Origin: Thamnidium elegans
Taxonomy: Eukaryota > Mucoromycota > Mucoromycetes > Mucorales > Mucoraceae
NCBI GenBank assembly: GCA_025201345.1
Contig: JAIXMG010000009.1
Span: forward strand, 682,001-746,000
DNA: 64,000 bases
Reading direction: 5' to 3'
The notes beneath the pieces were generated by a model. It was not told the DNA's origin. It saw only the letters and a program-made list of their open reading frames with translations, and ran no database searches. This document shows positions 1 through 64,000 of this stretch, one piece after another. Positions within the stretch are counted from its first letter, which is position 1; each line of letters begins with the position of its first letter. The position numbers were made by a program, and so were the translations under genes.

Positions 1-253
1 GTTATCTCCTAAAAAAAAATTCCTCAGGTACAAGCCTATTATAGCTTTGGTTCTTATAAAAACTAGCAAATTATGCTATAAAGGGAATTTGGGGGGACCA
101 TCTTATAAATCGTCACAGTCCGGACATAATCAACAAGACCGGCCAGAACAGTTGTACAACACGTTTTAATTCTACAAGCGAAAAAGTAAAACTGAAACTT
201 AAAAAAATTCCTTCTTTCTCCCTCTTGTTTTATCTTGTCATTTACGCACTAGT

Positions 254-883
254 ATGAAAAAGACCAAGAAGAAGTCTACTCGAAGTAAGAAATCATTCAA
301 GAATGCATATCGATTTCGATTGGCTACTACTTCTGGTCGACTATTACCTTTACAAACCATTCGAGAAAGGTTAGTTGGTATTTGGGATACTTTGACATGG
401 CCAATTTGGGTCAAAATATTAAAGGCCAATATAGCAGTGACAATTGCTTTATCGTTATTGCTGATCGATCCTATCCGTGAAGTAAGCAGTGTTGGCGCAA
501 TTCTTGCTTCCGTAGCCGTAGAATTCGTTTACCCGAACAAGTCTTATGGATTTATTGCAGAAGATGTCATTTTCGGTGGTATCATGTGTTCGATTTCCGC
601 TTCGTGGGCAATCTTAGGCCAATTTCTAGCTTCGTTGGCAAGAGATCCTAACGATGCTCAGTTGGCTCAACCAAAAGTATGTGCCATCCTATCTTTCTTT
701 CTTGTACTCGGTTGCTTCTTTTTAAACATTTTTCGAGTAAAGGTTGAGCAAGCTAATGTGGGTGGTATGCTATCGGCTTCAATAATGGTTATAAGTTTAA
801 CTTCGGCTGTTATGGATAGAGGTTTTTCCCCTCTTACGACGGTAAGTAAAATTAAAATTAAAATCCCTACCATTATCTTCTCA

Positions 884-916
<33 letters not shown>

Positions 917-3852
917 TATTATTAGATACGATTATTAGTCTCGACTTTAGTGGGATTTGCACTTATTTTTATTTGCTTTTTAGTCATATTTCCTGAAAAC
1001 AGCACCCGAACATTTGTACAACATTTGATTAAAGTGTTTGAAAAGGTCGATAGTATTACGGAGCGTCAAGTTTCCTCTTTTCTTCAAGTCACACAGTCGG
1101 GAAAATCCGATATAACCGATTCATTGACCTCCATACACAATACCGTTGACGCCATGATAACAACGCTAATACAAAAGAAGCGTATGGTCAGAAGAGAACC
1201 TTCGTATAACTATATTGCTCCTACCGACGTCAGCGAATTAAGTTCGCTTATCAAGACTTTAAGAGTACCTATTCAAGGATTAGGGCTAAGTAGAGCTATG
1301 GAAGAGAATATGCGAAAAGCGGAAACAAAAGTCTTTCAAGATATGGAACAAATGCAAGATATGCTAGATGAAGAAGAGCAGGATGGACATTTTGTTCGAA
1401 GACCTCGTAGTTTTTATGGAGGAACAGATGATGATGAGGAGTCTACAGATGATGATGATGATGAAAATACGGATCAAGATATATCTGACTTTATCGGTCC
1501 TCAATTTCCGTCCTCATCTGCCAGTAGTTCATTTTCAACAACGAGTACGACCGATTCATCACGCACTCGTAAAAGAAGAGTAAGATGGAACGACTCTATG
1601 AAAGTGATGTCGTATTGGCGTCAAGACTATGATGACGTACTGAATATTGTAAAACCAACCTATCTAGAATTAACAGAAGCCTGTTCGCTAGCCATAAAAG
1701 AATCAGTAAAAAGACTAAGAAGATTACAAGGTCTGGATCCAAGGTTTGAATATAGACCTTTCCTTTACTGTTATTATTATCGATGGAAAGTAGGAGAAGA
1801 ACAAATGGAAAAGGAGTCAAAGGAATTCGAGTACGCTAGATTAGCAGATCCTTCACTTCGATTATTTGAAGCTATGCAAAAATTCCACGACCAACGTCTA
1901 GTGGGTCTAGAAAAACTTTATACGAAATCAGGTGTTCCACGTCGGATCTTGTTCTTGTTATTGACGTTTCAGTTTAATCTGCATGCATATGCTGAGTCCG
2001 TATACACTTTAAGTTCTTTGATTTATGAACTAGATCAAGTCCGTATAAAGAAAAAAGTATGGTGGCCTCATTTAAGTATTTCCAAATGGTTATTTCAAAG
2101 GCACAAGACAGAGGAATCATATGCTTTAGATACGCCTTCTTCTATTGCTGATGCAGTACACCCTTTAACCTTACAAAAAACCTTGTCAAGACGTGCTACT
2201 GTTCAGCGAGACCTACAAAACCAAGAGGATTTAGAAAGAAATGGAACAAGTAGACACAAGATGAAAACACCAAATCGTGGTCAAGCGCATTCGCCAAAAG
2301 AACATCATTTTCAACATCCATATGACCATGCAGAGAAACCGAAACCTCGTGTGAGCCCATGGCTACAAAATACTCTGGACCCTCTAGAATATTATGATCC
2401 GGATGTCGCCTATCCTACAACTGCAACACAAAGATTCTTTTATTCCATATATACATTTTTAATCAAATATTTGTATACAGAGGATACAGCTTTCTCCTTC
2501 CGTGCTGCAGTTGTGGTTGCATGCCTATCACTACCAGGGTTCTTGGAAAGTTCTGTACGTTGGTACAACGAAGTAAGGGGTCAATGGGCTGTAGTCGTAG
2601 CATTAATTTGGATGGGTCCTTCTGTTGGAAGTAACTTTTTTGGGTAAAGTATAACTTTTTTTTTTTTAAAGAATAATTAACTAAATGGCGATCTTTTTTA
2701 TTGTTATTATCAAAGAACAATGACCAGAACTGTAGGTACTTTTATTGGCGCAGTAGAAGCTATTGTCATTTGGGAAATTAGTAGAGGAAGTGTACCTGGT
2801 TTAATTATTCTGTCTTTCATTTTCAATATACCGTGGTGGTTAGTTTATATTCATGGAAAGTTTTGGAAAGCCACTGGTCTTTTCTCGTTAATTACTTTGT
2901 CCCTTAGTAGGTATTTTTTTTATTTGTTTTGAGAAAAGGGAGAGGAATACGAAGATCTTTTTCTGTACTAATTCTATGCCAGTTATTGGATATGCATACG
3001 GTTATAGACCTAATGGAATACCGGTTTCCGTATATGTAATTACGTGGGAGGTAAATAACCAGAATATTCAAGTAGTCCCCCTTTTTTTTGTTTGTTTGCT
3101 GATATGTTATCTCTTTATAGAGAACAGTGGATGTGCTAGTAGGTGTCCTTGCAGCATTAATAGTCAGCATTATTCCATATCCTCGAACAGGCCGTGTTGT
3201 ATTGCGCCATCGTATTTCACATACATTAAGTGAAATCGGTGCACTTTATTCTTCCTTCCTTGCACTTTTACTGAAAACCACACCTCAAGACGAACGAGTT
3301 CGTAACGAAAACCGTAAATTATTTCGATCAGTAGCATCCTCTATTCGTCGACAAATTAAAGGTGAGCGAGTACTGTTGGAACAAAGTCGATTTGAGCCTG
3401 CATTACGAGGTATCTTTCCTGAAGACAAGTACCTTCATATATTACAGATTCTAGATAACATTCTAAGTTTGATGATGCAAATGGAATTTTCCCTTGATAA
3501 AGTACCGTTGCAATGGCGAATGATGATTGTAGCTGATACATGGAAGGAAAGAAAGGCCATGATTTCTTCTTTTTTGATTGCACTTCATTTAGGGTCTAAT
3601 GCGCTGACCAATAAGGCACCACTGCCTCCGTATGTTTTACGGCCAACCAAAGCAAGACGTATTTTGACAAACAGAGCACGTAAATTATCTGCTATGCGGT
3701 TTAAGCATTTGGGAGAAAGAGAGTATACCTATTTTAGTGCATATTTAATGAATTCTGAACAATTGGCTGTCGAGATAGAACTGTTGATTGCCACTATTTG
3801 TGATTTGGTAGGTCCCGACAGTGTCAGTTTATGGCTCAATTACAAGCATTAA
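254..3852 (+). CDS. Aromatic-acid-exporter / FUSC-like integral membrane protein (putative ER or plasma-membrane transporter), 5 exons
   Basis: Exons read as 254-841, 926-2643, 2716-2906, 2983-3050 and 3121-3852, all GT-AG and in one frame, giving 1,098 residues. The start is the first ATG; it leads a basic N-terminus (MKKTKKKSTRSKK). A first membrane block (about residues 50-220) contains IAVTIALSLLLIDPIREV. A long acidic, Ser-rich cytoplasmic stretch with a DDDDDE cluster follows, and a second membrane block begins near residue 720 (FSFRAAVVVACLSLPGFLE) and continues across exons 3-5. Two hydrophobic bundles around a soluble middle is the layout of the fungal 'ER transporter 6TM N-terminal'/ArAE_2 proteins related to brefeldin-A-sensitivity proteins. 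Substrate is unknown. Intron 1 carries a T tract of about 35 nt before its acceptor. Family assignment is from motif memory; the gene model is firm. Confidence 0.85.
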
Positions 3853-4052
3853 AAAAGAAGTCCTCAGATTTCGTTTAAAAATATTACATACCCTTTTAGA
3901 ACGAATAAAAATTAATATCATAGTAATAGTTACATACACTTTTTTTTGTCTTGTTTCGAAAGCTTTTTTTTTTTTTTTTTTTTTTTTTGGAAAATAATGC
4001 CGAGTTTTTATAGTATATTAGAGTACGACATATATTCTTTTTATTAATTAAT

Positions 4053-5590
4053 TTATAAATAGTACAACATAATAATAGATAATACAACGGCCATGGAGGT
4101 AGAAGGAGTGAGAATAGAAGAAGATGAGTCTTGATCAGATGATAAATCTTGTTGTAATTTATCATCGTTTCCAGCACTACCACTGGGATTCACATTTGAA
4201 TCATTGTTACCAGTACTATTAGTATCAACAGATCCATTGGACAACTTTGCAAAACCGACTCTATTTTCTTTCAAATCGTATACAGAGTAAATTGATCTTA
4301 AAGTAGCTTCACCGATAATCCAAGTCTCTGTTGTTGATAATTCTAATCCATCAGGTGAGGGGGCAATACCAAACATACAACTTTGAGATGTTTCAGGAGT
4401 TAATTCGTCGTCCAAAGGAATTACTAATTCGGATACGGGAATTGTGACGGTAATAGGTGTGGTGGAGGCAGTAGTGGCAGATGTTGAAACCATAAATGAT
4501 ACAGTAACGTTAGTTTTCTTATACAAATTACAGCTAACGCGGTAGACACCATTGATAGCGTCAAATGTAGTTGTTTTTGCATTGTCTGTAACAGACATAA
4601 CGATACTTTTTGCAATAGCTGCAGGAACATAGGTCAAGGTGGTACCAGTATCTAAAATATAAGATTGTAATGAACTTTTAGGAGTTTTGTAACCTGTAGA
4701 AGTAGAAAATCCTTGGCCGGGTACAGCCCAATACAGGAGAGAACCAGCCTTTGTGGCATTGGTTCCCAAATTGGCGGCAACATAATAAGTTGAAACATCG
4801 TAAGAAACTACAGGAGCATACTGTAAATCCTTGGTATCGTGCTTTGTTGTATCTGTACCACCCAAGGCAATCTCACCAGATTTACCATAGACAAATTGTG
4901 AATTTAAAAAGACAGAAAAGACGGGTTCGGAAATAACTTTGCTTTCATAGAGACCCATTACAAAATGACCAGGTTTCTCTCCAGATTTCATACTGAGGCC
5001 GGGGAACCCGAGACCGATAATTCCATTACTGTTATGGACATCTGTATCGCTCAAAATATTATTCGTATTGGAGACCAGGCCGATAACTTGGTTCGGTAAT
5101 GAAGCTGATCCTACAGTGACAGCATCGACGCCGTAAATTCCTTTAGCTGCGCCAATACCATATTCGATATTTAATTGCTCAGTCAAAGGTTTAAAAGAAC
5201 TGGATTTGTCGCTGTTGAAACGAGTGTGTGGGCACATGGTGGTTGGACAAGCGGTTGACGGAACCCAAAAATCGGCACTGAAAAAAGTATAAGGAAAAAA
5301 AAATTAAACATAAAAAACATTATGGACGAGAATAGATTATTTTACCTTCCAGTGTCCATCGTCAAGTTAAAAATCTGAGGTGGTGTTCCAACGCCTACTT
5401 CAAGTAGATACTCTTTTCCACTTGCGTTGATTAAAGCAGCATTGTTCGTAGCTCGTTTATTAAATCTGTTGTGAATGACTGCAGAACTGGCTCGCTTTAT
5501 AGGTATTTTAATTATCTTTTCATCTTCTGATGCAGATACGCCTGACAAATAGAGAATCAATGATGAGGCAATAATCAATAATGACTTCAT
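4053..5590 (-). CDS. Secreted pepsin-type aspartic protease, possibly GPI-anchored
   Basis: Two exons (5590-5346 and 5277-4053) join in frame to give 489 residues. The intron splits the first active-site motif: exon 1 ends MDTG and splicing restores DTGSADFWVPS, with the catalytic Asp near residue 79. The second motif, ILDTGTTLTYVP, lies near residue 290. An N-terminal signal peptide (MKSLLIIASSLILYLSGVSA) and a propeptide ending near NKRATNN are visible. The C-terminus is Ser/Asn/Gly-rich and closes with a hydrophobic tail (STSMAVVLSIIMLYYL), as in GPI-anchored fungal yapsin-like proteases. It should hydrolyse peptides outside the cell or at the wall. A poly(A) run of about 28 nt sits immediately upstream of the start. 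Anchoring is inferred from the tail only. Confidence 0.95.
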
Positions 5591-5595
5591 TTCGA

Positions 5596-5629
<34 letters not shown>

Positions 5630-7560
5630 TCTACTAATTAAAAGGAAAGGATGTAATAGAAAGACGATGTTTTCTATTTCCTTTTTATAACTTTTTTTAT
5701 ATTTTAGTCTGGTTGCTCAATAAGAAATTGAAGAAAAGAGGCAAAAAAGGAATCTGAAGAGGTTAATTTATACAGAAAAAGTAGGAGACAATCGGGATTG
5801 AGGTCGTATTTCACATTGTTCGTGCGATTGTAACACAAGGAAAGAAAAAGATTTACCGCTAAAACAGACTTTTTTTTAAAGCCATTAAATATTAAAGGAT
5901 AGTTAGTATAGATTTTTTAAGCATTTTTTGTTACATTTGCAATACTTTTTTTTTGGATTAACTTCACTTTGTAAGCAGGATTTTGTGCTTCTCTTCTTCA
6001 TTTTCTCAAGCCAGTAAAAATGTAACTCTCCTCGCCACAAATCTTGTAAAGTAAAGCTAGATCGTGATACATTTCAAAAAAATGTTTGGATATAAATAAA
6101 TTTGGCAAATATACTTAATTGTGTGTAACAAATTAAGCACTATAAATACTTGACCACATGTAGTGCAATGCCACTACGCCTTTTTCAGGAACTAATTGTG
6201 CTCTCATTTATATATATATATATGTATATGTAGATATTGTCCAGCGGTAGATTCAACATTATATGGAATTGCTATAAAAAAAAAAAAAAAAAAAAAAAAA
6301 TTGCGTAAAGTGACGCCGTATTGAAGCAAGTAAATTTATTGTTATTACATTGAAAGACAGGAAAGGAAATAAGCTAAATGAATAAAACAAATATTTAATT
6401 CTGCAAATATATTTATACATAAAGAGAGCTTATTTACACACTTAAATATATCAATAATAAAACGCCATTGAATCAATCCCTGGTCTATTAACTTTAGTCA
6501 ACATCGAGATCAAACAGGCTATAGTAAGATTGTATTGAGTTTTTGCATTCTAAATGGCACCTTTACATAGTTATATAAAAAAAGGGGGGGGGGGAGGGAA
6601 GGAGTGAACAAGAAAATTATATATACCGCAACCCAACTTTTCGTTCTACAGTAGAAACAGTGGACTTTAAGAGAAAATGACATTGATAAACTTCAAAATT
6701 CCACAACACTTATTTGAACTTTGGAATGAAGGGGAGTATCATCTTTTTCCCGAAGAAGAATATACATAACTAATTAATATACATCTATACAACTATATAG
6801 TTATTTTTTTGTTGTTTTCTTGGCGTCTATGGCTCCTAGCAAGTTTATATTTGACCTAATACGTTAGTATAACATTGAAAACAAAATACTGAGCTAGTGT
6901 TAAGAATTAAACTATTTTCAATTAAAAAAAAATTATTTAATTATACTTGTATCAGGGGTAACACTGAAGAACTGAACATATACTTAATAGTACAATCAAC
7001 AGGATCACAGTATACACATAATTCTCAAAGAAAAGTGATCACTATCATGTAGTTACAAGCCGGAAAAATAGCATATATTCTGGATGTAGCTTGGCTAATT
7101 AAAACAATGGAGGAAATACCTCGAATGTTTACTTATAACTAATGAAAAGTAGCTCAATTTTGATAGACTTACTGGTCTGTTTTTTTAAAAAAAAATATGC
7201 GTACACACATGAAAAAAACTAGGATGATGAATAATTTTAGCAGCAAAAAAAACCTCAGTTACAATCTATTCTAAATCAAGGCGATTGTCGCCTACAACTA
7301 AAATCCTTTTTCTCAAGATAAAAGCTTGAAATGATTACTGATTATTTTAAATTATTTTGCGTTGTTGCAATAATGTAACCTCTGTTATTCGTTTAGTTAA
7401 AAAAAATATTACACTTATCATTTCCTCATGGAAGTAATATTTAGTACAGCGAAAGTGGGTCGTACTATTAAAAAGCTAAAACAAATAAAACAAATACTTT
7501 TGATATGAATTATATTTAAAACAATTTTATTTCAGGTCTCTGAACAGGCTGTTGCCATCA
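5591..7560. other. Gene-poor AT-rich intergenic sequence
   Basis: No open frame or splice-linked coding pattern was found on either strand. The first 150 bp should hold the protease promoter. Low-complexity landmarks are a TA/TG run near 6211-6232, a 24-nt A run near 6277-6300 and a G run near 6583-6592. Confidence 0.6.
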
Positions 7561-7583
7561 ACCCTGTCGTAAATATATTCACG

Positions 7584-7658
7584 TTAGTTATCCACTTTGA
7601 CGCAAGCGTCAGCACAGGCGTTGTACATCTTTCCGGGCCAACAAGTCTTCATGAACCT
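7584..7658 (-). other. Possible last exon of a small cysteine-rich protein
   Basis: On the minus strand an acceptor-like GTAG precedes a 24-codon stretch ending TAA that reads RFMKTCWPGKMYNACADACV plus four residues. It is GC-richer than its surroundings and has three Cys in a pattern typical of small secreted peptides. No convincing upstream exon could be joined; an 88-codon frame at 7849-8115 (-) lies upstream but its link is unproven. This may be a decayed exon. Confidence 0.25.
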
Positions 7659-8329
7659 CTACCGGCTGTTAGGTGTAAATAATTGATAGAGTTTGAATCA
7701 CTGTGGTTTGACTAACAAAGTAGGTACTAACTGTCTTACTAGGTTATAAATTAATCTTGCTGCAAGGCTACATGATATCATAGCCGATCTTTGATTTACA
7801 TCTTCGGTTAAACCAACAAACTTTTTTTTTTTGCCTGATTAATATCAATTAAACAACTGCAAGGAGGGGGAGGTTACGTTGATAGAGTATATAGTATGTT
7901 ATACACCTTCCTCTTGAACGTTCATACAATCTTTTTATAGAACAAAGCAATACATAGTAGTTGTAAAGATCTAACATTTTGCTTGCAAAAACGTTAATAT
8001 CGTTTTGATCCCCTTCAGTTGATGGTGCAGAACAAATACTAACAAAACTAGCCTCTAATAAAATCTGGTACAGTTGAACATGCGTGCTTTCTATCTCTGA
8101 GTTATATCCGCTCACGACAGGAAACTCATATCGATGTAAACGGCGATGTATCTCCTGTATTTCATTTTATTCTCATAAACTTGTTGTAGAGACCCCATCG
8201 TCGCTTCTCTGCCTAATAAGTTCATAAATGATATTAATTAAATTCGTGCCACCAGACTAATACATCTTTTGTTCTATGATCTTTGTATTGTAAATGTACC
8301 AAAATGTTTTCATAAAAAAAAAAGTTTGT

Positions 8330-8754
8330 ATAACGTTACTTAAATGCATAGCATTGAATAAATAACAATGGATAGTGTAGTCAATAAGTACGTCTCATTA
8401 AAAATGATTGACTACAAGAGGTTTATCTTTTTTTTTTTTTTATATTTCCATCGTCCTGATCTTTCATCATTATCTCATATATAATATATTTTGAAATTTA
8501 CAACCACTACCAACGTCAGCACTTTACGTACGTAAATATACGTATAAAAACCAATACCCTTGATGCTTTTGCTTCAGTAAAAAATATACTTTTTTTTTTT
8601 TAAAAAAAAAACGAAGTCGTGAAACCAATCAAGAAGAAAACATCAACTTTATTAAACATAAAAATCACAGTAAAAAAATAAACGAGATATATTGCTTTAC
8701 TTACGTACTTACTAGTGTACTTCTCTTAGTTTCCCAGATAAATATATCTAGTAC
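8330..8754. other. AT-rich intergenic spacer with a T-run/A-run junction
   Basis: No coding signal. A T-run followed directly by an A-run sits near 8590-8611, one of many such junctions in the window. Confidence 0.5.
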
Positions 8755-9517
8755 TTACGGGACAACAGCCACGAGAAGGCGGAAATACATCTGGTCCCAA
8801 AAATGACAGAGAATCCTTATACGGTCCCTGTAAAAATTCTTGTACTCGGGCGAATGTCCACACACCACCCATGATAGATCTACATTTTCAGTCAAGTGCC
8901 ATCCCTCCACTACGAGCACAGAACCTATTAGTAGAGACGACTGCAGCACCCAATCACACTAAACAACCTCATTCCGAAGAAAAAGAATCGAATAAGTGGC
9001 GAGGAGAGAAAGGTTAGTCTAGCGTAAAGAACCGCACCGATCGCCTGACGATAACAGAGGATTCCAAATCAGCCATGTGTCCGCAAGACACGTTTACAAA
9101 ACCAATGAGCACTTGGCTGAGCTATAGGCATGTTCAAGTTCCTGACAGTAAACGAGAACAAACCAGTTCAAAGTGATCCTGTGCTAGACACCATTTAGAA
9201 GGCGAAACATAAACACAAATGACCGCAAGGTAGTGGTACGACAAACACCTTTCGTCATTCAGCCTTCTCAATCCCAAAATCCCATTACAGGATTTTAGTA
9301 AGTCAGTGGTATTAATGGGTCCCGTGGAACTAGCGGCTCCGAAGCGGCAAGTCAGATGCAACAGGACAGAGACAATCATCACAAAGGCCAGTAAGTCTTG
9401 GATATCGAGGCAGCATAGAGACCTGTCTAACAGAGGAATGGAGTGTGGACTACTTACCTGAAGAAGAAGAAGAGGAAGAAGAAGAAAAAAAAAAAGGGAG
9501 GAATTTGCGCGTAGCAA
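8755..9517 (-). other. GC-richer transcribed-looking island: decayed spliced gene or long non-coding RNA
   Basis: This stretch is clearly less AT-rich than the kilobases around it. On the minus strand an ATG at 9517 opens a 20-codon signal-peptide-like exon (MLRANSSLFFFLLLPLLLLQ) that ends at a perfect donor, CAG|GTAAGT, near 9457. Another good donor (CCC|GTAAGT) lies near 8757 after a readable segment starting MGGVWTFARVQEF. Frames in between are broken and I could not join the exons into one protein. It could be a secreted-protein pseudogene, a gene with small introns I failed to place, or a spliced non-coding RNA. No known snRNA, SRP, RNase P or tRNA signature was seen. Confidence 0.3.
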
Positions 9518-10035
9518 ATATAAAAAAACGCGTTAGTGACGTAATGTGTTTCAAGAAACCTCCCTATTTCGCCACATAATAAGCTGTTATAGAGAAAAAA
9601 AGGCCGTGACAAAGGTCAAAGTTATTTAATCGATATTTGCCATATTAGAAAATTTTGGTCGGTGACGTTTAACGATTCCTCATTTTATACTGCTTTTACA
9701 TATAATAAAATACATAAACCTATTTTTTTCTGCTTAGTATTCCTGCTGTTCTTCGTATTTTACTATATTTCTCTTTAAATAATAGGCTAATTAAGTTTAT
9801 AAAATAAATAAATAGAAGAATATTCGATACGAATATAGTCTAAGAAAAGAAAAAAGGGGAGGCGTAATTGACGACAGTACAATATATTAGAGAGATTTAT
9901 TATTGGTTCACTAGCTATAAATATAATTTAAAAGTACTTTGCAAGAGCGATTTTGGTAATTTGACCTTGATTGTTTAAAACAAAGGCAGAGTCACCCAAC
10001 TATTTTTTGTTTTTTTGTAGTTAAATATTTTTTAT

Positions 10036-10335
10036 TTATAGTGAAATGAGGAAATAAATTAATGAAACTGTATAGTATAGGCTTATATTTAACTTGTCAG
10101 AGTGTGAAGCAGTATTGCTAAAACTATTACTAGTACTTACAGTCGAATCACCATCGCTAGTAGTAATACGTGTAGTAGATTCAGAATGAGTACTGGAGAT
10201 AGCACCTGGTCCAGAAACATGGTTGACCTCACCATCAGGTCCATTTTCTTGTGTTACGCTTGATGCAGGTAATGCGTTTGTTGTTAATGCAAAAAAAGCA
10301 AAAATAAAAAGTGTGGCAATTGCAGGAAATTTCAT
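10036..10335 (-). CDS. Small secreted Ser/Thr-rich protein of unknown function
   Basis: A 99-residue frame is read from the second Met; a further Met lies four codons upstream. The inner Met is preferred because it directly heads a canonical signal peptide (MKFPAIATLFIFAFFALTTN, cleavage likely after NALP). The mature part is rich in Ser, Thr and acidic residues and ends in a hydrophobic stretch. A GTAAGT inside the frame (codons for DSTVST) could be a splice donor, which would change the C-terminus, but no acceptor gives a better protein. No family was recognised. It lies just downstream of Nca2, on the same strand. Confidence 0.55.
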   Translation of the reverse strand: MKFPAIATLFIFAFFALTTNALPASSVTQENGPDGEVNHVSGPGAISSTHSESTTRITTSDGDSTVSTSNSFSNTASHSDKLNISLYYTVSLIYFLISL

Positions 10336-10466
10336 GTTGTAAAACAAATAGTATATATAAAAAGAAAAAAGATAATATTTTTATACGCTTATTTATATTT
10401 ACTATGTACTTTGTTAGTATAGTAGAAAGAAGGAGTGTGATAAAAAAGAAGGAGAGAGAAATATAT

Positions 10467-12793
10467 TTATAAAAATGACCAAAATCTATTCATTCTAGCA
10501 ATGGTTTGAATCTTTTGTTCACTTGTTAAATCAGTGTTTTCTAAATCGCGTACATCTTCCATAAATCGGGCTTGTGTAGAGTTTCGAAGGGGTAAAGAAC
10601 GAGCGTATGCACGTAATAAATGCACTTCACATAATAAAATACCTTGAGCTTCGCATTCTGCTTGATTTGCACGGTCTTCTTCACCCGATACCGTCCATTC
10701 ATTTAATTCCTTACTATCATAAATTAATTGTCTTTCGATGCGTCTATTTATAATATTAATAATCTGTTCTCTTTTTTTTTTTTTTTTTCTTTATGAATAT
10801 TTACCTTAATGTCTCACGCATAGGTAAGCCAATCTTTTTCATCTTTTGTTGTGACCTTCCTTGAAATGTATTCTTTAACCATGATACAGAGGCCCATGTT
10901 AATAACATGGATGGAGCAACAGCTATAAAGAAAATTAATTAAATGCATAAATTGTATAATCATTATACGTTACCTAAAAAGGCAAAGTTTAACTCATTAG
11001 ATTTCAACAGTTTATCTAATGCAGACATGGCAAGGTCAACATCTACTTTGGTTTTTTGTACTTGAATAAGCATCGTTTGTAAAAGATCACCTGTTATACA
11101 TGTTAATAACCTATTATTACTACAATTTCATTGTGTTTATATACCCGCAATAACATTCTTTAATGGATTCTATTTATACACACATATAAAAATAAGCACA
11201 ACGTAGAATAAGATTAATATAGTTCATTTTACCTTGATTTCTTTTTCATATTCTTTCAACAAAACAGACATATCGCCTTCTCTAATATCAGATGATAAAC
11301 GAGACAATTCTAATTCTGACAAGTGTAAATTATCTTTAGCGAATCCAAGCATCATACGTTCCAAAGACTATATACATACATATACATATATATATATATA
11401 TATATACACACATATTACTTCACAATTCATTATTAATACACTTTTTTACACTTACATCTAAATCACTTTGAAGTCCTTGCTTACTCAAAATACTAAGTCT
11501 TTGATCCTTGAGTCGAATGGTTTCGTATACTTTAAGGACAGGTTTCCAAACCCAATTCAAAGCAAAATCGCGTACAGTATTTCCCAATTCCTCAACACAA
11601 TGAATAATATCTTCCTTGCGCTTTAACCCATATTGAATTATCCAATTACCTACAAAATAAGAAACAACGGTAGGAATCCAATATCTTGTCATAGCAGAAG
11701 GAATACCATATGAAGCTTGCTCAGATTTTAAATTACGGTTATAAACAGTTGACCAATTTTTAACAACATCATATAACTCTGCAGTGATATCAGATGCAGA
11801 ACAGCATTGAAGATCAGACATAGAATCCAAATGTCTTTGAAGATGGTGCACATTTCTTTGTTGTAGCTTATCTGTATCTTGTTTTAGTCCCGTAGGTGAT
11901 CCCATAACATATTTAATCATCTCGATGCAGCCCTTGGTTTGGTCTGCCATGGAGACTGCAAAATCAGCTTGTCCTTGATCAAATTGAGGTGGGGTTAATA
12001 ATAAGACACCTAAACTTGCTGCTTGTTGAGAACGAAGTTGTTGAAGCGATCTCTTTTTTAAAGCAACCTCGTGTCGAATGATCTCGAGAATAAGAGGTCG
12101 GTTATGGAAGGAAGAAAGTGTAAAGAAGTTTAAGGCGCTAAAGGGTTCGGTTTTATTGGACACATAATTGCTGGTTGGTTTGATGGAAGCATGGATAGGG
12201 AATAGTTGTGATAAGACGTAATCACTAGATGAAAAGAACGATTTTATTTGTTGAACTGCAGTTGACGTACCAGTGATATTTTGTGCTGTGTTCTTTAATA
12301 AATAATAAATGCGAGAAGGAGCAACTATAAAAGCGATACTATCAGATTTAGCTTGTTTTTTTTAGAAAGTAAATAAATTGTGGTTCAACTTACTTTGCAG
12401 CACGTAGTAAATCTCTTGCAGCGTATTTCCGTGGATATCATTCCAATAGTCAATAGCTTCAGAAGTAGGTAAAGTAGAATTTAACACGTTGGAAAATACT
12501 TGACCATAGATGGCAATAGTACATTTGGCAACAAAGAGCCATTCAATTTCAGCATATACAGAACTGTCATCTTTGTAGGTGGTTTGGTACTTTTCAAGAT
12601 ATTCTTGTACGCTTTCAAAGCTAGGCAATTGGTTATTTGAAAAGTCGAGTGCTTGCGATGCTTGAAACAAGAACTGATCTTTTTCTGACAAGGTAGATAG
12701 ATCGAGAGATTTTGTTGCGATCAGGTTTTTTTCAAAGTGATTTGATAACGCTGAATCGAGCTTCTTTACTTGCTCGTTAACAAACGTTGTCAT
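10467..12793 (-). CDS. NCA2: Nuclear control of ATPase protein 2 homologue (mitochondrial, Nca2)
   Basis: Seven exons were traced: 12793-12394, 12351-11456, 11367-11233, 11169-11145, 11090-10974, 10922-10805 and 10743-10467. Together they encode 655 residues in one frame. Exon 4 is a 25-nt microexon (NPLKNVIA). The C-terminal half carries the Nca2 family hallmark: NPLKNVIAGDLL, then SALDKLLKSNELNFAFLAVA, then a membrane segment (PSMLLTWASVSWL) and a conserved tail ending RMNRFWSFL. Another hydrophobic stretch (RYWIPTVVSYFVGNWIIQYG) lies in the middle. In yeast Nca2 acts at the mitochondrial membrane and affects expression of mitochondrially encoded ATP synthase subunits 6 and 8; the same role is inferred here. 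Confidence 0.9.
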
Positions 12794-14557
12794 TTTGTTT
12801 TTTATTTTGTAAAAAAAATAAAATAAAAGAAGTGCTTTACAATAACACGAAGCCCCGCATTTTAATAATTCGTGAAAATCTTACGATGATGTCAATATTT
12901 GTTATTTGTTAATGCTAAATCTGTGCCCTATCATTATAAAGCGAAATAAGTTTTTTTGAAAAATACGCGTTTTATGTTGTATTTTCAGCCATCGATATTC
13001 GAGTAACTTGGTACTGTTCTACATAAAATCGCCAGTCTTGTAACTTTTATCGCGACTTGTTATACTCAATATTAACAACAGCAACTATATTATTAATACA
13101 ATTACTTTACAAGTTTAATCATCAGAGTGTATTTGGTACATAAACAAAAAAAAAATGGTAGAAATAAACCTTACGGAGAAAAAGTACTTTGTTGTATAAA
13201 GACTATTCATAAATCTTTCTTAATATTTGTTACACGGATTGCAAGTTTTAATATTTCATCAAAGTACAACGTGGGGAAGATCACATGGAAAGGTTCACTG
13301 TTGGTGCCCTTAATATTGTAAACGGTTATACTGAAAGAGTATAAGCCATGCGTGAAAAAAAAAAAAGAAAAAAAGACTAAAGACATAAATGATCTATCTT
13401 TTATGAATAAAATATGTGTAATATATACACATAATACGTTGAACAATAGAAATCTATCCGGAACTTATTTTATTGGGAACTGTGTTACTACTAAAATACA
13501 CTGGTAACTGGAACTTACTGTTTCAAGTTGTTTCATTTGGTAAGGTTCATAATAAATATTACAACAGCTATAGAAAAAAAAAACTATACAATTGATAAAA
13601 ACCAAATATATATAAGTAGAGGTGTAACAGGTTTATCTCCGAATATGCGTGATCAAGTAAAAATAAATAAGTATCAATGAGACCCCCACTTGACTTTTAA
13701 TGTAATGTAAAGGGTTTAATTACAAGAGAGATTTTCGTTTACCTATTGCGAGAACGCGGGTGTACCCTAAAAAAAAAAGATTTACAAAAATATAAAATTA
13801 TGGCGTAGAATGCGTTACCAAGTCAAGTAATATAAGAAGGTTACAACAGATTCGTCATAATTAGATAGAAGGTATAATACAGAAATTAATACTACTAAAC
13901 GTTTATATATTTTAATTCTATACTTGACGACGGGTGTTTTTTTTTAAAAAAAAACCGTTTACGTAGTCTTTTTTTTAATAAGAAGATAATAGAAGGTTTT
14001 TCTTTCCCAAACTCAAAGGCATGTTATACAGAAAGTAGTATTTGCTTATCTTGATGGAAGCGGGTTAAATTTGATTGAAACGATTACTACATAAGCGAAA
14101 TATAAACGATAAGACATTTCTTTTTTTTAATGTCATCGACGATCCACACATTTTTTTTTATTATTGTTATCATCGTGATGTACGCATAATCTTCGATTTC
14201 TGGAAAAAAGTTAATTTAAAAATATTGAGTACCTAGCCAATGAATAATTCCTCGCAATTTCGGTGGACTATCGTATTTTGACGCGTAATTTAAATAGCCA
14301 TTCTAAGATAAAAACATTACTAATAGAAACAAATCAGAGCTAAAAATGTGTTTGAATTTATTAAAAAAAAAGAAAAAAAAGAAAAAAAAAAGGGTAAAAG
14401 ATATACATGTATATATAAAAGAAAAAGTGCAAGTAAATAGAGGGCAAAAAAAAAAAGTATAGAATATTAATAATAAAGAGTGGTGGTGCTGGTGGTGGTG
14501 GTGACGACGGTAATGGTTGGTTAAATAAAAATACAGGTAAGAGTAATAAATACAATC
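12794..14557. other. Intergenic region between Nca2 and the SIS-CBS gene
   Basis: About 1.76 kb with no supportable gene. It should contain the Nca2 promoter (right of 12793) and the 3' UTR of the SIS-CBS gene (left of 14558). A T-run/A-run junction lies near 13937-13954. Near 14478-14520 there is a short GGT-rich stretch. Confidence 0.55.
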
Positions 14558-15652
14558 TTAAAAAAGTTCTTGAAGGTCTTTCAAGGTGATAACGCCCACA
14601 TAGCTATTATCCTTATTTATCACTGGTAATAAAGGTATATTATTTTCTTTCATTGTTGCAATAGCATCGGAAGCTAACCCTTCTTCATTAAACACAGTGG
14701 GGTTAGACGACATGATATCGTTGGCGCAAATTTGAAATATTCCTTCACGCGAGGTCTTTAATACACGATGAATATCACCGTGTGTAATGACACCAGCAAT
14801 TTTATTTGATTTTTCGTATCCGCTTAATGAAGATGTTTCTGAAAGTGGTGGAGACGGAAATAAGGTATTATGTCTCGTATCTTCTATTGTCAAAACGTCA
14901 TCTTCTAATACAATTACACCGGAACCTTTTGGTCGTCTCGTCATTTCCATGATAATAACATCAAGCGATGTCTTTGGACTAACACAAGCAACTTTACTGG
15001 AATCTATATAGATATCTTTTACTTTTAAAAGTAATCTTCTACCGAGAGAGCCGCCAGGGTGATTTAAAGCAAAACCATCAGTTGTAAATGTTCTTAATTT
15101 TGCAAGTGTCAAAGCTAATGCATCACCAAGAGCCAAAGTTAAAGTGGTGGATGATGTAGGTGCGGGGATACTACCACCGGCTTCCTGCTTTACGTAGCCA
15201 TCGATCCAGGCAGCACATTCCCTTGCTAGTTTACTGTTTGCATTACCACCTAAGCCAATGACAGGAATATTACGATGCTTTAAGCTAGGTAAGAGCATTA
15301 ATAACTCTTCTGTATTGCCAGAGAAAGACAAGGCCAACACAACGTCGTTGGGTTGAACTGTACCGAGATCACCATGCAATGCTTCGACAGGATGAAGAAA
15401 AGTTGCGCAAGTACCTGTCGACAACATGGTAGCTACAATTTTCTCACCAATCTTTCCTGATTTACCAACTCCAGTGACTACGACTTTTCCACCCGCATCT
15501 AAGGACTTAAACATAAGGTATATAGCCTGGTTATATCCTTCTCTGGACTCTGTACTAGTCTTTAATCTTTGAGCAGCATCAATGAGTCCTGTAGCTTCTT
15601 CAATCAAAATATTTGCAGCATTATCAATAATGTCTTCAGTTGTATTAATCAT
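14558..15652 (-). CDS. SIS-CBS sugar-phosphate isomerase, KdsD/GutQ/KpsF-type (arabinose-5-phosphate isomerase-like)
   Basis: A single intron-less frame of 364 residues. Residues about 35-200 form a SIS domain: GKVVVTGVGKSGKIGEKIVA, then LHPVEALHGDLGTVQPNDVV, LALSFSGNTEELLMLLPSLK and LGDALALTLAKLR. From about residue 210 there are two CBS motifs (ICANDIMSSNPTVF, then IPLLPVINKDNSYVGVITLK). Order and length match bacterial arabinose-5-phosphate isomerases, which interconvert D-ribulose-5-P and D-arabinose-5-P for KDO synthesis. Fungi do not make lipopolysaccharide, so the physiological substrate is uncertain. Absence of introns, unlike most neighbours, fits an origin by transfer, but fungal homologues are widespread enough that it may be old. 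Confidence 0.9.
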   Translation of the reverse strand: MINTTEDIIDNAANILIEEATGLIDAAQRLKTSTESREGYNQAIYLMFKSLDAGGKVVVTGVGKSGKIGEKIVATMLSTGTCATFLHPVEALHGDLGTVQPNDVVLALSFSGNTEELLMLLPSLKHRNIPVIGLGGNANSKLARECAAWIDGYVKQEAGGSIPAPTSSTTLTLALGDALALTLAKLRTFTTDGFALNHPGGSLGRRLLLKVKDIYIDSSKVACVSPKTSLDVIIMEMTRRPKGSGVIVLEDDVLTIEDTRHNTLFPSPPLSETSSLSGYEKSNKIAGVITHGDIHRVLKTSREGIFQICANDIMSSNPTVFNEEGLASDAIATMKENNIPLLPVINKDNSYVGVITLKDLQELF

Positions 15653-16753
15653 GATATGTATGTTGTATTTATTTTATTTTATTTTTTGTGTAAGAAAAAA
15701 GTGTAAAAAAGAAGTATTAAGTAATAAAGTATTATATATCTTTTTAAGAAACCCCTTATCCCGATATACTGTGTAACATAAACAAGCCACCTTATCTTCT
15801 TTTTTTTTTTTTTTTTTGACAGAAAATGCAAAAGCAATACTAAAAAGAAAAATAAACACATTTGCAAGATTATTATTATTTATTTATTTTTTTAACTTTG
15901 AAAAACGTAATGTATACGCATTAATGTTTGAATTTTTTGGGTAACAAAATAACGCGGAGAATCAACGTTTAAAAAAAAAGAGTTTACTTCAAATCCAATC
16001 AAGTGATATGAATCAATTCCGATTTAAACGTTTGGCACTACACCTATTTAACATGGCACAAATCATTTTTGCGATAAAAAAACGTTTACCTGTGTTTTAA
16101 ATGGAAAAACTTTAAAACCGACCAGCACAACGGGTAAACTCCTTCAAGAGATCTTGAAGAAAAAAGTAATATATAACCTGCTATTTTATCAGTCTATCAT
16201 CTTTTTTTAAAAAATAAATATATAATTTGCTCATGCGATCCAGAACCGCACATTATGTATACATATCTAGTTTTATGAGTACGAAAAAAAAAAATAGTTC
16301 CTTTGGCAGTGAATAAGTAACTAAATCGAGCTACGAATGATATGTTCGTATCTTTCAAAAGGATGTTGTATCTTATATTTCCTTTTTCTTTTATGCTTTT
16401 TTTTTTTATCACATTTACTTTCATGTGATATCGTCTGTGAGCTACAAGCTAATTTCGTACGGGCAAGAATAATGCCCTGAAGTTTTATTATTTGGACCTA
16501 TACAATAGATTTAGCGTACAACTCATGTTTATGGCTATCCATCAATCAATCAGTTCTCAACTATAAAAATCGATACAAGGGAAATGTTTTTTAAAACATG
16601 CATTTTTTTTTAATATTATTTCTACATAAATTATATATAATGAGGGATATGATAAGAAAAAAATAACGTAAAAGAAGAGACGGGGGGATAAATATAATGT
16701 TAGTGGGTTCCATACAACTACAAAAAAATAAATAAAAAATTAGTATATTTCTT
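15653..16753. other. Intergenic: promoter of the SIS-CBS gene and 3' region of Raptor
   Basis: No coding signal on either strand. A T17 tract lies near 15801-15817, about 150 bp upstream of the SIS-CBS start. Short overlapping frames here are low-complexity. Confidence 0.5.
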
Positions 16754-19700
16754 TTATAATTTTTGTATTTTAACGCTTACATTGATATAACCATCATCAC
16801 CACTGGCAGCCATTACCATAAGATTAGGATGGAAAGCCAAAGTACGTGTAGAAGAAGTCTTTTGGCCAAGGAAACCAGACGAAGGGCGTATTGTTGATAA
16901 TCTGTGTCCATCCATATTCCAAACCTTGATAATTTGATCATCACCAGCACTACATGCAAGTATTAAAATTGAAGTCTATTAACCCACTTTATATATATAT
17001 ATTACCTTGCAATAACTTGACTATGATCATGAACTGCTAAAGCCGTCATTTCGTTATGCGTATGAGCAGAAATAGTTCTCAATGATTGAGATTCACGAAT
17101 ATCCCAAATCTTGACATCTCCTTCAAACCCACCCGAAATCAATTCTCGATTACCTTCACGTTGCAAGTGAACGCCTGTAACCCATGCCTTATGTTCTTCC
17201 CATTTCTTGACAAGCCTACAAAATTTACCTTACATTAGGACTTTTTTTTTTTTAAAAAAAAAAAAGAAATATCACTTACGCTTCTTCAGGGCCGAGACGA
17301 CGATCGTAAACAGAAATAGAACCATCACCAAAACCAGCAATAATAATATTTCCATTTACTTGATCACTTGTTAAACTAGTGACACAACCAAGAGATTGCG
17401 TAGGAATATCCTTTTTTTAAAAAAAATATGAATACATAAAGAATAAAGTATCGGTGAATTTTTTATATTACCAAAACAGGCATCTCTTGATGAACATCCC
17501 ACACTTTAATAAATCTAGCATCGCCACCGGTGAATAACAAACCTCTTGCTTGATGCCAGTCACTGACAAGTCCACTTTGTCTTGAACTACTCTTTTCCAT
17601 ATCTTTCAAGGCACGCCATGAACTTACCAAGACAGCTTGTTCTTGATCACTTCCATCATAGTTTTTGTAAAGTCTAACGACGCCATCGTCTAATTTTTTT
17701 TAAAAAAAAGGTATTAGTACCAAAAATAAAAAAAAAGTCGATACATCAATTTTTATACCTGAACCAGTCAAGAGCAATGCTTCATCTTCTTCATTGATAA
17801 ACTTCATATCTGAAATTCGACTATGTGCTGGGTTATGATTATCTATGACACTAAGAGGTGTACCTGTTTTCCAATCCCAAACACTACAGAAAAATATATA
17901 TATATATATATTTATGTTAATTTATCTCTCTCTTTTTTTTTTAAAGGATAAAATATCTTACACCAAACAGTTGTAAGAATCAGCAGCAACTAGGTGTGGT
18001 TCAAATTGATGTAAAAGTAATAAGGTAGCTTCCGTATCATTATACATTGAATTGATTTGCTCATCCCATCGACTGGTCCCAGCCATGCCTTTAGTTGAGT
18101 TTGATTCCTGCAAGATTTTTTCATTTCGACTTCTACGCCATTTACGCTGGGTATATACTACACTACCAGGTTCATCTGCTTCAGCAGCCTATATAAAACA
18201 AACTTTTTTTTTAGTATCGCGTTCAAGTGTTTTATAAAAATAAAAACTTACTCTCATTTGAGGCTCTGTAAAATATTCACAACTCCAATCATAAAAAGTA
18301 GATAATAACGGTAAAGCACTATCTTCAACCGGTACCTGAGAATTAGATTTACCCGAAGAAGAATTTTGTTTGGAGATGGCAGCAGAAGAAAGCGGTCGAT
18401 TATTGCTTTCATTACTACTAGCGTTTTGAAGGTCATTAGCGTTTGTGGGGGGCGCATTCAAATTAGAGGAAGTGTTTCCAAAGTTATAAATGGTACGTAA
18501 TGTAGATGCAAATGAAACAGATCGTGTTAATTTTACAGGTCGACGAGATACGGGTGAAGTAGAATGAGAAGAGGATGATCTGTTTCCAGTATCGTCATAG
18601 TTTTGGAACGATTGAGATCGATCAATACCATAGGCAGCGTTTTCTTGTGAAGCTTGTTGATGAGCAGATTCACGTGCCAAGTTGGATGCATATTCCCCAA
18701 TCATGGGTGTACTTAATAAAAGTGCATTGATATGATCAACTACTACAGCTGCTGCCTTTGAAACGTCAGGATGAGGGTCAACTGACAGGTTCAATAAAGC
18801 TTTCCAAATCACAGCATATACTGAATCATAACTAGAAGATCCAAAATGACCATCTAAGGCTGCACGCCATTCAGATTGTCTACCACGAATAATCTTACCA
18901 CGATCTTCTCCAAATACTGATCGTTGTGATTGATCTTCTTCAATAGTTTGACTAGCAGCTGCCAAAAACTTACCGGGTCCAGCTTGATCTACAATATGAG
19001 ATAAAGCAATAACAAATTCTCTGCGGACCATAGGTGATCCGTCCGACATGACAGTTAAAGCAGAGATCGCAATATTATGTTCAATATTGACAATTTGTTC
19101 AGTCTTGTTGGGGTCGGCTAAAAAGGTGCCTAATGCATACATGGCAGATGCACGTACTTCAGGTACGCTATCACCAAGCAACGCACATAACTTTTCATGT
19201 CCATTTTCAGCAATAGCAGCAGACTTGGCCTCACTGTTATTCATCCATACTTGAGCTAAACATAAACAAATCCATTGACGTAACAATGGATCAGGATCCT
19301 TGACATGTGCCAAACAGGCTGCAATAACATTACCACGTAAACAAGCTTGTTGACCCATTTTAAAATTGGTACAAAACACAGATAGGATAAAAGCACTCAT
19401 GGCACGGTGTTCAGAGACATGAGGTATACTCAGCATGGCATTGTTGGGAGTTAAAATATTGATAAAATAAGCGTATCCGTGATCTTTTAATAAATCATTT
19501 TGACAAGATCTATCAACCGCCAAGATACGAGCCCAAATAAATACCAAGACAGGTTTTAATTCAGCAGCAGGACTTTGTAATAATTTCAAGACATAAGGAA
19601 ATATACCAACAGATAAAGCGGCATTGACAGCCCAAGGACCTAAATCAAGGAATCTACTTAGTAATATCAAGGCACGCAATCGATGTACTTGACTTAATAA

Positions 19701-21328
19701 TACTTGTAAAACAATAGGTAATTGTTCTGGAACCTTTGGATTAACAGCGCCTTCAGATAACCAAACTTCAAAAGCAGTCAATTGTTCAGAAAAGAAAGTA
19801 CTGGATTGGTATTCGTGAGGAGGACCACCAGATTCAGCAGCCTTAAGGGCAGGAAGTTGGAATAAACACATATCTACAGCCAAGTCCCAAGCTTGCCACA
19901 TGGGATGATCATGTGTTTCAGGTAACTTTGGTGTTGACATGGGCGTACATTGATAAGAACGCATGATTCTCTCAGCCAACAAATAATTTCTAAACATGGA
20001 AGCAACCGTTAGATCTTGTCTGAATAAACGTTTAAACAACTCGGGTTCATCTTGTAATACACACCAAGCAATTGTATCAGTTACAGCAGTAAAGATCCAA
20101 TTTAATTCACCCAATGGGGTACGTCTTTCAGTCGATCTACCAGGTAGTTGAAGTACCATATCCATAGTAATATTTGAAGTTAAAAGTGGGTTACGCATGA
20201 CTACCCAACGCAATGACATTTCGATTGGAGTAGTTAAACAAGCAGTAAATACATCAGCAGGTAAATCAGGGTTCATTGGTAATGTTTCAGTTGGACCACA
20301 AGCAGCAAGTTGAATACTGTCTTTCCAAGAAGCTTGAGTGGAAGTATTTTGATGTTGTTGAGCCATTCTTAATGCTTCAGTATCACGTTGTTCAGCAAAT
20401 CTATTGAAGGCATTAATGATGTTACCAGCAGCAGAACAATCCCAAACATAAATAACGGGGGAACCTAACCAAGATTGTAAATCAAATAGGGATACTGGAA
20501 TATATTGAGTATAGTTTCGATTAAACACCCAAATTTCACCACTGGTAGTTGGTTTAGGTACACCATGTCCATTATAATGAAATAATATCCTTTCCTCTTT
20601 TGCGTTTCTTCTCATTTGACAACAGACCTTCTTGGTTTCTTCTACTGATGGATCTAATGATAATTTAAATCTGGTACGTCCATTAATTGTTTCATATTGG
20701 TTATGTAAATTCTTTCCGATAGCTTCAAGTGATTTTTGTGGAATAAGTAAGAAAGGATCTATCCAACATTCTAATTTGGCGCAGGGATTCGTTTTGACAA
20801 CATCTGGTGGATCAGTACCAATATTAAGGCAAACTACCAACAAGCCTACACAACAACAACAACAACAACAAAAGAACCTATTTTAACATGCTAATCATAT
20901 TGTTTTCTTCTTTTATATGTTTATACCTGATACAGTCTTTATCCTTTCTCTTAACCGCTATATAAAAAAAGGGCAGAGCAAAAAAAAAAAAAAAAAAGGT
21001 TAAAAAGAAAAAAGGGTTTTTTTTTTTACTCTTGTTATTTTACCCAATCCTTTAAAGCATTACGAACTGTAGCGTTTGGTTGAGCGTTAGAGTCATGTCT
21101 CTTTTCGGAAAAGTATAAAAACCGAATAATATCCTCTTCATACATTTCTTGGTCAAAACCATGTCTTATTTGAGGCAAGTTTAAATTGCTTCTGCTTTCC
21201 TCAGTCGCTGGTATTGTTGTTCTTTCGGCATCCGCTTCATTTCTAGCACAATGTTCACCATTAACAAGTGTTGAACTAGTACTCTTGGCGTCCTCGTTAT
21301 TAGGTTCAGACTGTAGCGCAGTTACCAT
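16754..21328 (-). CDS. KOG1: Raptor / Kog1 / Mip1, TORC1 scaffold subunit
   Basis: Nine exons: 21328-21044, 20957-20927, 20845-18252, 18188-17962, 17883-17759, 17689-17472, 17410-17280, 17215-17006 and 16949-16754, coding for 1,338 residues. Exon 2 is a 31-nt microexon (RLRERIKTVS) that restores the family motif before LLVVCLNIGTDPPDV. Residues about 100-270 are the caspase-like RNC domain, with the pseudo-active-site motifs FHYNGHGVPKPT and IYVWDCSAAGNI. Armadillo/HEAT-type repeats follow (about 300-720), then a Ser/Asn-rich linker, then seven WD40-type repeats in the last 370 residues (for example FEGDVKIWDIRESQ and QIIKVWNMDGH). The protein should present substrates to TOR kinase in nutrient signalling. 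It is divergently transcribed from CSN2. Confidence 0.97.
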
Positions 21329-21538
21329 TTGTAAAAAAATAATAAAGAAGGGAAAAAAAAACTAATTTTTGTCAACTCAGACTATATTTTATTATGTGCG
21401 TGTGTGCGTGTGTATTGTGAGCGATATGTGTGAGTGTGTATTGTGTGGTGTGTTTACCAGTGACGTGATAACAAAAACGTCGTTCTTTTTTTTTTTTTTC
21501 TTTTTTTTTTTTTCTTTACTTTTAAATAACAAATAAAC
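21329..21538. promoter_or_regulatory. Shared bidirectional promoter of Raptor (-) and CSN2 (+)
   Basis: Only 210 bp separate the two start codons. The spacer contains an imperfect GT/GTGC repeat (about 21396-21453) and two long T tracts (about 21485-21513) just upstream of the CSN2 ATG. Both genes must start transcription within or very near it. Confidence 0.6.
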
Positions 21539-22900
21539 ATGAGTGACGACGACGATTTTATGCTTGAGGACGAAGAGGAGGTTTGTCTCTAGTTTCATTT
21601 AACAGACGCGCACACAAACTAATATAAATATAAAAAAGGACTACGACTTTGACTATGAAGATGACGAAGAAGAGGAACCTGACGTTGACTTGGAAAATAA
21701 GTACTATAACGCCAAAGGTGTGGTTTTTTTTTTTTTTTTTCTTTTTTTTTTTTGGATGTTAACTACAAAATGTAGCTAGAAAAGAAGACGATCCCAAAGA
21801 AGCTTTAATAGAGTTTCGACGTGTAGTTGATACAGAAGAAACTAAAGGCGATTGGTAAAGTAAATAACCAAAAAATAAAATAAAAAAAATCATTTTATAT
21901 AGAAAATTACTCACATACATAAAAAAAAAAGGGGATTCAAGTCTTTAAAGCAAATGATTAAAATATCATTTCAACAAAGCGACTTTGACGACACATTAAA
22001 ATACTATCGTGAATTATTAACATATATTAAATCAGCAGTGACAAGAAATTACAGTGAAAAGAGTATTAACAATATATTGGATAATGTTTCTTCAGCAGAT
22101 AATATGGAATTTATGGAAAAGTTTTATCAAATCACAATGGAATCATTGGCAGAGACAAAGAATGAAAGATTATGGGTTAAAACCAACTTGAAATTAGCAA
22201 AGCTTTGGTTGGATAGAAAAGAGTATGGTAGATTAAATAAGATTTTAAAGCAACTTCATGCAGCTTGTCAAAAGGATGATGGAACGGACGATCAAAGAAA
22301 GGGTACTCATTTGTTAGAAGTACTTGCTTTGGAAATTCAAATGTATACTGAAACAAAGAATAATAAGAAATTAAAGGTAAATGTTGCGCATAAAAAAAAT
22401 AAAAAGAGTCCCCCCCCCTTTTTTTTTATTTATTTATTTGTATATATACTTTGCATAGTAGGAATTATATCAGCAATGCCTTTCTGTAAAATCTGCTATT
22501 CCTCATCCTCGTATTATGGGTGTCATTCGCGAATGTGGTGGAAAAATGCATATGAGTGAAAGTAAAGTGTTGTATATATATCTTTCTGAGTGTGAAGAAA
22601 ACCTCATACTCATCTTTTATTTAATTAGAACAATGGGATGATGCTCAAACAGATTTCTTTGAATCTTTCAAGAATTATGATGAAGCAGGTAGTCCTCAAC
22701 GTATTCAAGTTTTAAAGTAAGTTGTAAATACTTGTTCAAATATTACTAGTTATTAACAGTATATTTATCAGATATCTTGTACTTGCTAATATGTTGACTG
22801 AAAGTCAAATCAATCCATTTGATTCTCAAGAAACTAAACCGTAAGTTATCTTTTTTCCTTTATAATATAGACTCGCATATAGTAACATTTCTTTCTTTTC

Positions 22901-22932
<32 letters not shown>

Positions 22933-23529
22933 ATATAAAAATGACAAGGAAATTGAAGCAATGACAAATCTAGTCAGTGCTTATCAAAAGAAAGAGATTA
23001 ATGAATTTGAACATATCTTAAAAGGTAAATATATACTCACACAATGTATCAAGTGTGCTTATCGTATACTATGCAGTCAATCAAAAATCAATTATGGGAG
23101 ATCCTTTTATTCGAGCTTATATTGATGATGTCTTGAGAAACATTCGTACACAAGTTTTAATCAAATTGATTAAGCCATATACAAGTATAGAAATCTCATT
23201 TATTTCTAAAGTAAGTCTCAATAAGATATATATAAATATATATATTATATTAACACGTATATACTGTTAGCAATTAAATATACCTACTGATGATGTTGAA
23301 GAGCTTTTGGTCGGTTTAATTTTGGATGAGAGAATCTCTGGTCGAATTGATCAAGTAAACAGTCGATTGGTTTTAGAAAGAAGGTACGTTACAAATTATG
23401 AGGGATAATCAATTTGTTTATTTTTATTATTTTATTAGATCAACCGACGCATATAAATATGAAGCATTAGATGCTTGGTCCAACAATGTTTCAAACCTGT
23501 GTAAAACTGTAATTGGAAAAGCTACTTGA
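21539..23529 (+). CDS. CSN2: COP9 signalosome complex subunit 2 (CSN2)
   Basis: Eleven exons: 21539-21580, 21639-21717, 21776-21854, 21932-22376, 22462-22561, 22629-22716, 22772-22840, 22933-23024, 23077-23210, 23271-23383 and 23439-23529. They join in one frame to 443 residues. The acidic N-terminus ([14 protein letters not shown]) and the string [12 protein letters not shown] are typical of CSN2. The TPR/helical repeat body contains [20 protein letters not shown]. The C-terminal PCI domain includes [20 protein letters not shown] and [21 protein letters not shown]2 is a scaffold subunit of the complex that removes NEDD8 from cullins. The first exon is only 14 codons. One intron has a C8 run followed by T8. 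Confidence 0.96.
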
Positions 23530-23548
23530 TTTTTTATTATTATTATCA

Positions 23549-24734
23549 CTAGTATCCAAAGTTATTTTCTTGATTAAATCCAATGTCATTTAATGCTAAT
23601 AATAATTGTATACGAGCTGTCTTAATATCTTCATAATCTAACGCGCTAATTGCCCATCTAGCATTCTTTTGAGCAGATGCAACCTTTTCTTCTGCAATCT
23701 TGTTGACAGGTGTAGATATTTGAGGGATAGGTGCTGCCTGAGGAATAGGTGCTGCCTGAGGAATAGGCGCGACTTGGGGAATAGGTGCTGCTGGGGGTGC
23801 AGGTGCAGGTGGTTGTGGGGCAGGTGCAGTGGGATGAGAGACAGTGGGTTGAGGAGTTACAGGGAATTGTGGAGGACTTTGAGGTACCTCGGGTGTATCG
23901 TTGGATTGGTGTGGTAATGGTGCAGTAAAATTAGAAGGTGGGCTAGGGAACTCTGAAATTGAAGGCACATTATCACTGCTTTCCTCTCCAGGTGCTCCTG
24001 GTGTAGGCGCACGACCTTCACGTAAAGCCTTCATAATATCTGCTGCTTTCCATTTGGAATATTTAATCTTGGCTTCAACCTAATAGAAAAAAAAAAGCGT
24101 TATTATATCTAGACCTTTTTTGTTGTTGTTGTTTAAGGTATTACCTCGGGATCAAGATCACCAAAGGTCTTCAAGAGTTCTAAAAAGATGGAAGCGGCTA
24201 AAAAGGTCTTGGCGGTTTTCCTTTTTTTTTTTCACGTTTCAGTTTAAATACATATTCTTTTTTAACGTAATATTTTTTTTTTAAAAAAACCCCCTTACTT
24301 GCTTGCCTTTCCAGAGCGATCTTCATTATCTGCATTCAAGAATATTTTTAAAGCAAAGTTTTCTACATGAGCATAACCAACTAAATCATCTGTAATAGCT
24401 TCGTTTTCGCCAATAGTTTTTTTTTGCTAACAAAGTATAAAGGGAGGATGAGTATAAAATTAACAAACAAACAAAAAACCAAGTAGTTACGTTTTCTAAA
24501 CCATCAAGTAAATGAGTCAAGTATTCGTTTGTCTCTTTGCTTCTAGGTCCTCTTGCAATAGCCAATTTAGCGGCATAATATTGTGCTATTTAAGATTAGA
24601 ACAAGTGAGATTTTTTTTTTTATACATGTGATATCGTATCTACCATAGTAAGAGACAACAGGATCTCTTGTCATCAACTCTTGACCACGTTGAACGTAAG
24701 GTGTAATGTATTTTAAATCAGCTGGAATATCCAT
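23549..24734 (-). CDS. VTA1: Vta1/LIP5 homologue, Vps4 activator in ESCRT-III disassembly
   Basis: Five exons (24734-24644, 24585-24491, 24426-24299, 24220-24145, 24079-23549) give 306 residues. The N-terminal MIT-like helical domain is clear: MDIPADLKYITPYVQRGQEL, then VVSYYAAQYYAAKLAIARG. A Pro/Ala-rich linker with three repeats of the type QAAPIP follows, and a short C-terminal VSL-type helix (ALDYEDIKTARIQLLLALND) binds and stimulates Vps4 in characterised relatives. Its stop lies 19 bp from that of the convergent CSN2 gene, so the 3' UTRs must overlap. Confidence 0.95.
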
Positions 24735-25064
24735 TGTTATTGTTGCTGTAAGAAAAGAATATCAGGATAGTTTTGTTTTTTCTTTTTTAAGAGAAAATCT
24801 GTTCGGTCTCGGAATATATCTTTTTTTTTTGTGCCTGTGGACAATATCACATGATCTGTTAGACTAGTTAGCGACGAAATTAACTAAATACTTGCATTGA
24901 CTTGGACACCAGTACTGTTTTTTCTTCTGTGCTTAGATGGTTAAAGATGAAGAGAGCAAAAAATAAAAGGAAAGTGTGTCTAATTTGTACTACTTCCCCC
25001 TCCCCCTTTTTTTTTGCATGATTTGTTCGCTGAAGTTAAATATATACTCTTTTTAAGAAAGTAT
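24735..25064. other. Promoter region upstream of VTA1 and left edge of the repeat island
   Basis: No coding signal. Poly-T and C/T-rich stretches occur near 24824-24832 and 25003-25016. The boundary between conserved genes and decayed sequence lies here. Confidence 0.4.
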
Positions 25065-25555
25065 ATGAGCCATCAAGTAAAAAAAAAAGGGATCTGAAAG
25101 ACTTGATTTCGAAATAAAACTAAGGTATGATGTTTACAAAATACGACTATGTTTAACAAACCTTACCAAAAATTAGGACACATTTGATTGGATCGCTACT
25201 TGAAACAATCCACCACTGGTCCAAAAATGTCAGTCCAAAAGCTAGTTTAGACTTTGAAGATCCAGTTTATAAACTCATACGCCATTGTAATGTAGGCCGA
25301 GAATTGACAGTCTCTGGTCGAAAGGTATTGACGAGAGAATAAAATAATATTTTATTTTAAGACAATGGTACCTTGTCTGGTAAAATTTCTGTCAAGGATG
25401 ATAAAATGTTTTGATTAGAAAAGTTGGGTTTTCAGGTAGTTACAGCTGTAAAATCCTCTTTCTACAAGACGGAAAGAACTAATGTTTTATTACTGTAAAA
25501 GTTTAAAAGTTTATATACTACACCATGTAAACAAGAAACAAAAGATAGCACGTAA
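25065..25555 (+). pseudogene. Decayed coding sequence of unknown family upstream of the Fanzor gene
   Basis: An ATG at 25065 begins MSHQVKKKG. One base too many in the following A10 run breaks a frame that otherwise reads GSERLDFEIKLR. A plausible intron (GTATGA...TTAG) then rejoins to THLIGSLLETIHHWSKNVSP and LDFEDPVYKLIRHCNVGREL. Further on, DNGTLSGKISVKDDKMF and LEKLGFQVVTAVKSSFYKTE are separated by a TGA. So there is a protein-like reading with at least one frameshift and two in-frame stops. I do not recognise the family. It could be a separate dead gene or an older N-terminal part of the downstream element. Confidence 0.4.
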
Positions 25556-25671
25556 TGAGAGATAGTTTTTATTTCTCGCATTAAATCATACTAAGATTAA
25601 TTTTTTTTACCATTATTCTTTTTCTTTTTCTTTTTTTCCCTCTTTTTTTTTTACAGCTGCTTAATAATATT

Positions 25672-28600
25672 ATGCGTAGTAAAAAGAAACAAAGGGTCAA
25701 GTTTGAAGGTAGTATCAATCGAATACCAAGATGGCGTATTTCAGGCGTTAAAAGAGCACGGAAGGAGGACGAGGGAGAATCATCAAGCTCATCAAAAAAA
25801 AAAAAAAAAAAAAAATGAAGCAGACAACAATTTATGTATTGAAGTATTATCTAATGAAATGAGGACTAGATTAACAAATAAAATAAGAATGTGTTTAGAT
25901 AATAACGATGATATAGATACCTTAAAATCTCAATATTTAAATGCTACCAGACTGGAAAGAGGTATGGTCACTGCAGCCGAACAAAAAGCTAATGTTAAAG
26001 CTACTACAATAGAAATTTTTTTAAAAAGACAAAAAAAAGGAAATGTTGAATACTGGTTGGAGTTTGTAGGTCAAAATTTCGACTCGATCTGCTTTGAATT
26101 AAATGAAAAAAAGGAAGGGGAAAGGAAAAGAAAAAGAAATCGTTTCTGATTATACTATCCCATTGAATGAAGTATTGGATACTTCATCGCCTAAACATAT
26201 TACAGATGAAGTTAGAACTTTTACTACATCGATTTCAAAAATTTTGAGAAAAGATCTTCCTCAAGACATTTTGCATCACTTTTTATTAATCATTTCAAAG
26301 ACACTAGTAGAATCAACTGATTATATCACAACCTATGGGGTTCAGCTATTCAAGATGTTAATTCAATTTAAAGACAAGTGTTTTGAATTAGATAAAGAAA
26401 ATAATGTAGTTCTTTCTAGCAGCCAAGGCCCAAAGCTTAAAGAGTATCTTCCGAATGATCTTAATATAGATCAACCTGATCATTTTTTATCGCCTGTTCC
26501 TGATAGAGATTTTATGAATTCAGATGGTTTCAATAAGCAATTAAACTCTTTATTTGACACCAATCATTTTCAATTAATTCAATCTACGTATTTTAGACCT
26601 CGAGGACCTAAGGAGTCAACTTTACAAAAGTCACCGCTACATAAGGCATTAGTTGATCATATTCCTCCCAAAAATGATCAACGGCAATCTCTAGATGTTT
26701 ATATAATGAAACAAGCATTGACCAAATACACTGTAAATTCCATCAACTTATGGGACAATCCTAAACGACTTAATAATTTATTAAATTGTTTATTACGTGT
26801 ACTCTTAAAAATTCACTTGGCCCCTATTCGTGAAATTAAAGAGAGAGGAGAAGTTAAAGCACAACAGAGATTTAACTATGTCTGATTATTTAAGCATATC
26901 AAAAGAGAATATCAGTCTGATACATAAGTCAAGAAATAATCGAAGAAGCCTTTTTAAGAATGAAATTAAAAGAAGAGACAAATTTATCAAGAAACCTAAA
27001 AAAGATTATGCAAATGCTTCCAAATGGCTTAAGAGAGCAGAAAGATGCGATGAACGTATTAATACTTATAGCGAAGTTTTAAAAGAAGAGGTTCGGATAC
27101 TTTTAATATTCACTTTGGAAATGTAATAATTAATCTTATATTCAAATTTAGAGAATAAAAAGAAGTATAGAAGATAAGAGTATTGTATCTGACGACAAGA
27201 ATAATAATAATGATAACGAAGTTTTAAAAGAAGAGATTAGTATAATTTTTAAATTAATTTTGGCAAACGAAAATCTAATTTTATATTATAATGTAGGAAG
27301 ATGATGATAGTGAAGAGTTGGAACTGGAAATATCTTCCGAACATAACCCAGCTTCCACTAATGATTTGCTGCTATTAGAAGATGAAAGACCTCTTAAAAA
27401 TACCGATGTCAGCAGGAGTAGATTGAATGTATTGCAAGCTATAATAAGAAACCTCATCTATAAATACGATGGAAAAAGTACTTCAAAAAAACAAATTCAA
27501 GATGATTCTAATGATATCAACGAAAAGGAGATTAATGTCTGCAAATTAATAATTGATTTGATACAACCATATTTCCCTGAAAAAAAAAAATAGATGCTCA
27601 ATTGCATTTCAAATACCCTTTGTATTGATGGCCAATCAAGTTTTTAACAATACTGGATATTCTAAAAAAGCTTTAAGAATCTGTCCTTTTACAAGTCCAG
27701 GACATTGAATGCTTTATCAATGGATGCCTCTGCTATATTTAGCTTGTTCTGTGGTAATAATACTGGAGACGGCATGAGAAACCTTGATATGTATGGATTT
27801 GATGGCGAGGTTTTTCTTTCTAGGCAACAAACGAATGAACAAAAAGACGCTGTTTTTAGCTCTTTTTTTTTTTTTTTTTTTTTTTTTTGATATATCGGAA
27901 ATCACAAATACGGCATATTCGTTTAATCAAAAGTTTAATCATATAATAACTTTTTTACCGGGCTTAAAAACAGTTAGAGTATCTGGAACTTTGATTCGTA
28001 ATACTTTATCCAATTTTTGTAAAGTGATCACTCAAAAGATTGATAGCAAAGTTACACCAAAACAATTGTCAATTTCTGCCAAGAAAGATATTAATGATAG
28101 GATTGCACTTTTAAAAGCTGAATCAAACACTCTTAGGTTACAATTAAAAAATGCTGTTCAAACAAGAACGAATCATATTATTACAAGTGATATTAAAGGT
28201 CTGAAAAATGAATGGATAAAAAAAGAAAAAAATGACAAGAGCTTTACAATTCAGGGGGAAAAAAGTTAATGACGAATTATACAAGAAAGTAGAACACCAT
28301 AAACTATTAACAAAACGTCACAACAACGAAGTAATAGTTATCAGAGAAAATCTAAAAGCTACTAAATCCAGAATTTATAACTTACAAAACAGCTTAATTT
28401 TTCTGAATATGGTAAAGACTTTACAAAGAAAGATGAACAAAATATTGTCAAGAAATTTGAAATAACAAAAGAAAACTATGAATGCTTCGAAAGAACAGAA
28501 GATATAGAGCTAGATGAACAAGTTCGCTATTCAGAGGATTTACTGTTTTCTGGAACAGATAATGGACTGGTGACTATGACAGAAACGGCAAAGCTGGATA

Positions 28601-29609
28601 TAAAGCAAGTAAAATTTCATTTGAAACTGTTCAACAAATATTCTATATTGAATGATATTAAAGGTAAAAATGATATGATTTCAAAGCAGGTTTATTTTAG
28701 GAGTTGTTGCTCACATACTTTTAAAAAAATCTGAAATAGAAGGTGACCAAGACGCCAAGTTGAACTTTTCTGATGATGATATCAGCCAAGCAACACTTTA
28801 AGGTTCATTCTAGTGACTTGCAGTTTCGCAGTGGAGTTAAAACAAGCTTGATGAAATTAGAAAAATTGAAAAAGCGAACAGAAGCAGGAAAAGTTGTAAT
28901 GGATATCGAAAGAAGTTTTATGGATATGAACATCGAAAAAGCCAAAAATATAAACGAAGTCGATGATATGATGAATATAAAATATAAAAATAGGAACGAC
29001 TTAAGAAAATTTTATTATTTAAACGCGCAAATCAAACTAAAACGTAAAACTGAAATACAACGTAAAAAATGTTATGATAAAACCTGCTCATCCGGAAGAC
29101 AATTTATTTCAAGCAAACAGGACAAGTACTCCATCATGTTGACCGGTGATAGAGACTATTGTCATGGCTCAAGTATTAAAGGTCACCTCAAGTACGGAGG
29201 CGTGTGGAAACATAAACTACATAGTCTATATACTTCTGTTGGGATTACCAATGAAAATCTGACATCACAAACTTGTGTTTTTTGTTTTAAAAAAACCACA
29301 CATCCGTTGAAAGTGTTAAAAACCAAGAAAGGTAATCTTGTTAAGGAAATAAGAGGAACATCAGTTTGCACAAATGAACATTGTATATTGGCATTAAAAA
29401 ATGAAACACATAAGGGAAGAGATGCAGTATCTGCCACAGCAATATGCATTTCCGGATCTACTATGTTACTCTTAAATATGCAACATCCAGCTTTTTCTTA
29501 TGATAAATACAACAGTGAAAATAATACTGATGATTTTAGAGGTTTTCTTAAACCGAAACACCTCAAGGTCTGCCAATCTATGATGGTATTACTGGATAAA
29601 TCTAGATAA
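25672..29609 (+). pseudogene. Fanzor-type (eukaryotic TnpB-like) RNA-guided nuclease gene, multiply frameshifted
   Basis: The coding trace starts MRSKKKQRVKFEGSINRIP at 25672 and runs through several overlapping frames to the stop at 29607-29609. The last 330 codons hold the nuclease core. RuvC-I reads LLFSGTDNGLVTM, with the catalytic Asp codon at 28558. A central GDRDYCHGSSIKGHLKYGG lies in the RuvC-II region. A zinc ribbon has CVFC (Cys codons at 29274 and 29283) and CTNEHC (29367 and 29382). RuvC-III reads GRDAVSATAI, with the Asp codon at 29421. This order and spacing are those of TnpB/Fanzor proteins. Frame changes occur near 25796-25815 (A run), 26105-26140, 26840-26880, 27584-27593 (A run), 27705, 27866-27889 (T run), 28235-28265, 28400 and 28795. 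At least one real intron is likely (about 28662-28699). Decay is the simplest reading; homopolymer sequencing errors could explain some breaks but not all. Confidence 0.75.
27075..27310 (+). repeat. Tandem duplication of an exon-intron segment inside the Fanzor gene
   Basis: Two copies about 144 bp apart start with the identical 18 bases at 27075 and 27219 (encoding EVLKEE) and continue into similar AT-rich sequence ending TTTAG and TGTAG. In copy 1 the coding run is followed by GTTCGG, usable as a donor. In copy 2 the same position reads ATTAGT, so the donor is lost. Removing both segments at the same place keeps the frame (copy 1 continues RIKRSIEDKSIVSDD, copy 2 continues EDDDSEELELEISS). 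Confidence 0.5.
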
Positions 29610-29785
29610 GAGCTTAAAACAACTAACTTATTTTCTAATTACCCATTCTAACCCATTATTTTCTATTACAATCAACTTTTCTTTTCTAAAATTTTTATGT
29701 AGGTTTCAATATTTGAATATACATCATTCCTATTGGCTAATTAATTTTTTTATAGTAAATACCCTCACAGTATTCAAATACGGGT

Positions 29786-30317
29786 TTCTTAGGGTTCACA
29801 TAGGGTAGCTCAGGATTTTTTTTGTATAAAATTACGTGATTTTATTGAAATCAGATAAATGTATAAATTTGTGGTTTAGAGTTCCGGAAAAAGTAATAAA
29901 AAAGGAAGAAAGGAGGTGGGTGGGTTAGAGTTCTATGACTAAACATTCCGTTTTTACTCGGTTGTGATATCATTAGTCTCGTCTATCGAAACGAGTGAAT
30001 GGGATATTGACATCTCAAAAAGGGTTATTGCCTGCTGATCTATCCAGGAAGACTGGTCGAATATACACCGCCAATGGTATTGCCAAATAATTTCAAGAAC
30101 GATACCAAGTGACAGAAGGATGTCCTCAGGTATCTGTTGACAGGTCTTGTCATGCAAAGTAAAGAGCGCAATTTATACCGTTTCTGGAGAAGGAAATGTG
30201 TCATTAAGATTCATATCTTCTATTGCTTTTTTCCAAAGGGTCCATCGTAGGGTTCTTAGGGACCACAGGGTACACGATCCTGGGCTACCCTATGTATACC
30301 CATGTGGTCCCTAAGAA
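29786..30317. mobile_element. Short inverted-repeat element (MITE-like or truncated DNA transposon), about 532 bp
   Basis: The left end reads TTCTTAGGG, then TTCACATAGGGTAGCTCAGG. The right end, in reverse complement, reads TTCTTAGGG, then an extra 14-17 bases, then CATAGGGTAGCCCAGGAT. The ends therefore form an imperfect terminal inverted repeat of about 30 bp. Inside, a minus-strand frame at 29954-30157 encodes 67 residues including LGIVLEIIWQYHWRCIFDQS, perhaps a transposase remnant. No clear target-site duplication was found. Confidence 0.5.
30253..30317. repeat. Perfect 15-bp inverted repeat with 35-nt loop
   Basis: TTCTTAGGGACCACA at 30253-30267 is exactly complementary to TGTGGTCCCTAAGAA at 30303-30317. 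A further half-copy (GTGGTCCCTAA) follows near 30326-30337. This is nested in the right end of the inverted-repeat element. Confidence 0.75.
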
Positions 30318-30409
30318 TTAACTCAGTGGTCCCTAAAAAAAATGTAAAAAATAATCGACTGCCACTACCAATAAACAACGGTATCATTGCGTCCATAACA
30401 AAGAAAATC

Positions 30410-30432
30410 ATAATTATTAAAGAGTGATAGGG
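30410..30432 (+). repeat. 23-bp direct repeat, copy 1
   Basis: The 23 bases beginning ATAATTATTAAAGAGTGATA and ending GGG recur at 33523-33545 in the same orientation, 3.1 kb away. Both copies are followed by purine-rich sequence. They may mark the edge of a dispersed repeat family. Confidence 0.5.
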
Positions 30433-30440
30433 AAAGGGGA

Positions 30441-31035
30441 GGGGTCAACCCCTTTTGTTTTTCGGATTTTTTTTTTCGCGATTAGTCCGGATCAAATTTA
30501 TCTATCTTTATAGAAAAAATAATACTCTTTCAAACGCTTCTAATGCATTTAAAATCATATTATTACTAAAAATAATAAGCGAGCAATTACTGTTTAAAGG
30601 CCTTTTTTTTACTTGACGCTTTAGCTAAGCGGACGTTAAGCTGGCGTTTTATTAAAAGCGTATTTACTCTCTCAGTTTTGAATGTAACACTTTTATTTAT
30701 AAATGAATAAAAATGAACTATTAAAGACCTTTAATCTTTGTTATATTTAATAATAGTAGTAGCAAACTGAATTCGATGTAATCACGAAAATAAAGCAAAT
30801 AGGTGAGCGCACGTGATAAAAAAAAAGTAAGTTTTTTTTTGCCCAAAAAAAGTAATTTTTAAACAGTGATCACTCTTTCAATTTTTGCATTAAAAATATA
30901 AATTAAGATGGATTAGAAGCGTATAAAAAAGTTCTTTATTGTCAATGGTTTTCCAATAACAAAAGTCAAAGTGAATCCAGAGAAATCGCAAATCATCTGT
31001 GATTTTTGGCCAAAAAACCAAAGAGGTTGACCCCC
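30441..31035. mobile_element. Fold-back element with long imperfect inverted arms
   Basis: Left arm 30441-30600 and right arm 30861-31035 are related in inverted orientation. Shared landmarks in the same order are GGGGTCAACC near the outer ends, then a GCGATT block followed by TNTGGAT or CCGGAT, then CGCTTCTAATNCAT (30535-30548, reverse complement at 30908-30921), then CACTGTTTAAA/TACTGTTTAAA at the inner ends. The loop is about 260 nt and contains no gene. This is the form of a fold-back or MITE-type non-autonomous transposon. Confidence 0.5.
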
Positions 31036-33293
31036 AAAAATGAAAAACGAAAAAAAAAAACCAAAAAAGTACGTTTTTAATTTTTTTTATCAAAGATATA
31101 TTTAAAACAACTATTTTGTATTATACAACTTGGGTCCAAAAAGCTTTTTCTGTTTTTTAATAAATTAAGAGCCATTATTTGTTATAGCTGGTAAAATTAG
31201 CAGTGATTTCTTATGTGAGTGATTTTTTAAGCAGTGGCATCGAGCCGCTACTGTATCACATATACAAACATTGATGGCCATTAGTTATGAGGAACAGCTG
31301 CTATTGTAACTACGTGTCCCACATATCAATACCCTTCTGATATTGAGATACAACACTCACAGTGAAGAAGGTTGCCCAAGCTTACCTTCACACATCAGAC
31401 TCCCTCACTGACCACCCTTAAATAGAGCCGCTACTGTAAAAGGGTCATAATGAATTCGTTTAACTGGAACCAAGAGAGGGTTCCTTTAAGATGTTTCGAA
31501 ACAAACTTCAAGGTCGACATAGCTTGCTAATTTTTCTCTTGCTTTTATTACATTTTCAGGATTGAATTCAAATCCAAACAACAAGCACATTACAAGTATC
31601 CGTTAGAATCGATACGGTCATATCATAGGGAAACTTTTTTTGAAATATTTAAACATTTGATTGTATAAAAGGTACTTGCTTGTATATGAATTCATTATTA
31701 AAAAAAAAAGGAAAAGAAAAGGATGGAATAAATAGGTTTATTCAACTATGACAAAAAGGAATTTATTTAATCATCGTGATATTTATATTACAATTTCCTT
31801 TCTCCACGATATTAAAGTCGTTTTTACATGTAAAGAACCTGTTATTATTGGAAGTGCACCAAAAAATACGTCATAAATTGGCACAGGTGATGTAAATAGT
31901 AGTGTGCCAAGAATTAACCTAAAAGCCACTCTTTCGCAATTATTAAGTAGCTATAAAAGTTATTTTTCATTTTCATTTTAAATAGAAGGGAAAAGACAGA
32001 CCTGTGCAACTTAGCTTGCATACATAGGACACCTGCCGGGCATCTCTCTTACCACACCCTCCCTAGAGATGTGGTCGTCTTTGATCGCCTGAAGAGTCAG
32101 CACAGGCTTATCTACAGACTTATTTATAAGGCAGAAGGATTGTTTCAACCAAATTGTGGTTCTGAAAAGTGAAAAAAAAAAAAGTTGGTTCATGACGGAG
32201 CTTGAAAACCTCAAAGAGAAGGCTATTGGTTACTTTTCAAAGCTCTCAGGCCCACGCCTTATTTTTTTCGGACCTGTAATTGCGCATGGTCAGTAATTGC
32301 TAAAACTCTTTGCATGATAGTGTGTGCTTGATAATTTTAGTAACTTTAAAGTCCTTAAGAAAAAAAAAAAAACGATCAAGATAATATCATCCACCAAACG
32401 TGTCCTACAGTATAATACTTTTATAACCGCAGTATGTTTAGCGGAAAGCTTTATAATAAACCATTTTTGGAAAAGGTTACCTTTAGCTCGTAAATCAGAT
32501 TGACCGTGCTCGGTTTGCTTGTAATTTTTTTTTACAGCAAAGTAAACAGATTATGCAAAAAGAAAAAAAGGTAATACAAATTAGATACACTTTTCCTTTT
32601 AATTTTTTTTTCATCTTTATATCTTTTTAATTATGTACCTCTCAGGAAACATCAATATTATTTGTTTTTTTATATAGGAAGTGGTGATACTACTACTAGA
32701 GTAAGTATATATATATAGAAAGCATGTGAAAGTATTCGCAGTTTATAATAAAAAATTGTGCAGATTTGTTTACTTTTAACAAAAAAAGCTTGACAAAACA
32801 CTTCTCACACAAGTATTATCAACTTACGAAATAATACCTTTTTCTTTCTCTTTGTAAGGAATAAATTAATAGTACCCGTCAGAATATAATCTGTTTCCAT
32901 AACAACCTATTTAATCATACCGATTTTCCCTAGTGATAAATTGATAGACCCTATTTTTTTTTTAAAAAAAAAGAACAATATAATGTTCGAGACAGAAGAG
33001 TTTACTTTTATGGTTTTAGCTCTCTGTTATACGCTTGACAATATTATTTATCTCTTTAAATACAGTATCAGTACCATGTCTGTATTTTACAACCGAGGAT
33101 TACTTTCCCCCTACAACAAACTAAGCTTTCATTTATTAATCCTCTCACTAAGGATAACTCTAGTAATTCCAAAAGAAAATACACAAATAAATAATGAGGT
33201 TTGTTCAAGTAGTGTTCAACGCCACATATAATTTATGAACTAGTTTTTATTACGTTTTAAAAATACACAGTTGCCCATTATAAAATGAGATGA

Positions 33294-33422
33294 CTACTTT
33301 AAGAAGGAGGTACCATTCCTACGGCTTCTTCTAATTGATTTACGTGCGGAAGCAGTTGATCTTTCAGCAGATATATGTTCTCCGTTGTTATCATTGTCAG
33401 AATCATTAGAATCATCTCCCAT
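33294..33422 (-). pseudogene. Short acidic/basic open frame, probable N-terminal fragment
   Basis: 42 codons starting MGDDSNDSDNDNNGEHISAE and ending in an Arg/Ser-rich stretch (RKSIRRSRRNGTSFLK). The composition, acidic then basic, is typical of fungal N-termini and not of random AT-rich DNA. No continuation was found. A copy of the 23-bp repeat lies about 100 bp to its right (33523-33545). Confidence 0.3.
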
Positions 33423-33522
33423 TATTTACGTAATATATTTGCATCGTAATTCACTATTTGCGACCATCACCAATATATTTCAACGTCATGGAAGCTGTCA
33501 CCATCGATACGCTTTTTTTTTT

Positions 33523-33545
33523 ATAATTATTAAAGAGTGATAGGG
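33523..33545 (+). repeat. 23-bp direct repeat, copy 2
   Basis: Identical to 30410-30432, same orientation; here followed by GG and an AT microsatellite near 33560-33582. Confidence 0.5.
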
Positions 33546-34884
33546 GGACATAATACATACATATATATATATATATATATAATTAAATAAAATACGATAA
33601 AGATAAATATAAAAAGTATTTATACTTATAAAGTGTATTGGGTATCTGGTACAATACAATGGGGTTTTTCTTTTTTTTTTTTAAAAAAAAAATAAAAATG
33701 AAAGTGTGATATCTTGATGGGATCAAGATTTTTTCCCTTAGAGGAACACATTTTACGATCCCATATTTGAGGGTTATAATATGTGAAAGAATAGAATAAA
33801 GGGGTTTGAAAGAAGGTATCTGGTACTTACTTAAACCTAGTTTTTGTTGTTATTATTCTTACTGTGACGTATAGAATTATTCAACAGGGCTTAGAGGCTT
33901 ATGAACCACTTTACTAGATGTGCCTATACAACCATTCGTTTTACCCTTACTTTTCTTTTTTACATTGTAATAGTGTACCTCAAATTTTTACCCTTTTTTT
34001 TTAGCGGAGATGTGGATCAAACGTTGCCATGAACTTCTTTTTATCCCCTTTTAATTAACTGTCATTGTATTATTTCTTCTTCCTTCACATTGGAATAAAA
34101 AGCTGCGATATTATACCCTATTAAACTAGTATTAAGTAACTAAAGCATTTTTTTTGGAAATCCTTTATTTATTGTCCACTATCTTTTTTTACTTTCGTTA
34201 CAACTAACGCGATAGCAATGAAAAGTTTTTTATATCTCTTCCTCTTTTATCAAACTACAAATGTCTAACATCTCCGACTTTACCACTGTTACCAACCCAA
34301 CCAAGCTCTCAAGCCCTCTGATGTTTCCGGCGCAATAAAGAATTTAAAATAATTGTAAACATGCATTTTCTTTGTATTCAAGTAAGTGAATATTCTTTAT
34401 GAATAATCGGTCCTTTGAACAGGTTATCCCTTTCAACTGAGAGCACTACTATTGTCAGCGGTAGTAGCCTCTTTGAAAGTAGTATGCCTGCTTTCCCCTT
34501 TTCTTCCTCTCCCTTATCCGCCATTATTCCCTCTGTTCCCTCTACTCCATTTATTGCTCTCATTTTAGAACAATAAACGCTCAAAGATAGCTTTATTTTT
34601 TTATTCTCGATATTATTCCCTTTTCTTAAATAAAATAATTACACTTGTCTAAATCCAACAACTACTAGTCTATTTTTTTTATAAAATATTTGTCAAAAAA
34701 CAATTGTCAAAATCAAAAACTACTTGTCTTTTTTTGTATATAATTCGAAATAATTTACATAGGAATTATATTTTCCTTATTACAAAAGGTAGCTTTTAAC
34801 CCAACTTAATAAAAGCCGGACTGAAATTTGGTTACCAGAAAAATAATATCTTTTATCTAGACCGAACTGCTACAGTGGACAATA

Positions 34885-35030
34885 AATAAAAACGATCCTT
34901 AATCTAGCGATAGTGATCAGCCAAGCGGTAGTCGTACCTGAAGCGCTAGCGCTAAACCAAGCATCAGTGCTTGGGACGCTAAATTTAGCGCTAGTGCGTA
35001 GCAACAGCGCTAAAGCTCGCCTTGGTGATA
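34885..35030. repeat. Cluster of short interleaved palindromes built on AGCGCTA
   Basis: In about 110 bp the motif GCGCTA occurs four times, with near-matches such as GACGCTAAATTTAGCGC and CCAAGCATCAGTGCTTGG, so several alternative hairpins can form. It is markedly GC-richer than its flanks. It may be a MITE relic or a structured non-coding element. Confidence 0.45.
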
Positions 35031-35157
35031 AAATAACTACCCTTTTTCAAATTAATAAAAAACATCTTATTTTAGACTTTTAACAATATATCAATGTTGG
35101 CTCGGTTTGATTCAGTTGTATTCGTACATTCTATCAGAAGTTTGCTTTGTTCGCTTA

Positions 35158-35547
35158 TTAGCACAAAGCTTTCACTAATATAGCCTTTAGTTTTTTCACA
35201 GCTTCTCCTGGTATCTTGTAATCTTTACCAACGTTATCTTCGATTCTTCTTTTTATGTTTTCTAGTAAGGGCTCCGTCAATTCTAGAAATATATTTTTTG
35301 TGTCTGATTCCTTCATTGTTAGTTCCTTAGAAATTTGGAAAAGAAGACATATGATAGGATCAAATTGATATTCAAGTGAAGTCAAAGACACAGCATTACT
35401 AGCCAAAAAATATCCCATAGCTACCATTGAGCCCATTGGAGACTTGCGATGTGCTGAAAGTGAGTAGTTTATGACTCTATTCATAAATTCATGATTGGCT
35501 TGATTTTGGGGTTCAGTTAAGATGAGTGGTGTGGTAAAATCACACAT
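35158..35547 (-). CDS. Hypothetical 129-residue protein
   Basis: An intact ATG-to-TAG frame of 129 residues. Composition is protein-like: MCDFTTPLILTEPQNQANHE at the start, a middle with SPMGSMVAMGYFLASNAVSL, and a charged helical C-terminus (LLENIKRRIEDNVGKDYKIP). No signal peptide, no membrane segment and no family recognised. It stands alone in the relic island, so it may be a fragment of a larger lineage-specific gene. Expression is unknown. Confidence 0.45.
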   Translation of the reverse strand: MCDFTTPLILTEPQNQANHEFMNRVINYSLSAHRKSPMGSMVAMGYFLASNAVSLTSLEYQFDPIICLLFQISKELTMKESDTKNIFLELTEPLLENIKRRIEDNVGKDYKIPGEAVKKLKAILVKALC

Positions 35548-36800
35548 AAAATAAAATAATCGATGAGTTCATCGATTATAAAACATAACAAACGTTAGGT
35601 ATCAAGTGTAATGATCAATCACAATAGTTTGACCACTGTTGCAAAAGAAATTATCGAGATTGATTTTTACAATTAAAATAAGAAATAAACGTTATTAGAC
35701 TTTTAATCTTATTTGATAGTGGTTATCAAAGGTTTAAGTTTAACAGAAAAGATCGCAAAAAAAAAAAGAAGACGTCTTAAGAGAAAGGTAATGTCTACCC
35801 TAATTTACATTAGATTAGAATGCTACTTTAATATTTTTGTCTTTTTTAATAATCTATTCGCAATATTATTAATAAAGCTTATTGTAAACCATCATATTTT
35901 GATACTGAAAATATTTGACAGTTATGATTACGTAGTGCATACAAGGAAAATAGACTTCTTTCAAGCTTAAAAATAGGGAGTAATTATAAATAATGGTGTT
36001 GAAATGCGCTTTATATTCGCCAGTGAAAATTGAATCCCCTCCTTTAGAAAGAAACAAGTATGAAAATAGTGACCCTACCTAGGCTTTTTATACGACTTGA
36101 CACTCATTTTATGTAACTTTTATCGGCAGGTATCGAAAACAGACATTATGGTATATGTAAAATCGCTTTTAATTTTTGTCTCTTTTTAAATAAATACACC
36201 TGTTTTTAAACTCAAATAAGAAAATCGCTCGCATAAGAAATCATTGTTTATTTTAGAAGGTACACAATGTCAGATCTTACTGCCATTTTTTAGTGTCTAT
36301 ATTTGTTAACGCAAATTTTTCTATAAACCATTTTTACTTAAGTATTCTCCTTACTGCGACAGTCTGATTTTTTTTTTGTAACGTCATCAAAGCACATGGC
36401 TGCTGCAGTAAGCACAGGTTCCTTTAAAAAAAAAATGAGGGTTTTTTTCTTCTCTTTTTTCTTCTTCATCAACTTTATCTGCTTGCACTTTTTTTTTTTT
36501 TACCGTTTCTTATCCGGAGGCTTTATGTTATTCATAAAGACGGGTTAGGTTAGTACCAAAAGGAAGGCCTATTTTATGATTACGGTGGAATATTGGAAAT
36601 GCATCTAGTTGAGGAACATTGCATTCGTGTAATCATCTATTTGACTTTGGAGGTAGAGTTGAGTCGATGAGGAGGAGTCGAATTGACTCCTTTTGTTCCA
36701 ATAATTTGGGAAGAAGAGGTTTTCCGACTTCTTCAGGGACAGCGTACTAGTTTTATTTTCGTATTGATGCCGATATCAAGATCCCTCCCCTTCTTCTTTT

Positions 36801-36915
36801 CTTTTTTATGGGTTCGAATGATGATCCCCCCGCTGGGCTGTGGTCGCCGATGAATTGGCATTATGGGTGATAGTACAACTAATTAATTGTTTTGACGAAC
36901 CCATAAGAAAAAAAA
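36801..36915. mobile_element. MITE-like 115-bp inverted-repeat element
   Basis: TATGGGTTCG at 36807-36816 is matched by CGAACCCATA at 36896-36905. Pyrimidine-rich sequence lies outside the left arm and purine-rich sequence outside the right, extending the complementarity (CTTTTTTATGGGTTCG against CGAACCCATAAGAAAAAAAA). The interior is not coding. Confidence 0.4.
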
Positions 36916-37113
36916 AGCCCTTTTGATATATGCAAGCTATATCTACATACATCTCTCTACATCTTTTAGTAAGTATTCCCTTCTCCGGAAAGAGTGATGA
37001 TCCGTATGAAAAGTTGATGTTATCTCCGCTAAACTATAGTCATGTTTCTTAAAAAAAGTTCATGGGGTAGGAATAGTTTATGGGCGATAGTATACATATT
37101 TGTGGCTCTGACT

Positions 37114-37149
37114 TTCCTTTTTTTTTCTTTTTCTTTTTCTTTTTCTTTT

Positions 37150-37192
<43 letters not shown>
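37114..37192 (+). repeat. T5C microsatellite leading into a poly-T tract of about 40 nt
   Basis: Several TTTTTC units are followed by an uninterrupted T run to 37192. Such a tract is prone to slippage and assembly error. Confidence 0.85.
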
Positions 37193-37195
<3 letters not shown>

Positions 37196-37722
37196 TTACA
37201 AAAAATAAAATATTCTACTCATAATAATAAATAAATGAATAATCTTTTTTGCAACTGATCACTTTTTGTATCTTTTTCTTTTTATTCTCTTTTTTGAAGT
37301 CATTGCTATTACATGGCTTGGATCCCGCAATGTATTATACTTGGCTGAAATCCCATTGGCTTTCAATGTTAAATCCTTCTTCCTAATGCGCTTTTAAAAT
37401 AACGTATTAAAGAAAAACGATATACCATAAAGGTTAAACGAAGCACAGTAGTTTTTTTTTAATGAAAATGCGCACTGATACTGTTCGAAAATGTCTTACT
37501 ACTTAATGTTTTCTTCTTTCCCTCACGTTTTTTATCTTTTTGCATAAATTTTTCATTGAATATGGGCCGTTAATTAGATTAGAGAGACCATTTTTCTTGA
37601 GAATCTTATCATTTGAGGGAAAGAGAATAGTGCCAACCATATCAACTACATAGAGTCCGTTGGCAACCAGACACAACGTATAAACTCAACACTCTAACCC
37701 CATAATGATAATAAACGGTATA

Positions 37723-38374
37723 TTAAATATCCTTCACAAGCGCATTCGGCCCAGACTTGCTGGCAAGAACGGTTTTGAGCTTATCCTTGTAATATTTTGA
37801 GCTATACACTCTTCGCCTGAATTCACCAGATCCGACATTTGCGATAATCTCCATAGAGCAGCAGATTAAAACCCCCAGGCCCATTCTTAATGACATACCC
37901 TTATTTTGACCGGCGGAAATAAATATTATTTCGACAAGTTGGGACCATACTTTTACCGAGTAATACGTCTCTGTAAATGAAGAATGGTTAGGACTAAAGG
38001 TATAAGACGGGTACATACATGCGCAGCTTTAAGACTAAAGTGTAAGTACCTTCTGTGATATCCAGTTCATCATTTCTTTCCTATAAACTTGCGTTTTCTT
38101 TGGGACCGTCGAGTTAATGCCTTTAAATCGTATGGCTGCGTGTGAAGCAGCTCAGAATCGAGTACCATGTAGTCCGAAAGCTCTTCGTTTATACCTATTA
38201 AGACACCACTGACATCCACAAAAGGAAGAACCACCAAAGAGTATCAAGAATAGATAACAATTGTAGTCTTTAGAAAATACCTCGAATTGGATCAAGAAAC
38301 GCAGTGAATGCTTTTAGGAAAGATTGATGGGTTATTTCGCTAATAAATGCTGAAATTTCTGCTTCGGGTGGCAT
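37723..38374 (-). pseudogene. Decayed three-exon gene of unknown family
   Basis: Exon A (38374-38281) reads MPPEAEISAFISEITHQSFL and on to DPIRG. Exon B reads GVLIGINEELSDYMVLDSEL, then HTQPYDLKALTRRSQRKRK. After a one-base frame shift comes ERNDELDITE, and a GTACTT...TTACAG intron joins this to TYYSVKVWSQLVEIIFISAG and on to the stop at 37723. There is one extra base at the exon A/B junction and another after RKRK, so at least two lesions. The reading is strongly protein-like but I cannot name the family; it looks like a multi-copy lineage-specific gene. Confidence 0.5.
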
Positions 38375-38896
38375 TAGTGTTTAAAGAAGAAACTCGTCTG
38401 ATATACTTTTTATTCTATCTTCGTCAAATAGACCAATTTCTTCTAATGGTGATGATTTTGGTCTTATACTTTTTACTGACAGGATAAGCGTATTTTCGCG
38501 GTTTTATAATGTTTGTTTTAACGCATTTGAAACACCACGTTTTCAAGAGTGCTATTGTCATCGGCCGATTAAAGATTAGGTCAACCTCTCTTCCCTTATA
38601 TTTATAGTATATTTATCAATAAAAAATGCCGGCATTCATTTTTAATGAGTAGTTTACGTGCAAGTTTTTTTTTATGCATATCATCTTTTTCTTGTTTGAA
38701 GCATTTTTTTACAGTCGATAATGATTACAAATGCGTTAAGGATAGCGTTTTTTTTTTTTAACTTTTGAGCTTCAATGCGTCATCTTTGTTCTTTATCCAT
38801 TAATTATATATATATAAATCTATCGAAATAATTGTAAACAGGAGAAGAAGTTAAATACTTTTTTTTTTAGAAAAGAACATAGCAAAAAAAAAAAGA

Positions 38897-39023
38897 AAGA
38901 TTAACGTCACCGTGTAATCCTGATGCACTGTATCTGTACAGCTGCTCTGGTCTAGATCCCTGTTCAGCATATGCGGTAGGCATTTTCCTGATATTGGAAG
39001 CAGCATTAACGTCTCTGTTCCAA
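38897..39023 (-). pseudogene. Second Fanzor/TnpB relic: RuvC-III end only
   Basis: On the minus strand the sequence reads WNRDVNAASNIRKMPTAYAE and continues QGSRPEQLYRYSASGLHGDV. The string RDVNAASNI is the RuvC-III/C-terminal signature of TnpB and Fanzor proteins (general form D-R-D-x-N-A-A-x-N-I); the conserved Asp codon is at 39011-39013. An in-frame stop lies three codons upstream, and no intact zinc ribbon is seen beyond it. It is a different subtype from the 25.7-29.6 kb copy, whose motif is GRDAVSATAI. Confidence 0.6.
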
Positions 39024-40409
39024 TATTAAGAAAATATGATGGTAGGTATAAACGTATTTTTAAACCAAAAGGTTATATCACGTACTAATGCGCCGGCGTT
39101 ATTCCCAGCTTGACATTGATGGTACGGCTTCAAAGGATAAATATCGCCGAAATAAGTTCTATTGGACAAAGTTAAAATTACAAATTATAATATATATACT
39201 GTTAATCGATTGCTTTTACATTGTAGGCCCTATAATCTGGTATCAAAAGAGTGGAAATTTACTCTTTCGATTAAAAAACGAGTTGTCAGGTTCTTCAGGT
39301 ACAGGGTTGGGAGCGAGAGGATTATCATCAGGGTCCATTCTTCGTCTTCTGCGATCACTTCCACTTAGAGTCCTTTTTATTTTCACTAAAAATATATATA
39401 CAAGCAGTGCCAGCATACTTATATTATAGGGTATTATGAAGCCCACAAGTCATAATTGAAATAATAAGTTTTTTTTAAAAAGAAAAAGAAAAGGAGGAGA
39501 ATATTTATATACGCACTATTTTATTACTATTTAGAGATTTTTTGATCATAAGCTGGGTTAATGACAGCTTATTTTCGCCAAGATAAATACTACTGCCTTT
39601 TATTTTATAGAAATACATTGTTCTAATAATCAAGACCGTTGCTGAAAAGAAAAAGGCATAGGTGCCATGTATCACATAAAAAACTTTATAATTTATATAT
39701 TTATAATCTTGATAACGTATCTATTCTTATTTATAATAAATTAATCTTACAATAGGCTACTTCTATTAAAAGCCTGTTAAAATTCTTGCTTTGCTTGATG
39801 CTAGTAATGTCCTATGGTCTTTGGTAGCAACTAATGTGGCTATGTTTTCAAGCTGATACTATCCTTTGGTTATTTTTTCCTTTTATAGCCACTCCTTAAT
39901 TTTTTCTTCATGAAAGGGGGGTTTTTTTTAAGGTGGCAAGAGGTCCTTACTGATGTCAAGGCTTGGTACGAACACAGCTCATTTATCTACGCAAGAATGC
40001 CGCCTACTCTTATTCTGATATGGCCCCTTTATTCTAGCACGTGGTTCCCGTTAAAAATAGTGTTTGAGTTTAGTAAGGGTAAATTATCTAAATATAAATA
40101 TTATGTAGCTCAAGATCCATCATATTTAGTATAAATCAATCTTACATTTACTTTTTACTCTCTTAGAGCAATACATCATGATAGTTTACTCATTGAAACC
40201 GTTCCTCCAGTGTCCAGCGGGTAATAACTCTGATTAATTGGCATGTAGTACAACATTTATTTATTAGCTTTGGAACAGACTTAACGAGGAAACTTAGAAA
40301 AGCTTCATTAGCGTGAAATATTCATCTTTGGGCTCGTTAGTTGCGTAAAATCAATAAGCAGAGTAAGCACTTTGAAAAAAAGATGCCGTTTTTTTTTTTT
40401 AACTTATAG

Positions 40410-40665
40410 TGACCAATTCCAAAAACCTATTGATTTAAACAATCCAATAACAATTGCTGAACTTCATCAAAAGTATCCAATTGTCGAATGGATCAAGCTT
40501 ATTCGCCGTTTTATCCCAGAAGACGCCCCACTTCCTAGCAACGCTATTGTCATTGCTCCGAAGTTTATACAAGGCTTAACAGACTGGTTAGTAAACAGCG
40601 CAAGTCGTGATGATGGTGTTACAATTGAAAATATGCGTGAATTCTTTATTATCAAGACCATTTTC
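40410..40665 (+). pseudogene. Isolated exon of an M13 (neprilysin/endothelin-converting enzyme) peptidase
   Basis: The open exon is bounded by an acceptor (TTATAG at 40404-40409) and a donor (GTACGT at 40666). It reads PIDLNNPITIAELHQKYPIV, then EWIKLIRRFIPEDAP and KFIQGLTDWLV. The order 'NP-TIAEL--KYP-I-W---I---P' followed by a 'P-F---L--WL' element matches the N-terminal M13 domain. The HExxH metalloprotease part is absent from the neighbourhood, so this is a fragment. Confidence 0.5.
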
Positions 40666-40965
40666 GTACGTTATTTTATAGTTATTATATATATACGGTA
40701 AGTTACATAGTATAATGTATATTTGGTAAACATGCACTCATAAAATAACTATGTAGGTCTAAATGCCTCTGGAAAAGAAATAGCCGGAACCTTCGTGCTC
40801 CCTTTATCCCCCTTTCGTTTTCCCTATTACATTCAATCATCTACTTCCCCTCAAATAAGAAAAATACCTGAGTTTTATAGCCCAAGTTCTCGCGCAAAAA
40901 GAACGAAGTGTAAGAAAGAGGGTTGCTATAAATTAAAAGTATTGTTGTTTACTTATATTCCACAG

Positions 40966-41057
40966 AGAGCGAAAAAAATGATGAAAGACGTATAACTTAT
41001 GAAGATTTTGAGTTTGAAGATTCTGATGACGACTTTCAACCTATACCCCGTAACTAA
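40966..41057 (+). pseudogene. Orphan acidic C-terminal exon
   Basis: After an acceptor (TTCCACAG) the frame reads SEKNDERRITYEDFEFEDSD, then DDFQPIPRN and TAA. Upstream, near 40890-40940, RAKRTKCKKEGCYKLKV could be an earlier piece. No family recognised. Confidence 0.3.
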
Positions 41058-42288
41058 AATGTCTGAAGGTTCCGAAGGAAAAACTGAAATTATTTTTAGC
41101 TGACATTGGCTATATAGATAAACCCAACCGCGACTTGTACCGTAACATAACTGTAAATATTTCTAGTGGTACGACTGAATTCCTTCCTCGTTCTCTTATC
41201 TATATCAGACAAAGCAGTAACAAATTTTGACAGCTCTTGGGTCATTATTTTGTCATGAAAACTCCCGCAAGAATTTTTTTTTCTTTATGCTTTCGCCACC
41301 AAATTTCTTCTTACATTTTTTTCGCCCATTTTTCGGGAAAAAAAAAAAGTATAAAGAACGAAACCTGTTAAGAACTTTCTTGTTTTATTTCGCTCGTTTT
41401 GCGGAAAAAGAAGAGCGTAAAGAAATAAACTTATTTATCCCTATTGTTTGTCTCCTGATTTTTTTTATAGTTACCTACTTAGAAAATGAATTGCCGCATT
41501 GGAAAACGAAAGAAAGGATGATAAATGAAAAAAAAAAAGGATGGCCTTATTTATTTAAACTTTTGTTTTTTTCCAGCTGAAGGAAAAAAAATGATTCAGT
41601 CATATAAACAACGGAGGTAGTTTCCATCGTAGTGATAGATAATCACATGTTTCCATGGAAATTATATTTAGAAGCTTGATCAGAAATTTTTTATCTTTTT
41701 AACTTGTGTGCAAAGCACTCGGGTAAAAATCGAAATACTTCTGCTTATCGATTTCCAATCATTTGTGTATAAACAAAAACGACCTCGAGGAAAACATGCT
41801 TTTCATTCGTTTTTTTTCTCAAACAAGTGTTACCTACATCCCAAGTAATACTTTTTCACTTGTTTGTAAGGAAATAAACTAATCTGTATCTATACTGATT
41901 TACTCGTACCAATTTTTACTAATGATATTATAAAAATCTTTTGTTTACATAAACATTTATAGAAGTAACTAATTAATTGAACCTCTTGGAACAAGTACTT
42001 TTCAGAGGTGTATTTTTTTCACTTGAACTCTTTTTTTAAGCCGCCTCACTCTTTTTTTAAGCTGTACCGTAATTTTAGGTTTTCTGCTGACGTCATCTTA
42101 TCTGGTGAGGAAAATAAGTGGGTTCAGAGGGGACGTATAAAATATTGTGCGGCGTTTTAATACAGAAGGGGTTGGAGAAAAGATTGGGAGGGGTAAACTG
42201 GGGCCATATTGTTTATTCCCTTCATAAATATAATTTATACATTAATCTTGAATAAATCAACACCCCCTTCTCTATAATTATATAAAAA

Positions 42289-43258
42289 ATGAATTCTATG
42301 CGCTCTCTCATTCGCCAGGCCGCTAAGCCTATGGCTAGAAATGCCTTTGCTAAGCGTACTATTTCTTCTTCTCCTGCTTCTCTCTCTGACGCCCTCTTTG
42401 TGGTAAGATTTGACTTTTTATTAAAACATGACAACAATTTTTTTTTAATGTGGTTCTAATCAAAAAAGTTTATTTTCATTATTCAACCCAACCCAATATA
42501 AATTAATTCTACAACAACAACAACAACAAAAAAAAAAACAGCATCGTGATACAGCCGATAACAATGCCAACCTTCCTTTTGAATTCAATGCTGATAACCA
42601 AAAGCGTATTGAAGAGATTTTAAAGAAATATCCTGTACAATATAAGAAGGGTGCCATCATGCCTCTTTTAGATTTAGGTCAAAGACAAAATGGATTCACC
42701 TCCATCTCTGTTATGAATGAAGTTGCTCGTTTATTGGAGGTTCCTCCTATGCGTGTTTATGAAGTTGCTACTTTCTATACCATGTATAATCGTCAACCTG
42801 TTGGTAAATACTTTTTGCAACTCTGTACAACAACTCCTTGTCAATTAGGTGGTTGTGGTTCTACAAAGATTTTGAATACTATCAAGGAAAACCTTGGTAT
42901 TCAAGTTGGCGAGACAACAAAGGATGGTAAATTTACTTTAGTTGAAGTTGAGTGTGCTGGTGCCTGTGTTAATGCTCCTGTCATGGCCATTAATGATGAT
43001 TACTATGTAAGTTTTTTTTTAAAAAAAAATATAGGATCGAAAAAATGAAAATGATTTTTTAAACGTTGTAATTGTATATAATAGGAGGATTTGACACCAG
43101 AGACAACTGGTAAGCTTTTGGACAATTTGAAGGCCGATAAGTCCATTACACCTGGTCCTCAATCTGGACGTCATACTTGTGAATACGCTCCTGGTAAATA
43201 CACTACTTTGAACGATGAACCTTATGGTCCTGGTTTCAGAGTTCGTGCTGATTTGTAA
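42289..43258 (+). CDS. NDUFV2: NADH:ubiquinone oxidoreductase 24-kDa subunit (complex I, NDUFV2/NuoE)
   Basis: Three exons (42289-42402, 42542-43006, 43085-43258) give 250 residues. The first 38 codons form a mitochondrial presequence rich in Arg, Ser and Ala ([20 protein letters not shown]). The thioredoxin-like core holds the four ligands of the [2Fe-2S] cluster N1a: CTTTPC in [15 protein letters not shown] and CAGAC in [15 protein letters not shown]. The conserved [12 protein letters not shown] is present. It works in the NADH-dehydrogenase arm of complex I in the mitochondrial matrix. Length and motifs match the family. Its 3' end faces the GT62 gene about 110 bp away. Confidence 0.98.
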
Positions 43259-43370
43259 ATGGAATAAACAAAAACCAAAAAAAAAAAAACAAGCTGTTTT
43301 TTTTATACATGAGAAGAAGAAGCAAAAAATAGAATAAAAAAAAATGGGAAATACTACATGATTTAATATT

Positions 43371-44474
43371 TTAAAAGTGATAGATGGTATAAGCTGGGAT
43401 TCCATAAACAGAGAAACCCATAGATTTGGCAATCTTTGCGAAACCTTCAGTATCTAGTTCATGCTGATATACAAATGGTGGAAACACTGCACCTTCTCTA
43501 TGGACTGTTGCTTTTACCATAGTGAATGTTGCACCTACTCCGTCTAAAGGCACTTTGTCATAATTTGTAACAGTTGTCATATCAACAAGCTAATATATTA
43601 TAGTAAAAAAATGAGTATATAATTGCGCATACACATATATATCATATATTAAATAATTACTAATTTACGTCCAATTATTGATGTCTCATCTTAATAAGAT
43701 ATACTAATTAGCTTATACTGTCTTCTAAAATATATTTGTAAACATACCTTTCAATAATACTTGGTTGAGAGGAACCTTTTGTTGATATCTTAATGATTGA
43801 TCTGATTCCTGCCAATTATTCATATCATAGCCTTGTACTATCCCATCCTCTCTTTTCTTTAAACAATTCGGTACAATAATATCGACATCCATAGACATTA
43901 AATCTTTAAAAATATTCTTTGGGTAAGAATATAGTTTAACGTCAACCCAAACAACCCAATTGTGATACTCTTTTAAAGTTGTCGATAATAAAAAGTTTTT
44001 AGCTTTAGCCAATGTCAATCTTTTACTTTCTAAATCTACAATTGTATCCAAGCCAAAGTCCTTTTGATATACATCAATACTATGAAATTGATTACGCCAC
44101 CTGTTTTGTAATCTATTAACATGTTGATAGGCCGTAGTTAATGTTGTATCGGTTGAATCGGATACAAGTAAACCAATAGAAATAAGCTTATTTGCGTAAC
44201 TTGACTTATCTAATAGTTTAAAGTAATTTTCTAGGTACATTTCATCATTTTGAAGGTGTGTTAATACTAGAATGTGTTGTAAAGAGTCTCTATGATTCAA
44301 ATTAATGTAATTGTGTGTTCTTAGCAGTTTTGTATGATTTGTGGTCCGCGTTTGAACAGCATGATAATGTAATGGCTGTGTTAATCTATAAATATACAAA
44401 ATCCAAACAAATAATAACATGCCCATGATAAAAAGGCGTTGCTTTCCTCTAAATGTAGATATTGATGACACCAT
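43371..44474 (-). CDS. GT62-family alpha-mannosyltransferase (Anp1/Mnn9/Van1-like)
   Basis: Three exons: 44474-43748, 43689-43661 (a 29-nt microexon) and 43589-43371, giving 324 residues. The microexon was found because the outer exons do not join in frame; inserting it yields LLKDETSIIGRKLLVDMTTV. A type II signal anchor (LFIMGMLLFVWILYIYRL) follows a short cytoplasmic tail. GT62 motifs include NWVVWVDVKLYSYPKNIFKD, DVDIIVPNC and LDGVGATFTMVKATVHREGA, then ELDTEGFAKIAKSMGFSVYG. Such enzymes extend alpha-1,6-mannan in the Golgi. The usual metal-binding DxD is replaced by DVK in WVDVK; GT62 proteins commonly have WxDAD here, which is worth checking. An upstream in-frame Met exists at 44705 but would place the anchor too far inside. 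Confidence 0.88.
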
Positions 44475-44777
44475 AATGTTACTAGTTATAACGACAACAG
44501 TTACTAGGACGACAACAACAAAAGAAAGGGGGAACCCTAAAAGAAAAGAAAAAGTTTTTTTTTTTGTATTTTTTATATACTTAAAAATAGATTGAGACAA
44601 AAAAAGGTTCCAGCCTAATTCAAGATGTACCTTATTTTTATATGTATAAAAAAACAACAACAACAACAACAAAAGGATCGTCCAATTGGATGCACAACGT
44701 ATCACAAAAAAAAATAAAACTATCCTTTTTTCGATATATATTACTATTAAGGGGGGGGGGGGAAATAAAGCTTTATT

Positions 44778-45445
44778 TTAAATCATTTTCGTTGTCGCTG
44801 TCGATATCATATTATTACCATTCCTTTGTGTTGATTGTTGAATTGGTAAATGAGATATTTGTTGATGCTGTTGTACTAGCATTGGATTGTTTGTATTTAT
44901 ATGACAGTCTTTATGTACCATTAATAAACTTCTCAAGCTTAAAACTTCGTCTCTCATTACATTAGCTTGTAATTGTAATTGTTCGTTATCATTTGCTAAA
45001 TATTCAACTCGTTCTTGTAAACTATTTAACCATTGCTTCTTTCTTTGTCTACATTTTAACGCAGCTATGTTATTATGTTTGTTACGTTAGTAAATAAAAT
45101 GAGATGTCAAAGAAACAGTTATTTACCTTGTCTATTTCTCTCCAAGAAATTTTTACGCTTTTCGTCCGTATTATCTTCACTTTCATTATTATCTACTGAA
45201 GCTTTTCTTTTCAAGTTCGTACGACGACGAGATGTTGCGCTATAGTCATCCTCCTCTGTACTACTGCTCATAGAGTCAGTTCGAATACTGTTGTATGAGT
45301 TAGAGTCTATTAAAGAACGTCGCTTTAAAGTTGTTGGTTGTATGGTATCATTTGTTAGACTAGTATTACTATCATTATTTGTAGTGTTATTGTTAAAAAA
45401 ATTATGTGTTGAATACATGGATTGTTGAATATCTGTCCAAATCAT
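44778..45445 (-). CDS. bZIP transcription factor (ATF/CREB type, Atf1-like)
   Basis: Two exons (45445-45127, 45064-44778) give 201 residues. The intron interrupts the basic region, and splicing restores FLERNRQAALKCRQRKKQWL, where N-x-x-A-A-x-x-C-R is the DNA-contacting signature. A leucine-zipper heptad follows (LQERVEYLANDNEQLQLQAN, then VLSLKSLLMVH). The N-terminal half is Asn/Ser/Thr-rich with possible phosphorylation sites, and the C-terminus has a short Gln/His-rich stretch. The basic region resembles stress-responsive Atf1/Atf21 proteins that act at CRE-type sites. Target genes cannot be inferred. A 12-base G run lies about 15 bp beyond the stop. Confidence 0.93.
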
Positions 45446-45802
45446 TAGATAAGGTTAATGAAGAAAAATAAAAAGATGAAAAAGGGTTAAAATAAAAAAT
45501 ACTAGTTTTAAGTATATAAGAGCATCGGAATACGGAATCACAATCGGATATGTGATCGGTTCATATGAAACGCACATATAAATCAGAAAACAAGATAAAA
45601 GGAGAAACACAGGATTTAGTCATAATGCCAGTAGATTTACCGCACAAAACATAAATAATTATCTTGATTTATTTAAGGGATATATCATCATATCCATATA
45701 TATATATGTATGCGATAACATAAATGTAATCATATCTGGGCGTTAAAACAGTAAACACAAGGTAAACTTTTTATGATTACGTGAATCTGGAGCTTACAAG
45801 CA

Positions 45803-45838
<36 letters not shown>

Positions 45839-48308
45839 ACATATACAATCCATATGATTCGTGTTAAATCATATGTCAAAAAGCTCAAAATTGGCATGAT
45901 AATATAATGCAAAATCATTTTAAATAATGTAAGTAAATCCTTTTCCTTTTCGATGATCCACTTTTATTTTTATTTTGGGTATTAAGAATAAGGCGAGGGG
46001 AAATTGAATAGTTATATTGAAATGTCAACTTTTTTCGTCTTGTTCTGAAAGCGGCAAAATAAAGAAAGAGAAATGAAAAAAATCTGGCTTATCAAAGTTA
46101 GTTCGACTTTTACAACCGATGAAATCAATTTGGTTATTATTTAAAATTATGCGCAGATGTTTATAAAGTAAATATGCAATAAATATGAACGACTAGGGTA
46201 TATATCTTTTAAAGCAGTAATTATCCTTTACACTTGTTTGGGTTTATACACTGGTCGCAAACGTCAAGTCAACAACTTTCTTTCCTTTTGGTATTTTAAT
46301 TGACGGTGAGCGACACGTACAGCGCTTAATATTTTTTCTCCTAGTTTTTTTGTAAGTATTCATTCAAGATGTTAAATAAGCAGCCAAAAGTGTAATAATA
46401 TTTCCTGTAGAGCATTATGAAGATTACTTGGTGAACTTCTTTTTTTTTTTCATTCGAATAAGAAACGGGCAATTGCAAAAGATAACAAAAAAAGAGTGGG
46501 TGTGTCCTCTCTTCTGACGGCCATTAAAAATCTAGTTTAAGTAACTGCCATTTACAAAACAAGAATGAATCTGGATAGAATATATCATTAAATTGCAATT
46601 GATCTAGTATAGGTAACCTAAACTAGACTTTACATTTTTGTCTTTGGTTATGTGGGAAAGAGTAATTATAAGTTCTCCTGGGATTATTTTAAGAAGTCAA
46701 CGTTTGATAACTGAGCTCTCAAGCAGACTTAATATTTAAAGGGTTAGATTGACGGTAATACTTTATGCAACTTTTTAATGAATTATAAAAAAAAAATCGC
46801 AAACTAGTATATATAAGAAGTTATTAGGGTGTGTATTTATCGTTATAATCTCGGAATACACCAAAGCGTGTCATTCTAAGACGATATTAGTTCTTCTTTT
46901 TCTTTTGAAATGACAGAAACGGAAAAAAAAAGAAAAAAGAAAGGTTACTCCGTATACATTTTTCTATAACTGGATGTATCATAATTATAAAAAGGAACAC
47001 AAATTGAAGCTATAAAACCACGAATTAAAAAGTTTTTATGGGACACAAACCGAACTTGATATTGGGATAATCAAAACCCGCAAATTTAGAAAACCGCGGA
47101 TTATGTTAAGGGTTTATTACGACGAAAAAGAGCAAAAAAAATAACGGGAGCCGCTCATTAACATTTATGACAACAAATTTTGTTTTTAAAACTGGCTACT
47201 GAAAATTATATTCTGAATCATATAAATTATTGAAAACGATAAGTATAACTTTAATAGAAACGATAGAAAAATATCTCTCTTTTTATACAGAGAACTTTTT
47301 TTTTTTTTTTTTTTTGGTTTCCGAGAGCGGGACAGAAAGAAAATTCAAATGAGAATAAAAAGTATAAAATTAGGTTGTTACGTTTGTGTGTGGCGGTGAC
47401 ACTATTTAGTCATTCCCTGGACTAGATTAGCGTAAACTTTTCTGACTCTTGGCAAATATTCACCCTAGCCTATATTTGCTAATGAAACTTAAAAAAAGAA
47501 AAAGAAAGGGTAATTGCAATAAGGGAGAAAAAATTCGTGTAAGAAAAAAGGACGTTTTACTGTAAAAGCTGCTTTAAATTACATTATAAATTCATCCCAC
47601 GATTTCGCGTACGTAATAGAATCAAAGTAATGATTATTATTATAATTATTTTCGATGGTGTAATGACCAAAGAGAAGCAGAGGAAAGATCCAGTGTCTTG
47701 GCTTAATACATTAAAGTTACACGGCGGATCGGCAGAAGAAGATTAAACATATTGAAAGATTCTTTTTGTGTCACTCAGTATTATATCAACCACTTCTTGG
47801 CAAAACTAAAAATGATGGATTGTACCCATATATATAAAACCTAGATCCCATGTTTCTTTATTTGTCAGTGCGGATATTCCTTTTTGTTTTTAATACTTAA
47901 TATAGTATCTCTCTACCCGCATTTAAACCGGCCACAGTAGTATACTTACCATTACTAGAATTCCCCTTGTGGCAGAAGGAAATAGGCAAAAAGGGATTAC
48001 ATTTTTATTTTTTGCCCTACCACCAGCCCACTTTTTTCTCTTTTTGCGCCTGTATCAGTGTTACCCAGACGTTTTTTTTTTTAAAAAAAAAAAATCGAAA
48101 AATAAATAAATATCAACATGAAAGAAATAATAATACAATTGCAGTAAAATTTTTCATATTTTATTTTGGCTTATATAATTAGGGAATTGAGTAGTGATGG
48201 AAGCATAAAGGGGCATGTGAACTAATAGTTATTTACATTATATGAGATATAGATTTGTCATTTTTTCGAATAAGTTTGATGCTGAGCAAGAAAATAAGCT
48301 TTTTTTTT
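45446..48308. other. Large intergenic region between the bZIP and SWIRM genes
   Basis: About 2.9 kb with no supportable gene on either strand. It should include the long bZIP promoter. An uninterrupted A run of about 34 nt lies near 45803-45836, and T-run/A-run junction sequence near 48071-48093. Confidence 0.55.
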
Positions 48309-49376
48309 TTATTGAGGCCAGTTTGAACCCAGCCATCCTAATTTGCCAAATGCATTCCAAAGAACACTAGTTTTATTCACATCGATACAACATACCTTTT
48401 GAGCTTCAGATTTACGAAACAGAGCGTTTGTTTCGTAAGCGTCTTTAGCCGCTAGTACAAGAGCCCATTTGCATTTTAGGTATTGCTCTGGAGTTAATCG
48501 AAGAGTAGCAGCGATTGTAACTTCCCCAGCATGTAGTTTATCAAAGTATGGCATATTACGGATTTTAAGTGGAGATCCTAGAAAAAAAAAGCATGTTAGT
48601 ATTTCTATTACAAAAATAACGATAATCGAAATCTTACCTTTCCAAGAGATACGAACAGTTGGCTTTCTATTAAACACTTCAAGACTAGGAATCCATTCTT
48701 CTTTATTTAAAAAGATTGTAGCTTGATCGCAATCAGCACTTAAATTATCATAGACTGATGCTGCTTCGGTTCTGGCCTTCTTCATCAATTGATCTTCTTC
48801 TTCTCCTTCTTGACCGGAAATATGGATATTACTATCAATTTGGTTTGGTGCGACCGGTAAAGTCTGAGGTAATATAGCAAGGTTAATAGGCATAGATAGT
48901 GCGTCATCTTCTTTGCACGTTGTATTGTGATCGTTTGTTACGGTTGCTAACAAGCTTTTGTTTTCAGTTGCTTCTTCATTGTCATTACTTATATATTTTC
49001 TCTTCTTTGTGGGTGGACTAGGTGTCTTGGATGATTCAATGATAAATGTAGGCATGAAAAATGTTCCTTTGGTTGTTAATGGAAGTGCTCGCAATGGCTT
49101 TATTTTAATTCTGTGAGCTGGTATTGATGTATCTCTAACTTTAATCTTGGGTTTTATCTGCAAAGCGTTGGCCATGGTCGGAGAGTAGCATGAAGAAGAC
49201 GACGATGTAGGCGAGGATCCTTCTGTAGATACCGAACCCCAACAATCTTCTTCTGGTAATCCAATGGTTTGAAATGTTGATTCTAAGTACAACTTTGGAG
49301 TTACAGGTGGGGATATAAACTCTGTTTTATTGTTATATTGGTGTTGGTGCTGGTATTTGGGGTTTACAAAAGGCAT
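48309..49376 (-). CDS. SWIRM-domain protein (Fun19-like, putative chromatin-associated)
   Basis: Two exons (49376-48638 and 48577-48309) give 335 residues. The N-terminal 230 residues are low-complexity, Ser/Pro/Thr-rich, with a basic stretch (PSPPTKKRKY) that could be a nuclear signal. The C-terminal 85 residues are a SWIRM domain: IAATLRLTPEQYLKCKWALV, then AYETNALFRKSEAQKVCCID and NKTSVLWNAFGKLGWL. SWIRM domains bind DNA or histone tails in chromatin complexes; in yeast the short Fun19/Ygr-type proteins share this layout. The 60-nt intron (48578-48637) has a perfect TACTAAC branch site and is a multiple of three without a stop, so the unspliced reading would remain open. Confidence 0.85.
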   Translation of the reverse strand: MPFVNPKYQHQHQYNNKTEFISPPVTPKLYLESTFQTIGLPEEDCWGSVSTEGSSPTSSSSSCYSPTMANALQIKPKIKVRDTSIPAHRIKIKPLRALPLTTKGTFFMPTFIIESSKTPSPPTKKRKYISNDNEEATENKSLLATVTNDHNTTCKEDDALSMPINLAILPQTLPVAPNQIDSNIHISGQEGEEEDQLMKKARTEAASVYDNLSADCDQATIFLNKEEWIPSLEVFNRKPTVRISWKGKISIIVIFVIEILTCFFFLGSPLKIRNMPYFDKLHAGEVTIAATLRLTPEQYLKCKWALVLAAKDAYETNALFRKSEAQKVCCIDVNKTSVLWNAFGKLGWLGSNWPQ

Positions 49377-49472
49377 TGTATAAAATAAAATTGAAAAGAA
49401 AATAAAAAATAAAAAGATAAAAGAAGAAAAAGGATTACCAGTTATTCTTTTTTTCTACTTTATATATTTATA

Positions 49473-49508
<36 letters not shown>

Positions 49509-50251
49509 GAGTGACGTTTGAAAAGTATATCTGTTCTAGAACTATGGGATGGATTGACTAGAAAACTTTTGTTTTTAATCTATCAATTGTATATATTAAA
49601 TTACAACAAAATTAGTCTACGGTTTTAATTTTAAACTTGTTTATTACCTTCTTACACAATCCTCTTTCTCTCTTTTTTTTTTTTTTTTTTTTTTTTGTTA
49701 TGAAACAAATCTTCCTTCTTACCGAAGGTACACCTTTTTAAAAATCATCTCGTTTACCCCAAAAGTAATGTTTATTTCAATGTCAGATCTACTGAACCAA
49801 GATTCACGTCAAAGAAGGAGAGGAAACGTGTTTATATATATATACATATATAAAAGTATTAGGTTTTTGACTTGCATGTAAACTTTATGAAACAATTTGA
49901 ATCGACCGGGATTTTTTTGTGTTGTTGTTGGTGCAATCAGAAGCACCGAAATGTTTTTTATTGCCAAGTTTTCGCTCAAGTTAAAAATAACTAGACTATT
50001 TCTATTAATGGTAGCTTGTAACATTTTTGTTTTTATTACATTATTATTATGATATTATATGTTGTATATAGTATATATTTCACAAAAAAAAAACAAAGGG
50101 GGAAGATGGTCCAGCCATCAATTGCGAGAAAAGGTTTATGTGAATTAAAGGGGTGTGTGTGTGTGGGGGGGGGGATATAATGAATGCCAATTAGTTTTCT
50201 TTTCTTTTTTTTTAAAAAAAAAGAAAAATAGTTGATATACAGATGATTGTA
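49377..50251. other. Intergenic region between the SWIRM and Bem2-like genes
   Basis: No gene seen. Contains an A tract of about 31 nt near 49474-49504, a T tract near 49673-49696 and a GT/G run near 50154-50173. It holds the SWIRM promoter and the 3' end of the Bem2-like gene. Confidence 0.5.
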
Positions 50252-53200
50252 TTATACTTGCTCTTCTTGATCGTCTTGCTCTTCTTGTCGAGGCTCATGT
50301 TCGTCATCATCTTCTTTAAATGTTTCTACTTCTTCGCTTTCTATATCAAAAATATAATGATAGTTTAAAATTAGATATTTAACGATATTTTGATGATGCC
50401 CTAGGTTTGACATGGTAGTCGCAAATGATGCAGGTCCTGGTATTGGTTGCAATAAAGTAGGACCAAACACAATAGCTAGATTAGTAGCGTACATATGATT
50501 AGTTGCTTCGAAATCGGTTACGCTACGAATATACGTTAATTTTTTTATTTGTATTTTTTTTTTTTTAAAACTAATAACTTACATAACAAAGTGTTCAATA
50601 ATCTTCTTTAATAGAACATAATTAGAATGAGGTAATTTTTTAATTACTTTTTTTATAAGGTACACCCTTTCGTCATGGTCCTCAGATGCTATTTTTAAAA
50701 TAAAGGGTTAAAACAATTTATAGAAATAAGGCGTGTTAAATTTCCTTTTACCTGACGCATTAATAAAATCGTCGTAGTAAGTATACGTTAATAAAGGTTC
50801 TGGAAGTTCTCTCAAGAATTGTTTAAAAGCATCTGCGACTACATTGATGTCAGCCCAAGCGGGGTTACTTAAATCTACTTTGGAAACGTTCTTATTGAAT
50901 TCTGCTTTCAATGCACTGACAACAGATCCTGTACCAGCAACGCGATAGATACCCACTTCTTCCAGTCCTCGAAGTTCAATCTCTCGAATACATTTATCAA
51001 CAACTTCTGGTATTTTGCCGTCGCGCATAAGACAGTCCAGTGGTACACCATAAACAGCCGTACTGGAAGCAGATTGATTTCGGTTGGAAGTATCAACTAA
51101 AGCAGTAGAACGGTGTGGTCCACTACCTTCATAGTCTAAACTTTCCGCCGCCAATACACTTTGACGCTTGGCAGCTCCTTCACGGGCAGAGTTATTGACA
51201 TGAAGCATCCAATCTTGCATATCTTCTCTACTCATCGCTTGAAACAAGTACTGACCACCTTCTTCCGTAACAATACGAAACACAAAATCTCGTTTAGTAT
51301 ATGTGCTTGCTACCGATGTAGTAGAATGAATTAAATTAATTACAGTTGAGGCCTTTGTAGCCGATAAATGGCTTTGATTTAAATTTGGAGGGTCGTTATT
51401 TATAGGCGACGTACTTAGTGACTGAGGTCTCAAGTTGCGTAGAAATGAATTGATACGAGGTATCATACTATGACCTTGTTGTGATGTTTGTTGCAGAGAT
51501 GTCTTGTGGTTCCCTGATTTTCGGTCTTGTTTTTCAATCAATCGCGCTTGTTCCAACTGTTTCTTTTGAAGTTTATGTTGCAGCGATAGCCATTCCTTGT
51601 CAATACGATCTCGTTCTTTGAAATCGCGTTTTAGTTTTTCCATTTGTTCAGTGACTAGTTTGTTAAAGACAGTGGACCGAGACGCATGTGATTTACTAGA
51701 GGGTCCACGAAGTACAAGGCTAGCGGAAGAAGAACCAGATGACATCTTTTTGTTTTCACGAAGTGCAAGGTCCTTCAGTCCCTTCCAATTATCTTTTGAA
51801 AACGTAGGAGAGATAACAAACGACATGTTTATTCCTTTCGATTCAATCTGTTGTTCGTCCAAGTCAACTTGCACATTCATAATCAGTTGTAAAAATTGAT
51901 AGACGCAGCGTCTCTTATCAAAATTAATCAGATTATCTTTTTTATCAAATGTATCAGGTATATGGAAACATAATTCCATAATACGTTCGAATATCCAACC
52001 TAAACTAGGAACCACTAGTTGATGATTATTTGATACGGTGGAGGAAGAAATAGACGACGAAGAATAAGTAGATGACAATGTACGTGAGGTATTGGAAGAA
52101 ACCATGGGTTGAATTTTTTGAATTTGGTTTAATAAATTCTCTAGTGTATCCAGATTAGCATGTCCATGTTGCATAGCCACGTCGTTCCAAGCCTTGGTAA
52201 AGATACGTACTTCGGGACTAACTAAAGCACTAGCCACAGCATATTCTACAAACCCCGGTACTCTACTTATGGCTGAATGCTTGGCACTACCACCATTTAT
52301 TGTTGCCTCCTTCAGTTCAGGGAACAGGGTCATTTTTTCACTTGCTATTTTACTTAGCGTTACAATCTGCAAGAACTTTTCGATACGTAATACACGTGTC
52401 TTGGAATCAATTTCCATAGCAGCAATTTCATGAATTACCCAACTACGGATAATAAAATGCATGCAATACAGATATTGGATCGAACCCGGAAAGGCTAACA
52501 GCAGGTCGTCATCTGAAAAAGCTGAAGGAGACACAACTGATCTTCTTGCACCTTCTATAGCAGTAAATATATCAGAGATAATGACATCTTCAGCCATAAC
52601 ATGATAACTAGGTAAATGAGAAGAAGGAGCGTCTAAAACGGGAGCTAAAGCACTAGACATACGAGACGTTCTAGATGGTTTTCGTGCAGGAAGCCAGGCG
52701 TACAAATCACTCGATTGGGCTTCAAATACATCAAAAGTTTGAATCCAGTCTTGCATGGTAACAGCCCCGAACAATTGACGCACAGCTCTATCTACTTGTT
52801 CCAAAAGCGCTTCCGGAGCGAAATGATCCACTAAACTCTTGGCATCTGTATCACACTGTCTGGTAGAGATAGACAAGGGAACCAATTTATTTGTAGCCAA
52901 TTGAAGTGTTGTATGATAGCGTTGTGTATCACTGGTCAATTGTTTATACAGTTCTTCAGCCCCTCGTGTGCTTTCAGGGTCGTATTGAATCGCCTTCATA
53001 TCATAGCAAGGAGAAAGATGTTTACGTATAAATTGCGTTCGAAGGTCAATAATTCTTTGTTCAATGGTATATGACATGGTCAATGCTTCCATATATGTAC
53101 TTTGGTCTTGATTTATTAATGGAACACGCCACTCTTCTAAAGCCTCTTTGGCGTTAGTTAAAAATATGCCAATATAACGTGTAATTTCAATCTCGTCAAT

Positions 53201-56200
53201 GAAGTCGTAAGGATGCTCCTCTAACCAATACATAAACAAATTAAGTACTCGTAGCTGAATATCTGCTACCTTTTTCCAGTCATATAAATCGATATCGGAG
53301 ACTGATTTTTCCATTATCTCGGGAGTAAAATACGATTCCAATAAAATTAATGAATTCTTCCTCTTTTTCTTTGTATTTAATTTACTCTTTTGCTTGGCAT
53401 CCATAAATTTCTTACGAAGCATGTCAAGCAATTGTGTGGCGGAACAAAAGATACGGTAGGTAGTGAAAAACACATTGATATATTCTTCTTCATCCATTGC
53501 AATCTTATTTGGTTGTACTTGGTGTTGAGGTCCTTCGGCTAACGACATCATTTGCCATTGGTCCTTTAATGCTTCCTCGTGTGGTAAAACTCCACGCACA
53601 AGTGAATCTACTAATTGCTCTAAATATCCCGCTTTAACCGTAACAAGTAATGCATCGCCACTTTCATCTATATTTGTAACTTGTTAACATAAAAGGGACT
53701 TTTAATAAAAATTATATACTTTTTTTTCTTTTTTTACCTTTTGATAAATCAAGCGATTGAAATGATCCTGCTCTTTTCAATGGAGTAGTAGTAGTAGTAG
53801 CATCATCTTCTTTTTTAAGAATTGCAGATGCTTTAAATACAAGTTCTCCTTGTTGAACACTTAGTACAATTTCACCATTATGGCCATACTGAGCTATACG
53901 ATTTCTTCTGTGCGCTTCAATCAAAGCCTTTGTAGAGTATGTACGATGATGTCTATTTGAAATCAAGGACCCTAACCAAGTTCTACTATTCTCAGACTCC
54001 AGAAGATCAAGTTTACTGCTAGACGATGGATTTGGGTTACCGCTACCGGGAGGGAAACTATAAGTACGACGACGAAATGCCTTTCGGTTTGCTCCTTTTG
54101 AGGGTGAAACAATATCATGACTTGAAGTAGTGTTGTTGTTAAAACTAGAGCTGGTAGAATTGGAAGAAGAAGGTCCTGTTATGGGTGTATTGGCTTGTTG
54201 CTTTTTTGATCCGTCTTCTAGAAAGGATCGAATGGAGCGAAGACTGTTATTGCCTGTCATTTTGTTTGGTTGTGTCTTTTTGTGAGAGGATGAAATTGAA
54301 ATAACAGACGTAGAAGCGGCTGAAGTTAAGCTTGCTGCACCTGTAGTTGTAGGTGATGAAGATGTCAATGTTGTTGGTGTATTAGCTACATAAATATATA
54401 ATATTAGTTTCTTTCTTTTTTTTTTTTTTTTTTTTTTTTTGTATATATAATATATAGAACTTACTATTATCTACATCCAACAATGAACAATTATCAAGAA
54501 TACTAGGAAATACCAAGGACGAAGTAGAAGGCGGGGCAACATCGGTATAAGTAGATTGGCCAGTAGAACGACGATTGAATTTACGACTAGTTAAACTTTG
54601 ACCAAATATTCTAGGCTCACAGGACAAAGAACATTCTTGAAGGTACTTGTAATCGTGAGGTACAGACATAAGATCAGTAATTGAGTGTTCAAAGAAAGAT
54701 TGTAATGGTCCAACCACAGTGAGAGAGTCTAATTGATTGTTATGAAAGTCAACTCGATGCAATTTCCAGTTATCCAAACTGGAAGTTATTGTGTTATAAA
54801 TACGTTGACAATCTTCAAAATCAAGTGTTTCCGAACAAGTTTTTTTAACATATCTTCTTAAACGGTCAACTGATTGACGTATGGTACCAAAGAAGGGTAA
54901 CTTTGGGTAAGGGGTTGGTTCGATATCAGAAAAATTTGCATCTTGAAATTCAAGCACTTTTGAATAATTTCCATTTACATCTTCAGCTTTTAAATCTTGA
55001 GTGAATAAACCGTAATCAGATAATACACGAACCCAATCCGTTTGAACAAGGTGAACTAAATGACGATCAACGTCTTTCCAGGTTTCTCTTAATCGAACGA
55101 TACCAACAGAACATATACCTACAGCAATAGCAGACCAACCCATCATATCACCAAATTCTAATAAATGAATACCAATATGAATCCAATGTTCTAATAACCT
55201 TGAACGAACGACAATTGCATCATTTTGTTCTTGTTGTTGTGTGTCGATTAATAATTGATTTCTAATAAGTTTTGTTAAAAAATGAGGCGATACAGTAGTA
55301 AATAACAACGAATTCAACATTTGAGCAGATAATTGAGGTCTAGGTAAATAAGATAAGGGATTTAATAAGTCGTTTTCATACTGTATTAACTTTGAGTGAT
55401 GAAATAAGTAAATTTGTTGAGCAAAGCTTTTTGGATCAATTAATAAGAATAAAGAAGGGGTAAGACCAGTGATAAGTAAGTTTGATAAGTTAATTGAATT
55501 TCTACGTTTTCCTTCAGTAGTATACGCAGTAATATTCTCTACTTGATTATCCAAACCACTTTCCTCTTCTTTTAACGAATATAATTCAGCACAAGCCATT
55601 AAACTATTGGTATTTAATTCACAATTCTTGTTTCCATTTTCATTTAGAGTTTTGAGAACCAGCTCTTTTAGTTGTTTTGCTTTTTTCTTGTTTATAATTT
55701 CTTTACCGTCTAGAATGGACATAATACCTGATGCAACATCACCCATAATATCTATTGAAAAGTCGTTACACCAAACTGTAAATATTTGAAATAAGCGATC
55801 TTGTATAGTATGATCTTGAGTCAATTTTAAATTCAATTGATTTAATAACTTTGAACCAGTTATAAAAGTTGTATAGGTAGTTAAAAAAGTATTCAGGAAA
55901 TGAATATCGTTATTGGAAAGTAATTCATCAATTATGGTATCGGACCGATCATCCCGAACTTGTGTAGCGTCGTACATCCTGCTACTATCAATTGAAAGAC
56001 TACCTTCAGACCTACTGGTTGAAATAGAGTTGTAACTTGCAAAGGTATTTAACCATAATTGACCTATTTCTAATGACTGCGTGGAATAAGTACCTAAAGT
56101 TGATTGTTGATTGACAAAGGTAATACTAAACAGGAGTAATCCGTCAGAATTTAAATTTTTAACTTGTTCAACTTGTAGTAATGACAAGGAATTTCTTGAT

Positions 56201-57138
56201 TCTATTTTCCATAAATCATCTGCTTTTACACAAATATACAAGTATCCATCATTTGTTAATACTAAATACACTTGCTTATTAGATTGTGTCGTATCTGTAA
56301 ATATAGCTCCTTGTGATATAATATTTTGTGCAAAAAATACACCTTGTTCTTCTACATCAAATTCACTTTTAACCAAATTTAAATTACTAGTTGTAGTTGT
56401 ATTAGTACTTGAGATACTAGTACTGGATAATGAAAAAGGTATAACTTGTTGTTGCTGTTGTTGATGTTGTTGATGTTGTAAAGGGAATAATGATCGAAGT
56501 GGAGACTCTGTGGTTAACTTGTAAAGATATAATTTATGTCCTCTTAACATGACTCTGTATAATTTCCATCCACGATCCAATTTAGTTTGTTTATGAAAAG
56601 GTTTAAAATCTGTCTTTTTAAATAAATAACCTTCTTTGATAACGATAAAACTAGTTCGCTTCTCTGTATTGGATACTTTATTTGGCATAGTAACTGAATT
56701 TCTACGACGTCTACCTGCAACCAACGCGTCAAACTTGGCTACCGTATCAATATCTGCTTGTTGCATTAACGACTCCATTCCCATCATTGACATTGGTCTA
56801 GCATTTCTCGTCATGACTCTTGGTGTTACATGTGCAAATTCCGAAATCGTTTGTTCTTCAAAGGACTTTGATAATTGTTTATCTGTCGAATTTGTTGTAT
56901 TGCTACTATTGCTATCAATAGCCCAGGCTTTGGTGGTGGTGGAACGAGTAGAAGAAGTGGAGGGTCTAGGACTACTGGTACTGGATTTTTCGCTATCTAG
57001 CGATTGCGGTTGTTGTTGTCCAAGAAAAAATCGATTCTTTAAGAAAGAGAAGGCATTAGAACGATGTGGAGGTAATGCTAAATCCTCTTCAGAAGAGCGT
57101 GGAGTAGCTGGTGAACCTTTGGATTTTTTAGACTTCAT
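50252..57138 (-). CDS. Bem2-like Rho GTPase-activating protein with PH and RasGEF-like domains, 2,208 residues
   Basis: Five exons (57138-54465, 54385-53738, 53679-50752, 50688-50583, 50522-50252) join in one frame. Near residues 165-375 is a split PH domain (EGYLFKKTDFKPF, then QVYLVLTNDGYLYICVK). A RasGEF-N-like segment (LNTFLTTYTTFITGSKLLNQ) and a RasGEF-like domain (ARIVVRSRLLEHWIHIG-type helix, DMMGWSAIAVGICSVGIVRL) follow. A Ser/Asn-rich linker (about 870-1110) leads to a second RasGEF-like half (EYINVFFTTYRIFCSATQLL), then a partial PH, then the C-terminal RhoGAP domain. The arginine finger is in EEVGIYRVAGTGSVV, and FLRELPEPLLTYTYYDDFI and YATNLAIVFGPTLLQP are conserved. Order and length match yeast Bem2, which regulates Rho/Cdc42 in polarity. 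Both RasGEF-like parts look divergent and may be non-catalytic. The last residues are acidic. Confidence 0.93.
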
Positions 57139-57419
57139 CGCCTAAATGACGGCGATATTTATGCTTGTAAAAAAAGGAAAGAAAAAAAAAAGGAAAAAGA
57201 GAAAAAAAGAAGAAAATTATTATTTTTAGAGCCAAAAGTTTCAGTTGAGAAAACTCCCCTATATATTCCCTCCTTTTTTTATTTATTTATTTATAATATA
57301 GTGAATGTGCGTGCGTGTGTTTTTTTTAAAAAAGAAAAAAAAAAGTGTGTTTGTATTTGTGCGAGTGTAAGGGTGTCTGTGTGAGTGTGTCTGTGTTTGT
57401 ATGCTGATTTATCTAGATC

Positions 57420-58833
57420 TTACTCTGCATGATTAAAGAGATAACTTACACTTTCACCATTATGCTGCAAATAAAAAAATAAAAAGTCAGTTTAGATTTA
57501 ATGCAGGAGAGGGAATAGATATATAACTTACAGTTCTTCTTATTGCTTCTGCGAGTGTATTAGAAATATCAATAACAATCAATTTAGAGCATTGATCACT
57601 CTTTTCTTTGGGAATAGGGAAGGTATTGGTAACAACCAACTACACAAAAAAAAAAAAAAAAAAAAAAATGTATTAGCGATTTTACTTTTTTTTTAAAAAA
57701 AAAAAAAGAATATTCATAAACAAAACAAAAAAAGAAGGGATTATTAAAGGAGCATTTTAATATTACCTTGTATACGCTATCACAAGCTTGAATCTTTTTA
57801 ATAGCATCACCACTTAATACACCATGAGTGGCAATAATATAAACTTTATCGGCACCACACTTCTTGACCAAATGATCTGCTGCATCCACAAAGGTACCAA
57901 CATTATCAATAATATCATCCTACAAAAAAAAACATACATTTAAATTTAAAACATGTCAAAATTTCCAACAATTATAAATCTACTTACAGTCAAGAAAGCA
58001 ACCTTACCCTTGACATCACCAACCAAGGTAATTGTACTTTCGCCATCTTTATCAGCAACAACAGTGACAGCAGCGTTCAAAACGTCACCATTGATACCAG
58101 TTTCATTCAAGGAAGAAATGGAAGCAGTTAAAGAAGCAGCAGCTTCTTTAGCAGCGGCCTCTTCATCGTAGACACGAACAGTGGAATCGCCTTCGCCAGA
58201 TTTGGGCATACCACTGTAAGGTCTATTTTGACCTTGAGGCCCCATACGAGAACGATCCTTATGGATCAAAGCAAAATCAAGACGAAGAGCGTCAGCTAAA
58301 GAAGTAACTCTCTTGGCTCCACCTGCATTCTTGGAAACAACAACACCGTTTTGCCAGTTGGGAACTGTTTGTGTAATCCAACGTGCAATTACTGGTTCAG
58401 CATACAAGTTATCAACGGGACGTTGGAAGAAACCTTGCATTTGTGAAGCATGAAGATCCATAGTCTAGGCAACAAAAGTTAATATTATGTCAAATTTTTT
58501 GTAGGAAGGACAGTTTATTACTTACAATAATATGATCAACACCGGCAACAGCCAACATGTTGGCAACGACTACATGAAGAAAAAAATATTTAAGTATCTA
58601 GCGCGTAATATATTGTATATATACTCGGTTCTTACGCTTGGCAGTAATACTGGTTCTACCCTTACGCTTACTTTGCTTACAGTAAGGGAAATAAGGAAGA
58701 ACGGCAGTAATTCTTTTACCAGAACCGATACGAGCAGCTTGGATCATAATACAAAGTTCAATAATATTATCGTTCATGTTATTTGAACCAGACTGAATAA
58801 TAAAAACATCCTCGTTACGAACGGAAACACCTT

Positions 58834-58865
<32 letters not shown>

Positions 58866-59050
58866 GAAAGAGGTTTAGGAGGGGACTTGACAAGTTCAAA
58901 TATAAAATAAAACTTACGAATTTCTACGTTGGTTTCCTTGTTACTAAACTTCTTCAAAGTACATTCAGAAAGAGGAGTACCGAGACGCTTAGTTACAAGA
59001 GCTGCAAGCTCAGGGTGGGAAGAACCAGCTAAAATCTTAGTGTTACGCAT
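57420..59050 (-). CDS. Ribose-phosphate pyrophosphokinase (PRPP synthetase)
   Basis: Seven exons: 59050-58918, 58830-58636, 58569-58526, 58464-57988, 57919-57767, 57639-57532 and 57464-57420, giving 384 residues. The N-terminal domain begins [20 protein letters not shown]. The catalytic flexible loop is [20 protein letters not shown], and the PRPP-binding loop is [10 protein letters not shown]. The enzyme makes 5-phosphoribosyl-1-pyrophosphate from ribose-5-P and ATP for nucleotide, His and Trp synthesis. Between about residues 205 and 275 there is an Ala-rich insertion ([20 protein letters not shown]) absent from bacterial enzymes; comparable insertions are known in fungal Prs paralogues, some of which are regulatory. 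The canonical loop residues are present here, so activity is plausible. The third exon is 44 nt. The start is the first ATG before the conserved motif. Confidence 0.96.
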
Positions 59051-60977
59051 GTTAATTTACTCTATAAAGACTTGAAGAAAAAAAAGTATTTTTTTTTTCT
59101 TTCAAATTATAACATCTTTTTTTTTCTAGTGCTGGGAAAACAAGTCACCTTTTTTTTTTCTTGAAAATTTTTCGATATACGAAAGTGTCTGTTTAAAAAA
59201 AAAAAAAAAAAAAAGTATTTAAAATAACTTTTTTATCTTAGCAATAAGACAACTTGTACAAGTACCTTGTGATTTAACCTCAAGTTTAAATGTCAATCTA
59301 TAAGGTCTTTCAAGGCTCTTTAAACTTCTGAGTTGAATATCTTTTGAAAATAGATATTTACATCTCTGAGTCAACAACTATCGGCGTTATAATAAAAAAA
59401 AAGGGAAAGAAAAAAGGAACTGTACTTTCTTTAGGTATGACATGTGAGATCAGATGACATGTTACACAGGCTATAACTACTTTATTTTTAAGTGGTAACA
59501 AAACGACATGGGGGAAAGTGTCTCCAAAATATATTTGGTCCATCTAGGTTTCAGAACCGTCAAGGGTCCAAAGTACATCTCCCCTCCCCACATTTTTTTT
59601 TTTGGATTCACGGCGATTAGAAATATAAGTGTATTTAAAGTATGAACGCGTCATTGTCTTTAAACTTTTTAAAATTTCATTATGTTTTCTGGGGAGAGTA
59701 ATTTTTTCTTAGTAGATAATTGTACTTAATGAAAGGGCTAAATAGTATGAGATAGATTTGATGTAAAGCACCGAATAGTTACCGAGAATTGTTTTTAATC
59801 GAACCTGTATCATTGTAATTAAATATAGACGGGAGTTGGTTTATACTCTTGAACATTAGTTATGTTGTTAAATCAATGTAGTCAGTTAATTACTCTCTCT
59901 CTCTCTCTCTTTCTCTTAAAATTTACTAATTTATAAGTATAAAAGCTTAAAGAGTTTAATAGTTACTTGTGCAAAAGAAAAAGGCTACTGTATATATAGT
60001 AGGATCTCAAAGGATGTTTTTGACAGATGGCACAAGTCGATTAAATCTATTTTTAAAATATATATTTATCACTAAGAGTATCACCTACTGGATTATTTTG
60101 ATAGGCAGTCGTAGTTGATAGTATTACTTTTAATGGTTGTGTATGTACCTTATCCTGCATAAAACTGATATCGTGCCGTTTACAGTCTTTATTAAAATTA
60201 TAACTAAATATCAAGAGGTTTTTTAATAAGTGCCACCTTTCATGCTTCGTGTGCGGTAATGTGTAGTTACCTCCCAAGCATTATTTAAGTTATCAACAAA
60301 TCTTATATAACGTCACCTAGCAAAAAAAAAAAATTTAGTGTCACCTTTCAAACGTTGTTTTTACATAATAAATGGCGTTGTAGATTTGATATAGTTGAAG
60401 GAAGGCTGAACTTTTCAGGTGGATATGATCCATTTGAAAACTGGAATCGAAACTGTTAACAAATATTAGATAGTCGGCTCTTAATCAATTACACTATTTG
60501 ATGTGGTAAAACAATATCCTCCTGATTCCGTGTATCGTTTTCTACTTGATACATGGTTGAGAATGATGAAAGAGTGGAAAATAAGCGGCCTATTGTCTAA
60601 TGCCAATTTTAAAAGTATGCGGTTACTTGTTGATAGTTAGTGCCAGATTTCCTTTTGGTTATATTTCATCTCGTTCAGAATTGTTTTAACTACGAACATA
60701 GTGATTGAGTTTTTTTTTTTTATAAACAACCACAATATAATAAACAGTTATAGGATTACAAAAGAGGCTAATATTTTCTTAATTAATATTTTCGGTCCAT
60801 TTTTGCTGTAAAGAGGATAAAATTGGTTGCTCTCAAGCAGCTTATACCTCTTGACTCATCAAGTAAATCACACCTCAATATTTTATGAAGAATAAATACA
60901 CTGTTTTCTTTATGTGAGCTATACTGAGAAAAGTAAATTTTATTGATTAAAGAAAATAAAAGGAAGAGAAAGAAAGA
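59051..60977. other. Intergenic region right of PRPP synthetase, with short repeats
   Basis: No gene is supported. The first 200 bp hold the PRPP synthetase promoter, with poly-T/poly-A tracts. A CT microsatellite lies near 59892-59912. A near-identical 14-base motif, AGTG[C/T]CACCTTTCA, occurs near 60228 and 60337. A 74-codon minus-strand frame at 60053-60277 may be a relic (HERWHLLKNLLIFSYNFNKD). Confidence 0.5.
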
Positions 60978-61370
60978 TTATTTGATACTTGAATTGGCGC
61001 GGAAGTAGCAAGACTTAACATTTTTAAAGTTGGTAGGAGGCAAAGAGGCCAGTATCTTTCCAACCTGGAAGCAAGCTTCCCAATCAATCTTATCATCATA
61101 ATGCTTTCTGACAGAATCAATATATGCCCAATTTTCATTCTCGTTTTCTGGAGTATAAATCAAGTCTTGAGTAGAACATCTTGAGTTGTACTGTTGATAT
61201 AACAGATGACTACAATAGGAGGAACATGATGTTTTTTTAATCATTTGTAAACAATACTCATTTACACGGAGATAAAGCTTTAAGTCCACTGTATGTTGAA
61301 CTTCAACGAGTATGGGAGGCAAGGGTTTGTCTCTACTATTCATAGGGGCATATACAACATCAGATTTCAT
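60978..61370 (-). pseudogene. Copy A of a PD-(D/E)XK-like lineage-specific family, 5'-truncated
   Basis: A 130-codon open frame starts MKSDVVYAPMNSRDKPLPPI, then VEVQHTVDLKLYLRVNEYCL, and ends with NWAYIDSVRKHYDDKIDWEA and CYFRANSSIK. The arrangement S-D-(I/V)-x-Y-x-P followed about 20 residues on by V-E-(V/I)-Q-H is the D...E-x-Q core of PD-(D/E)XK nucleases; copy B has the same motif. Upstream, a related string (VSTEWL) is separated by stops, so the N-terminus is broken. The Cys-rich middle (SCSSYCSHLLYQQYNSRC) differs from copy B, suggesting deletion. Function unknown. Confidence 0.5.
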
Positions 61371-61899
61371 TAAATTAAATTAGCCATTCAGTAGACACCG
61401 CTACATATTGTCCTTTCATCTACATAAAAATCCTGATTCATTCTTTTTAAAACTCACATGGTGGTATATGGTACCATCCCTAGTTCTTTTATACTATTTG
61501 CTATAAAGTTCAAAGGATACAGTACTTAATCTCCGAGAGACTATCATTTCAATATACTACGTTAACTTAAGACAAATAAAATTTTCTACACTGATATACA
61601 ATAAACATCTATTGGGGGATTTAAAGAGCAAATTGTTCCTCTATAATGCTATACTGCCATATAGTTCAAGTACATACTAATGTAATACATTGATCCTTTC
61701 GTTAATAGTTACAGTTGGTACTATGTTATTAGCTCTCTTTATACTCAAGTGTTTGTGAACATAATCTTTTTTTGCCGAATATATTTTTTATTTGACATGA
61801 AAATAATTGTAATATAAAAATACCATGATAAGATGTAATATACCTTAATCTTGTGTTTTTTTCCATCTGTAATAATTTGACTTCATGGTACTCCATTTT
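61371..61899. other. Spacer between PD-(D/E)XK-like copies A and B
   Basis: About 530 bp. The first 70 bp hold the decayed N-terminal coding of copy A; the rest shows no gene. Confidence 0.4.
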
Positions 61900-62945
61900 T
61901 TATGTTTTTTTAAATAATCCACGCGAACGACCATTATCGTAAATAGCTTCCCATGGGATGGGTTCACCCTCCTTCATATTAGATAAGTATCTATTTACGT
62001 ACTCCCAATTGCTGTTGGTATTATCGTTGGTATTGGTACTGTTGTTGGTATAGGTATTGATATTGGTATTGATGTTAGTATTGCTGTTGGTATTGCTGTT
62101 AGTATCATCAGCTTCATCTGCATCTGAAACAGCTTGATACTTTCTTTTATTTGCCTGTGATAACAATTTTGCATCTTCTAAAACCTTTTTTGTTTTAGGC
62201 CACATTTTCATATCAGGAACCTCTTCAGACAAAGTTTCAATAGCTTCAGACATTATAGCTTCAGATCCTTTACATACTTTCACAAGTTTCTCAAGATAAT
62301 CTTTATTCTTTACAATCTGGTCTTGGAAAATATTGCTAGCATTAGAATATAACTGTTGAATATTAGAGTCAGTGTAAAAAGGGTTTGATAGGAAGGAAGG
62401 ATGTTGATCGATTAAAAATTCTGAAAGCGCAACAAAAGGAGTCAAAGGCGAAGTCAAGCTTGATATAATTGAACTGTCAGTAACAAAGTAACAACTACGA
62501 GCCCAAGGATCTGAAGGATATTTAAGAAGAAACGGCAAATTTTTATTGCATGTGGTTTTCTTGGAGACATTATACTTCATAGAGGAAATGACAAAGGTAA
62601 CAACAATAGGCGCAATTTTTTTATTGCTACGGTATACTGAAATTAAATAAACCATTAGTCTTATAATAAAGCCTGTATCAGCTATGTGTTGTATTTCTAC
62701 TAAAACATGAGGCAAACTATTATCTGAGAAATTCTTTGGGACGTACAAAATGTCAGACTTAGTATTGTTTAGTCCATTCTGTTGGCCATGGTGTATAGTT
62801 ATTTTCCGCTTTTTCACCAACAACAGTTTTAACAACTGAATTAACAATAGAAGGATCTAGTAAAACATGCTTGGACATCAAATCGGTGCCCGGACGATGA
62901 CGGTAAGGTAGTTCTAGAGATAAAAGTCCAGCAGACGGGTCAACT
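61900..62945 (-). pseudogene. Copy B of the PD-(D/E)XK-like family, near full length with one frameshift
   Basis: The N-terminal part (from about 62945) reads LLSLELPYRHRPGTDLMSKH, then LLDPSIVNSVVKTVVGEKAE and PWPTEW. A one-base excess near 62754-62768 shifts the frame, after which KSDILYVPKNFSDNSLPHVL and VEIQHIADTGFIIRLMVYLI follow. The pattern D-I-L-Y ... E-I-Q-H ... R-L-x-x-Y, then a hydrophobic strand (APIVVTFVISS), is what a PD-(D/E)XK core looks like. The C-terminal third has a helical region, an Asn-Thr repeat (DTNSNTNSNTNINTNINTYT) and a conserved tail, NWEYVNRYLSN then PIPWEAIYDNGRSRGLF. Family function is not known to me; a DNA-processing or transposon-derived nuclease is an inference only. 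Confidence 0.55.
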
Positions 62946-62982
62946 ATTTTTTTTTTTTTTTTTTTTTTTTTAAAGAACTCAC

Positions 62983-63091
62983 TTGGTACCAGCAGAGGTG
63001 GTAAAAAAAAGTGGTACCTGGTACTAAACCAATCATTTTTTTTTAGAAATTGAATTGAGATGGTGTCAGGTACCACCTCTACTGGTACCAC
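62983..63091. repeat. Palindromic (fold-back) element with KpnI-like GGTACC cores
   Basis: TTGGTACCAGCAGAGGTGGTA at the left pairs with TACCACCTCTACTGGTACCA at the right (one mismatch in about 20), and inner GTGGTACCTG (63011-63020) pairs with CAGGTACCAC (63068-63077, overlapping the right arm). The element lies exactly between copy B (-) and copy C (+) and beside a T tract of about 23 nt (62949-62971). Confidence 0.65.
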
Positions 63092-63109
63092 GTAAGTTTT
63101 AAAAAGAGT

Positions 63110-63272
63110 TGGTTCAAATAGCGACCCACCAAAATTGACAGAAGCAATGAAAATAGTAATTGGGAGTATGTGGAACAATTGTTGTACTTTAAATCAAGAT
63201 ATACCAATTCCATGGGAACGTATGTATGAGAATGGCCAAGCACTTGGATTGTTTTCCAATTATACTAAATGA
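63110..63272 (+). pseudogene. Copy C of the PD-(D/E)XK-like family, 3' end only, inverted
   Basis: On the plus strand SNENSNWEYVEQLLY is followed, after a one-base shift, by LNQDIPIPWERMYENGQALG and LFSNYTK then TGA. This aligns with the C-terminal tail of copy B (NSNWEYVNRYLSN ... PIPWEAIYDNGRSRGLF). The fragment begins just after the palindrome, and the 5' two thirds are missing. Confidence 0.55.
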
Positions 63273-63276
63273 GGTA

Positions 63277-63972
63277 CTATGAAGTCAACATACTACAGGT
63301 GGAAGAAAAAATAAAGAGTATATTTTTATGATTATTTGATTTGAACTTCAGTTTTAGTTCATCGATTTGATCATCTGTCAATTCAGCAAGTTGTTTATTG
63401 TCAGCGAAGCAACTCAAGTCCAATACATTGTTCATAGTTATGCTAATAAAAATTTAATAACTGATATATTTAGAAAATAATGCGAAAACTTACGTGGCAT
63501 AATAAGCTTCTTTTTCATCATAGTCATTGAAATTATGTAAGCTGTTGACAGTTTTGGTTTTTAAATGAGAGAATAAGGATTTCTCTAATCCAATATAATG
63601 AAGACTATCGTCATAATCAATCTATTAAAAAAAATTGTATTAGATGATCCTTTTTCTTTGACAGTTACATGTATATTTTATTTACCATTATTCTTTTGTG
63701 GGTTGGTGGTAAGCATTCATTTTTATTTTTTCTCTTGTCGTAATTGACAGTCATGGATATTTTATATTTTAATGAATTACTATTCACAACTACTTGTTGG
63801 AAAGAAGACTCTATCGCCGAATACGACCAATACTCAGAGGGTGGTGTGGTGTTGATGCACTATAAAATGATAATTTAACGCTAGATTCTTTACTGTATGA
63901 CGGTACATGAAGCGCTTACACGAAAGTCTGTTTGAAAGAGCATTCTCTTTCAGTTTTTAAAATTATTGTCGT
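63277..63972 (-). CDS. 3' part of an unknown multi-exon gene that continues beyond the window
   Basis: Four exons were traced on the minus strand: 63972-63922 (internal, acceptor at its start), 63859-63686, 63621-63494 and 63442-63277. They join in frame to 173 codons ending TAG; the 5' end lies beyond 64000. The reading includes LKTERECSFKQTF, INTTPPSEYWSYSAIESSFQ, MTVNYDKRKNKNECLPPTHK and MNNVLDLSCFADNKQLAELT. Donors are GTGTAAG, GTAAAT and GTAAGT. I do not recognise the family. Its stop is only 4 bp from the stop of the convergent copy C fragment. Confidence 0.5.
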
Positions 63973-64000
63973 CTATTTCTACGTTCATTACCGATTTCTT

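Follow-up and report, generated by a model that had tools for sequence, protein, structure and literature searches.

A probable dead DNA transposon copy carrying a divergent Fanzor1-like gene in Thamnidium elegans

Results

The window analyzed here is a 64,000-nucleotide stretch of the Thamnidium elegans genome with a GC content of 30–39% per 2 kb; the genome of this fungus has been described as 31 Mb with 33.15% GC (PMC7928374, in excerpt). A broken Fanzor-like gene occupies positions 25672–29609 on the + strand, the strand of every feature given below, and is flanked by genes for Raptor, Vta1, a 2Fe-2S thioredoxin-like protein, RasGEF, and a phosphoribosyl synthetase. Because these flanking genes are core genes, the accessory island in which the initial annotation had placed the gene is ruled out.

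The likely start of the gene is the ATG at 25672. The N-terminal coding part, delineated from open reading frames (25672–26149), is basic and rich in Lys and Arg, resembles by eye the N-terminal open reading frames of the paralogous loci L019–L021, and is broken near 25796–25817, at an A run, and near 26103–26149. The listed reading frames further include an open piece of 260 residues belonging to the N-terminal half (26103–26885), and open reading frames together with paralogue alignment define a middle coding part (27297–28650) with several frame changes, among them changes at about 27580, in an A run, and at about 27863–27889, in a T run. The last open piece ends in a stop codon at 29607–29609, placed by the reading-frame list and the paralogue alignment, and the C terminus of this copy is changed by frame shifts near 29540 and 29575.

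The motifs quoted in the initial annotation are all present in the correct order. Motif searches place the RuvC-I region, SGTDNGLVTM, at 28549–28578 with its catalytic Asp at codon 28558; the RuvC-II strand, GDRDYCHGSSIKGHLKYGG, at 29145–29201, the GD of which is conserved across the family; the rearranged RuvC-II Glu and the first zinc pair, TNENLTSQTCVFC, at 29247–29285; the second zinc pair, CTNEHC (C-x4-C), at 29367–29384; and RuvC-III, GRDAVSATAI, at 29415–29444 with its catalytic Asp at codon 29421. The Cys codons of the ribbon CVFC ... CTNEHC are 29274, 29283, 29367, and 29382. The RuvC-II Glu, which had been described as not obvious, is encoded at codon 29253. In the intact protein, Asp 28558, Glu 29253, and Asp 29421 (codon positions) would have formed the catalytic triad, with the C4 zinc ribbon between the Glu and the last Asp. 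The DNA signature GD-x18-W-x15-E-x2-T-[S..]-x2-C-x2-C has a single match in the window, at 29145 on the + strand, and none in 100 first-order Markov resamplings searched on both strands.

Comparison with paralogues reveals three introns, at 27091–27151 (GT..AG), 27236–27296, and 28664–28739 (GT..AG), so that three of the breaks in the reading frame are introns. Intron 2 duplicates the intron 1 region in tandem (76% identity at a distance of 145 bp), and its donor reads AT in the window but GT in both paralogues compared (L025 and L026). Two gene models from T. elegans, P0015 and P0019, which are gene predictions rather than transcripts, are joined at places matching intron 1 and intron 3, respectively.

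The family is abundant in its own genome (34.1 Mb searched, 64 contigs). At E ≤ 0.001, the last piece of the window gene matches 93 stretches, several of which may come from one copy; the corresponding counts are 38 for the RuvC-I piece, 30 for the N-terminal piece (26103–26885, itself included), and 66 for the homologue P0020. The initial annotation had noted that an intact relative elsewhere in the genome would be a candidate active nuclease. No locus with all exons open was seen among the 29 others (L009–L037) that were compared with a family profile, in five cases with open reading frame lists as well, and judged by eye. Intron 3 would split the RuvC region between frames in an intact gene too. 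A long gene model was nonetheless recovered from Mucor velutinosus (P0023, 998 residues) and, as P0024 reaches 1009 residues while incomplete, the protein is about 1000 residues long or more. Ribosomal DNA was considered as the home of arrayed copies and rejected, with no Rfam match at the gathering threshold in L011–L014, L017, or the window.

Three database searches for family proteins returned 18, 4, and 6 proteins, the last including the query P0020; the searches yielding 4 and 6 scored only candidates sharing most words. Every organism-named protein comes from a genus of Mucorales: Helicostylum, Rhizopus, Choanephora, Mucor, Thamnidium, or Parasitella. P0019 is 70% identical over 74% of the joined L019 query and, by eye, nearly letter-for-letter like L019 where aligned, and P0015 is 91% identical over 25% of its query.

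Paralogue comparison also delimits the element that carries the gene. A left-end remnant at 25210–25342 combines 13 bases (CCACCACTGGTCC) from a terminal repeat of Tc1/mariner type with some 120 bp that also occur in the left part of paralogue L016; two occurrences of the repeat word, inverted relative to each other, lie at C11:694944 and C11:695110. On the other side, a 3′ non-coding tail (29610–29772) runs to a sharp right end, CCCTCACAG followed by TA. This right end, CCCT(C/T)ACAG and then TA (29770–29772 in the window), is common to the window, L016, L025, L026, and L027, with TA in five of five copies and differing flanks beyond; it recurs at further places. A consistent TA was not found at the left flanks of L016, L026, L019, L020, L021, and L010, and a target-site duplication is not claimed; nor do the two ends of the element form clear inverted repeats. 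A unit that measures about 5.2 kb in L019 recurs over long stretches in L010, L020, and L021, and a Tc1/mariner-type DDE_3 remnant, below the Pfam cut-off, lies upstream in the same orientation in L010, L019, and L020. The right end, the upstream DDE_3 remnant in related copies, and the Tc1-type left end together point to carriage by a DNA transposon. Tc1/Mariner is described as the largest group of transposable elements in Mucorales (PMC7928374, in excerpt), and Fanzor1 has been reported from Mariner, MuDR, and other elements, and from Mucor, Rhizopus, and Phycomyces (PMC3627910, in excerpt). The Fanzor1 elements of Bao and Jurka 2013 likewise reside on DNA transposons, Mariner included, and are multicopy in Mucorales, as here, the MCi families of Mucor circinelloides among them (same excerpt).

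The last 75 nucleotides of the 3′ tail are well conserved in four copies. No RNA structure beyond chance was detected in the tail (z = +1.48), and it gives no independent support for a guide RNA because folding was equally good or better in 189 of 200 shuffles.

In the profile searches proposed as a check on the assignment, no Pfam or NCBIfam match reached its cut-off. Eight window pieces gave no TNB (PF07282) row at E ≤ 10, P0023 scored 7.9 bits against a TNB cut-off of 26.3 (E = 4.8), no NCBIfam match reached its cut-off, and the best PHROGs match (E = 0.029) was to unknown families. The best Fanzor row in a profile search of the PDB was SpuFz1 with E = 1.0, outranked by a keratin row with E = 0.2, and in this search the family stretch matching TNENLTSQTCVFC aligned to DEYKTSSVC of SpuFz1. 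Two other PDB profile searches had no Fanzor at E ≤ 10, a PDB sequence search with the window piece alone had nothing at E ≤ 10, and PpFz1 of Parasitella parasitica (PDB 9cf0), a Mucorales Fanzor1, was not listed in four PDB sequence searches. Judged by its sequence, the family is too divergent for a standard domain search to recognise.

The Fanzor1 motif is given as D-X(125,275)-[TS][TS]-X-X-[C4 zinc finger]-X(5,50)-RD (PMC3627910, in excerpt), and the window family follows it: the D to TS spacing is 157–241 in the nine of 27 homologues that hold both, RD is present in those C termini that are complete (judged by eye for P0021 and P0022), and in the window 704 nucleotides separate the D codon from the TS codon, including a 76-nucleotide intron and a lesion. 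The rearranged RuvC-II Glu of Fanzor1, Fanzor2, and pro-Fanzor stands in E-x6-CxxC (PMC10711439, in excerpt), which is found by regular expression at window codon 29253 and in 19/27 homologues, with the fuller E-x2-[TS][TS]-x2-CxxC likewise in 19/27. Further conserved Fanzor1 residues are G500 and E536, 36 apart (PMC3627910, in excerpt). In the window, the G of GD and the Glu are 36 residues apart, as they are in 17 of 27 homologues and in SpuFz1; we infer that G500 corresponds to the G of GD. Of the ten homologues lacking the 36 step, some do not have the stretch or are truncated, P0014 carries one more residue, and P0018 has lost the D. RuvC-I differs. Fanzor1, Fanzor2, and pro-Fanzor are described as having DPG, the pattern D, not-P, G being used too, and Fanzor1 REC/WED domains as having kinked helices and a TDG motif (PMC10711439, in excerpt); the window and its family read DNG, not DPG. 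Because the DPG motif is absent and the Pfam profile gives no significant match, we name the gene Fanzor1-like and not canonical Fanzor1.

A fold search brings SpuFz1 to the fore. With a model of the homologue P0020 that is of moderate quality (mean pLDDT 61.8, pTM 0.40), SpuFz1 provides the four best of 350,542 PDB chains, with TM-scores of 0.20–0.25; Cas12 chains are also in the list, all below SpuFz1. Alignment with VIA-align places 28 rows, mostly coiled helices, above SpuFz1. A second model (P0012) had no Foldseek match better than E = 0.98, with Fanzors at ranks 32 and 38. The superposition of the RuvC core on solved Fanzor1 structures is thus obtained with the moderate P0020 model and is weak with the second. 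SpuFz1 of Spizellomyces punctatus (PDB 8gkh and 9cey), whose catalytic residues are D383, E541, and D606 (PMC10432273, in excerpt), shares with the window family a RuvC fold with rearranged Glu, E-x6-CxxC, and the G-E step of 36, and its CTNPNC resembles the second zinc pair of the window, both being C-x-N-x-x-C. However, the sequence match between them is not significant (E = 1.0), the window family has about 1000 residues and introns, and P0020 has about 44 more residues from the RuvC-I Asp to the Glu; Fanzor1s as reported are shorter.

These comparisons bear on whether the protein might instead be a different transposase of RNase H/RuvC fold, or another Cas12/TnpB relative outside the Fanzor1 branch, whose likeness reflects no more than a general RuvC core and zinc ribbon. 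Such a protein would account for the lack of a significant Fanzor/TnpB sequence-profile match, for DNG at RuvC-I, and for the Cas12 chains in the fold list, but it would leave unexplained the rank of SpuFz1 ahead of every Cas12 listed, the 36-residue step, E-x6-CxxC, and the C-x-N-x-x-C pair as in SpuFz1, and the association with DNA transposons; we consider it quite improbable. The reading we favor, at a probability of roughly 0.85, is that the locus holds a dead copy of a DNA transposon with a divergent Fanzor1-like gene; it is well supported by motif spacing and the fold search. The motif spacing and the SpuFz1 fold matches also uphold the initial proposal that a Mucoromycota-type genome here holds a Fanzor-type gene that is mostly dead and has its active site rearranged.

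The same genome contains canonical Fanzors. The PF07282 profile finds 21 stretches, 19 over the cut-off, none of which, by eye, lies at a place of the window family; the closest of them, at C28:389019, is separated from a family stretch by about 4 kb. Two canonical copies, L039 and L040, carry VDEYLTSQICPRC and CSTC ... NRD and share E-x6-CxxC with the window family; their second zinc pair is C-x2-C, with no GD before the Glu, whereas the window family has C-x4-C and GD. In hhalign, only the E-x6-CxxC stretch aligned to the canonical Fanzors (P = 0.0017, probability 15%, 21 columns; P = 0.0042, probability 8% in a second run), and the family therefore looks like a distant branch rather than a decayed canonical Fanzor.

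Decay of the window copy was traced against five close paralogues, with indel positions grouped into sites by hand. Frame-changing indels against every covering paralogue fall at eight sites, near 26840, 27706, 27866, 28255, 28386, 28798, 29540, and 29575; one near 27580 is seen against two of three paralogues; and two more breaks (about 25796–25817 and 26103–26149) lie outside the alignments of the fetched close paralogues. The earlier count of about nine frame changes is thus about right. Their placement at A or T runs holds for some: 15 of 53 indels are flagged at homopolymer runs (4/11, 6/13, 3/15, 0/7, and 2/7 by paralogue). One lesion is about 11 bases missing. As every paralogue also has private sites at which it departs from the window, the copies decayed individually once they had inserted.

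When the window is compared in frame with L016, L025, L026, L027, and L028, dN/dS is 0.34, 0.31, 0.39, 0.19, and 0.22, with bootstrap values reaching at most 0.52, 0.45, 0.59, 0.31, and 0.38 (upper bounds), counted with codons holding a gap or stop omitted; the two wrong frames give 0.42–1.22. The family was therefore under selection before decay, and the copies descend from genes once under purifying selection. That the gene is alive and its frame changes are homopolymer assembly errors, as several breaks at A or T runs and the low dN/dS might suggest, is hardly credible given that most indels are unflagged at such runs, that the paralogues differ at sites of their own, that 11 or so bases and the GT donor of intron 2 are lost, and that frames of 897, 919, and 991 residues remain open in core genes of the window, which argues against poor assembly. 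The window copy makes no working nuclease.

Discussion

If the Fanzor1-like reading is right, the intact gene would have encoded a protein of about 1000 residues, in which a long and mostly helical N-terminal half precedes a RuvC nuclease at the C terminus. By analogy with the RNA-guided mechanism of Fanzor1 (PMC10432273, PMC11423790, and PMC10711439, all in excerpt), this protein may have bound RNA from the right end of its element and, so loaded, cut matching DNA; such cutting could have helped the Tc1/mariner-type element to persist at its sites or to spread.

Should the family belong to the Fanzor1 branch, counts that rely on the TNB profile would miss part of the eukaryotic RNA-guided nucleases (93 versus 21 stretches here), and the long, intron-bearing forms with a GD strand and a C-x-N-x-x-C ribbon would widen the size range known so far and supply further enzymes for testing. 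How such elements decay in a fungus is also recorded in the large number of broken copies. In the open-access literature, a search for fungal Fanzor pseudogenes matched only work on nucleic-acid triplexes in the text available, no paper was found on Fanzor in Mucoromycota by that name, and Fanzor together with Mucorales returned PMC11423790 only. The family is likely to be novel, and it may yet be among the MCi or ROr families of PMC3627910.

One could further imagine that the Mucorales proteins, of about 1000 residues, with introns, missed by TNB, and living beside canonical Fanzors, form a separate Fanzor-like lineage whose entire two-part architecture is shared with giant-virus proteins, an overlooked virus-fungus branch of RNA-guided nucleases. 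This idea, which comes from structural models, is tentative and on balance doubtful. By sequence, no viral locus was confirmed with P0024, A8, or P0020, the G-W-E-CxxC pattern has no match in viral contigs, and Fanzor is mentioned in none of the ten papers listed out of 113 that combine any two of the subjects Fanzor, Klosneuvirus, Bodo saltans virus, and giant virus. Among viral models, the best Foldseek matches to P0020 are long giant-virus and other viral proteins, mostly uncharacterised, including ones from Bodo saltans virus, Klosneuvirus, and Hyperionvirus; 11 have E ≤ 0.001, and the nine best span 472–796 columns (E = 1.1e-9 to 3.3e-5). The first 11 rows cover 472–814 columns but with rmsd of 17–40 and TM-scores of 0.16–0.34, and coiled helices may inflate them. 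Three rows annotated as "Cas12f1-like TNB" stand among the best 50 viral rows, at ranks 12, 13, and 19.

Sequence features of the window

The gene of the dead Fanzor1-like copy contains a tandem duplication, in which an intron and the end of its upstream exon are present twice (27057–27151 and 27202–27296). The duplicate copies lie at a spacing of 145 bp and share 76% identity, and the duplication thus gives rise to two adjoining introns of the same length.

About 20 bp to the right of the element end, which is the right end of the transposon carrying this copy, starts a short repeat with inverted ends (29792–30340). The repeat looks like a MITE, as 24 further genomic sites align to it across at least 298 bases with 83–96% identity.

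An ORF on the reverse strand (61900–62856) matches Transposase_31 (YhgA-like; Pfam, E = 1.2e-4). A smaller ORF at 60978–61379 resembles it by eye; no Pfam match at E ≤ 0.01 was found for this smaller ORF.

Related loci and fold matches

Pseudogenes of the window family also reside in near-tandem units of ~9.5–10 kb at loci L011–L014, L017, and L037 (contigs C43, C47, C42, and C15), with 87–95% pairwise identity in the aligned parts. One such locus, L014, additionally holds a Transposase_21 (tnp2) ORF. Rfam matches at gathering threshold were absent from the five loci scanned (L011–L014 and L017).

Alongside this divergent family, the same genome harbors canonical TNB-domain Fanzor stretches at 21 places, two of which (L039 and L040) were read; several of the 21 lie in stop-free open frames of 200–270 aa.

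When the predicted structure of P0020, a database homologue of the window family, was compared with viral structures, the top matches were long proteins of giant viruses, WSSV, and other viruses. These viral proteins are mostly uncharacterized, with some names doubtful (e.g., Hsp70/DnaK), and in this model-based comparison they outrank known viral TNB proteins.
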